Assembly: GCA_018692925.1 (NCBI GenBank)
Contig: JABHLH010000010.1
Coordinates: 1 to 42,306 of the forward strand
Direction: 5' to 3'
Source: an archaeon
GTDB lineage: Archaea > Nanobdellota > Nanobdellia > SCGC-AAA011-G17 > GW2011-AR17
DNA: 42,306 nt
Shown here piece by piece: positions 1 through 42,306 of the stretch (position 1 is the first letter of the stretch; every line of letters starts with the position of its first letter). The position numbers and the translations under genes are program-made. The notes beneath the pieces were generated by a model. It was not told where the DNA came from and searched no databases. It saw nothing but the letters and a program-made list of their open reading frames with translations.

Positions 1-178
1 CTTCATTATTATATTTTTTACAAAGTTCTATCATCCTATTAATTTCACCTTTATTTCTCAAAAATAATTCCATCCCTTCTTTAGAAAAATATATAGCTTC
101 AAAACCAGGAGAATAAACATATCCAAAATCTTTTTCAAACAAATCTATATTTTCCAATATATCTTCTAAACTAACCAT
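1..178 (-). CDS. Hypothetical protein, N-terminal part only (runs off window)
   Basis: This is an open minus-strand frame of 59 codons from an ATG at 178 to the window edge with no stop. The visible peptide begins MVSLEDILENIDLFEKDFG and is rich in charged and aromatic residues. I do not recognise a family from this fragment. A TATA-like element (CTTATATATAAA on the minus strand, about 197-208) lies 30 nt upstream of the ATG. That is the spacing seen before many genes here and fits a leaderless transcript. It is divergent from the DsbA-like gene. Confidence 0.6.
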   Translation of the reverse strand, partial: MVSLEDILENIDLFEKDFGYVYSPGFEAIYFSKEGMELFLRNKGEINRMIELCKKYNNE

Positions 179-196
179 AAAAAACAAAATTTTAAG

Positions 197-272
197 TTTA
201 TATATAAGGCTTACTATCACAAACTTTTTATATGAATAAACATCAAGTCTATTAATAATTTTTACAAGGAGG
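197..272. promoter_or_regulatory. Divergent promoter region with a Shine-Dalgarno site
   Basis: Two archaeal TATA-like boxes point away from each other. CTTATATATAAA (minus, 197-208) serves the gene ending at 178. CTTTTTATAT (plus, from 224) serves the DsbA-like gene. On the plus side a strong AAGGAGG at 266-272 precedes the ATG at 281, so that mRNA probably has a leader of about 25 nt. The minus gene looks leaderless. Transcription start sites are inferred from spacing only. Confidence 0.5.
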
Positions 273-280
273 AAATAAAA

Positions 281-973
281 ATGGATTTAAGAAAAGCTAT
301 GCCCTATCTTTTAGTTATTCAATTGCTAATAATGCTTGTACTAGTTTCACAAGTATTTTCATTAAACGCAGCAATTACTGGAAACACAATAGCAGAAATA
401 AACACAGGTACAAACACAGACACAAACACAGCAGGTAATTTAGAATTATCTGATAAAACAGGTGGTATTGACATTACTGGAGACCCATATTTAGGTGGAG
501 ATCCTGAAGAGGTTAATGTTGTAATAATCGAATTTTCAGATTTTGAATGCCCATACTGTTCAAGAGGACTAGAAACCGTTCATGATTTAGCTGATATTTA
601 TGGTGATAAGATTTCAATTGTATTCAAAGATTTCCCATTATCATTTCATCAATATGCTCAAGTAGCTTCTGAAGCTGCAGAATGTGCTGATGAACAAGAT
701 ATGTTTTGGGAATACCATGATGGACTATTTGCAAACCAGGCTCTTTTCAGTGACGACTACTTTTACACATTAGCTGACGAACTAGGTTTAGATTCAGGTG
801 ACTTTACTGAATGTCTAAGTTCAGGTGCAATGGCTTCTGAAGTAAGAACAGATTATGGACATGGAGTAACTGCAGGAGTTAGAGGAACACCAGCATTCTT
901 TGTTAATGGAGAATTAGTTTCAGGTGCACAACCAGCTTCATCATTTGCAAGTCTGATTGACCCATATCTTTAA
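281..973 (+). CDS. Exported DsbA-like thiol oxidoreductase
   Basis: This is a thioredoxin-fold disulfide oxidoreductase of the DsbA/DSBA (thioredoxin_4) group, expected outside the membrane forming or shuffling disulfides in exported proteins. Residues 8-32 are a hydrophobic anchor or signal segment, followed by a Thr/Asn-rich linker (about 38-52) and the catalytic domain from about residue 65. The active site is CPYC (Cys90, Cys93) in the context FSDFECPYC. The cis-proline motif GTP is at 202-204. A helical insertion lies between them, and Cys134 and Cys178 are extra cysteines. The start is supported by AAGGAGG 9 nt upstream. A T-rich stretch follows the stop. No DsbB or VKOR partner is in the window. 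The secreted M6 protease nearby has several cysteines and is a possible client (inference). Confidence 0.88.
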   Translation: MDLRKAMPYLLVIQLLIMLVLVSQVFSLNAAITGNTIAEINTGTNTDTNTAGNLELSDKTGGIDITGDPYLGGDPEEVNVVIIEFSDFECPYCSRGLETVHDLADIYGDKISIVFKDFPLSFHQYAQVASEAAECADEQDMFWEYHDGLFANQALFSDDYFYTLADELGLDSGDFTECLSSGAMASEVRTDYGHGVTAGVRGTPAFFVNGELVSGAQPASSFASLIDPYL

Positions 974-974
974 A

Positions 975-990
975 TTTTTTTTATTTTTTT
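975..990 (+). terminator. T-tract, probable archaeal terminator after the DsbA-like gene
   Basis: Directly after the TAA there are runs of eight and seven T separated by a single A. Oligo-T tracts on the coding strand without a hairpin are the usual archaeal intrinsic termination signal. The archaease TATA-like box (TATTTAAA) follows about 20 nt later, so the two genes are probably separate units. Confidence 0.45.
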
Positions 991-1033
991 ATTAAAAACA
1001 AACTATTTAAACCCCAATTCTTCTCTAAAATCT

Positions 1034-1444
1034 ATGAAAAATTACGAATTCCTTGAACATACAGCAGATGAAAAGTTCAGAGCATATGGAAAAACATTAG
1101 AAGAGGCTTTCATTAATGCAGCTTTAGCTACAGCAAAGATAATGACTGATGATAAAGTTAAACCTACAATAGAAAAAAAAATTGAAATCAAAGTAAATAC
1201 AAAAGAAAAGTTACTATACCAATTCCTTGAAGAACTATTATTTTATGTTGACACTGAAGGATTCATTTTATCTGAAGTAAAAGATTTAGAAATAAAAGAC
1301 AATTTCACTTTAACTGCAACTTTCTTAGGAGACTCTGCAGAAGATTATGAAATCAAAGCTCATATTAAAGCTATAACTTACAACGACATGTTTATTAAAG
1401 AGGAAGAAAATCTTGTAACAATACAAGTGGTACATGACTTATGA
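1034..1444 (+). CDS. Archease, RtcB activator
   Basis: Archease activates the RNA ligase RtcB by helping its guanylylation and turnover. The 136-residue length is typical. The N-terminal signature EHTADEKFRAYG (residues 8-19) holds the conserved HTAD metal-site aspartate (Asp12). The AITYNDM segment (about 113-119) and C-terminal VVHDL also match the family. The ATG lies about 30 nt after a TATTTAAA box, so a leaderless mRNA is likely. The stop overlaps the rtcB start by 4 nt (ATGA), so the activator and its ligase should be translationally coupled. Confidence 0.93.
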   Translation: MKNYEFLEHTADEKFRAYGKTLEEAFINAALATAKIMTDDKVKPTIEKKIEIKVNTKEKLLYQFLEELLFYVDTEGFILSEVKDLEIKDNFTLTATFLGDSAEDYEIKAHIKAITYNDMFIKEEENLVTIQVVHDL

Positions 1445-2916
1445 TAGAATACAAAATTAAAAAGGATGGAGTAGAGAAAGTAATAGATATTGAACCAAAA
1501 AAACTTACTGACTTCACTTACATTATTGAAAAACAAGATCCTATGAATGTTCCAGTAAAAATATTTGCTGATAAAAAATTAATTGAAAAAATGCAAAAAG
1601 ATGCTTGTTTGAAACAAGGAGTTAATGTTGCTTGTTTACCAGGTATTAAAAAATTTTCTTTTATGATGCCTGATGCTCACCAAGGGTACGGATTTTCAAT
1701 TGGTGGAGTTGCTGCTTTTGATAAAGAAAATGGAGTAATTAGTCCAGGTGGTATTGGTTTTGATATTAACTGTGGAGTAAGGTTACTAAGAACTGATGCA
1801 AAAAAAGAAGACATTGAACCTAAAATTGAAGAATTACTTGATGCTTTATTCAAAAATATTCCACCAGGTGTAGGAAAACAATCTAAAATTCATTTATCAC
1901 AGACTGAACTTGACAAAGTTTTAAAGAATGGAGCTTCATGGGCAGTTGAAAATAATTTTGGTAACGAAGAAGATTTAGAAAACTGCGAACAAAATGGTAA
2001 AATGGAACTTGCAGATCCAAACAAAGTTTCCACTAGAGCAAAAAAAAGAGGACTAGGTCAATTAGGAACTCTAGGTGCTGGTAATCATTTCTTAGAAATT
2101 CAATATGTTCATAAAATTTTCAATAAAGAAGTTGCTGAAGCTTGGGGAATAAAGGATGAAGGTCAAATATTTGTAATGATCCATTGTGGTTCTCGAGGAC
2201 TAGGTCACCAAGTTTGTTCTGACTACTTAAGAAAAATGGAAGACACATTTCCAGAGATTGCAGATTCACTTCCAGAGAAAGATTTAATTTATGCTCCAGC
2301 GAATAGTCAACTTGCAAAAGATTATTTTGCTGCAATGAGTTGTGCTGCAAATTATGCTTGGGCTAACAGACACATTATTGCACATGAGGTTAGAAACTCA
2401 TTCAAAGAAATATTTCAAGACAAAGTTAAACTACACACTATTTATGATGTAGCTCACAATATTGCAAAATTAGAAAAACATACTATTGATGGCAAAGAAG
2501 AAGAAGTTTGGATTCACAGAAAAGGTGCAACTAGAGCTTTCGCTCCAGGTAGAATAGAACTTTCTGAAAAATACCAAAAAACTGGTCAACCAATTATTCT
2601 TCCAGGTAGTATGGGAACATCATCTTACTTATTAGTTGGAACTCAAGATTCAATGACAGAAACTTTTGGTAGCACAGCTCATGGTGCAGGAAGATTATTA
2701 TCTAGAAAAGCTGCAAACCAAAAATTTAGAGGAGAAAAGATCAAACAAGATTTAGAAAAGCAGCACATTCACATCAAAGCTGCTTCATGGAAAGGTATTA
2801 CTGAAGAAGCACCAGGTGCATATAAAGATGTAGATGAAGTTGTAGAAGTTAGCGATAAATCTGGTATTGGAAAAATAGTAGTACAGCTAAAACCTCTAGG
2901 TGTAATTAAGGGATAA
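1441..2916 (+). CDS. rtcB: RtcB RNA-splicing ligase
   Basis: RtcB is the GTP- and Mn-dependent ligase that joins 2',3'-cyclic phosphate (or 3'-phosphate) and 5'-OH RNA ends, as in tRNA exon ligation after intron removal. The 491 residues match the archaeal family length and no intein is inserted. The metal ligands are visible: Cys111 in DINCGVR, His216 in GAGNHFLE, His248 in MIHCGSRG, His339 in YDVAHN, and the guanylate-accepting His414 in GSTAHGAGR. It is co-transcribed with archease by a 4-nt overlap. The visible tRNA gene in this window has no intron, so the local substrate is not shown. Confidence 0.96.
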   Translation: MIEYKIKKDGVEKVIDIEPKKLTDFTYIIEKQDPMNVPVKIFADKKLIEKMQKDACLKQGVNVACLPGIKKFSFMMPDAHQGYGFSIGGVAAFDKENGVISPGGIGFDINCGVRLLRTDAKKEDIEPKIEELLDALFKNIPPGVGKQSKIHLSQTELDKVLKNGASWAVENNFGNEEDLENCEQNGKMELADPNKVSTRAKKRGLGQLGTLGAGNHFLEIQYVHKIFNKEVAEAWGIKDEGQIFVMIHCGSRGLGHQVCSDYLRKMEDTFPEIADSLPEKDLIYAPANSQLAKDYFAAMSCAANYAWANRHIIAHEVRNSFKEIFQDKVKLHTIYDVAHNIAKLEKHTIDGKEEEVWIHRKGATRAFAPGRIELSEKYQKTGQPIILPGSMGTSSYLLVGTQDSMTETFGSTAHGAGRLLSRKAANQKFRGEKIKQDLEKQHIHIKAASWKGITEEAPGAYKDVDEVVEVSDKSGIGKIVVQLKPLGVIKG

Positions 2917-2947
2917 TATTAAAAACATTAAACAATTCTAAAATTTT

Positions 2948-3694
2948 ATGTTAGAAGCTTGGTTATATTCAATCATCTCAGTAATCATTGTTAGTTTAAT
3001 TTCTTTAATTGGTATTTTTACTTTCATTTTAAAGAAAAAAAACATAGAAAAAATTTCTCTTTATTTAGTTAGTTTAGCAGCTGGAGCCCTTTTAGGAGAT
3101 GCTTTCATTCATTTAATTCCAGAATCCTTTGCAGTATCTTCCTCTATTGTAATCCCAATAATGATTTTAGTAGGAATATTCTTTTCCTTCATAACAGAAA
3201 AATATATTCATTGGCACCATTGTCATTGTCATGATTGTAAAAAACACATCAAACCTTTTGCTTATGTAAATTTATTAGGAGATTCTTTACACAATTTCAT
3301 TGATGGAATAATCATTGGAACATCTTACTTGATCAGTATACCAATTGGAATAGCAACAACAATAGCAATTATTTTCCACGAAATCCCTCAAGAGATTGGT
3401 GACCTTGGAGTTTTAATTCATGCAGGATTATCAAAGAAAAAAGCTCTTCTTGTAAATTTCATAACAGCATTAACTTCTTTACTTGGAGTAATTTTAGCTT
3501 TAGCTTTAACCACAATAATAGACAACTTAACTTTATACTTAATTCCTTTTGCTGCTGGAACTTTCATTTACATTGCTTCTACAGATTTAATTCCAGAACT
3601 ACACAAAGAAGTAAAATGGGAAAAATCAATTATACAAACTCTATTAATTTTATTAGGAATAGTTTTAATGTTATTATTATCTTTTTTTAATTAA
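2948..3694 (+). CDS. ZIP-family divalent metal transporter
   Basis: This is a polytopic membrane protein of the ZIP (ZRT/IRT-like) family, which brings zinc, iron or manganese into the cytoplasm. About seven or eight hydrophobic segments are visible. The binuclear metal-site motifs of helices IV and V are present: HNFIDG (115-120) and HEIPQEIGD (144-152). A His/Cys-rich loop (HWHHCHCHDCKKH, about 88-100) between helices III and IV is a typical metal-sensing or metal-delivery loop. Its 3' end overlaps the convergent M6 protease gene by 4 nt. It starts about 30 nt after rtcB, so co-transcription is possible. The transported metal cannot be read from sequence. Confidence 0.9.
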   Translation: MLEAWLYSIISVIIVSLISLIGIFTFILKKKNIEKISLYLVSLAAGALLGDAFIHLIPESFAVSSSIVIPIMILVGIFFSFITEKYIHWHHCHCHDCKKHIKPFAYVNLLGDSLHNFIDGIIIGTSYLISIPIGIATTIAIIFHEIPQEIGDLGVLIHAGLSKKKALLVNFITALTSLLGVILALALTTIIDNLTLYLIPFAAGTFIYIASTDLIPELHKEVKWEKSIIQTLLILLGIVLMLLLSFFN

Positions 3695-5649
3695 TGCTTC
3701 TTCAAAACTACAAAACCTAAATACAAAGTAGAAATTAAAATTACTAAAATCAAAACACCACCTAGAACATAAATCCAAGAAGGCAAACCACTATTTGAAG
3801 GACTACTACTACCAGTACTTTCTACAACTTCTCCTTCATCACTCTCAACAGAAACACTACTACTAACTTCTTCTACTTCTTCAATAGATAAAACTTCACC
3901 AGCAAGGGAAATACCTACACTCATTGTATCACCAATCTCAGAATTAACAGCTACTGCAACATCATAACTTGTACTTGTGTAAGCTTCACTTGTTGGACTC
4001 GATGCATAATAAAAAATATTTGCTTGACATCCACCAAAAGTTCCACAAGAATAATACCAAGGATCTTCTTGATCTCCTAATTTATCTCCACTCAATTCTT
4101 CTTTTCCATCAGCTTCTTCAAGATCCAACATTTTATGACTTGCATCTCCATTGACTGTATTACATTCCCATCTTGTACTAGAACATCCATTCCATTTACC
4201 AGTTTCATCAATTAAAGATTCATCAACATGCCAAATTAAAATACCACCAGCTTCATCTTCTTTCATCAAATCTTGCACATGTCTATTTTCAATCATAAAA
4301 TATTCATCAGTATTCAAAGGTATTGAATAATATTTTACTCCAAATAAACTTTTATCTTGAGCCAAATCATAATAACCATCTTCTTGAACTTCTACCAAAG
4401 TATCATCATTCAGCCAACCTAAATATTTTTTTGACCAAGGACTAAAGCTAGGATCATCTGTATATGCACCATATGCCATCAAAGCCCAATCACCAACACC
4501 TTTAGAACTACCATCATCCATAACAGTATCATAAAAATCTGGCAAACCTAAATAATGCCCAAACTCATGTGACATAATTCCTTGTGGACTTTCTTCACTT
4601 ACAGTTTCATAATCAATAACTTGAACACCATCTACAGTCTTAGCAGAAATGCTATAATAGTGTGACCAAATCTCATCACCATTTCCTCCGCCATTTTCTT
4701 CATCAGCTTCTCCTGCATGTATAACAAAAAACCCATCAACAATCCCATCGCCATCAGAATCATAATCAGAATAATCAACAGTGGGATCTGCTAATTCAAC
4801 TGCTTCTTCAATTAAACTTTCAATATTACTTTCATAATTTCCACCATAACTTCCCATACTTCCTGAGGCTGTAAACCAAGTTGGTAAAACTGTAACTTCT
4901 AAATTCAAAGAACCATAAGATTCTTCATCAAAAAATTCAACAAAACCATCAAATAAACCTTCAATTTCAGAAACACTAGCACTTGCACTTTGATCTGGGA
5001 ACTGTACTAAAACAACTAAAATTTTCAAAGTTTGTGCATACTGATCTGCAGTTACAAGGCCCGTAGGAATAATAGTTGGAGCTGGCAAAGGCAAATTAGG
5101 AGGAGCTTCTCCTTCTTCTTCAACATTTTTTATAACAATAGGATTATAATTTTCATATTCTCCAGTATTTTCATTTACTTTCAAACCAATTTCATTTTCA
5201 GCATTTTTTTTCAATCTATCATATTGCCATCTTCCTTCAGGTTTCAAACCTAATGTCGGAGGCATTTGAGGTCTTGCTAATCTAACATCATTAAAACTTT
5301 TCAATGGAGCTTGTTCTCTAATTTGCTCTCTACTTAATTCTCTAACAGGTAAATCTTTTCTAGGAACAGCATAACCATCTACATCTAATTCTGCAAGAAA
5401 AGCTTTTCGATCTCCAAATTCATCTTTTTCAAAAGCAACTAAAGCACCTAATGTTTTCCCACTAACAAATTCACCAAATTCAACATCATCGTCAACAACA
5501 TAAGTTTCAGTCATAAAACCACTACTTGTCACATCTACACAAGGAATATCACTACCACAATCATAAATTTTTTCATTAGAAGGTGCAATTGCTAAAACTC
5601 CATTTATTAATACAATTAGAATAAATAATACAAGCACTCCTCTTTTCAT
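3691..5649 (-). CDS. Secreted or anchored M6-family metalloprotease
   Basis: This is a zinc metalloprotease of the M6 (immune inhibitor A-like) group. The layout is an N-terminal signal peptide (residues 1-20), a propeptide-like region to about 200, a catalytic domain with HEFGHYLGLPDF (HExxHxxGxxD; HEFGH at 361-365), and Cys-containing loops (CSSTRWEC, CGTFGGC). A Ser/Glu-rich linker and a C-terminal membrane helix (about 623-648) ending in LKKH follow. It should sit on the outer face of the cell, held by the C-terminal helix. A minus-strand AGTTTAAATG box lies about 30 nt upstream of the ATG. The calcium-type acidic stretch DYSDYDSDGDGIVDG precedes the active site. The target is unknown: nutrition, surface-protein processing or contact with another cell are all possible. 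Confidence 0.9.
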   Translation of the reverse strand: MKRGVLVLFILIVLINGVLAIAPSNEKIYDCGSDIPCVDVTSSGFMTETYVVDDDVEFGEFVSGKTLGALVAFEKDEFGDRKAFLAELDVDGYAVPRKDLPVRELSREQIREQAPLKSFNDVRLARPQMPPTLGLKPEGRWQYDRLKKNAENEIGLKVNENTGEYENYNPIVIKNVEEEGEAPPNLPLPAPTIIPTGLVTADQYAQTLKILVVLVQFPDQSASASVSEIEGLFDGFVEFFDEESYGSLNLEVTVLPTWFTASGSMGSYGGNYESNIESLIEEAVELADPTVDYSDYDSDGDGIVDGFFVIHAGEADEENGGGNGDEIWSHYYSISAKTVDGVQVIDYETVSEESPQGIMSHEFGHYLGLPDFYDTVMDDGSSKGVGDWALMAYGAYTDDPSFSPWSKKYLGWLNDDTLVEVQEDGYYDLAQDKSLFGVKYYSIPLNTDEYFMIENRHVQDLMKEDEAGGILIWHVDESLIDETGKWNGCSSTRWECNTVNGDASHKMLDLEEADGKEELSGDKLGDQEDPWYYSCGTFGGCQANIFYYASSPTSEAYTSTSYDVAVAVNSEIGDTMSVGISLAGEVLSIEEVEEVSSSVSVESDEGEVVESTGSSSPSNSGLPSWIYVLGGVLILVILISTLYLGFVVLKKH

Positions 5650-5730
5650 ATAGATTAAATAAATAACTTAACATTTAAACTTTTCTAATTTTTGAAAAGA
5701 TTTATATAAAATCAACACTTATTCCTAAAC

Positions 5731-6369
5731 ATGCCAAACATACTAATATTCTGCGCACACTCAGATGATGAAGCTATAGGAATGGGAGGAACAATAGCAA
5801 AATATGTTAAAGAAAAAAAGAAAATCATCAAAGTAGTTTTCACTCCAGGAGAAAAATCTCATCCTCACTTTCAAGAAAAAGTTGTTAAAAAAACTCGATA
5901 CAAAGAAACTGACAAAGCTAGCAGATTCATGGGCATTAAAGAGACAAAAAATCTTGGGCTTAAAGATAGTAAGTTAAGATCTGAAATTGACAGACCTTTT
6001 GTAAAAAAAAGAGTTAAAGAATTAATTATGCTTTACAGACCTGAGAAAATATACTGTCCAACAAAAACTGACAATCACCCTACAAAAGATCACCAGGCTG
6101 TTAATCAAACAGTTTTAGAAGTTGTAGATTCTCTAAGAAAACATTACCCTGTTTATGCTTATGAGGTTTGGAACATTTTCAACGAACAACTACCTCATAC
6201 TTACATTGACATCACAGGTTTTATGAAAACAAAATTAGATTATATCAAAATGTTTAAAAGTCAGTGGATCTATATGTTTAGTCTATACATGCCAGCTTTC
6301 ATAAGAGCAATTTATTATGGAAGAAAAAATAACTGTAAATATGCAGAGAGGTTTTACAAACTGAGATGA
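5731..6369 (+). CDS. PIG-L/LmbE-type N-acetylglucosaminyl deacetylase
   Basis: These are zinc-dependent de-N-acetylases that act on GlcNAc-linked lipids or small glycoconjugates. The family motif AHSDDE is at residues 9-14, where His, Asp and Asp are metal or catalytic residues. A second motif, DNHPTKDHQAV (about 114-124), supplies the later conserved His and Asp. The length of 212 residues is normal. A TTTATATAAAA box lies about 30 nt before the ATG. Its stop overlaps the start of the glycosyltransferase by 4 nt (ATGA). The pair therefore suggests a glycolipid pathway in which a sugar is transferred and an acetyl group removed. The exact substrate is an inference. Confidence 0.88.
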   Translation: MPNILIFCAHSDDEAIGMGGTIAKYVKEKKKIIKVVFTPGEKSHPHFQEKVVKKTRYKETDKASRFMGIKETKNLGLKDSKLRSEIDRPFVKKRVKELIMLYRPEKIYCPTKTDNHPTKDHQAVNQTVLEVVDSLRKHYPVYAYEVWNIFNEQLPHTYIDITGFMKTKLDYIKMFKSQWIYMFSLYMPAFIRAIYYGRKNNCKYAERFYKLR

Positions 6370-7454
6370 AAATATTAGTACTTGTATCTGGAATAGGATT
6401 TGGTGATGCTACTCGAGAACATGCAAATATTATAGCAATAAAGAAAAAGTTCCCTAAAGCAAGAATCATGGTTGCTGGTTACGACAATTCTTACTTATAC
6501 TTCAAAGACAAATTTCACACATTAAAAATCAAAGGCTATAAAATGCCAGGTAAATCTATGAAAGTAAATCCAGTCCTTTTTGGTTTAAGAAATATTTTAC
6601 TTCCTGCATTCTGGGCAGTTGAAACATTAAAAGTTAGACTACAGGCTTTCAATTTCATTCCAGATTTAATCATCACAGACTTTGAACCAGTTGGATTATC
6701 TTTATCTAAAATGTTCAAAACAAAAAATATTGTAGTATTTGGTTTTGATCCAGATTTATATCAAGAATACAAAAAGAATCACAAAATTGGTTATGCACAA
6801 AAAGTTGAAGCTACATATTTCTCACAACTTTATGATCAAGCTGACATTGTTGTAATACCAACTTTCAAAAAAAGAAGAAAGAAACATTTAAGACACACTT
6901 ACATAAATCCAATTATTCGAGTAAAACCTGAAGATTTACCTGAAGAGAAAAAAATCATGAAAAGTTTAGGTTTAAAGAAAAAACCAATTTTAATTATGCT
7001 TGGTGGATCAGACTTTGGAACAAAGATTGCAAAAACAATAAACAAATTAGCACCTAAATTCAAAGAACACTTCATTATCTTTGGAGGAAATTTAAATATT
7101 AACTTACAAAAAAATGTACATTACATCCAATATACTTCAGATTTTTTCAAATATCTAAAAGTTTCAAAAGGATTAATTACTTTAGCTGGCCATAGCACTT
7201 TATCTGAAGCTTTAGTTTACAAAAAAGCAATCCTTTGTTTCCCAATCCATAACCACATTGAGCAAGAACTTAATGCATTCACATTAAAGGACACAATTCA
7301 AATTTCAAATAAGCATTCACCAAAGATTGTAGAAAAAGAATTAAAACAATTCATAAAAGACATTCCAAAAATTGAAAAAAAGGTCGCTAAATTAAACATC
7401 AAAGCTTCTGGACCACAAGATTTAGTAAAAATTATCGAGACTATAATGAAATAG
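6366..7454 (+). CDS. MurG-like (GT-B) glycosyltransferase
   Basis: This is a GT-B fold glycosyltransferase related to the MurG/GT28 group. The N-terminal half begins with MKILVLVSGIGFGDATREHA, a glycine-rich acceptor-side loop. The C-terminal half has a nucleotide-sugar binding pattern: ILIMLGGSDFGTKIA (about 208-222), GLITLAGHSTLSEAL and KAILCFPIHNHIEQELNA. A UDP-sugar donor and a membrane-surface lipid acceptor are likely from the family but not proven. It is translationally coupled to the PIG-L deacetylase upstream. The last 14 nt overlap the convergent gene on the other strand. Confidence 0.82.
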   Translation: MKILVLVSGIGFGDATREHANIIAIKKKFPKARIMVAGYDNSYLYFKDKFHTLKIKGYKMPGKSMKVNPVLFGLRNILLPAFWAVETLKVRLQAFNFIPDLIITDFEPVGLSLSKMFKTKNIVVFGFDPDLYQEYKKNHKIGYAQKVEATYFSQLYDQADIVVIPTFKKRRKKHLRHTYINPIIRVKPEDLPEEKKIMKSLGLKKKPILIMLGGSDFGTKIAKTINKLAPKFKEHFIIFGGNLNINLQKNVHYIQYTSDFFKYLKVSKGLITLAGHSTLSEALVYKKAILCFPIHNHIEQELNAFTLKDTIQISNKHSPKIVEKELKQFIKDIPKIEKKVAKLNIKASGPQDLVKIIETIMK

Positions 7455-8208
7455 TTTCATTTAGCCATTCTTTTCCTCTTTCTAAAATAGAACCAATTCT
7501 AAAAATTACAAAATTCTTAACATTATTTTTCTTCAAAAACTCAATATCTTTTTTCATTTCTTCAATTTTATCATAACAAGGTTCATTTCTAAAAATACCA
7601 ACTCCGATTAAACCTACAGCATAATAAGCATCTTTATTCATTTTAATAAAAAACTTATATTTCCATCTATAGACTCCCCTTAGTATTTTTGGGAAAAATG
7701 AAGTGTACAACATATAATTATGTTTAATATTCTTTCCAGAGATCCAGCCCCATCTTTTCAAAATAAATTTAGGCAATGGAAAACCTGAAACAATTACTTT
7801 TGCATCTTTACTCAAACTCAAAATTTTATCTTGCAAATATTTTTTATTTTCTCCACCTTTAAAATAATTCAAAACAAGCCAAGAAAATGCAGTCATTAAA
7901 CTATAACTTTTCTGAGGTATAGGAGGTTCAATATCAATCTTCATATCTAAACCTCTAAACTCTTCTAATACATCTATAGATTTCTTACTTGTAAAACTTG
8001 AAAACCAATAACCTTCTTCTTTACTCAAGGTTGGCCAGACACCTAATTTCACAGTTGGCGCATACTTATGAATTCTTTTCACCCAATCATCAAACTCTTT
8101 TCTTGAACTAGAAGTCACATAAATTGTAATAGTATCTGAATCTAACCATCTTCCTAATTTCTTCCAATCACATTCTTCTGGAAATTCACACCAATATAAG
8201 CTTGACAT
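7441..8208 (-). CDS. Hypothetical protein, possible TIM-barrel fold
   Basis: I do not recognise the family. The 255-residue protein is soluble and has alternating beta/alpha segments. TITIYVTSSS, VKLGVWPTL, KIDIEPPIP, KVIVSGFP, YAVGLIGVGIF and VKNFVIFRIGS look like successive strands of a glycoside-hydrolase-like TIM barrel. KIDIEPP, with an acidic residue at a strand end, recalls catalytic barrels, but this is only an impression. Its 3' end overlaps the glycosyltransferase by 14 nt, and the ATG is close to the radical SAM gene, so the two divergent promoters overlap. A role in glycan metabolism is suggested only by position. Confidence 0.65.
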   Translation of the reverse strand: MSSLYWCEFPEECDWKKLGRWLDSDTITIYVTSSSRKEFDDWVKRIHKYAPTVKLGVWPTLSKEEGYWFSSFTSKKSIDVLEEFRGLDMKIDIEPPIPQKSYSLMTAFSWLVLNYFKGGENKKYLQDKILSLSKDAKVIVSGFPLPKFILKRWGWISGKNIKHNYMLYTSFFPKILRGVYRWKYKFFIKMNKDAYYAVGLIGVGIFRNEPCYDKIEEMKKDIEFLKKNNVKNFVIFRIGSILERGKEWLNETISL

Positions 8209-8251
8209 AGAAAGAGAAATGTTCTTAAAGCTTAAATATTTTCCTCAACAC

Positions 8252-9265
8252 ATGCAAAAAACACAATTTCACTCATATGCAAACAAAGAACTATGTAAAG
8301 GATGCCAACTCTGTGTAAAGGGTAAAAAACTAGTATTATTCATTACAGGTTTATGTCCTAACAAATGTTACTTTTGTCCTTTATCTGAGCAGAAATTTCA
8401 AACAGATGTAATCTTTGCAAATGAGAGACCAATCAAAGAATTAAAAGAAATCATTGAAGAAGCAAAAGTATCTTCTGCAAGAGGTGCAGGTATTACTGGT
8501 GGAGACCCTCTAGCAAAATTTGAAAGAACTCTAGAAGCTATCAAACTCTTAAAAAAAGAATTCAAAAATTTTCACATTCACTTATACACTCCATTAAATT
8601 TAATTGACGATAATAAATTAAGATTATTAGAAGAAGCTGGTTTAGACGAAATCAGGTTCCATCCAGATTTGGATTCTGATAAACTATGGGAAAAATTAAA
8701 ACTAAAAACTTCTATGTCTAAAGGAATTGAGATCCCAGTTATTCCAAAGAAAGATATTAAGAAATTAATAGATTTTGCAAAAGACCATGTAGAATTCTTT
8801 AACTTAAACGAATTAGAATATGCAGATGCAAAACATAACAAACTTGCTGAGTTAGGTTATACAACAAAAGACGACTATTCATATGGTATTGAGGGTTCTG
8901 AAACTTTAGCTTTAGAAATTTTAGAACAATTCCCTAATTTAAACATTCACTATTGTACAGCTAAATTAAAAGATTCAGTACAGTTAATGAACAGATTAAA
9001 ATTAAGAGGACAAAACATCAAAGAAAATTTTGATATTCTTACTAGTGATTCTACTTTAGTCAGAGGTTCAATTAAAGGTGAAAATCTAGAAAAATTACAA
9101 CAATTCCTTTCTTTCAAAACTAAACTTGAAAAAGACAGATTACTATGTTCTAGAAACAATGCAAAAAAATATGCAAAGAGTTTAAAGAAAAAAGGATACA
9201 AAGTTGAAATCATTGAAGAACTTCCTACTTACGATTTAATGGAAATTGAATCTGAAGAATTATAA
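8252..9265 (+). CDS. Radical SAM protein (COG2108-like)
   Basis: This radical SAM enzyme resembles the archaeal group related to pyruvate formate-lyase activators (COG2108). The SAM-cluster motif CxxxCxxC is CPNKCYFC in ITGLCPNKCYFCPLSEQK. Just before it is CKGCQLCVKGKK, two or three more cysteines that may hold another metal or disulfide. GAGITGGDPL is the GGDP-type SAM contact. The C-terminal half (from about 250) is a basic domain of unknown role. An in-frame ATG also exists at 8219, but a CTTAAAG box at 8224-8230 lies between the two and sits 28 nt before the ATG at 8252. I therefore prefer 8252. The substrate is unknown. Confidence 0.83.
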   Translation: MQKTQFHSYANKELCKGCQLCVKGKKLVLFITGLCPNKCYFCPLSEQKFQTDVIFANERPIKELKEIIEEAKVSSARGAGITGGDPLAKFERTLEAIKLLKKEFKNFHIHLYTPLNLIDDNKLRLLEEAGLDEIRFHPDLDSDKLWEKLKLKTSMSKGIEIPVIPKKDIKKLIDFAKDHVEFFNLNELEYADAKHNKLAELGYTTKDDYSYGIEGSETLALEILEQFPNLNIHYCTAKLKDSVQLMNRLKLRGQNIKENFDILTSDSTLVRGSIKGENLEKLQQFLSFKTKLEKDRLLCSRNNAKKYAKSLKKKGYKVEIIEELPTYDLMEIESEEL

Positions 9266-9307
9266 AAACAATAAATTAATATAATCTATTCACTCATATA
9301 TTCTAAA

Positions 9308-9523
9308 ATGGTAAAGAAAATGAAAAAAAAGAAATCCAATAAATGTAATTGGAAAGGAAATTGTACCACAGGTGATATGGTTTATGGATTAGGATTTATT
9401 GGAGCTTTAATATATAATATAACAATGGCTACAGGATTTTGGTCTGGAGTATTAGGAGTTTTAAAAGCAATAATCTGGCCAGTGTTTGTAATATATCAAT
9501 TAATGAAATTTTTAGGTATGTAG
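9308..9523 (+). CDS. Small membrane protein, 71 residues
   Basis: This is a short basic protein with an N-terminal Lys-rich, Cys-containing stretch (KSNKCNWKGNC, about 9-19). Two hydrophobic segments follow, at about 28-45 and 50-68. Hydrophobicity, a proper start and a stand-alone position support a real gene. I do not recognise a named family. The two N-terminal cysteines are six apart and could bind a metal or pair. A double inverted repeat follows the stop codon. Confidence 0.65.
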   Translation: MVKKMKKKKSNKCNWKGNCTTGDMVYGLGFIGALIYNITMATGFWSGVLGVLKAIIWPVFVIYQLMKFLGM

Positions 9524-9526
9524 ATT

Positions 9527-9567
9527 AGAGAACATAATTCTGTTCTCTTCTTAACATTTCTAATGTT
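9527..9567. terminator. Two consecutive hairpins between convergent genes
   Basis: A perfect 8-bp inverted repeat, AGAGAACA at 9527-9534 with TGTTCTCT at 9541-9548, encloses a 6-nt loop. It is followed by AACAT/ATGTT (9553-9557 and 9563-9567) around a 5-nt loop. The region separates the 3' ends of the small membrane protein gene and the helicase gene. It could act as a bidirectional terminator or 3'-end stabiliser. Archaea mostly terminate at T-tracts, so the role is uncertain. Confidence 0.4.
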
Positions 9568-9593
9568 TCTCTAGTTCTTCCAACTATTACTAT

Positions 9594-11531
9594 TCACCCA
9601 ACAAAATCTTTCAAATCTCTATTCTGATACCAAGACTTTTCAGCTTTAGGATCTACAAACCCTAACATCTTTTTCATATTCGTTGTAATATAAGAACTAT
9701 GTCTTTTCCCAGAATAACTTAGATATAAAGCTTCTTTTGCTCTACTCAATGCAACATAAAATAATCTTCTTTCTTCATCTTCCTTATCATATTCATCAAC
9801 TTTAATCATATCTACAACTGGATGTTCTGTTGCCTTACAAGGAAAATTCAAACTTGTACAACCAATAACAAAAACAATATTTGCTTCCAAACCTTTAATT
9901 GCATGTACAGTTGCCAAAGTTACTTCTCCTTTTGAAGCATCAATAACTTTTTTCATATCATCTCCTTTCAAAACATGTGGAATTCCCCTTTGCATCATTA
10001 ATGAAGATAAATCTTTCAACTGTTTATTTGTTCGAGCTAAAACAAAAATTTCTTCTTTAGGTATTGAAGCTGCAATAATACTTTGTAAAACAAACTCAAA
10101 CTCTACATCTTCACTTTTAAAATTCACCAATTTCACTTTACTATCTTTCTCAACAACAGCTTCTAAATCTGGCAAAGACATTGCTCTAATTGTTTCATTT
10201 GACAAATCTACAATCCCTTTACTTGACCTATAATTTTTTCTCAAATTAATAATTTCAGCTTCAGGATATTTTGCTTTGAAATCCATAATATAACTTATAT
10301 TAGCTCCTCTCCATCCAAAAATTGCTTGCCTTGGATCACCAACACAAAACAAATGCTCTCTACAAACTAAATCAATAAACTTAATTTGCAAATCATTCAC
10401 ATCTTGATACTCATCAACTAAAACATAATCAAACTCAGGAATTTTATCTTTATTACTTTCAAAAAATTCAATAGTATCTACAATCTGATCCATATGATTC
10501 CTTAAACCGACACTTCTCATTTTCTCATCAATAAATTTACAAATACCATACATCATTTTTGCACTCATTACATCTTTTGCATCAACAGAAAAATCATACA
10601 TTTCTCTTCCTTTACTCTTAAAATAATCAACAATAAAATAACAATCATTCAAAAAAATCCTATACAGTTCCTCATCACTTTTACTTCTCAATTGTGGAAC
10701 TTTAAAATAAGCTTCAATTGCTCCTCTTGGACTTAAATTCAAACTTTCTAAAGCTGCATTTAAAATTTTAATCTTATCAGAATAAGACATCATTCTAACT
10801 ACTTTCCCATAAACTAAATCATTATTCCTCCTAAGAATTTTCTCAGAGAAAGAATTAAAAGTTTCCACATTAACATTACTATATCCTAATGCTGATAATC
10901 TATCTTGCATTTCTTTCCTAGCTTTTCTTGTAAAAGTAATTGCCAAAACTTTTCTAGGATCAACAGCTCTAAACTTTAAAAGGAATTCAATTCTTTTTGT
11001 CAACACTGTTGTCTTACCAGAACCTGCACCTGCAACACACAAAATAACTTTCTTCTGTGAAACAATAGATTTCTTTTGTTCATCATTAAACATATTCAGA
11101 AAAAAATCAAAATTCTTAAACATCAATTGATCTTCTTCACTAATTAGAGTTTCTTCATAAGTTTGCTTTTCTTTCCTATAAAATCCAGGACTCCTCAATT
11201 CTTCTTTCCCTTTTCTTGTCAAACATATAATTTTCCAATATCTATCATTTTTACAAGCAACAAAGCCATCTCTTTCCAAAGTATCAATAACTTCATAAAT
11301 TTCTTCATTAGAATAAGAAAGCACACCAAAACTTATCAACTTAGTTAATTTACTTTTCTTAATAGTTTTATTTTCTTCATTACCTTGCAAAACATCAATC
11401 AAAAGTTTCTTTCCAACAGAAAAAGGAATCTCATTTATTGCTTTTAGAACACAAATAAAAGGTTCCTCTTTTTTTCTAGCCAACAAATCCTCTGACCACT
11501 TAATACTACCATCCTCATTAAATTCAACCAA
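9594..11531 (-). CDS. UvrD/Rep-family SF1A helicase with N-terminal RQC-like domain
   Basis: This is a 3'-5' superfamily 1A DNA helicase. The motor motifs are all present: I, AGAGSGKTT (about 167-175); II, VLVDEYQD; III, GDPRQAIFGWRG; IV, LRKNYRS; V, TVHAIKGLEA; and VI, LFYVALSRAKEALYLS. Before the motor, residues about 25-113 read as an RQC-type winged helix as found in RecQ. The parts are ILKCI-like FICVLKAI, a LIDVLQG.. segment, KLTKLISFGVL, EIYEVIDTLERDGF and a strand ending in ICLTRKGKEEL. No upstream in-frame ATG exists. The start is TTG at 11531, about 34 nt after a minus-strand CTTTTTAAA box, which suits a leaderless mRNA. At 645 residues it is shorter than many UvrD proteins. It should act in repair or replication restart, with the winged helix probably contacting duplex or fork DNA. 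Confidence 0.9.
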   Translation of the reverse strand: MVEFNEDGSIKWSEDLLARKKEEPFICVLKAINEIPFSVGKKLLIDVLQGNEENKTIKKSKLTKLISFGVLSYSNEEIYEVIDTLERDGFVACKNDRYWKIICLTRKGKEELRSPGFYRKEKQTYEETLISEEDQLMFKNFDFFLNMFNDEQKKSIVSQKKVILCVAGAGSGKTTVLTKRIEFLLKFRAVDPRKVLAITFTRKARKEMQDRLSALGYSNVNVETFNSFSEKILRRNNDLVYGKVVRMMSYSDKIKILNAALESLNLSPRGAIEAYFKVPQLRSKSDEELYRIFLNDCYFIVDYFKSKGREMYDFSVDAKDVMSAKMMYGICKFIDEKMRSVGLRNHMDQIVDTIEFFESNKDKIPEFDYVLVDEYQDVNDLQIKFIDLVCREHLFCVGDPRQAIFGWRGANISYIMDFKAKYPEAEIINLRKNYRSSKGIVDLSNETIRAMSLPDLEAVVEKDSKVKLVNFKSEDVEFEFVLQSIIAASIPKEEIFVLARTNKQLKDLSSLMMQRGIPHVLKGDDMKKVIDASKGEVTLATVHAIKGLEANIVFVIGCTSLNFPCKATEHPVVDMIKVDEYDKEDEERRLFYVALSRAKEALYLSYSGKRHSSYITTNMKKMLGFVDPKAEKSWYQNRDLKDFVG

Positions 11532-11580
11532 GATAATATATTCATTTCCTCACCATTTAAAAAGATTAATAGAATCAAAA

Positions 11581-12456
11581 CTAAATATCAATTCCAATAA
11601 GCATTCTGATTATATATCCAATACAGAAACTTACCAGAGCTACACCCATACTAATCAAAAACATTTCCAAAAATCTTCTTCTAAAATTCAAATGTTTTGC
11701 TACTGAGATATAAAAAGTAAACAACAAAATAACAATTGTTGCATTTATCAAAGTCCATGCTAAGCTTGCAAACACATTAGTCAAAACAAAAAATGGAAAT
11801 ATCAAAAATAAAATAGTAATAAAATAAGCTACACCTGTATAAAGTGCAGCAATTGAAGGTTTTTTTTCACTCTCATCAGTTTTCACTGAAAGATATTCTG
11901 AAGCTGCCATTGATAACGAAGCAGCAATACCTGTAACCAAACCTGCAATAGCAATAATATTTGGATTTCTAAATGCAAAAGTAAAACCTGCTAAAGCCCC
12001 GGTCAATTCAACTAAAGCATCATTCAATCCTAAAACTACAGAACCTGCATACATTAATTTTTCTTCTTTAATCAAATCAATTAGTTTACTTTCATGTTTA
12101 ACTTCATCTTTAATAATTGTATTAATTTCTGGAATAACTCTCTTTAATTTTCTATATTCAGAAGCTAAAAAAACTTCACCTTTTTCCATTAACCTTAATC
12201 CAAAAACAACTCCAAAGACTCTTGACAACAAAAGATACCAAAAAATCTTTAATTTATTTGGTTTCACATCAACTTTAGTAAATTTCTTAAAAAACTTATA
12301 ATGCTTCATTTCATCTTTAGCAATTTTCTCAAAAATCTTTTTATTTTTTTTATATTTCACTAATTTTGCTAATTTCAAATAAACATGATACTCAGTTATT
12401 TCACTTACTTGAGCTCTAAGAATACTCTTTTTATGTTCTTCACTTAATTTTACCAC
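11581..12456 (-). CDS. Ferritin-like/CCC1 (VIT1) iron or manganese transporter, MbfA-type
   Basis: An N-terminal four-helix ferritin-like domain (about 140 residues) is followed by a CCC1/VIT1 transporter domain, as in membrane-bound ferritin (MbfA) exporters. Diiron-type ligands are visible in SEITEYH, DEMKHY, MEKGEVF and DEVKHES. The transporter part has GLNDALVELTGALAGFTFA and AASEYLSVKTDES, then three C-terminal membrane helices. Its likely role is sensing and exporting or storing Fe or Mn. An open frame extends upstream to 12618, but that extra part overlaps the divergent small gene. A minus-strand TTTATAAG box at about 12480-12488 points to a leaderless GTG start at 12456 (VVKLSEEH), which I use. 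Confidence 0.85.
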   Translation of the reverse strand: MVKLSEEHKKSILRAQVSEITEYHVYLKLAKLVKYKKNKKIFEKIAKDEMKHYKFFKKFTKVDVKPNKLKIFWYLLLSRVFGVVFGLRLMEKGEVFLASEYRKLKRVIPEINTIIKDEVKHESKLIDLIKEEKLMYAGSVVLGLNDALVELTGALAGFTFAFRNPNIIAIAGLVTGIAASLSMAASEYLSVKTDESEKKPSIAALYTGVAYFITILFLIFPFFVLTNVFASLAWTLINATIVILLFTFYISVAKHLNFRRRFLEMFLISMGVALVSFCIGYIIRMLIGIDI

Positions 12457-12475
12457 ATATAGATACTGTAGAACT

Positions 12476-12530
12476 AAACTTATAAAACTTACTACGGACA
12501 CTGGACATGCCCTCGCGTGGCACTTAAATA
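12476..12530. promoter_or_regulatory. GC-rich inverted repeat between divergent promoters
   Basis: Two TATA-like boxes point outward: TTTATAAG (minus, about 12480-12488) for the transporter and CTTAAATA (plus, about 12523-12530) for the 78-residue protein. Between them, 12494-12523 is strikingly GC-rich (about two thirds G+C by hand count) in an otherwise AT-rich sequence. It carries the inverted repeat TGCC at 12508-12511 and GGCA at 12519-12522, plus a tandem GGACA at 12496-12500 and 12503-12507. The position between two promoters suits an operator for a metal regulator. A small structured RNA is the main alternative. Confidence 0.45.
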
Positions 12531-12566
12531 AGAAATTAACAATCAATAGCAAGGAGGCAAAAAACA

Positions 12567-12803
12567 ATGAAAACAAGCGAATTAGAACAATTTCTACACC
12601 AAGAGGTAGAACTAGCATTTTGGGATGAACTAAAAGAAGAGCATATAATATACGAGGGTAGAATTATAGACATTGATCAAAAAAGCAGGAGTGCAATTAT
12701 AAAAAGAACTGGAGGATTCTCATTATTAGATATTCAAGAAATTGATAGAATTTTCCAAATTGAAAGAAAGATTTCAAACCCTTACTATAAATGTGAAAAT
12801 TAA
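12567..12803 (+). CDS. Small hypothetical protein, SH3/Sm-like barrel possible
   Basis: This is a 78-residue acidic-basic protein with no membrane segment. The middle (EGRIIDIDQKSRSAIIKRTGG, then FSLLDIQEIDRIFQIE) has the alternating strand pattern of a small beta barrel and weakly recalls YolD-like or Sm-like domains. That is a guess. A strong AAGGAGG about 10 nt before the ATG supports the start, unlike most genes here. It is divergent from the metal transporter across the GC-rich inverted repeat, so the two may share control. Confidence 0.65.
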   Translation: MKTSELEQFLHQEVELAFWDELKEEHIIYEGRIIDIDQKSRSAIIKRTGGFSLLDIQEIDRIFQIERKISNPYYKCEN

Positions 12804-12845
12804 ATAGAGGAATACTTATAAATTCCAATAATTTCTTTTTTTCTT

Positions 12846-14159
12846 ATGAAAACTAACAACTGTGGAGAAATAAATAAAGACAATGTCAGCAATGAAATTA
12901 CACTTTGTGGATGGGTTGACACTATTAGAACTTCTGGAAAAATATCATTTATTGTACTAAGAGATCGAACTGGTATAGTTCAGATTTTTATGAACAAGGA
13001 TTTAACTGAACAAGCTAAAGATTTGAAAAAAGAAGCTGTTATCCAAATTAAAGGAATTGTAAATGCAAGACCTGAGAATCAAGTTAAAAAAGAAATTGCA
13101 ACTGGTGAAATAGAAATTGAAGCAAAAGAATTAAACATTCTAAATAATTCAGAAGCTCCATTACCAATTGAAATGTCTGAAGAGACTACAACAAGCATTG
13201 ACAAAAGATTAGATTACAGATTTTTAGATTTAAGAAGAGAAAAAATAAAAAATATTTTTGTAATCAGATCCAAAATTTATAGTTCAACTGTAAATTTCTT
13301 TGAAAGTGAAAAATTCATTGCAGTACAATCACCAAAGTTAACTGCTTCTGGTGTAGAATCTGGTGCTGAAGAGTTTAAAATTCCATACTTTGAAAAAACT
13401 GCAGCTTTAGCTCAATCTCCTCAAGTATACAAACAAATGTTTGTTGCTTCTGGTTTAGAAAGAGTTTACGACATTGGTACAGTTTTCAGAGCAGAGAAAT
13501 CTCACACTACAAGACACTTAACAGAATTCACAGGTATTGATTTTGAAATGGCTTTCACCAAAGATGAAAATGATATAATGGACATGGTTGAAAAATTCTT
13601 ACAAAGTGTTTTAACTAATATTAAAACTAAATGTGAAAAAGAACTTGAAACATTAAAAGTACAAATCAATGTTCCTGATAAAATTCCAAGAATATCTATG
13701 ATTGAAGCTAGAGAGATTTTGAAAGCTAAAGGTAAAAATATTCCTGAAGATGAAGATTTAGATCCTGAAGGTGAAAAAATGTTCTCAGAATATGTAAAAG
13801 AAAAACATGATTGTGACTTTGTTTTCTTAACAGATTTCCCTTGGACAAAGAGACCTTTCTATCACATGAGACCTGAAGATAAAAAGTTAACAAAATCTTT
13901 TGACTTATTATACAAAGGTGTAGAAATTGCAACAGGTGCTCAAAGAGAACATAGATTAGATGTTTTAGAAGCACAATGTAAAGAAAAGGGTTTAGATCTA
14001 AACAAATTAGATTTCTACAAAAACATTTTCAGATTTGGATGTCCTCCTCATGGTGGAGTTGGTCTTGGTTTAGACAGAATTACTTCCAGAATGTTAGATT
14101 TAGAAAATGTTAGAGAAGCAATCTTATTACCAAGAGATCCAGAAAGGTTAACACCTTAA
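12846..14159 (+). CDS. aspS: Aspartyl-tRNA synthetase, archaeal-type core
   Basis: This class IIb synthetase charges tRNA-Asp. An OB-fold anticodon-binding domain (1-105) precedes a catalytic domain with motif 2 (FRAEKSHTTRHLTEF) and motif 3 (GGVGLGLDRI). It lacks the bacterial GAD insertion, and 437 residues is the archaeal/eukaryotic length. The end of the OB domain (NARPENQVKKEIATGEIEI) looks more like bacterial AspRS than like Thermococcus-type AspRS. A separate AsnRS is encoded in this window, so misacylation of tRNA-Asn is not needed. CTTATAAA lies 31 nt before the ATG (leaderless). The gene ends in a 4-nt overlap with the convergent tgt. Confidence 0.94.
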   Translation: MKTNNCGEINKDNVSNEITLCGWVDTIRTSGKISFIVLRDRTGIVQIFMNKDLTEQAKDLKKEAVIQIKGIVNARPENQVKKEIATGEIEIEAKELNILNNSEAPLPIEMSEETTTSIDKRLDYRFLDLRREKIKNIFVIRSKIYSSTVNFFESEKFIAVQSPKLTASGVESGAEEFKIPYFEKTAALAQSPQVYKQMFVASGLERVYDIGTVFRAEKSHTTRHLTEFTGIDFEMAFTKDENDIMDMVEKFLQSVLTNIKTKCEKELETLKVQINVPDKIPRISMIEAREILKAKGKNIPEDEDLDPEGEKMFSEYVKEKHDCDFVFLTDFPWTKRPFYHMRPEDKKLTKSFDLLYKGVEIATGAQREHRLDVLEAQCKEKGLDLNKLDFYKNIFRFGCPPHGGVGLGLDRITSRMLDLENVREAILLPRDPERLTP

Positions 14160-15247
14160 ATTTTTTTCCAATTTTTTAAAAATTCTTCTTTAAATTCTTG
14201 AAACTTATTTTCTTTAATACTCTCTCTAATCTTTTTCATAAACTCTTGCATAAAATAAACATTATGAATAGTCAAATATCTTTTTCCAACAGCATCATCT
14301 TTCTTCAACAAATATCTTAAATATCCTCTAGAATAATTTTTACAAACAAAACATCCACAATCTACATCAATAGGATTTTTATCAAATTTATGTTTCAATT
14401 GTCCTAAATCTAATCTACCTTTAAATGTAAACATCATTCCATGCCTTCCATTCTTTTGTGGATAAATAGAATCAAAAACATCAACTCCTCTTTCTATACA
14501 CTCTAAAATTTGTTCAGGTTTTCCAATACCCATTAAATATCTAGGTTTATTTTTATTCAAATGTGGAGTAGAGACTTCAATCATCCTATACATTTCATCA
14601 TTAGTTTCTCCAATTCCTAAACCACCAATAGCATTACCATCAAAATCAATTTCATCAATTGCTTTAGCACTTTCAACTCTCAAATCTTCAAAAGTTCCAC
14701 CTTGTGTAATTCCAAAAAGTAAATGACTTGTTTTATGCAAATCTTTACACTGCTTACTCCATTTATGAGATTTAACTAAAGCTTCTTCATAATCTTTTTT
14801 TTCTTTTCCATATGCCAATACACAATCTAAAGCCATGATTACATCAGCATCAATTTTTTCACCAATCTCCATAGTTTTAGAAGCTCTCATAAAAACATCT
14901 TTTCCATGTGGATTCTTAAACATTATTCCATTGTTTGTAGTCTCTTCCAACAAATTATCTCTCAACATTTGAAACCCACCACAATCTGTAAAAATAAACT
15001 TATTATAATTCATAAAATTATGAACTCCTCCAAACTTTTCAAAAGTTTCTAAACCTGGATTTAAAAATAAAAGAAACGCATTACAAATAATTGCATCTGC
15101 TTTACTTAAATTATAATCATCTGAAGCAACAAACCTACCAACTGCCTTTGTAGCTACTGGCATAAAAAAAGGAGTTTCAACTTTTCTTCCTTCTCTTTCT
15201 AAAACACCGATTCTAGCATTCCCATCTTCATTTATCAAATTAAACAT
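14156..15247 (-). CDS. tgt: tRNA-guanine transglycosylase, bacterial/eukaryotic (queuine/preQ1) type
   Basis: TGT exchanges a guanine in tRNA for a 7-deazaguanine base. The body has the bacterial-type layout: FTDCGGFQ (first catalytic Asp), MALDCV, GITQGG, GGLGIGE, KPRYLMGIGKP, DVFDSIYPQKNGRHG (nucleophile Asp) and the zinc site CGCFVC..H. There is no archaeal PUA extension (archaeosine TGT is much longer), so position-34 queuosine-type modification is more likely than archaeosine-15. LDCV resembles the eukaryotic queuine pocket (Val where bacteria have Cys), while Ile in GGLGIGE resembles the bulky bacterial residue. An open frame extends to 15286, but a TTTTTTAAATAG box overlaps that part and supports the ATG at 15247. 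Confidence 0.88.
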   Translation of the reverse strand: MFNLINEDGNARIGVLEREGRKVETPFFMPVATKAVGRFVASDDYNLSKADAIICNAFLLFLNPGLETFEKFGGVHNFMNYNKFIFTDCGGFQMLRDNLLEETTNNGIMFKNPHGKDVFMRASKTMEIGEKIDADVIMALDCVLAYGKEKKDYEEALVKSHKWSKQCKDLHKTSHLLFGITQGGTFEDLRVESAKAIDEIDFDGNAIGGLGIGETNDEMYRMIEVSTPHLNKNKPRYLMGIGKPEQILECIERGVDVFDSIYPQKNGRHGMMFTFKGRLDLGQLKHKFDKNPIDVDCGCFVCKNYSRGYLRYLLKKDDAVGKRYLTIHNVYFMQEFMKKIRESIKENKFQEFKEEFLKNWKKI

Positions 15248-15286
15248 AACATTAAAAGAAAAAAGTCTATTTAAAAAACTTTTCAA

Positions 15287-15868
15287 TTAGAAATATTTAA
15301 GAATTTCTCTTGGATCTTCAACTCTAGTAACTTTTTTTGGTAAACCTACAATATTTTGATTCCATGGCCTCTTCAACAAAAATCCTCTTTGAATATGTGC
15401 TAAACAAGAATCTAAATTTTCATAACTATCTTCAATCAAAACATCAACACCTAAAGCTTTACAAATATCTTTCTTACTTCCTCTACCTCTATCAATAAAA
15501 GGTAAATCTGCAAAATATGCATTAGATATTAATCCTGGGTGTAACCTCTCAATTTGATCTAATGTAGGATCTGTTTCAATTACAGACCTTGAAGTTACAA
15601 CAACTAACTCATGTCCTTTTTTTCTTAAACCTTCATACAATTCTCTTGAACCTTCAACAGCTTTTACTTTTTTTAATAATTCACCACTAAAAAAGTCTAA
15701 AAAAACATCTTGTAATTCCTCTTGTTTTACACCAAAAGCTTTATCCATTTCATAATAAGAATCTAAATCTTCATATCTAACTGCATTTCCATTAATTCCA
15801 TTAACATATTCTACAAAAGGTCTAAAACATTCAACCCCTACATCATCCCAATCTGTTGCTATTAACAT
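15287..15868 (-). CDS. HAD-superfamily 5'-nucleotidase-like phosphatase (copy 2)
   Basis: This is a small HAD phosphatase resembling the NT5C 5'(3')-deoxyribonucleotidase group. Motif I is DWDDV (Asp6 nucleophile, Asp8), motif II is VVTSRS, a Lys follows in RGSKKDICK, and motif IV is LIEDSYEN. The C-terminal KRPWNQN matches the conserved PWNR-type loop. It begins immediately after its paralog (TAAATG), so the two are one operon and probably arose by tandem duplication. The substrate could be a nucleoside monophosphate or another small phosphate ester. Confidence 0.82.
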   Translation of the reverse strand: MLIATDWDDVGVECFRPFVEYVNGINGNAVRYEDLDSYYEMDKAFGVKQEELQDVFLDFFSGELLKKVKAVEGSRELYEGLRKKGHELVVVTSRSVIETDPTLDQIERLHPGLISNAYFADLPFIDRGRGSKKDICKALGVDVLIEDSYENLDSCLAHIQRGFLLKRPWNQNIVGLPKKVTRVEDPREILKYF

Positions 15869-16489
15869 TTACAAATATCTCCTAATATCACTCCAACCTT
15901 TTACTCTAATAACTCCTGTAGGTAATTTACTTGATTTATTTGAGCTTCCAATTCTTTGCCAAGGTCTATTCCAAGGTGCATCAAATAAATATACACATCT
16001 CTGTACAGCATGTTCACAAAGTAAAGCATTTTCAAATTGATCTTCTAATAATACATCAACACCTAATTCATAACAATATTCGTATTTAGATTTTCCTCCA
16101 ATCCTAGGATCTCTAGAAGCAAAATATACATCATTAAAAATACCACTAAAATTTTTTTTAATCCATTTACCTGTAATTCCTAAAAGTTCTTCTCTTCTTG
16201 AAGTAATAATTACTAAATCATGATTGTTTTCTTTTAAATGTCTTAAAACATTCTTTGAACCAGGAATAACATCTCTATCTCTAAAGAATACAGAACTTTC
16301 ATAAGCCATAATTCTTCTAGAAACTTCTTCATCTGTGACTACAGTACCAACACTCTCTAAAACTGTTTTATAACTAAAATGTCTAAATTGTTCTCTTCTT
16401 AAATGTGTTCCAAAATTAGCATTATGAAATAAAAGAAATCCTCTATTATAAGGAAAAATTACATCATCCATATCTACTCCAATCAACAT
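15869..16489 (-). CDS. HAD-superfamily 5'-nucleotidase-like phosphatase (copy 1)
   Basis: This is a paralog of the following gene with the same landmarks: motif I DMDDV (Asp6, Asp8), motif II IITSRR, Lys in GGKSKYEY, and motif IV LLEDQFEN. The tail DAPWNRPWQRI is a typical NT5C-type loop. Catalytic residues are intact in both copies, so neither looks like a dead duplicate. The cap region between motifs I and II differs, which could mean different substrates. A TTTATAAAG box about 30 nt upstream supports a leaderless start. It is divergent from the M3 peptidase. Confidence 0.83.
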   Translation of the reverse strand: MLIGVDMDDVIFPYNRGFLLFHNANFGTHLRREQFRHFSYKTVLESVGTVVTDEEVSRRIMAYESSVFFRDRDVIPGSKNVLRHLKENNHDLVIITSRREELLGITGKWIKKNFSGIFNDVYFASRDPRIGGKSKYEYCYELGVDVLLEDQFENALLCEHAVQRCVYLFDAPWNRPWQRIGSSNKSSKLPTGVIRVKGWSDIRRYL

Positions 16490-16571
16490 ACAAAAAAATA
16501 ATTAAGAATTCCTTTATAAAATTTACCTAAATACAGAAAGCTTTAAATCTTCCAAAAACTAGACTAAAAAG

Positions 16572-18326
16572 ATGGAAAAATTAAACTGGAAAATTTCTGA
16601 TGTTGTAAAAGATCAAAATGAGTTCAAAAAAATACTAAATAACGTAGAAAAATCTCTTCCAAAATTTGATTACTATAAAAAAAAGCTATCTCCAAAAATG
16701 TCTACTAAAGATTTTAAAGAATTAATAGAATTTGAGGAAAAATTAGGAGAAAAATTATCTAGATTAGGAACCTATCTTTCATTAAAATCATCTTTAGATA
16801 CAAAATCACAAGAAGTTATGAAATTAGAACCTTTATTAGAAGATTTTCAAATTAAAATATCTGACAAAGAAAGATCAATTTCACATTGGATTCAGGGTTT
16901 AAGTGAAAAAAATGTACTTGATGATAAAAATGCAAAAAGACTTTTTTCCTCATTACCTCAACACGAATATAATTTAAATTATTCTAGAAATAAAGCAAAA
17001 CATACTCTTTCTGAAGAAATTGAGAGTATAATTCATAAAAAAGATATGTTTGGAATTAGTGTAATTCCAGAGTTATATGAAAAAGTTGTAACCAATTTCA
17101 CTTTCAAATTTAAAGATAAAGAAATTGACAATGTTGCTGAAATCAAAAAATATTGGTTTTCTACAAATAAAAAAGACAGATATGATTCCTACATTTCTTT
17201 CCTAAACACTTACAAAGGTCACAAAGAAACAATTTTTACGGTTTATTCAGCAATAATTAAAGATTGGAAATTAGAACAAGGATTAAGGAAATATGAAACT
17301 CCAATTAATGTTAGAAATGTTGGCAACCATTTAGACGATAAAGTAATCAATACTTTAATCAAAACTTGTAAAAAAAACATTAATATTTACCAAGAATATT
17401 TTAAATTAAAAGCTAAATTTTTAAAATTAAAAAAATTAAATAGAACTGATCTTTATGCTCCAATAAAGAAAAAAGAAACAAAAATATCTTTAGAAGAAAG
17501 TAAAGAGATAGTTCTAAAAGTGTTTCAAGATTTTCACCCAGAGTTCTATAATAAAGCTCTAAAGCTATTTAATGAGTCACATATAGATTCACATCCAGAT
17601 AAAAATAAAACCTCAGGAGCTTTTTGTATGTCCATTACACCAGAGATAACACCTTATGTTTTACTTAACCACACTGACACAAAAAGAGATGTAAGTACTT
17701 TAGCTCATGAATTGGGACATGCTATCCATGATTTATACACAAGTGATTTGCCACATTCAGTTTCTCATGCACCAATCCCATTGTGTGAAACAGCTTCAAC
17801 TTTCTGTGAACTTTTACTTTTCGAATATTTACTAAAAAAATCTACTAAAGAAGAGAAGAAAACATTACTAATAGAAAAAATATCAGATTCATATGCAACA
17901 ATAATAAGACAAATTTATTTTACAAAGTTCGAAATAGATGCACACAACAATATTCCAAAAGGTTACACTGAAGATGATATTAGTCAAATGTATTTAGAAA
18001 ATCTTAAAGAACAATTTGGAGATTCTTTAATCATTCCAGATGCTTTCAAATATGAATGGCTTTATGTTTCTCACTTCTTTTACTACCCATTCTATTGTTA
18101 TGGATATTCCTTTGGAGATTTGCTTTCAATGGCTTTATACCAAGAGTATAAAAAAGAAGGTAAAAAATTCATCCCTAAATTCGAAAGAATACTTTCATCT
18201 GGAGGTTCAGTTGATCCACAAGTATTACTAAAGAAAGAAGGATTTGATATTAGTAAAGATAAATTCTGGCAAGCAGGCTTTGATTTAATAAAAGAATGGT
18301 TAGAAGAGCTAAAAAAATTATCCTAA
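16572..18326 (+). CDS. M3-family oligoendopeptidase (PepF-like)
   Basis: This cytoplasmic zinc peptidase of family M3 degrades short peptides. The active site HELGH is at residues 379-383 in TLAHELGHAIHD, and the third ligand is the Glu in CETASTFCE about 25 residues later. The C-terminal substrate-binding helices include FFYYPFYCYGYSFGDLL, typical of PepF. The 584 residues match the family and no signal peptide is seen. A CTTTAAAT box lies about 30 nt before the ATG. It probably recycles peptides for amino acids. Confidence 0.93.
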   Translation: MEKLNWKISDVVKDQNEFKKILNNVEKSLPKFDYYKKKLSPKMSTKDFKELIEFEEKLGEKLSRLGTYLSLKSSLDTKSQEVMKLEPLLEDFQIKISDKERSISHWIQGLSEKNVLDDKNAKRLFSSLPQHEYNLNYSRNKAKHTLSEEIESIIHKKDMFGISVIPELYEKVVTNFTFKFKDKEIDNVAEIKKYWFSTNKKDRYDSYISFLNTYKGHKETIFTVYSAIIKDWKLEQGLRKYETPINVRNVGNHLDDKVINTLIKTCKKNINIYQEYFKLKAKFLKLKKLNRTDLYAPIKKKETKISLEESKEIVLKVFQDFHPEFYNKALKLFNESHIDSHPDKNKTSGAFCMSITPEITPYVLLNHTDTKRDVSTLAHELGHAIHDLYTSDLPHSVSHAPIPLCETASTFCELLLFEYLLKKSTKEEKKTLLIEKISDSYATIIRQIYFTKFEIDAHNNIPKGYTEDDISQMYLENLKEQFGDSLIIPDAFKYEWLYVSHFFYYPFYCYGYSFGDLLSMALYQEYKKEGKKFIPKFERILSSGGSVDPQVLLKKEGFDISKDKFWQAGFDLIKEWLEELKKLS

Positions 18327-18362
18327 AAATATATAAACCATAATTTCTTTCTTTTATTCACA

Positions 18363-19661
18363 ATGGAATCCACAATATCTATACAAAAAGCTATTGAGCA
18401 AAAGTCAGGCAAAGTTAAACTAAGAGGTTGGTGTTATAGAGAGCGTGGATCTAATAATTTAATATTCATAGTTCTAAGAGATTCTTCAAACATAATTCAA
18501 TGTGTTCTTGAGAAAAAAGCAGTTTCTGAAGAGATTTGGAAAGATGCTAAAAAAATCAAAATTGAGACTTCATTAGAAATAGAAGGAACTATCAAAGAAG
18601 ATGCAAGAGCTCCTACTGGCTTTGAAGTATTAATAGACGATATCAAAATAATTGGACTTTGTGAAAATTATCCTATTCAAAAAGATCTTAGTAAAGAATT
18701 CCTAGCTGACAAAAGACATCTTTGGTTAAGATCTAGAAAAATGACTTCAATTTTAAAAATTAGAAGTACAGTTTTTGGAGCAATTCATAATTATTTCAGA
18801 TCTAAAGATTTTTATGAATATCATTCACCAATTTTTCAGCCAACACAAGCTGAAGGTGGATCTTCTGTATTCGAACTTCCATACTTTGGAAAAAAGATTT
18901 ATTTAGCACAAACTTGGCAACTTCAAGCAGAGCCAGCAATATTTGCTTTAGAAAGGATTTACACAATTGCTCCATCATTTAGAGCAGAAAAATCTGTAAC
19001 TTCTAGACACTTAACTGAATACTGGCATGCTGAAATGGAAGAAGCTTGGACTAATTTTAACGAATTACAAGATCATTCTGAAGCTTTAGTAAAAAATATT
19101 GTAAAAGAAGTTTTAGAGAAAAACTTAGAAGAATTAAAAATCTTAAACAGAGATCCAAAGTTATTAGAACCAACAGTTAAGAAAAAATTCCCAAGATTAA
19201 CTTATACTGAAGTTTTAGAAGTTTTAGATAAAAAAGCTAATATGAAAGTAAAATGGGGAAAAGATCTTAGAACTAAAGAAGAGGACGAACTTTCAAAATT
19301 ATATGATACACCAATTATTGTTACAAGATATCCAAAAGGTGTAAAAGCATTTTATATGAAAGCTGATCCTGAGGATGACAAAGTAGTTCTTGGTTTTGAT
19401 TTAATTGGTCCTGAAGGTTATGGAGAATTAATTGGTGCTTCACAAAGAGAAGAAGATGAAAAGAAAATCATTGAAAACTTAGAGAAACAAGGTGAAGATC
19501 CAAAAGATTACGATTTCTATCTTGACACAAGAAGACATGGTTCTATTCCTCATGGAGGATTTGGTATGGGTGTTGAGAGAATGATTTCTTGGATTTGTGG
19601 TTTAGAAACAATTAAAGATGCAATTGCATTCCCAAGAACACCAGAAAGATTCCATCCTTAA
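18363..19661 (+). CDS. asnS: Asparaginyl-tRNA synthetase
   Basis: This class IIb synthetase charges tRNA-Asn with asparagine directly. It follows archaeal AsnRS closely: OB fold with GWCYRERGSNNLIFIVLRD, then PTQAEGGSSVFELPYFGKK, motif 2 FRAEKSVTSRHLTEYWHAEME, and motif 3 GGFGMGVERMISW. TEYWHAEMEEAW distinguishes AsnRS from the AspRS nearby (TEFTGIDFEMAF). The C-terminal half has the AsnRS pattern YPKGVKAFYMK and DFYLDTRRHGS. With both enzymes present, an amidotransferase route to Asn-tRNA is not required. It starts 36 nt after the peptidase. A T-tract (19662-19669) follows the stop. Confidence 0.93.
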   Translation: MESTISIQKAIEQKSGKVKLRGWCYRERGSNNLIFIVLRDSSNIIQCVLEKKAVSEEIWKDAKKIKIETSLEIEGTIKEDARAPTGFEVLIDDIKIIGLCENYPIQKDLSKEFLADKRHLWLRSRKMTSILKIRSTVFGAIHNYFRSKDFYEYHSPIFQPTQAEGGSSVFELPYFGKKIYLAQTWQLQAEPAIFALERIYTIAPSFRAEKSVTSRHLTEYWHAEMEEAWTNFNELQDHSEALVKNIVKEVLEKNLEELKILNRDPKLLEPTVKKKFPRLTYTEVLEVLDKKANMKVKWGKDLRTKEEDELSKLYDTPIIVTRYPKGVKAFYMKADPEDDKVVLGFDLIGPEGYGELIGASQREEDEKKIIENLEKQGEDPKDYDFYLDTRRHGSIPHGGFGMGVERMISWICGLETIKDAIAFPRTPERFHP

Positions 19662-19671
19662 TTTTTTTTCT

Positions 19672-20016
19672 TTAATAAAAAATTTGAAAATATAATTGGT
19701 CTTCAGTTTTACACATTTCAGCAACAACTATATCTGCATCTATATCTTCACAATGTTTTACAAAAACAGAAACAGCTCTTAATTCTTTAATTCCAAGAAC
19801 ATTACAAACAGGATGGTTATTCAAAGAAAAATCATAATCTCCTCTATAAACATCAAAACTTATCCCTCTTCTACTCCATTTTGATGCAACATAAAATCTA
19901 TCTTCTTCATTATAAAATTCTAATAATTCAGATTTTAAAGAAAATTCTCTACATGAATCTATTACCTTTTCTAAACCTACAATTTGTAAATAAGGGCTAT
20001 CATCTTTCATCGGCAT
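19672..20016 (-). CDS. Small ftsZ-linked protein, paralog A
   Basis: This is a 114-residue soluble protein of unknown family. It aligns with the next gene upstream: GLEKV near the N-terminus, LLEFYNEEDRFYVASKW, SFDVYRGD, a middle ELRAVSVFVKHC, and the identical C-terminal end IFY. The pattern suggests one compact alpha/beta domain. A CTTTTTAAATAG box lies 25 nt before the ATG at 20016 and 31 nt before a second ATG at 20010 (MKDDSP). The second spacing fits the local leaderless pattern better. It probably has its own promoter. Confidence 0.68.
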   Translation of the reverse strand: MPMKDDSPYLQIVGLEKVIDSCREFSLKSELLEFYNEEDRFYVASKWSRRGISFDVYRGDYDFSLNNHPVCNVLGIKELRAVSVFVKHCEDIDADIVVAEMCKTEDQLYFQIFY

Positions 20017-20059
20017 AGAAATTTATTTGCTATTTAAAAAGTAATAGTTTAAAAAAAAG

Positions 20060-20395
20060 TCAATAAAAAATTCTAAAATTAAAAGTATTATCAATCAAAT
20101 CTACTTCACCAATAATTAAATCTTTATCTAATCTTCTACAATTTCTAACAAACATTGCAACAGCTCCAATTTCATCAGTACCAATTGCATTAGAAACAAC
20201 ATCAACAAGTAATTCAGATCTATTATCCCCTTTATAGATATCAAATGACAAATTATCATCATACCATCTTGAAGCAACATAAACATTTTCTTCTTCAGAA
20301 TAAACTTCTAATAACCGATTATTTAGTCTTCTTAAATCACAGTTTGCTATTTTCTCCAAGCCTACCATTTTAAAATTTACTACGTGTTCATCCAT
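20060..20395 (-). CDS. Small ftsZ-linked protein, paralog B
   Basis: This 111-residue protein is clearly related to paralog A. Shared features are MVGLEKI, LLEVYSEEENVYVASRW, LSFDIYKGD, EIGAVAMFVRNC and the C-terminal IFY. There are no membrane segments, signal peptide or known catalytic motif. A TTTTTTAAAG box about 30 nt upstream suggests separate, leaderless transcription. Conservation of the hydrophobic pattern between A and B shows both are under selection as proteins. The function is unknown. Confidence 0.7.
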   Translation of the reverse strand: MDEHVVNFKMVGLEKIANCDLRRLNNRLLEVYSEEENVYVASRWYDDNLSFDIYKGDNRSELLVDVVSNAIGTDEIGAVAMFVRNCRRLDKDLIIGEVDLIDNTFNFRIFY

Positions 20396-20437
20396 TTTCT
20401 TAAATCCTCTATTTCTCTTTAAAAAATTTAATTATAA

Positions 20438-20794
20438 TCAATTATAAATCTCATATACAAAATTATCTCCCTTATAACTAGGTACTACCATTACATCATG
20501 AATTCCTCTCTCTAAAACTTTTTTAGACAAAGTAATACTATTATCTACAATAGATGTTGCTTCTCTTCTTATCAAAGAACCATAATTTATTTCCTGAGTA
20601 CTACCCCAAACTTCAAAATCTAATCTTTGCCAATCACCATCTTCTTCATCAATAGTTAATTTAGAAACTAAAACTAGACTTCTATTTTCATGATAACAAG
20701 TACTCAACTTTTCATCTAATAATTTACCTCTATAAACTTGTTTTTTTCTAAAACCATTATCACTTAAAATTTGTCTTAATCCATCTCCATTCAT
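20438..20794 (-). CDS. Small ftsZ-linked protein, distant paralog C
   Basis: This 118-residue protein of unknown family has the same order of features as paralogs A and B but at low identity: LLDEKLSTCYHENRSLVLVS, a strand LDFEVWGS, a helix-rich middle and a C-terminal VYEIYN like RIFY. It begins 30 nt after ftsZ with a possible Shine-Dalgarno GAGGT upstream of the ATG, so it is probably co-transcribed with ftsZ. The relationship to A and B is suggestive rather than certain. Confidence 0.65.
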   Translation of the reverse strand: MNGDGLRQILSDNGFRKKQVYRGKLLDEKLSTCYHENRSLVLVSKLTIDEEDGDWQRLDFEVWGSTQEINYGSLIRREATSIVDNSITLSKKVLERGIHDVMVVPSYKGDNFVYEIYN

Positions 20795-20824
20795 TTAGAA
20801 TACCTCAAATAAAAATAAAAAAAT

Positions 20825-21898
20825 TTAGAAGAAATCTATTCCTAGATTTCGACTCATGTTCTGTTGTTTCTGTTGTCTTGCAACTCCGCCTTTACCTAAA
20901 ATGTAAGGTGAATTTACTCCAGTTACAATAGTCATAACTCTTAGCTTTCCTTTCATGTCTCCAGAAATTCTTGCACCCCAGATAACATTCGCATCCTCAT
21001 CAAGAGCTGACGTAATCAAATCTCCAACCTTATTTACTTCGTCTAAGGTTAAATCATCTCCACCAGCCACATGAATCAAAGCTCCAGTAGCTCCTTCGTA
21101 AGTTACATCTAACAATGGATTTGATAAAGCTCTCTTAACTGCTTCTTCAACTCTACTTTGTGAATCACTTTCACCAATTCCAATAACAGATACATCTCCA
21201 TTTGACATAATTGCTTTTACATCAGCATAGTCTAAGTTTACTAAAGATGGTACAGCAATAATTTCTACAATTCCTTTAATCATTGTTGAAATCAATTCGT
21301 TAGCAACTGCAAAAGCTTGTTGGATTGGTAAATTTCCTGCAATTTGTACTAACCTATTGTTGTCAATAACAATTACAGTATCACAAACTTCTCTTAGCTG
21401 TTGCAAACCATATTCAGCTTTTTCAATTCTAGCTCTTTCAATATCAAAAGGCATAGTAACTGCACCGATAACAATTGCTTTTTCTTCTTTTGCAACTTGA
21501 GCAACAACTGGAGCACATCCTGTACCAGTTCCTCCACCCATACCTGCAGTAATAAAAGCCATATCAGAACCTCTTAATAAATTTTTAACTTCAGACATTT
21601 GTTCCTTTGCAGCTTCCTTTCCTCTTTCTGGAAATCCACCACAACCAAGTCCTCTTGTTAAATCTCTACCAATAAGTAATTTTTTATCAGCCTCTACAAG
21701 ATCTAAATGTTGTTTATCTGTATTCATAGCTACAATTTCTGCACCTTGAATACCTTTTTTAAATAACCAATTTGTGACATTACAACCTCCGCCACCACAA
21801 CCAACTACTTTTATATTCGCCTGTCCTACTTCAGCTTCTGCTGAAGGAGTTTCTACATTTTTTAAAGCATCCTCAATTAAAGAACCAAAAACATTCAT
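20825..21898 (-). CDS. ftsZ: Cell division GTPase FtsZ
   Basis: FtsZ is the tubulin homologue that forms the cytokinetic ring. The N-terminal nucleotide-binding glycines are in VVGCGGGGCNVTNWL (about 31-45) and the tubulin signature GGGTGTG is at 121-127. The T7/synergy region NLDYADVKAIMSNGDV is intact, so GTPase activity is expected. The C-terminal tail is short and ends in LGIDFF, which may be the partner-binding peptide. A Shine-Dalgarno GGAGGA precedes the ATG, and a TATTTATAAAG box lies about 50 nt upstream, so this mRNA has a leader. Three small genes follow on the same strand. A 36-codon gene lies upstream. Confidence 0.97.
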   Translation of the reverse strand: MNVFGSLIEDALKNVETPSAEAEVGQANIKVVGCGGGGCNVTNWLFKKGIQGAEIVAMNTDKQHLDLVEADKKLLIGRDLTRGLGCGGFPERGKEAAKEQMSEVKNLLRGSDMAFITAGMGGGTGTGCAPVVAQVAKEEKAIVIGAVTMPFDIERARIEKAEYGLQQLREVCDTVIVIDNNRLVQIAGNLPIQQAFAVANELISTMIKGIVEIIAVPSLVNLDYADVKAIMSNGDVSVIGIGESDSQSRVEEAVKRALSNPLLDVTYEGATGALIHVAGGDDLTLDEVNKVGDLITSALDEDANVIWGARISGDMKGKLRVMTIVTGVNSPYILGKGGVARQQKQQNMSRNLGIDFF

Positions 21899-22015
21899 TT
21901 TTTTTCTTCCTCCATTTTAACTTAAGTTCAAAGTAGAAAGAAACTTTATAAATATTATTGTAACTCAAATATCTAAAGAACTATTTAACCTTCCCATTCT
22001 CTATATTCCAATGCT

Positions 22016-22126
22016 TTACATTGCAGCATATGGGCCAACAGAAGAATCACCATCTTCCTTGTTAATTTCTTCCTCTTTTTCAAGCAGGGCAAGGTTCTCT
22101 AAAAACCTTATAAACTTTTTCCGCAT
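22016..22126 (-). CDS. Very small protein gene, 36 codons, upstream of ftsZ
   Basis: ATG at 22126 to TAA at 22016 encodes 36 residues. The N-terminus is basic (MRKKFIRF), the middle is an acidic amphipathic helix (LENLALLEKEEEINKED), and the end is a Gly/Ala tail (SSVGPYAAM). A minus-strand CTTTAAAAAG box starts at 22158, 32 nt before the ATG, exactly the spacing used by leaderless genes here. No other gene covers this stretch and the composition is protein-like. I do not recognise it. It could be a regulator or a precursor peptide. Confidence 0.6.
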   Translation of the reverse strand: MRKKFIRFLENLALLEKEEEINKEDGDSSVGPYAAM

Positions 22127-22234
22127 TCTTCTTATTTTGGCCTAAAAACTTTTTAAAGATATATGTTTTTTTAAGTATAGGTTAGTGGTAAAACTAAGCA
22201 AAGTATTATATAGTATCTAAAATTTTTTGATCTC
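22127..22234. promoter_or_regulatory. Divergent promoters of the 36-codon gene and the amidohydrolase
   Basis: The minus-strand box CTTTAAAAAG (about 22149-22158) serves the 36-codon gene. The plus-strand TATTATATAG (about 22205-22214) is about 30 nt before the amidohydrolase ATG. The rest of the 336-nt stretch between ftsZ and the amidohydrolase (21899-22234) holds the 36-codon gene (22016-22126) and the ftsZ promoter and leader (21899-21960). I see no tRNA or repeat in it. Confidence 0.45.
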
Positions 22235-22936
22235 ATGATAATTGATTGCCATAGTCATATAGGATACGAAAATGAATATGAACATCAAAATCCTGAAGAG
22301 TTAATTCAAAAAATGAATGAAGCTGGAATAGATAAATCTATAATTTTTCCATTCGCTCCACATACAAAAAAAGGTTCCACATACGACGATAATGAAAAGA
22401 TTTCAAAGATATGTGAAAGCAATTCAAAATTCATAGGTTTTGGAAGAATAAATCAATTAGATCCAAATGCTTTAGAAGAAGTAGACCACATAATAAAATT
22501 AAAATTAAAAGGGGTAAAATTCCATACATCTCATTGTAATATTACAAAAGCTAAAAAGATTTTAAAAAAATTAGATGAACATAAATTACCTTTAATTATT
22601 CACACTTCGCATCAAAAATGTACTTCGCCAATTAATTTAAGAAAAATAAAATATTCAGGACCGATCATTATTGCTCATGCAGGAAAAGATCATTTTAAAG
22701 AAGCAATAAATTTAGCAAATGAATTTGAAAATATTTACATTGATATATCAATTGTCAGTTTAGGTAAGGTACAATATATTATTAAAAATACAAATCCTGA
22801 AAAAATATTATTTGGTTCAGATTCACCATATTCACACCCAAAAATTGATATTCTAAAAATTAAATATGCTACCGACGATAAAACAATAAGAGATCAGATT
22901 TTTTCTAAGAATATTAAGAAAATTTTAAACATCTAA
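22235..22936 (+). CDS. Amidohydrolase-2 family metal-dependent hydrolase
   Basis: This is a TIM-barrel hydrolase or decarboxylase-like protein of the amidohydrolase_2 (COG2159) group. Metal ligands appear as DCHSHIG (residues 4-10), KGVKFHTSH in the middle, LIIHTSHQ, IIAHAGKDH, and the final Asp in LFGSDSPYSHP. The length of 233 is short, close to a bare barrel. It probably hydrolyses or decarboxylates a small metabolite. The family does not fix the substrate. Its stop overlaps the convergent cyclodeaminase-like gene by 4 nt. Confidence 0.85.
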   Translation: MIIDCHSHIGYENEYEHQNPEELIQKMNEAGIDKSIIFPFAPHTKKGSTYDDNEKISKICESNSKFIGFGRINQLDPNALEEVDHIIKLKLKGVKFHTSHCNITKAKKILKKLDEHKLPLIIHTSHQKCTSPINLRKIKYSGPIIIAHAGKDHFKEAINLANEFENIYIDISIVSLGKVQYIIKNTNPEKILFGSDSPYSHPKIDILKIKYATDDKTIRDQIFSKNIKKILNI

Positions 22937-23892
22937 AAAACAAATTTTTGATCTTTTGAACTTTTTTCAAAAATCTTACTTGCAACAAAAAGATCTAGTT
23001 CTCCTAAACCTACTGCATTAAAATAAATATTTTCATCATCTCTCTCTCTTCCTTTTACATTTCCAGAAACAATATGTCCAATATCAGGATAAATATTCTC
23101 ATCTTTTAATTTTCCTTCATGAAACATTAAAGCAACAGTTTGAGAATTTCTTTTTTTCACATGATGCCAATTATCATTAATAATTTTATCAGCACACAAT
23201 AAAACTTCATCTTCATCTTCTCTTCCCCCTAAGGAGATTTTTGTAAAACCTTTCATTAACCATTCTTTTTTAATTATTGGACGAGGTGCTGTAGTCGCTG
23301 AAACAATAATAGGTACATCTTTACAAGCTGCTTCAATTGAATCTTTTGCAACAACTTTACAAGAAACTATTTTATCTAATTCTTCAGCAATTTCTTTCAA
23401 CTTTGGATCTAAAGAAGTAATATTAATTTGTTCTAAACCTAAAACTGAAAGAGCTTTCACACATTCTTCCCCAATAGGTCCAGTTCCAATCACAGCAGCA
23501 ACTTTATCTTCTTTTCTTGCTAAATATTTTACAGCTATTACAGCAGAAACTCCAGTTCTCACAGCAGAAATTAAAGTACCATCCATAATACAAAGAGGTA
23601 AGCCTGTTTTTTTATCATTCAAAAAAACTAAACTTGTCGACCTAGGAAGATCTTTTTTTAAATTTTCTAAATTAGATCCTAACCATTTATTTAAAACATA
23701 TTTTTCTCCAATACAAACAATAGAATTAAATCTCCACTTCAAAGCTCTATCAAGTTCTAGAGAAACTTTAGAAGATTTAGTTAATTCCAAAGACTGAGCA
23801 ATATATGCTTTTTCCCCATCATCAATCCTCTCGATATAATTGAAAATACCTAAATCAATCACATCCTTTTTTTTCAATAATACAACTTCCAT
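22933..23892 (-). CDS. Ornithine cyclodeaminase/mu-crystallin family protein (copy 2)
   Basis: This is an NAD(P)-dependent enzyme of the ornithine cyclodeaminase/mu-crystallin family, which includes cyclodeaminases and imine or amino-acid dehydrogenases. The Rossmann motif is VIGTGPIGEECVKAL (about 131-145). The substrate-side motif MDGTLISAVRTG carries the conserved Arg. GLGELDLFVASKIFE near the C-terminus is a family mark. It starts 9 nt after its paralog on the same strand, so they form an operon. The substrate is not predictable. Ornithine-to-proline conversion is only one option. Confidence 0.85.
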   Translation of the reverse strand: MEVVLLKKKDVIDLGIFNYIERIDDGEKAYIAQSLELTKSSKVSLELDRALKWRFNSIVCIGEKYVLNKWLGSNLENLKKDLPRSTSLVFLNDKKTGLPLCIMDGTLISAVRTGVSAVIAVKYLARKEDKVAAVIGTGPIGEECVKALSVLGLEQINITSLDPKLKEIAEELDKIVSCKVVAKDSIEAACKDVPIIVSATTAPRPIIKKEWLMKGFTKISLGGREDEDEVLLCADKIINDNWHHVKKRNSQTVALMFHEGKLKDENIYPDIGHIVSGNVKGRERDDENIYFNAVGLGELDLFVASKIFEKSSKDQKFVF

Positions 23893-23901
23893 AATAATTT
23901 A

Positions 23902-24933
23902 TTAGTATCCTTGTAAAAGCCAAACAGGGTCATTTTCCCAAAGTTTCAATTTTTGTCCAATGCCTTTTTCCTTAGCTTTTTCATATAATTCTGAAGCCAT
24001 AACTAAATCTAATTCACCTAAACCAACTGTATAAAAATGAATAGGTTCTAAACCTTCTCTTCCTGGAAGACTACCATTAATAACACTTCCAATATCACCA
24101 TAGATATCCTTTTCAGATATTTTATCTTCATAAAAAGCTTTTGATAATATTAGCTCTCTTCTTTTCTTAATAGCACACCAATCATCACAATAAATTTTTC
24201 CTTCTTTAGCTGCCCTTACAGTATATTTTTGATCGATACCCCATCCACCAATATGAATATGTGTTGCACCTTCTCGAGCATCATCATCACGAACTAAAAT
24301 TTCGTCATCTCTTGTAATTGCAGTTATTGAAACATCAGAATTTCTTACTACATCTCTTGAATTATCTAAAGCATAAACTTCAATACCAAATCTTTCAGAT
24401 GCTTCTTTTGCAAAAGCCTCTCTATTTTCACGAGTTTTAGAATAAACAAAAACATCACCAATCATTTGTCCATAATTCTCTACCATTGCTTGTAATGAAG
24501 CTTTTGCCATAACACTTGAACCAATAATTCCAACATTATTTGGTCTATCTTGATGTCCTAAATATCTTAAACCCACTGCAGCATAACATCCAGTTCTAAT
24601 AGCAGAAATTGCAGCTCCTTCCATCATTGCTAAAGGAACACCTGTACTTTTATCAGCCAAAACAATTGTTGCAATTGTTCTCGGTAAACCTATAGCTTTA
24701 TTTGTTGTTCTTGAACCAACATATTTCATTGCACTATAGCTTCCATTTACAGCGACGAGACCATTAAATTTCCATTCTTCAGGAAGATCTAAAACTAATG
24801 CTACTTTTCCTGACCGGGATTTCCCAGTAGAGTGCCAAACTAATCCTTTTTCAACTGCTCTTTGAGCAAGTTTAAAATCTAATAAACCTACATTTACCAA
24901 ATCTTCCTGTGATAAAAATGTTAAATCTTCCAT
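23902..24933 (-). CDS. Ornithine cyclodeaminase/mu-crystallin family protein (copy 1)
   Basis: This is the upstream paralog in a two-gene operon. It shares MEGAAISAIRTG (conserved Arg), the dinucleotide fold VGIIGSSVMAKASLQA, and GLGELDLVMASELYE. In the Rossmann loop GSSVMA replaces the usual GTGxxA/G, so cofactor binding may be altered. THIHIGGWGIDQK replaces the usual GxDxxxK region in a recognisable form. Two divergent copies side by side suggest two linked steps or a heteromer. A Shine-Dalgarno AAAGGAG precedes the ATG, after a long leader that contains a short upstream frame. Confidence 0.83.
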   Translation of the reverse strand: MEDLTFLSQEDLVNVGLLDFKLAQRAVEKGLVWHSTGKSRSGKVALVLDLPEEWKFNGLVAVNGSYSAMKYVGSRTTNKAIGLPRTIATIVLADKSTGVPLAMMEGAAISAIRTGCYAAVGLRYLGHQDRPNNVGIIGSSVMAKASLQAMVENYGQMIGDVFVYSKTRENREAFAKEASERFGIEVYALDNSRDVVRNSDVSITAITRDDEILVRDDDAREGATHIHIGGWGIDQKYTVRAAKEGKIYCDDWCAIKKRRELILSKAFYEDKISEKDIYGDIGSVINGSLPGREGLEPIHFYTVGLGELDLVMASELYEKAKEKGIGQKLKLWENDPVWLLQGY

Positions 24934-25061
24934 TTCAGACTCCTTTTTTTTATTTTTCGACGAGAAATAGATAAAATCATTCTAAGTCTCCCTCCCAAAA
25001 GACACCAAAAATATAACTATCTTTTTGGATACTTATTACAACTTAGAAACTTATTTATAAA
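24921..25061 (-). promoter_or_regulatory. Leader of the cyclodeaminase operon: TATA box, hairpin and short upstream frame
   Basis: A minus-strand TTTATAAAT box (about 25053-25061) predicts a start near 25030 and a leader of about 95 nt, long for this sequence. The leader opens with a 7-bp hairpin, CCAAAAA/TTTTTGG (25005-25011 with 25022-25028). A nearby TCTTTTGG (minus) can compete for the same CCAAAA strand. GGGAGGGAG then precedes an ATG at 24980 opening a 19-codon basic frame (stop at 24921) that overlaps the operon start at 24933. Translational control or attenuation is possible but unproven. Confidence 0.4.
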
Positions 25062-25104
25062 TTTATTGTAAGTAAAATATATTTATAGAAAAAAATTTAA
25101 AAAA

Positions 25105-25617
25105 TTAACTACAAACAACACCACATTTACAAGGTAGTTTTGGAGTTGCGGATTTCAAAGCTAATTTTACTGCATCCATATTTTCTTTATCAACATAAAT
25201 ACAAAAAATTGCTGTATTAGGTTTTAACTGTGCTGCAAGACCCATAGCTTTTCCAAAAGCTCTCTGCATACCTGTCTGCATTCTGTCCGCACCTGCTCCT
25301 GTAATCATTTTGTTTTCTCTAAGAATATGGTGTGGATAACTTCTAATTTGAAAATGATAATTTTTCCCTAAAGTTCTATTCAATTTTCTAACAACTGCAA
25401 CTCTCGCAGATTCAATTGCATTATGTCTAACTTGAATTCTCTCTTTAGAAACTAACAAAATTTTATTGGTATATTCTTTTTTATTATTACCAAAATTAAA
25501 TTTAACAACTTTACAAGTAGGAACTGATCTAATATAACCTTTTGTCTTATACTTAGACTTTCTAGTATATGCTCTTTTAACTTTTCTATAACATGCGAAA
25601 GATCTTAATCCTGCCAT
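25105..25617 (-). CDS. rpl10e: Ribosomal protein uL16 (archaeal L10e)
   Basis: This is a large-subunit ribosomal protein near the peptidyl-transferase and tRNA accommodation site. The full-length 170-residue protein matches archaeal/eukaryotic L10e: basic N-terminus with RSFACYRKVKRAYTRKSKY, GKNYHFQIRSYPHHILREN, and GAGADRMQTGMQRAFGKAMG. The ATG directly follows the eL33 stop, so the two are co-transcribed. The C-terminus carries CKCGVVC, an extra cysteine cluster that might bind zinc. Confidence 0.96.
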   Translation of the reverse strand: MAGLRSFACYRKVKRAYTRKSKYKTKGYIRSVPTCKVVKFNFGNNKKEYTNKILLVSKERIQVRHNAIESARVAVVRKLNRTLGKNYHFQIRSYPHHILRENKMITGAGADRMQTGMQRAFGKAMGLAAQLKPNTAIFCIYVDKENMDAVKLALKSATPKLPCKCGVVCS

Positions 25618-25878
25618 TTACATAACCTCTACTTTTTTACCTACACTCTGTCCTGGTAAACCTCTGTCAAGCATAATAGCTCTAACACATCCATTATTAC
25701 CATGTGCAGCTCTAATTTCTCCAACAATCTTTTTACCAGATTCTGTAGTATAAACTATTTTTTTACCAACTAATTTTGTTGCTTTCTCTCTATTATCTGA
25801 ACCTTCTACACCAATAATCATGTGTTTATTGTTCTGTCTTGTTCGACTTCTTCTATAATTGTGAATTAAACCTTCCAT
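25618..25878 (-). CDS. rpl35ae: Ribosomal protein eL33 (L35Ae)
   Basis: This is a large-subunit ribosomal protein shared by archaea and eukaryotes. Its 86 residues include the family core GKKIVYTTESGKKIVGEI, a HGNNGCVRAIML stretch and the conserved RGLPGQSVGKKVEV end. Its start overlaps the 3' end of the nucleotidyltransferase gene by 13 nt, and uL16 follows with no gap. That makes one operon of nucleotidyltransferase, eL33 and uL16. Confidence 0.94.
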   Translation of the reverse strand: MEGLIHNYRRSRTRQNNKHMIIGVEGSDNREKATKLVGKKIVYTTESGKKIVGEIRAAHGNNGCVRAIMLDRGLPGQSVGKKVEVM

Positions 25879-27737
25879 ATTAACTCTATTTCCTCTCCAA
25901 CGATATCTTTTACTGCCTCAAAGAACTGAGGTTTGATTAATCTGTTATGTGGCAATTTTACATCCTTTAAATATTTTTCGAACTCATTAACATTACTTTT
26001 TTTCACATTTACCATCATTCCATCCTTTGAAATCTGTCCAATAAAGACTTCTTCCCTCTTAGATGTGTCTTTTACAACAAATGCTACTTTCTCTAATAAC
26101 ACTAATTCACCCTGTTTCTTGCCATAATTAAACGGAATCTTGAATTTACTATATTTTTCAACTCTCTTTCTATCAAGAACACTCATCATCATTCTAACAA
26201 ATTCTCTTGCTTCTCTTCTAACTTTGTTAACTTCTTGCTTGCTTAACTTTTTTGCATCATAATCTTTCTTTGCTTTAATCACTGCATTCAACATTTTATG
26301 ATATTTTAAAGAGATTTTTTCTTCATCACAAACATGTTTTTTGAACAATTCAGGCAATTTTGCAACAGTAATTCCTTTAACATCTTTTTCTTGAAGTAAG
26401 TCTCTTACAAGATTCAAACAAGTACTATGAACATCTACAATATTTTCTTTTTCATTTCTTTCTTCAATAGCTTTGAACAATTCTTTAATTCTTGCTAAAT
26501 AATCTCTACAATCTTTAATCAAAGTATCAACTTCAGATCCTGAAATTTCTTTCAATCTTTTATGCTCGATATCTTTGAATGTACTTCTAATTTTTTCCAA
26601 AATGTCAACATATTTTTGTTCTAACATTTTTTCTTTTTTAACATAAATTTCTTCCATCAACTTAACAGCTTCTTTAGGTGTTGGAGGTGGAATACCATAA
26701 AGCATAAGAGCAGCTTGTGTTGGATTCATAACTGCATAGAACAAATCTTCTCCAACTACACTCAATAATTTATGTTTTGTTCGATCTAATAATTTATCTC
26801 CAACGTCCATATTCATATCAATTGCTTCAGGTGAAGGTTTAATTCTTCCCATCTGTAAAAGTAATTTCCAAGGCATAAAAACACCTCTATCATAGAGAGG
26901 AACTCCATCTCTAAGCATTGTAAATATAACTGGATTTGCATCTTTCAAATTTTCCCAGAAATCTGTCAAGATATAAGTTTGAATATGGAAATCAGCTTTA
27001 ACTCCTGTTTTCTTTCCTGCTTCGTGTCCATAATTAATAATAATTCCTCTTAGTCTATCTCTTAATTCAAATCTAGACATAGATTTAACATCAGTATCGT
27101 CAATAACAATAGCTACATCAATATCATTTGGTGCTGCATCTCCTCTAAACAAACTACCAACTGCAATATAACTAACAACATATTTTTCGAATTTCTGAAC
27201 AACCATATTTCTATGTAGCTCAGCAACTTTCAAAGCAGATAATAGTCCTCTATCGAACAACAAACCAGAATGAGCTACCATTTTGATAACATCATATTTA
27301 GCATCATAACAAGCATCTTTTAATTCAGAAATCAAAATTACTTGAGGTTTTAGATTTTTATCTAATTCTTTAGCAACTTTATTAGTAGCATCTGTTAACT
27401 TAACAATTAACTCTCTTCGAGTCATCTTTTTAACATCACCATCATCAACTAAAACTAATAGAGGTACTTCCTCAGGATTTTGTTTAGCTGGTGCCGCAGG
27501 AACTCCAGGAAGACCTTGAGCTGCTGGCATTGGTGGCAAAGGTGGTAATATAGCAATTCCAGTAATATATTTGTCAAAATTCTTTAAACATTCTTTAATA
27601 AATTTATCAATATTTTTCTTATTATCATCATACTTTTTTTGATATTCAGGACTCAAGGGAGGTAATTCTTCACCAGGTTTATTTGCCCCAATTTCCTTTT
27701 TCTTAATTTTTGCTTTAGAAGCCTTTTTCGCTGCCAT
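25866..27737 (-). CDS. Protein with duplicated nucleotidyltransferase domain
   Basis: This large protein is about 623 residues from the ATG at 27737, the start supported by a CTTTATAAAGG box about 30 nt upstream (an earlier in-frame codon at 27788 lies beyond it). A Lys-rich N-terminus and a Pro-rich linker lead to two similar modules. Module 1 (about 93-175) has LLVLVDDGDVKKMTRREL and SGLLFDRGLL. Module 2 (about 187-290) has VGSLFRGDAAPNDIDVAIV, IDDTDVKSMSRFEL and DGVPLYDRGVF. Only module 2 keeps the Pol-beta/MNT residues: GS, DID and a third acidic in ADFHIQ. A long helical region and a basic C-terminal domain follow. It may transfer a nucleotide to RNA or protein. It is co-transcribed with eL33 and uL16. 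Confidence 0.8.
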   Translation of the reverse strand: MAAKKASKAKIKKKEIGANKPGEELPPLSPEYQKKYDDNKKNIDKFIKECLKNFDKYITGIAILPPLPPMPAAQGLPGVPAAPAKQNPEEVPLLVLVDDGDVKKMTRRELIVKLTDATNKVAKELDKNLKPQVILISELKDACYDAKYDVIKMVAHSGLLFDRGLLSALKVAELHRNMVVQKFEKYVVSYIAVGSLFRGDAAPNDIDVAIVIDDTDVKSMSRFELRDRLRGIIINYGHEAGKKTGVKADFHIQTYILTDFWENLKDANPVIFTMLRDGVPLYDRGVFMPWKLLLQMGRIKPSPEAIDMNMDVGDKLLDRTKHKLLSVVGEDLFYAVMNPTQAALMLYGIPPPTPKEAVKLMEEIYVKKEKMLEQKYVDILEKIRSTFKDIEHKRLKEISGSEVDTLIKDCRDYLARIKELFKAIEERNEKENIVDVHSTCLNLVRDLLQEKDVKGITVAKLPELFKKHVCDEEKISLKYHKMLNAVIKAKKDYDAKKLSKQEVNKVRREAREFVRMMMSVLDRKRVEKYSKFKIPFNYGKKQGELVLLEKVAFVVKDTSKREEVFIGQISKDGMMVNVKKSNVNEFEKYLKDVKLPHNRLIKPQFFEAVKDIVGEEIELIWKV

Positions 27738-27781
27738 TTTTACATTACTTTGATTTAAATTTGCCTTTATAAAGCTTTCGC

Positions 27782-28114
27782 CTAACACTGATATCCTAAA
27801 TTTACAATAGCTTCTTCCAAATTTCTAACAGAAACAGCCATATCAAATCCATTGATTATATCTCCAAAACAAGATTTAGGTATCCAATATTTAACTCCAG
27901 AAAGATCTTTATCTATTTCAAATTCTGAGGAATCAAAATATAACTGATTTTTAAGAGCATATTTAATAATTTGATCAGAATCTGGAGTTGATAAACCAGT
28001 ACCATCAAAAGCTAAATTTAACATTTCACTAATTTGAGCAGCTGTATAAGCAAATTCCCCAATTTGTCTTCTTATCAATAAAGAAGTTCTTAAAGTCATT
28101 CTATCTGGCATCAT
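27782..28114 (-). CDS. Hypothetical protein, 110 residues
   Basis: This is a small soluble protein with no family I recognise. The N-terminal half (LRTSLLIRRQIGEFAYTAAQISEML) is helical and could be a winged-helix start. The C-terminal half has short strands and a GYQC end. Its ATG overlaps the translin stop by 4 nt (ATGA), so translation is coupled to translin. It ends about 45 nt before the nucleotidyltransferase start, within that gene's promoter. Confidence 0.62.
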   Translation of the reverse strand: MMPDRMTLRTSLLIRRQIGEFAYTAAQISEMLNLAFDGTGLSTPDSDQIIKYALKNQLYFDSSEFEIDKDLSGVKYWIPKSCFGDIINGFDMAVSVRNLEEAIVNLGYQC

Positions 28115-28653
28115 TTTCTTTTTGAAACATCTAAAGCTAATTCTTCCAATTTATTCAAATTCCACCGAATAGAATCAGATTTTTTCCGTAATTCCCCATT
28201 TCTTAAGTTAAACTTCAAAAATTCCCCATAAAGTTCTTCAACAAAATCTCTAATTTCTAAAACAGAATCAAAATTTTTCTTAATAGAATCTTTTACAGCT
28301 TTTCGAACTAATTCTCCAGCCAGATCACACAACCCTAACAAATATTCTTCACTATTTACTTTCAATTCTTCTCTATTAGGAATCCTTTTTTCATTTACAA
28401 AATAATAATAAGTTAAAGCTTCAACATATTCTTGAGCAGCAGTATTTGCGATTCCAATTTTACAGTTTCTACCTAATTTTGAAAATAATTCCCTCATTTT
28501 ATCCAAAGAAACTTCATCTCCTCTATGTAAACCATAAATAATCATTTTTGATTCTCTAATGATGTCTCTAGACAATAAAATTACTTCTTCTCTCTCTAAA
28601 TCTTTATTTTTTAAATCCTCTTGGATTTTACTAAATTCTTCTTTATTTAACAT
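28111..28653 (-). CDS. Translin/TRAX-family RNA-binding protein
   Basis: This is an all-helical single-stranded nucleic acid binding protein of the translin family. In eukaryotes translin and TRAX form the C3PO ribonuclease, and archaeal homologues form octamers. Landmarks are LEREEVILLSRDIIRESKMIIYGLHRG-like N-terminal helices, the core EYVEALTYYYFVNEKRIPN, YLLGLCDLAGELVRKAVKD and the C-terminal SIRWNLNKLEELALDV. Acidic residues in EYVEALTYY and GLCDLAGEL lie where TRAX-type nucleases hold metal, so catalysis is possible. The ATG at 28653 is 33 nt after a CTTTATAAAAG box. A longer frame from 28668 is less likely. Confidence 0.88.
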   Translation of the reverse strand: MLNKEEFSKIQEDLKNKDLEREEVILLSRDIIRESKMIIYGLHRGDEVSLDKMRELFSKLGRNCKIGIANTAAQEYVEALTYYYFVNEKRIPNREELKVNSEEYLLGLCDLAGELVRKAVKDSIKKNFDSVLEIRDFVEELYGEFLKFNLRNGELRKKSDSIRWNLNKLEELALDVSKRK

Positions 28654-28748
28654 GAAAAAAAGAAACAATGTTTCTTTTATAAAGCTTTAGATTTCTATTA
28701 TTCAAGCTCTATTTTTTTATAAACTTAAAATGAAAAGTATAATTAGAA

Positions 28749-29240
28749 GTGGTAAGAAAAAAAAGAATTCCTACAGAAAATAAAGAACAACTTTTCTATA
28801 TTTTAAACAACCTTACAAGAATTGAAGGTGATAAAAATGAATGTGGATTATTAATTGGTTATGGAGTAATCAAAGCACTATATTCTCAAGAACTTGAAGA
28901 AATTACTCCACAAGAAAGAAAGTTATCTGAAATTAGAGCAATTTATTCAACATTAAAAGATTCTACAACTCAATGTAGAATAGAAAACACTTATTTTGCA
29001 ATTGCTGAATTAATGCAAGATTTACCAAAAGGACATATTGACGATTTATTAGAAAATATTGATCCGAACAAAAAACTTCTTCGTGAAATAGTTTCAAATA
29101 CCAGTTTAACTTCAGACAGATTAAGAAAAATAGGTCTTGAATTATTAGATGAGATTATTTCGGAAGGACCATATCAGAGAACAATTGATGCATTAACAAA
29201 TAATTATACTACAATAAAAGATACTTTTTTAGGAAGATAA
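28749..29240 (+). CDS. Helical hypothetical protein paired with PIN-PhoH ATPase
   Basis: This 163-residue, mostly helical soluble protein belongs to no family I recognise. It starts with GTG at 28749 (MVRKKRIPTENKEQLF), about 30-35 nt after a TTTATAAACTT box, consistent with a leaderless mRNA. The upstream ATG at 28731 opens a different frame that closes after 17 codons. Only 4 nt separate its stop from the PhoH-like gene, so the two should be made together. It may be a partner or adaptor of that ATPase (inference from position). Confidence 0.68.
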   Translation: MVRKKRIPTENKEQLFYILNNLTRIEGDKNECGLLIGYGVIKALYSQELEEITPQERKLSEIRAIYSTLKDSTTQCRIENTYFAIAELMQDLPKGHIDDLLENIDPNKKLLREIVSNTSLTSDRLRKIGLELLDEIISEGPYQRTIDALTNNYTTIKDTFLGR

Positions 29241-29244
29241 CAAC

Positions 29245-30837
29245 ATGAAACAATACCACCACATATTTTTAGCATTACCTGATATCTACAGAGATGCAGG
29301 ACCTTTTGCATTAAAAGAATTAGCAAGTAAAACAGAAGGTAGAAGAAATCTCTTAGTTCTTCCAGCAGCTTTTGATAAAATTATGAAAGAACATCAAGGT
29401 GGCAGAGTTACAATCAGTGATTTAGAAAAAAAAAGCAGACCAGGTTCACAACATCTCTTAAGTAGAGATGAAGTAAATAAATATGTTAACGATAATCCTG
29501 AAACAAATGAAAATGTTCTAACTATAAGATACAGTGATAGTTTAGACATTGCATATCAAAGAGGACCTTCAATAAATGAAATTACAGACCGTAGAGTTGA
29601 AGAGCTTCTTACAAACATAAAAAAAAGATGGAATATTAATGAAACAAATTATCCTAAACTAGTTACATCAAATTCTTCAATGCATTTAAGATTTAGATCA
29701 ATGGGATTGGTAACAGAATTACCAGGTTTTCTAACTCCAGGATCTGATACAGTTCATGAGGGTTTAATTTTAGGAAATGAAGCTCTTCAATCAGAATTAC
29801 AACAAAATCAAGGAAAAATATCTGCTGAAAAAGCAAGAGAAATATTAGAAAGAGAAAAAGAATTATTTGCAAACCAATTTGTTTATTTCCGAGGACATAA
29901 GAAAGAATATGCTGTAGTAAAAGGAGATATTGTGAGAAACAAATCTGGATCAAGAATCATCCAAATTGACAATTTAGAATTAAGACTTTTAAAACCTAAA
30001 GAATATAGTAGAGACGTACATATAGGTCAACATTTTCAAGAAAGTTTATTTGGAATTAGGCCAAGAGATATGGAACAATATTTAGCTTTACAATATGGAA
30101 TATTAAATCCCAATGTTGAATTATTTTTCATTTGTGGAGGACAAGGATCTGGAAAAACAATTTTAAGTTATCCAGGAGCAGTTGAACTAATTTTAAAATA
30201 TAACGAACAATATAACAAAAGAAGAAAATTACCTAAAGATCAAAAAAGTTTTTATGAAAAACTATTAATTACAAAACCAACAGACATTATTGGTGGTCGA
30301 AGTAGAGAGATGGGTTTTTTACCTGGAACTTTATATGAAAAAATGCTTCCTCATCTTGCACCATTTGAAGATGCTCACAATAAAACAACTCTTTCAAACC
30401 ATTTAGATTTTGAAGACATGTTTAGGCATGGAAAAAGAAGTAGTAAGTTTGGTCCACGAAGAGGATATAGTGGAAAAATTGAAGCTAGTAGAGGAAATGC
30501 AGATCTTCCAGAAGGACATGCAATTACTTTTGAAAATATTGGATATATTAGAGGTAGATCAATTAGTGAAACAATAATGATTGTTGATGAAGCACAAAAC
30601 TTCACACCATATGAAATTAAAACTTTAATTGAAAGAACTGCTGAAAATACAAAATTAATCATTCTTGGTGATCCTTTACAAGTTGACAGAGGAACAATAG
30701 AAAGAAATGGTATAACTTGGGCAATGGCAAATTATCTTCAACAACCTTACTGTGGTGGAATATATTTACCAAACAATTACAGAAGTCAAATGTCTGATGA
30801 TGCAAGAGGCTTATTTGCTTTTAGTGATGGTTCTTAA
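29245..30837 (+). CDS. PIN-PhoH-type RNA-acting ATPase (PhoH2-like)
   Basis: An N-terminal region of about 170 residues has the position of a PIN nuclease domain (IYRDAGPFALKELA, LVTSNSSMHLRFRSMGL). It is followed by a PhoH-type P-loop ATPase. The domain joint FGIRPRDMEQYLALQYGILNP matches PhoH2. Walker A is GGQGSGKT (298-305) and Walker B is MIVDEAQN (about 445-451). The sensor GDPLQVDR and NNYRS end close it. The PhoH2 family unwinds and cleaves RNA. The usual PIN acidic tetrad is weak here, so nuclease activity is uncertain. A loop with basic residues between Walker A and B is longer than usual. It overlaps the convergent nuclease-like gene by 4 nt. Confidence 0.84.
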   Translation: MKQYHHIFLALPDIYRDAGPFALKELASKTEGRRNLLVLPAAFDKIMKEHQGGRVTISDLEKKSRPGSQHLLSRDEVNKYVNDNPETNENVLTIRYSDSLDIAYQRGPSINEITDRRVEELLTNIKKRWNINETNYPKLVTSNSSMHLRFRSMGLVTELPGFLTPGSDTVHEGLILGNEALQSELQQNQGKISAEKAREILEREKELFANQFVYFRGHKKEYAVVKGDIVRNKSGSRIIQIDNLELRLLKPKEYSRDVHIGQHFQESLFGIRPRDMEQYLALQYGILNPNVELFFICGGQGSGKTILSYPGAVELILKYNEQYNKRRKLPKDQKSFYEKLLITKPTDIIGGRSREMGFLPGTLYEKMLPHLAPFEDAHNKTTLSNHLDFEDMFRHGKRSSKFGPRRGYSGKIEASRGNADLPEGHAITFENIGYIRGRSISETIMIVDEAQNFTPYEIKTLIERTAENTKLIILGDPLQVDRGTIERNGITWAMANYLQQPYCGGIYLPNNYRSQMSDDARGLFAFSDGS

Positions 30838-31334
30838 CCTAAATTATATCTAGAAACAGTTTGAATACCATTACTACCTTCAAGACTTGAAAATCTTGAA
30901 ACAAATAGCATACTTTGATGAAAATAAACAAACCTAGATTCAACTTTAACATTATTCATAAATTTATCAAACCTATTTAATTGTCTTCTTGCACGTTTAA
31001 TAACTTTAGGCCGAGGATATCTCCCATTACCATCTTCAGTAGATTTAATTTCATATGAAACAACTGTTAATTCGTCTCTTCGAGTATAAAATTCAATTAA
31101 ATCAACTTCACCATTAATAGTAATTTCATCTCCAAGTCTATTTTTTATTTTAGTTACAGGTACAAAATCAGGAAAATATTTTTCTATAACATAAATCCCT
31201 TTAGGATATTCAAAAAATGGATATAAATCAGAATCTCTTCCTGATAACTTCACAATTAACTTATCTACAAGTCCATCATGAATTGCATCCTTTTTAGATC
31301 TTTTCAGATCAAAATAACTAAAAACATTACCCAT
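30834..31334 (-). CDS. PD-(D/E)XK nuclease-like protein
   Basis: This 166-residue protein has a PD-(D/E)XK-like core: INGEVDLIEFY (Asp78) and, after one strand, VVSYEIKSTE (Glu95, Lys97). A basic helix KVIKRARRQLNRFDKF follows, as in Cas4/RecB-type nucleases. That is the spacing of D-(x16)-E-x-K. It could be a nuclease or a binding domain with that fold. The gene is convergent with the PIN-PhoH gene (4-nt overlap) and transcribed from a separate promoter. Confidence 0.68.
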   Translation of the reverse strand: MGNVFSYFDLKRSKKDAIHDGLVDKLIVKLSGRDSDLYPFFEYPKGIYVIEKYFPDFVPVTKIKNRLGDEITINGEVDLIEFYTRRDELTVVSYEIKSTEDGNGRYPRPKVIKRARRQLNRFDKFMNNVKVESRFVYFHQSMLFVSRFSSLEGSNGIQTVSRYNLG

Positions 31335-31388
31335 AAATTAAATAAAAAACAAATCCTTTTTAAATTCTTGTGTTCTTAATAAAAAACA

Positions 31389-31919
31389 ATGGAACCATTT
31401 ATACATGCAATCATTCCAGCACTAATTTTATTAGCTATATTCCCAAATCTTGACAAAAAGTATATTTTCTATTTATTACCTTTAGTTTGGGTTTTAGATT
31501 TAGACTTATACATTTTTGAAACTCACAGATTTTTATTTCACAATTTCCTTTTCATTTTCTTATTAGCAGGAATAATATATTTAATTTGGAACAAAAAAGC
31601 TTTCCTAGTTTCATTATTTTATGGGATTTCACATTTAATATTTGATCTTTCATATCCTGGAGTAGCTTTCTTTTATCCAATTTATCAAAAAAGTTTTTTC
31701 ATTACAACAAAGATTCAAAGAACAACAGAATGGATTTTAGATTTTTCCTTTGGCTCACTAAGTCCAGAAGAATATGCACAGTTTGCAATAGAAGAAGGAA
31801 TATCTACATACTTCAGTGAACAAGCCTTACTAATTTTCTTACTAATAGGAATTATTTTAATAATTAAATATAAAAAAGAATTACTTCACAAAGTCTTTCC
31901 TAAAAAGTTCAAAAATTAA
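31389..31919 (+). CDS. Membrane protein, DUF457/YdjM-like
   Basis: This is a membrane protein with four or five helices. Conserved polar residues in PLVWVLDLDLYIFETHRFLFHNF and GISHLIFDLSYPG match the YdjM/DUF457 putative metal-dependent hydrolase group (PD.D and HR..(T/H)H motifs). Such proteins sit in the cytoplasmic membrane and their reaction is not settled. The last 39 nt overlap the 3' end of the acetyltransferase gene. A second gene of this kind is at 38539. Confidence 0.75.
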   Translation: MEPFIHAIIPALILLAIFPNLDKKYIFYLLPLVWVLDLDLYIFETHRFLFHNFLFIFLLAGIIYLIWNKKAFLVSLFYGISHLIFDLSYPGVAFFYPIYQKSFFITTKIQRTTEWILDFSFGSLSPEEYAQFAIEEGISTYFSEQALLIFLLIGIILIIKYKKELLHKVFPKKFKN

Positions 31920-32420
31920 CATTCTTTTTAATAATAATCTACCCCAACCTTCTTCAAATTTCCAACCACAATATTTAAACTTCATTTTATCTACTATTTT
32001 TCTAGAAGCAGGATTTTTAGTACTAACATCAGCAGTAATCCTTTCTAATTTTATTTCCATAAAACCAAATTTCAAAATAATATCAACAGCTTCTTTCATT
32101 AAACCTTTACCCCTGTAGTTTTTTCCAATCCAATATCCTAACTCAGCTTCTTTTTTCTTCCAATCAACATCCATCAAACTAATTCCACCAATAACTTTTC
32201 CAGTTTCTTTAAATTCAATACCAAGTAAAAAACTTTTTTTATTTTTTAATTCTAAATTCGAAAGGTCAATAAAATCTTCTGCATCTTGTAGATTATAAGG
32301 ATATGGGGCTCTAGTAAATTGACTAATCAATTTTTCATTTATATTTTCTTGAAGAGATTCAGCATCAGATTTTTTAAAAGACCTAACATTTATTCTTTTT
32401 CCTCGTAGAACTAAACTCAT
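31881..32420 (-). CDS. GNAT acetyltransferase, RimJ/RimL-like
   Basis: These N-acetyltransferases move an acetyl group from acetyl-CoA to an amine, often a protein N-terminus. The acetyl-CoA motif is ELGYWIGKNYRGKGLMKEAV (about 92-111), with family strands GKVIGGISLMDV and ERITADVSTKNPASRKIVDKM. The protein is 179 residues, complete. Its ATG overlaps the gatE stop by 4 nt, so it is the second gene of that operon. The acceptor is unknown. Confidence 0.87.
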   Translation of the reverse strand: MSLVLRGKRINVRSFKKSDAESLQENINEKLISQFTRAPYPYNLQDAEDFIDLSNLELKNKKSFLLGIEFKETGKVIGGISLMDVDWKKKEAELGYWIGKNYRGKGLMKEAVDIILKFGFMEIKLERITADVSTKNPASRKIVDKMKFKYCGWKFEEGWGRLLLKRMLIFELFRKDFVK

Positions 32421-33826
32421 TTTTCTAACCTCTTCAAAATCATCATAACTTTCTTACCATCAACTTTCCCTCTAAACTTCTTCATCACTTCACCCATAAG
32501 AGCATTAATTGGCGCACCTTTATTTGCTTTAACAATCTTCTTAACTTCTTTCTCTAAATCATCATCACTAATTCCTTTATACTTACTCAAATCAGCTTTT
32601 CCATTTTTAAGAATATCAACTAAAACTTCTAACACTGCACTCTTTCCAATTTTTCCAGAATTCAAATAGCCTAAAACTTCTCTAAGATCTTTTTCTTTCA
32701 AACCTTCTAGATTAAATCTTTTCTTAATTTCCTTAGGGTGCTTAACTAAAATATCAACTAAAATTTTACTATCAACTTTTTTATATTCTTTAACATAACT
32801 TGCAAAATCAATTTCACTCTTAACAATAATTCTTGCATCTTCTGCACTTAATTTAAATTCTTTTTCAAATCTTAAAACTTTATCATCAATTAATTCAGGT
32901 AAAACAACTGCATCCAACATTTTCTTTGTAACTCTTATAACAGGAACATCTGTTTCAGGATACATTCTTTTAGCACCAGGCATTGGTCTTGAAAATTTAC
33001 TAATGCCATTTGCTTTTACATCTCTAACATGACTTTCACCATTTTTTTCCTTTTTTTGTCTCTCAATTTCAGCATCAATAACTTTAACCATATATTTTAA
33101 CTCTTGAAAACCTTTTAATTCAACTCTAGGATGTCCTTTAATAGAAACATTAACATCTTGTCTAATTGTACCAATCCCTCTTTTTACTTTCCCTGTACTC
33201 CTTAACATCATTCCAATGATTGAGGAAACTTCTTTAGCATGTTCAGCATCTTTAATTGAAGGATCTGTAGCAATTTCTAACAATGCAACACCTAATCTAT
33301 CTAACCGATACTTAACAATGTGTTCTTTTTCTTCTAATTTCTGTGCAGCTTCTTCTTCTAAAAAAACACCTTCTATTCCAACTCTACCTTTACTTGTTTC
33401 AATATAACCATCACTTGCAATTAATCCTGTTCTTTGAAAACCTGAAACATTACTTCCATCAACAACAGTTTTTCTCATAAAATGTATTTCATCAACAACC
33501 TTTGCATTCAATAATTTAGAAACTTCCAAAGCAATTTCTAAACAATCTTTATTCAATTCATGTGGAGGCTCATCATCATATTCCACTAAACAACTAGAAC
33601 TTGAACAAGCTTCATACTGAAAAATTTTATCTTTTTTCATTTCATAAGCAGCAGCCTGATCTACCTTACCAGTTTCTCCAGCAGCAGCCCTTAATTTCCT
33701 TTCAAAGAATACATCAGCTTTATTTGGATCATGTACAACAGCTGGACAATCACAAAATAATTTCTTACCTTCTAACTGTTGATGAATTTCAATTCCAGCT
33801 TTAAATCCTAACTTCTTATAATCCAT
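32417..33826 (-). CDS. gatE: Glu-tRNA(Gln) amidotransferase subunit E, lacking the GAD insertion
   Basis: GatE is the archaeal GatB-like kinase subunit that, with GatD, turns Glu-tRNA-Gln into Gln-tRNA-Gln. The cradle domain has GFKAGIEIHQQLEGKKLFCDCP, DGSNVSGFQRTGLI, LLEIATDPSI and IGTIRQDVNVSI. The Cys pair FCDCP with CSSSSC is a likely zinc site. At about 262-270 the chain goes straight from ERQKKEKNG to HVRDVKANG and RPMPGAKRMYPETDVP, without the roughly 120-residue AspRS-like GAD domain of known GatE proteins. The helical and YqeY-like tail is present. At 469 residues it is clearly shorter than usual. GatD is not in the window. Confidence 0.9.
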   Translation of the reverse strand: MDYKKLGFKAGIEIHQQLEGKKLFCDCPAVVHDPNKADVFFERKLRAAAGETGKVDQAAAYEMKKDKIFQYEACSSSSCLVEYDDEPPHELNKDCLEIALEVSKLLNAKVVDEIHFMRKTVVDGSNVSGFQRTGLIASDGYIETSKGRVGIEGVFLEEEAAQKLEEKEHIVKYRLDRLGVALLEIATDPSIKDAEHAKEVSSIIGMMLRSTGKVKRGIGTIRQDVNVSIKGHPRVELKGFQELKYMVKVIDAEIERQKKEKNGESHVRDVKANGISKFSRPMPGAKRMYPETDVPVIRVTKKMLDAVVLPELIDDKVLRFEKEFKLSAEDARIIVKSEIDFASYVKEYKKVDSKILVDILVKHPKEIKKRFNLEGLKEKDLREVLGYLNSGKIGKSAVLEVLVDILKNGKADLSKYKGISDDDLEKEVKKIVKANKGAPINALMGEVMKKFRGKVDGKKVMMILKRLEK

Positions 33827-33862
33827 AATAAAAAAAGAAGAATTACTATTTAATAAACTTTC

Positions 33863-35230
33863 TTAGTGATCAGCTAATTTTCCACCAATCAAAGCCTTAA
33901 GTTCATCAACTTTTTCCTGAACTAAGCCCATATTCTTAGCTTCCAAATTTAATCTTAATAATGGCTGAGTATTAGAAGTTCTTACATTAAATCTCCAATC
34001 ATCAAAAGTAACACTAATCCCATCTAAATAATCAATTTCTCCAGAATTATATTGATCTTCAATTTTTCTTACAACTTCTTTACTATCTTCAACAATAAAA
34101 TTAATTTCTCCACTAATAGGATAATTTTCAAAATAATAATCCATTATCTCAGATAATTTACCTTTTTCATTTAAAATCTTAAGCATCAACAAAATTGCCA
34201 ACATTGAGCTTTCTGCAAAACTATTTTCTCTAAAAAAGATATGTCCACTACATTCAGCAGAGAATATAGAATTACATTCTCTCATTTTAGCTTTTATTAA
34301 AGTATGACCAACATTTGTTCTAGCTGCTTTTGCGCCATTATTTTCAATAGCTTTTACAGTAGCCCAAAAATATCTTGGATCATGTGCAATAGTTTCAATA
34401 CTTGCATCACCACACTGTTTCAAAATAAAATCTGTCATTAAAGCTGCAAAATAATATCCTGGAATATATCTTCCTTTATCATCAATAAAAAATACTCTAT
34501 CACTATCTCCATCCAAAGCAATACCAATATCAGCATTTTCTTCAATAACTTTTTTCTTTAAATCATCAGTATTACTTTCAATAAAAGGATCTGCTACATG
34601 GTTTGGAAAATTCCCATCTAAATCCCAATACATTTTAACTACATCAAAATCTAAATTGCTCAAAACTTTATCAAACATAAAACTACCCATTCCATTTCCA
34701 CTATCCACAACAATCTTCATTTTTTTCAAACCTGAAAGATTAGCAAGTTTAAAGACATGTTCTCTATAAAAATTCCAATAATTTACTTTTTTCATTTCAC
34801 CTTTTTCTTCATTTACTTTTCCTAAATCTGTTAAAGCTAAATCTCTGATTTTATCTAAACCAGTCTTCAAACCTAAAGCTTTAGCTCCTTTCAAAGAAAT
34901 TTTCATACCATTATCTTTCCCAGGATTATGAGAAGCTGTAATAATAATAGCTGCATCTATATCTTCAACAAATGCAGAAACAAAATATGTTAATTCAGTA
35001 CCACATAAACCTAAATCTCTAACTTCTACACCTTCATCAATTAAACCTTTTGATAAATTTTCAAAAAGAATTGGACTAGAAACCCTCATATCTCTACCAA
35101 CAGCCACAATTTTCACTTTTAATTCTTTAGCTATTGCTCTTCCGATTTTATAAACAAACTCTTCGTCCCAATCTTTATTCCATTCACCTCGAATATCATA
35201 AGCTTTGAAAATTTTTGGATTAGCTATCAT
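33863..35230 (-). CDS. Phosphomannomutase/phosphoglucomutase
   Basis: This alpha-D-phosphohexomutase moves phosphate between C1 and C6 of mannose or glucose, supplying sugars for glycans. The phosphoserine loop is TASHNPGKDNGMKI (about 98-111), the metal loop DGDSDRVFFID, the sugar-binding loop SAECSGHIFFRE and the phosphate-binding loop RTSNTQPLLR. At 455 residues all four domains are intact. A GATTTATAAC box upstream gives it its own promoter. It could feed the PIG-L/glycosyltransferase pathway, but specificity is not readable. Confidence 0.92.
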   Translation of the reverse strand: MIANPKIFKAYDIRGEWNKDWDEEFVYKIGRAIAKELKVKIVAVGRDMRVSSPILFENLSKGLIDEGVEVRDLGLCGTELTYFVSAFVEDIDAAIIITASHNPGKDNGMKISLKGAKALGLKTGLDKIRDLALTDLGKVNEEKGEMKKVNYWNFYREHVFKLANLSGLKKMKIVVDSGNGMGSFMFDKVLSNLDFDVVKMYWDLDGNFPNHVADPFIESNTDDLKKKVIEENADIGIALDGDSDRVFFIDDKGRYIPGYYFAALMTDFILKQCGDASIETIAHDPRYFWATVKAIENNGAKAARTNVGHTLIKAKMRECNSIFSAECSGHIFFRENSFAESSMLAILLMLKILNEKGKLSEIMDYYFENYPISGEINFIVEDSKEVVRKIEDQYNSGEIDYLDGISVTFDDWRFNVRTSNTQPLLRLNLEAKNMGLVQEKVDELKALIGGKLADH

Positions 35231-35276
35231 ATCATCTCAAAATAATAAACTAGTTATAAATCTTTTGCAATAATAA

Positions 35277-36005
35277 TCAAGAAAACAATTTTTGATAATT
35301 CATAAAAATAGAATTTTCTACTTCTTCTTCACTCATTCCTTTAATCTCAGCTATTTTTCTTACAGTCTGTTTTACATTTCCAGGTTCATTTCTTTTCCCT
35401 TTTTCAGCACCCATATATGGGGCATCTGTCTCAGTTAAAATCCTGGTAATAGAAATTTTTTTCACTAATTCTTGAAATTCTTTATTTGTAATAAGTCTTG
35501 GAGGAATAGAAAAATAAAATCCTAATTTCTCAGCTTCCAACCCAACTTCTAATTTTCCACAATAACAATGCATAACTACTTTTTTCATATTTTTTTCTTT
35601 TAAAATTTCAACTACTTCCTTCTCAGCTTTCCTAGAATGGACTAAAACAGGCAAATCCATTTTCTTTGCCAACCCTAAAAATTCTTTAAAATATTTTATT
35701 TGCTTTTCTTTTTCTTCATAAGTAAAATCTAAACCAATTTCACCAATTGCAATTATTTTTTGTTTAGCAATAAACTTAATTTCTGCTTCAATATCCTTCT
35801 CATCCATTTTTACAATATCATAAGGATGAATTCCTAAAGCTACTTTCACTTTAGAAAACTTTTTACCTAATTCAATTGTTTTCCTATTATCTTCAACATT
35901 CATTCCATTATTTATAATAACTGCACAATTAGAATTCTCAATTACTTCTTCAATATCTTCATCAAATTTTTTATCTGTAATATGTGTATGTACATCAATT
36001 AACAT
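35277..36005 (-). CDS. TatD-family metal-dependent hydrolase
   Basis: This is a TIM-barrel hydrolase of the TatD group, known as DNase/RNase-like or editing enzymes. Metal ligands are in DVHTH (4-8), GEIGLDF, LVHSRKAE, HCYCGK and TETDAPY. The 242-residue length is typical. Its ATG is 2 nt after the RNase J stop, so it is expressed with that nuclease. That supports a role in nucleic acid turnover. Confidence 0.9.
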   Translation of the reverse strand: MLIDVHTHITDKKFDEDIEEVIENSNCAVIINNGMNVEDNRKTIELGKKFSKVKVALGIHPYDIVKMDEKDIEAEIKFIAKQKIIAIGEIGLDFTYEEKEKQIKYFKEFLGLAKKMDLPVLVHSRKAEKEVVEILKEKNMKKVVMHCYCGKLEVGLEAEKLGFYFSIPPRLITNKEFQELVKKISITRILTETDAPYMGAEKGKRNEPGNVKQTVRKIAEIKGMSEEEVENSIFMNYQKLFS

Positions 36006-36007
36006 TT

Positions 36008-37345
36008 TTACTCCAACATAATAAAGTGTCCATCTCTTGAAACAAACACAGTTTCTCCAAGTTTATATCCCATCTCTACACCTAATTCAGCTAAAGGCAT
36101 CAATCTTGTAACATCACCTTGACAAGGAAGCAAATATTTAGGGTTCAACAAATCAATTAAATCTCTATGATCTTCTCTAGCTAAATGACCAGAAGCATGA
36201 ATATCTTTAAACATTCTCACACCTCTTTGTCTTAACTTATTTTCTTGAACTTCTCTATTAGCAATATTAATTGCAGCAGGAATTGTTTTACAAGCATAAA
36301 CTACATGATCTCCACCCTGAAATTTATAAGGCAAATCACCAAAAGCCATCCTTGTTAAAATTGCTCTTGGTTCTCCTTGATTACCTGTACAAATAACTAA
36401 ATATTCTCCAGGAGATTTTTGAATTTCTCTTAATTTACTTCTAACTTCTCTTCCATATTTTACTAATTCAACATCTTTTGTAAAATTAACTAAACCAATA
36501 TTTTCAGCAGCTGTAATATATTTATTCATTGATCTACCTAAGACAACAATTTTTCTTTTCATTTTCTTAGCAGCTTCAATAACTTCTTTTATTCTAGCAA
36601 TCTGTGAAGCAAAAGTTGTAACAATCACTAATTTACCTTTATTGTTTGTATGCAAAAGAACGTCATTAACTAATGTTTTTGCAACAGATTCTGAAGGAGT
36701 TTTAATATCAAGATTAGAATACAAAGCATCAACAATTAATGCTAAAACACCTTTTTTACCAATTTCTTCTAATCTTTTATAATTTGGTTTTTTTCCTAAT
36801 GTAGGAGTATTATCTAATTTGAAATCATTTCCATAAATTATTGCTCCTTTTGGAGTATGTAAAATGGCAAAAACTGTTCCTGGTGTAGAATGTGTTACAT
36901 GAACAAACTCTAAAGTTAAATTTTCAGATAATTTTACTTTACTATTTGAATTCAAAACTTTCAAAGGCTGTTTTATACTAACTTTATCATCTCTTGTTGT
37001 AACTTTCAAAACTTCAATAGTATAAGCAGAGCCATAAATCGGACATTTATATCTCTCAGCTAAATAAGGCACAGCTCCGATATGATCTAAATGACAATGT
37101 CCTAAAACAATAGCTTTCACTTTACCTTTCCATTTTTTTATAACAGAATCATCAGGCACAGCACCAGCATTAATCAATTGTTCTCTTGTCAAATCTGTTT
37201 TACTAGTTTCTTCTTCTTGTAATCTAATGATTGAAGGAATATGAAATCCCATATCAAATATAACAACTTCATCTCCCACTCTAACAGCAGTCATATTAGC
37301 TCCAATTTCAGAATAACCGCCAACTGTACATATTTCAATATCCAT
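36008..37345 (-). CDS. Archaeal RNase J, beta-CASP ribonuclease
   Basis: This metallo-beta-lactamase/beta-CASP ribonuclease degrades RNA 5'-3', with possible endonuclease activity. The zinc motif HCHLDH is at 83-88, and later ligands are in HVTHSTPGT and YGNDFK. The beta-CASP motifs are in LVIVTTFASQIARIKE, VICTGNQGEPRAIL, and HASGHLAREDH with LPCQGD. At 445 residues without a KH extension it is RNase J-like rather than aCPSF. A TTATATAAAG box upstream suggests a near-leaderless mRNA. It is the first gene of the operon with TatD. Confidence 0.92.
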   Translation of the reverse strand: MDIEICTVGGYSEIGANMTAVRVGDEVVIFDMGFHIPSIIRLQEEETSKTDLTREQLINAGAVPDDSVIKKWKGKVKAIVLGHCHLDHIGAVPYLAERYKCPIYGSAYTIEVLKVTTRDDKVSIKQPLKVLNSNSKVKLSENLTLEFVHVTHSTPGTVFAILHTPKGAIIYGNDFKLDNTPTLGKKPNYKRLEEIGKKGVLALIVDALYSNLDIKTPSESVAKTLVNDVLLHTNNKGKLVIVTTFASQIARIKEVIEAAKKMKRKIVVLGRSMNKYITAAENIGLVNFTKDVELVKYGREVRSKLREIQKSPGEYLVICTGNQGEPRAILTRMAFGDLPYKFQGGDHVVYACKTIPAAINIANREVQENKLRQRGVRMFKDIHASGHLAREDHRDLIDLLNPKYLLPCQGDVTRLMPLAELGVEMGYKLGETVFVSRDGHFIMLE

Positions 37346-37376
37346 ACTTCTCTAAAATATAATTTTCTTTATATAA

Positions 37377-37736
37377 TTATCTAATCCTACCAAATTTCAG
37401 AATTCCACCAACATGCACTCTATCCCCTTTTCCAACAGGTAGCTCAAGAATATACTTAGCCTTTTTTTCAGGCTTATGAAACAAAGTAAATGGTTTTACA
37501 GCCCTTTTTATATCAACAACTCTATAATTCTTATCCAACCAAAATATATCCAAAGGATAAAACACAAAGAACATATGAATGCTACTTCCAACTATACTTT
37601 CACTCAAACCTTCTAGAATAGCCCCTTCTTTTTTCCTAGAAAACATCAAACCCCTAAACCTTGTAAAAAGATTATCACAATATTTCACTCTCTTACCTAA
37701 TAAAATATTACCATACTTCACACTACATCCTCTCAT
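37377..37736 (-). CDS. DUF192 family protein
   Basis: This is a small protein of the DUF192 (COG1430) family, a beta-rich fold of unknown function often exported in bacteria. RFRGLMFSRK, GSSIHMFFVFYPLDIFWLD and the end of the chain, ILELPVGKGDRVHVG, are the usual blocks. No clear signal peptide is present. The frame is open upstream to a TTG at 37781, but a TTTTTAAAAC box overlaps that codon, so I chose the ATG at 37736. The start is uncertain by a few codons. Confidence 0.75.
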   Translation of the reverse strand: MRGCSVKYGNILLGKRVKYCDNLFTRFRGLMFSRKKEGAILEGLSESIVGSSIHMFFVFYPLDIFWLDKNYRVVDIKRAVKPFTLFHKPEKKAKYILELPVGKGDRVHVGGILKFGRIR

Positions 37737-37816
37737 AAATATAGCTAAGTCAAACTTACTAATAAACCTTCTGCAAAGCAATAAGTTTTAAAAATATAAA
37801 AGAATTAATTTATTCT

Positions 37817-38515
37817 ATGAGCATAAAAAATCTAAAGAATTCAGTAAATAGGCTTCAAAATAACTTAATTAGTTCCCTTTACTACAAGGACAAGGATGAA
37901 AAAGGCCTAAGATTAAGAAATTATGCTTCTTTAGCAAAATCAAATTTAAAATTCATTGAAGAAAACTTTTGGAAAAGTTCACAAGAAATAAAAGATGTTG
38001 ATGAGAGATTAGAATTTTCGGTTTTATTACACAGATTAAAAATAACTGGTGATATTAAAGAAATTTTAAAAATCAGTTCAGAAATGGAAGAGATTTTAAA
38101 AGAAACTGACAGTAAAAAAGATCTTAATTTTAAAATTCCAAGAGTTCATGACGATGTAAAAGGAGAACTTGTTGCCGACATTGAAGAATTAAAAATTTGT
38201 TACAATGCAAAATGTTACAGGAGTTGTATTATCATTTGTGGTAGACTTTTAGAAATTGGTCTTCATAGAAAATATTTTGAGACTACGAATAGGGACATCT
38301 TAGAAACAAACCCCGGAATTGGTTTAGGTAGTTTAGTTGCAAAATTAATTGAAAAGGAAGTGAAATTAGATCCAGGTTTAACTCAACAGATTCATTTAAT
38401 CAACAATGTTAGAATCTTTTCAGTTCATAAAAAACAAAGACCATTTTATCCTTCAAAATCTCAAGCTCATGCTACAATCCTTTTCACTTTAGACATTTTA
38501 GAAAAACTTTTTTAA
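37817..38515 (+). CDS. HEPN-like (DUF4145-type) helical protein
   Basis: This is a 232-residue soluble helical protein. The C-terminal half resembles the DUF4145/HEPN group: ELVADIEELKICYNAKCYRSCIIICGRLLEIGL, then a helix ending in NNVRIFSVHKK. Arg199 and His204 form an R-x4-H motif, the catalytic pattern of HEPN ribonucleases. The usual Asn just before the motif is also present. The N-terminal half is a separate helical domain. Its role could be an RNA-cleaving or purely structural HEPN. It is divergent from the DUF192 gene. Confidence 0.65.
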   Translation: MSIKNLKNSVNRLQNNLISSLYYKDKDEKGLRLRNYASLAKSNLKFIEENFWKSSQEIKDVDERLEFSVLLHRLKITGDIKEILKISSEMEEILKETDSKKDLNFKIPRVHDDVKGELVADIEELKICYNAKCYRSCIIICGRLLEIGLHRKYFETTNRDILETNPGIGLGSLVAKLIEKEVKLDPGLTQQIHLINNVRIFSVHKKQRPFYPSKSQAHATILFTLDILEKLF

Positions 38516-38538
38516 ACTCCTAAGAATTCTAAACCTAC

Positions 38539-39042
38539 ATGCCATTCGCAGTAACACATGTATTAATAACAATAATCATAATTGACTTATTCAGAAAGTT
38601 AGTTCTTAAGAAAAAAAACTTCCCATTACATTTGGTTTTAATCGGGGGTATTGCTGGACTTTTACCTGATATTGATGTTGCAGTATTTTGGTTACTACAA
38701 ACTTTTTCTAATGTAGGTCTTGAAGAAGTTCACAAAATATTCACACACTCTTTAGTAATCCCATTAATCATTTTCATAGGATCACAAATTACTTTGAAAT
38801 GGAAAAAAATATCACAACCACTTTTAGTAATTAGTGCTGGATATACAATTCACTTACTTTTAGATTCAATATTTTATTTATCCCCTTTATTTTATCCATT
38901 TTCAAGCACAATGTTAGGAATCAATTTATTGTCCAGGATCAGTTTTGATACTTCTGTATTATACATGAGCATTGATGCTGTTATTCTAGTTTTATGGTTA
39001 ATTTATGAATGGAAAGCAAAAAACATTAGGGACTACATATGA
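38539..39042 (+). CDS. Membrane protein, DUF457/YdjM-like metal-dependent hydrolase
   Basis: This membrane protein has about four helices and the clear DUF457 pattern: an N-terminal MPFAVTHVL, then GLLPDIDVAVF, KIFTHSL and YTIHLLLDS. The His and Asp residues at the membrane face are the proposed metal ligands. It shares its type with the gene at 31389 but is only distantly related. It starts 23 nt after the HEPN-like gene, and its stop overlaps the NFACT-R start by 4 nt. The three may be one operon. Confidence 0.82.
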   Translation: MPFAVTHVLITIIIIDLFRKLVLKKKNFPLHLVLIGGIAGLLPDIDVAVFWLLQTFSNVGLEEVHKIFTHSLVIPLIIFIGSQITLKWKKISQPLLVISAGYTIHLLLDSIFYLSPLFYPFSSTMLGINLLSRISFDTSVLYMSIDAVILVLWLIYEWKAKNIRDYI

Positions 39043-39785
39043 AAATAATTTTAGATCCAAAAAAGAGTATTGAAGAAAATGCTACAAGATATTATGATAA
39101 ATCTAAAAAAGCAAAAAGAAAACTTGAAGGATTGAATGTTGCAATTGAAAACACAAAGAAAAAAATCTTAAAACTTGACAAAGCTAAACCAAAAGAAAAA
39201 GAAAAACTTGAAGATGCTCCCGAAAAAAAATGGTATATGAAATTTAGATATTTTACTTCATCTGATGGATTTTTATGTATTGGTGGAAGAGATGCTACTA
39301 CTAACGACATAATTGTCAAAAAACATGCAGATAAAGGAGACTTAGTTTTCCACACAGAAATGAGAGGTTCGCCTTTTTTCATAATTAAATCAGAAGGAAA
39401 AGAAATCCCACAAAGCACAAAAGAAGAAGCTGCAATTGCAACAGCTGCATTTTCTAGAGCTTGGAAAGAAGAGTTAGGCACAGCTGAAGTTTATTCTATA
39501 CAACCTGATCAAGTTAAAAAAGAATTAGGTTTACCAAAAGGTTCATTTATGATTCATGGTAAAAGAGAATACTACAAACCTGTAATAAAACTTTATGTTA
39601 CATTAAACAAAGAAAAATACTTAGAATGTACACCAATAAAATCAGAATTCACATTAAAATTTGGAGGAAAAATTTCAGACTGTGCAAAAGCAATAAGAAA
39701 ACAAATGTCTTTTAAACACAAAATAAATTATCCTCTTGATGATGTTATCAGAATACTACCTGGAGATTGTTCTTTAGAAAATTAA
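39039..39785 (+). CDS. Stand-alone NFACT-R (DUF814) protein with partial coiled coil
   Basis: The NFACT-R domain is the C-terminal RNA- or ribosome-binding part of RqcH/NEMF/Tae2, a ribosome quality-control factor. The first 60 residues (KSIEENATRYYDKSKKAKRKL) match the end of the RqcH coiled coil. NFACT-R then follows with KWYMKFRYFTSSDGFLCIGG, RDATTNDIIVKKH and AAIATAAFSRAWKEELG. The upstream NFACT-N/HhH half is absent: the gene opens in the coil and the preceding gene is a membrane protein. Either the factor is split and its N-terminal half is elsewhere, or this is a genuine short form. At 248 residues it is about a third to a half of archaeal RqcH. Confidence 0.87.
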   Translation: MKIILDPKKSIEENATRYYDKSKKAKRKLEGLNVAIENTKKKILKLDKAKPKEKEKLEDAPEKKWYMKFRYFTSSDGFLCIGGRDATTNDIIVKKHADKGDLVFHTEMRGSPFFIIKSEGKEIPQSTKEEAAIATAAFSRAWKEELGTAEVYSIQPDQVKKELGLPKGSFMIHGKREYYKPVIKLYVTLNKEKYLECTPIKSEFTLKFGGKISDCAKAIRKQMSFKHKINYPLDDVIRILPGDCSLEN

Positions 39786-39787
39786 TC

Positions 39788-39862
39788 CGGATCTGGGAGG
39801 ATTTGAACCCCCGACCTATTCCTTAGGAGGGAATCGCTCTATCCAAGCTGAGCTACAGATCC
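39788..39862 (-). tRNA. tRNA-Arg (anticodon CCT)
   Basis: On the minus strand all arms fold: acceptor GGATCTG with CAGATCC, D arm GCTC/GAGC, anticodon arm ATTCC/GGAAT around loop CTCCTAA (anticodon CCT, reading AGG), variable loop AGGTC, and T arm GGGGG/CCTCC with loop TTCAAAT. The length is 75 nt with discriminator G. There is no intron and CCA is not encoded. A GCTTAAAAG box (about 39889-39897) sits about 27-35 nt upstream. The 3' end lies 2 nt from the convergent NFACT-R stop. Confidence 0.95.
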
Positions 39863-39895
39863 ATATAATAAAAGAAAAAATAATTACTTTTAAGC

Positions 39896-41293
39896 TTATC
39901 CTTTGATATAAATCTTTTTACCAGAATCCATAGCACTAAGCAATTTTGCACCAAGCTCGCTTTTCTTATTCACTTTAACTTCACCTTTCTTACTTGATGT
40001 TGATGTAAACAGAAACTCATCCTCGATAAAAAGATCAACCATTTTTCCTGCTGCACCTATATTAAAAATAAGACTTGTTCCTCTTTCACTAGCTTGATAT
40101 CCAATTCTTTTCAATTCTTTCCTTGAAGTATCTTCTAAAGCTGCAACATCAATTTTAATTCCTAATTTCTTTTCAATCGCTGTAATATTTACACCTTTAG
40201 TACCAATAATTTTTGCTTTGTCTCTCTTTGGCACATAAACTCTAACTTTATGTTCACCTAAAACTTCAACTTCAGCAGATTTACTATATCTGCCAAATTC
40301 ACTTAAGACTTGTTTTTCTGCTAAAGCTTTCATAGGTGTTTTTCCAGATTCTTTTGTTACAGGTATAACAACTGTTTCTTCACCATAAGAATATATTTCA
40401 AACATTAACTTCTGACTTACCAGATCTCTAATTTCAATAACTGGTCTTGCTAAATCTGCTTCAATCATTCCTGAAGGAACTTTCACAACCATTTTCAAAA
40501 CAAACACTTTCCCAATTTTTCCATCTTTAATAAAAATAATTGTATCTAAAACAGAAGGAATCATTCCAACTTCCATTCTTCCAATAAATCTTTGAATAGT
40601 ATCAATAGGTGAAGCTGCGTGTAAAACTCCAATAACAGAACTCCCACCTAATCGAATATCAATATACAATTGAAAATCAGGAGAATCTCTCATCTCATCA
40701 AAAATAACATTATCAGGTCTTGACAAAAATAAGATATCATGTATTTCTTCACTTGTTCCAAAGTTCTTAGAGTACTGAGTAATATCATCTCCTAACATCA
40801 AATCTCTTGGAGACTCTAAAGTTTTTGTAACCCTTCCACTCTTTGCATATTCTTCAGCTAATGCAGAAGCAAAAGTACTTTTACCAGAACCAACTTCTCC
40901 AGAAATAATAATCCCAGAAGACCTTTCTTTAATTCTTTCCATAACTTTTTCAGGAATATCATATTTATCTAAATCTAATTTCACTAGTGGCTTAACAGCA
41001 GTTAATTCCAAAGCATCAGACACAGGTGGCCTTACAATAACAACTCTATAATCCTTATACTGTACAATTGTACTATTAGCTCTTGAAATTTCAATAAAAG
41101 ATCTTTCATCTTCTTCAGTCTTTTCAATAATTTCATCTACAATTTCTTGTAACCTTGCATTATCCATTATTTCTTCTTCTAATTTTTCCAAAGACCATTC
41201 ACCAGGATGCCCTTTTTTCCCATAAGGATAAGTACCTACTCTCAAATGCACAGACATAGTGTGCTCATCAAAGAATTTTTCAAGCGCTAACAT
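39896..41293 (-). CDS. PilT-like ATPase with KH domain (COG1855 type), without its PIN domain
   Basis: This is a P-loop ATPase of the PilT/type II secretion fold joined to a KH RNA-binding domain. Archaeal proteins of this group (COG1855) normally begin with a PIN nuclease domain. Here the chain starts at FFDEHTMSVHLRVGTYPYGKKG, which corresponds to the segment after PIN. Walker A is GEVGSGKST (132-140), Walker B is VIFDEM, and the KH region is RVYVPKRDKAKIIGTKGVN (about 353-371). A CTTTAAATATTG box about 30 nt before the ATG supports a genuine start there rather than a truncation by frameshift. The role is in RNA metabolism, unproven. Confidence 0.87.
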   Translation of the reverse strand: MLALEKFFDEHTMSVHLRVGTYPYGKKGHPGEWSLEKLEEEIMDNARLQEIVDEIIEKTEEDERSFIEISRANSTIVQYKDYRVVIVRPPVSDALELTAVKPLVKLDLDKYDIPEKVMERIKERSSGIIISGEVGSGKSTFASALAEEYAKSGRVTKTLESPRDLMLGDDITQYSKNFGTSEEIHDILFLSRPDNVIFDEMRDSPDFQLYIDIRLGGSSVIGVLHAASPIDTIQRFIGRMEVGMIPSVLDTIIFIKDGKIGKVFVLKMVVKVPSGMIEADLARPVIEIRDLVSQKLMFEIYSYGEETVVIPVTKESGKTPMKALAEKQVLSEFGRYSKSAEVEVLGEHKVRVYVPKRDKAKIIGTKGVNITAIEKKLGIKIDVAALEDTSRKELKRIGYQASERGTSLIFNIGAAGKMVDLFIEDEFLFTSTSSKKGEVKVNKKSELGAKLLSAMDSGKKIYIKG

Positions 41294-41372
41294 AAAATAA
41301 CTCTAGATCTCACAATATTTAAAGTTTCTGTTAGAATAAAACTTATTAATACAAAAGAATCATTCAACAAAT

Positions 41373-41798
41373 ATGAAATTTAACTATAAAAAAATAATTG
41401 GAGCTAGTTTGTTAATTTGGATTGTTCAATCAATCATTATTATGTTAACTTGTGGATGGCTCTTTAGTTGGGTTTATGAAATTGACCCGATTATTTGGAA
41501 AGACATGGCAGCAATGTTTACATTGACAAATACAATAGGAATGTACAGTATTAGTTTAATTGGAGCATTTTTATTCGTAATAGTATTCAACATATTATAC
41601 AAAGGAATTCCAAAAAAAGGTTTAGAAAAAGGTTTAGTATACGGATTTTTAGTTTGGTTAATTGCTCCATTAGTTGGAATGGCCTCAATGCCTTTTTACA
41701 TGACCATTTCTTGGATTGTAATAATATACTGGCTAATACAAGCTTTAGTACTATACATAATTAAAGGTGCAATTGTTGGATACATCTTTAAAAAATAA
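41373..41798 (+). CDS. Small polytopic membrane protein
   Basis: This 141-residue protein has four hydrophobic segments (about 8-30, 48-72, 85-107 and 111-138). The sequence FNYKKIIGASLLIWIVQSIIIM and KGLEKGLVYGFLVWLIAPL look like a small membrane family, possibly DUF1761-like, but I cannot assign it. The ATG follows an AAACTTATTAAT box by about 30 nt. A T-tract (41799-41806) separates it from the convergent methyltransferase. Confidence 0.68.
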   Translation: MKFNYKKIIGASLLIWIVQSIIIMLTCGWLFSWVYEIDPIIWKDMAAMFTLTNTIGMYSISLIGAFLFVIVFNILYKGIPKKGLEKGLVYGFLVWLIAPLVGMASMPFYMTISWIVIIYWLIQALVLYIIKGAIVGYIFKK

Positions 41799-41809
41799 TT
41801 TTTTTTATT

Positions 41810-42306
41810 TTATATTTTTCTTCCAACAACTAAGAAAGCAGTATGCCCTAACATATCAGATTTTGGTCTAACTTTTCTTCCTTGAAAAAACCATTCTCTC
41901 TCTATTAGTTCAACAACTTTATCCACATAAACCCCTTCAACTCTTTCAGTAAAATCCATAACTTGTTTTATAGTTGGCACATATACAACAAATGTCCCAC
42001 CATTTTTCAAACAACTAAAATCAACTTTCCAAGGTTCAGGTAAATCTAAAGTAAGTGCATCAACATTTTTTTCATCAATCCCTTCATAAACATCTTTTTC
42101 TTTCAAACTAACATTCTTTGCATCTAAGAATTTAATATTTTTCTTAGCAATTTTCAAATGATCTTTTCTCATTTCATAACTAACAACTTTCTTTGCATAT
42201 CTTCCCATTACACAAGCTAAAACTCCACAACCTGCTCCTGCATCTACAACTAAAGAATTTTTATCAACACCTGAATGAATTAAAATATAACCTAAATCTT
42301 TCAAAA
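41810..42306 (-). CDS. trmI: TrmI-like tRNA (adenine-N1)-methyltransferase, C-terminal part
   Basis: This is a SAM-dependent methyltransferase matching the TrmI/Gcd14 family that makes m1A57/58 in the tRNA T-loop. Visible motifs are DAGAGCGVLACVMGRY (SAM motif I), VVSYEMRKDHLKIAKKN, LDLPEPWKV (motif IV) and KNGGTFVVYVPTIKQV. The C-terminal RKVRPKSDMLGHTAFLVVGRK is a family hallmark. The gene continues past the right end of the window, so the N-terminal domain is missing here. The frame stays open to the edge. Confidence 0.9.
   Translation of the reverse strand, partial: LKDLGYILIHSGVDKNSLVVDAGAGCGVLACVMGRYAKKVVSYEMRKDHLKIAKKNIKFLDAKNVSLKEKDVYEGIDEKNVDALTLDLPEPWKVDFSCLKNGGTFVVYVPTIKQVMDFTERVEGVYVDKVVELIEREWFFQGRKVRPKSDMLGHTAFLVVGRKI

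Follow-up and report, generated by a model that had tools for sequence, protein, structure and literature searches.

The RecQ helicase family, which includes the Bloom and Werner syndrome enzymes, and the UvrD family presumably share a 3'–5' polarity. In UvrD, PcrA, and Rep proper, the motor contains a 2B subdomain, placed between its motifs IV and V, a feature that is less conserved in other SF1A helicases. The element that separates the strands is a hairpin of subdomain 2A in UvrD and the wing of the RQC domain in BLM, and the RQC domain has been called unique to the RecQ family (PMC4212688). In WRN, the strands are separated by two wing-tip residues, Phe1037 and Met1038, and DNA binding relies on the alpha2-alpha3 loop, which contains Gly988 and Ser989; the role of Phe1037- and Gly988-type positions in WRN and BLM is known from structure and mutagenesis (PMC4212688). 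Outside RecQ, RQC has already been curated as a stand-alone family (NF041107).

Here, we analyzed a gene of an archaeal window (the whole stretch of DNA under study, 42,306 nucleotides) that brings an RQC domain and a UvrD motor together in a single protein. The gene occupies positions 9594–11531 of the reverse strand, as do all of its features given below, and encodes 645 amino acids from a TTG start, which is backed by an ortholog (G056) that begins with ATG and reads MQMEFNDDGSL versus (L)VEFNEDGSI in the window. The original prediction had assigned residues about 25–113 to an RQC winged helix and placed all SF1A motor motifs downstream of it, and both points are borne out: Pfam recognizes RQC (PF09382) at residues 28–113 (E 6.8e-8; 32.8 bits, for a curated cut-off of 23 bits), followed by UvrD-helicase (PF00580, E 4.7e-48) and UvrD_C (PF13361, E 2.5e-31). 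In the 985-kb assembly of the window genome, this gene encodes both the sole RQC domain and the sole full UvrD motor. Like the RecQ enzymes (E. coli RecQ, WRN, BLM), the family defined by this protein has an RQC with a beta-wing and, in most relatives, a C-terminal HRDC domain. Unlike RecQ, in which an SF2 motor with a zinc-binding subdomain precedes the RQC, the family has an SF1A/UvrD motor, carries the RQC before it, and possesses no zinc domain.

The RQC domain itself (residues about 24–115; 11187–11462) is also recognized by Pfam in orthologs that are 90% (G001, E 5.7e-8) and 54% (G004, E 2.1e-5) identical to the window protein. For the same region, NCBIfam reports RQC-minor-1 (NF041107, E 3.2e-5) and RecQ (E 6.4e-4, residues 28–103 against RecQ 408–483), each under its cut-off. 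RQC-minor-1 resembles the window domain in being an RQC outside RecQ, albeit through a weak match, and differs from it in that its 173-position model describes a protein that binds DNA but has no helicase motor. When a profile of seven N-terminal regions was compared with the PDB, MarR-type winged helices and the WRN RQC were retrieved, with MarR-type proteins as the top sequence matches. On this basis, the domain could be read as a protein-docking winged helix, recruiting a recombinase, SSB/RPA, or RNA polymerase, for which DNA contact would be secondary; winged helices, RQC included, can indeed bind proteins too. We regard this reading as improbable, because the MarR matches span the helix-wing part only, when the WRN RQC is aligned across almost the entire domain, because a fold search with the whole domain ranks RecQ and WRN first, and because the DNA-contact positions of WRN are largely kept.

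Regarding the fold, AlphaFold models residues 1–145 with a mean pLDDT of 74 (76–90 per block across residues 21–110), and the helix order together with a predicted hairpin (E91–96/E99–104 by DSSP; residues 91–104, 11220–11261), the putative beta-wing, describes a winged helix. The comparison with RecQ RQC structures that had been proposed alongside the original prediction came out in its favor: the seven best Foldseek matches in the PDB are all RQC domains of RecQ or WRN, namely 1oyw and 1oyy (E. coli-type RecQ core), 4tmu and 6crm (C. sakazakii RecQ), 6yhr and 3aaf (WRN), and 4q48 (D. radiodurans RecQ), with MarR regulators coming next. Their rmsd ranges from 1.7 to 3.9 A and the best E-value is 1.4e-3, none being under 1e-3, modest values that may be expected given the small size of the domain. 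This whole-domain ranking led us to discard a simple MarR-like winged helix, and the RQC assignment is secure when sequence and predicted fold are considered jointly. The full-length model, whose confidence is moderate (pLDDT 69.7, with residues 1–41 and most of the linker 111–142 below 50), does not fix where the RQC stands with respect to the motor; structure prediction used an alignment of 9 rows.

The residues of the RQC that matter in WRN and BLM can be followed through the family. At the position of WRN Phe1037, 36 of the 38 members carry an aromatic residue (33 have Phe and 3 have Tyr, among them the window protein with Tyr98, 11238–11240, by alignment to WRN), and the residue that follows is often Trp. 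The glycine of the alpha2-alpha3 loop, at the position of WRN Gly988 and BLM Gly1120, is kept in all 37 members compared (Gly50 in the window protein, 11382–11384), whereas the position of WRN Ser989 is variable and holds Asn51 in the window protein.

The motor (residues about 146–610; 9702–11096) comprises subdomains 1A, 1B, and 2A, but no 2B. SF1A motifs I–VI are all present and invariant in an alignment of nine members (A2), among them the Walker A motif GAGSGKT (residues 168–174; 11010–11030) and motif II/Walker B, DEYQ (residues 373–376; 10404–10415). By sequence, the closest PDB entry is PcrA (E 5.8e-46), and PcrA/UvrD are also the best matches by fold. The family therefore shares with UvrD, PcrA, and Rep the motor motifs and the 1A/1B/2A core; it differs from them by the lack of 2B and of the hairpin bearing Tyr621, and by the gain of an N-terminal RQC and, in most relatives, of an HRDC. 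Indeed, motifs IV and V are separated by 36–41 residues in 39/39 RQC-bearing records measured (about 32 distinct genes) and by 38 in the window protein, against 180–198 in most PcrA/UvrD types, 200 in E. coli UvrD, and mostly 111–138 in actinobacterial UvrD-HRDC proteins. In the phmmer alignment, residue 524 pairs with PcrA 383 and the match resumes at PcrA 545, so that PcrA 384–544 are absent; relative to E. coli UvrD, segments 377–504 and 518–551 find no counterpart at the site of the missing 2B, residues 521–534 (9930–9971). In addition, the segment corresponding to E. coli UvrD 619–628 (RLYGKEVYHR, with Tyr621) is deleted throughout the family, in the window protein at residues 609–611 (9699–9707).

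Downstream of the motor, the window protein ends in a short tail (residues 616–645; 9597–9686) in which Pfam finds no HRDC, the domain present there in most relatives. Pfam detects HRDC in G004 (E 3.3e-23), in G056 (E 3.7e-22), and in 6/9 members of alignment A2; L010 and L011 carry HRDC. In G056, a contig end interrupts the gene, so that its RQC and its UvrD-HRDC part lie on different contigs. The domain is missing too in the 90% identical relative of the window protein and in several other members. From these sequences, the architecture of the family is RQC-UvrD-HRDC, and HRDC was probably lost in the lineage of the window, since G004, its nearest relative within the family outside the genus, has it, and, from the tree, separately elsewhere.

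Among 371 sampled genomes of the window's archaeal phylum that were searched with a profile, 58 contain the family (40/259 genera), almost always as one full-length frame. By model coverage, 55 of the 58 genomes have the RQC, 43 the HRDC-containing C-terminal part, and 42 both, so that the co-occurrence of RQC with a UvrD helicase in archaea, which had been suggested as something to look for, extends to 55/371 genomes. Since these genomes are mostly metagenome-derived, an assembly artefact or an accidental gene fusion could come to mind, but the chance of this is next to nil, as independent orthologs exist and RQC-UvrD frames are full length in about 52 sampled genomes (the exceptions among the 55 being G160 and G197, which contig ends break up, and G121, which is located at a contig end). 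Complete frames are likewise found in six genomes with GTDB names (L026–L029, L031, and L033). When 84,980 species genomes were scanned, the only route by which other archaeal phyla were covered, at least 8 loci showed 46–54% identity, against 33% or less for ordinary UvrD proteins, among the matches listed. Homologs above 45% identity, again among the matches listed, are of Woesearchaeota, Nanoarchaeota, or Pacearchaeota type, with one each labeled "archaeon," Nanohalarchaeota, and Thermoplasmatota. Judged by the relatives of its helicase, the window organism is a DPANN archaeon.

In a phylogeny of 46 motor domains, all 15 family members included form one clade (support 100/100, stem 1.22). 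The actinobacterial UvrD2 (UvrD-HRDC) proteins, which resemble the family in having a UvrD motor followed by HRDC, form a separate clade (97/99), and E. coli UvrD and Rep group with PcrA types. UvrD2 further differs by having no RQC and by mostly keeping a reduced 2B, and the window copy for its part is without HRDC; a cysteine motif between motor and HRDC occurs in L063 and is absent from the family rows inspected. The idea that the HRDC form descends from the UvrD2 of actinobacteria was not retained, the tree giving two separate clades without resolving their order. A viral origin was set aside as well, viral contigs (as distinct from plasmids) having yielded generic UvrD only, without RQC. 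E. coli helicase IV (HelD) sits on a long branch of uncertain place outside the family. It resembles the family in its 2B-less UvrD-type core, its shortened 2A hairpin, which misses the Tyr621 element, and an N-terminal accessory region, yet this region is not reported as an RQC and the enzyme has no HRDC.

How, then, might these proteins unwind DNA? We favor, with a probability of roughly 0.6, a 3'–5' helicase in which the duplex grip and the strand-separating pin have moved from 2B and 2A to the RQC, mainly because the motor's own pin is lost while the added domain keeps an aromatic one. According to this proposal, the SF1A motor (1A/2A) would pull itself along single-stranded DNA in an ATP-driven manner, in the 3' to 5' direction expected from the SF1A rule; the N-terminal RQC would be seated on the duplex or branch point via its alpha2-alpha3 loop; and the aromatic tip of the beta-wing would be pushed into the last base pair and serve as the pin. 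The tasks of UvrD's 2A pin (Tyr621) and 2B duplex grip would thereby fall to a distinct RQC module, as they do in WRN and BLM. Activity as a monomer is also predicted, since the inhibitory 2B is absent and deletion of 2B activates Rep monomers (PMC13238157).

The same losses lend themselves to another reading, in which the RQC would replace 2B solely to clamp the duplex ahead of the motor or to recognize branches, conferring structure specificity, and the motor itself would split the strands, as other UvrD-type enzymes devoid of 2B, such as E. coli helicase IV, presumably do. The invariance of the alpha2-alpha3 loop glycine fits such a clamp, and UvrD-type motors without a 2B have a precedent: helicase IV lacks both 2B and the Tyr621 hairpin with no RQC reported, so that such losses alone do not imply a transfer to the RQC, and a minimal SF1A core may need no pin at all. 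Moreover, the RQC is mostly or wholly absent in a few family members (L032, G194, G401, and G257), whose motor can evidently do without it. We nevertheless consider a mere clamp somewhat unlikely, because an aromatic wing tip in 36/38 members exceeds what plain duplex binding needs. In the original prediction, an RQC in front of a UvrD motor was taken as another way of engaging a fork or duplex; the suggestion has gained strength from the C-terminal HRDC of most relatives and from the lost 2B and Tyr621 hairpin, both of which touch the duplex in UvrD, and we keep it as an inference.

The surroundings of the gene were considered from the perspective of a possible partner. Upstream lies a gene (11581–12618, reverse strand) whose product joins a rubrerythrin/ferritin-like domain to a VIT1-type metal transporter, and downstream lies a gene for a small protein without Pfam match. 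Because GajB of the Gabija system is a UvrD-like helicase, and PADLOC GajB profiles match the window protein down to E 1.8e-58, membership in an anti-phage system such as Gabija could be envisaged; it is very improbable and was rejected, as the matches are restricted to the generic UvrD motor and neither neighbor is a GajA-type nuclease. Orthologs are, besides, spread across many chromosomes, and an all-against-all comparison of the neighbors at 38 family loci returned no recurrent one beyond close relatives and shadow frames, which also speaks against a conserved operon partner. In a single Woesearchaeota case, the end of a Rad50/SMC-like ATPase, recognized by eye (L026:170-1378, forward strand), lies directly upstream of the RQC-UvrD-HRDC gene. 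In the window, the helicase gene converges on its downstream neighbor (gene ends at 9523 and 9594), and between them stands a 22-base inverted repeat, perfect except for its central bases (AGAGAACATAATTCTGTTCTCT, 9527–9548), which from its sequence is probably a shared transcription terminator. Elsewhere in the window, adjoining ORFs of 640 and 110 amino acids (25866–28114, reverse strand) have no Pfam match at E 0.001.

From the standpoint of the helicase repertoire, neither RecQ (with no RecQ_Zn_bind match in the genome) nor Hel308 (best match 81 bits, for a cut-off of 887) was found in the window genome. For an archaeon, it is thus unusually short of fork and recombination helicases, and the RQC-UvrD protein is its most obvious candidate for such work. 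Across the phylum, however, the family is not exclusive with either enzyme, so that a replacement story is not supported. RecQ occurs in 8/371 genomes and is rare either way (1/58 with the family, 7/313 without, p = 1), and Hel308 is found in 41/58 genomes with the family and 192/313 without (p = 0.19), in the wrong direction for a replacement.

Two further observations were made on these genomes. In many genomes of the class, Hel308 is seemingly split inside its motor into two unlinked genes, the N-terminal piece covering model positions 1–218 (235-aa frame) and the C-terminal piece 227–720 (519-aa frame). In G119, which is a single contig, they lie about 37 kb apart, at C1:1150932-1151591 on the forward strand (L191) and C1:1188814-1190322 on the reverse strand (L189), and the split is also seen in G137 (L188, L193) and G195 (L190, L192). 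Another use of RQC outside RecQ appears in G008 and G014, in which an RQC stands alone except for an additional part that looks like a helix-turn-helix (L022, L023); at L023, this 211-aa protein (1489–2124, forward strand) directly follows an SNF2-like helicase gene.

As to novelty, the concern that the architecture might already be well documented was not substantiated, as no description of an RQC on an SF1 helicase was found in the open-access papers searched (as distinct from subscription papers and InterPro architecture listings). The protein consists of known domains on a known motor, in a new arrangement that carries a testable mechanistic meaning. The junction processing of RecQ has been ascribed to an unwinding module separate from the translocation module, unlike in UvrD (PMC4212688), and the family offers a natural test of this idea, with an RQC placed, in reversed order, on an unrelated motor that has lost its own module. 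The family is also relevant to the current debate over the part played by 2B in UvrD-type enzymes, active or inhibitory (PMC13238157), because it has shed 2B in the course of evolution and retains an intact motor.

More tentatively, and as a possibility that we rate below even odds, an SF1A motor stripped of 2B and the 2A hairpin and given an RQC wing as pin and an HRDC as extra DNA-binding tail could be a functional counterpart of RecQ in a large group of DPANN archaea, able to process branched DNA, for instance Holliday junctions, which PcrA handles poorly. Under the favored pin-transfer reading, the likely role of these proteins would be to unwind or remodel forks as well as intermediates of recombination, work of the RecQ kind, in cells most of which have no RecQ. 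Overall, our observations suggest that, in many DPANN archaea, whose genomes are small, a RecQ-like enzyme has been reassembled during evolution on another type of motor, and they add a candidate recombination or fork helicase for archaea whose repair systems are poorly known.
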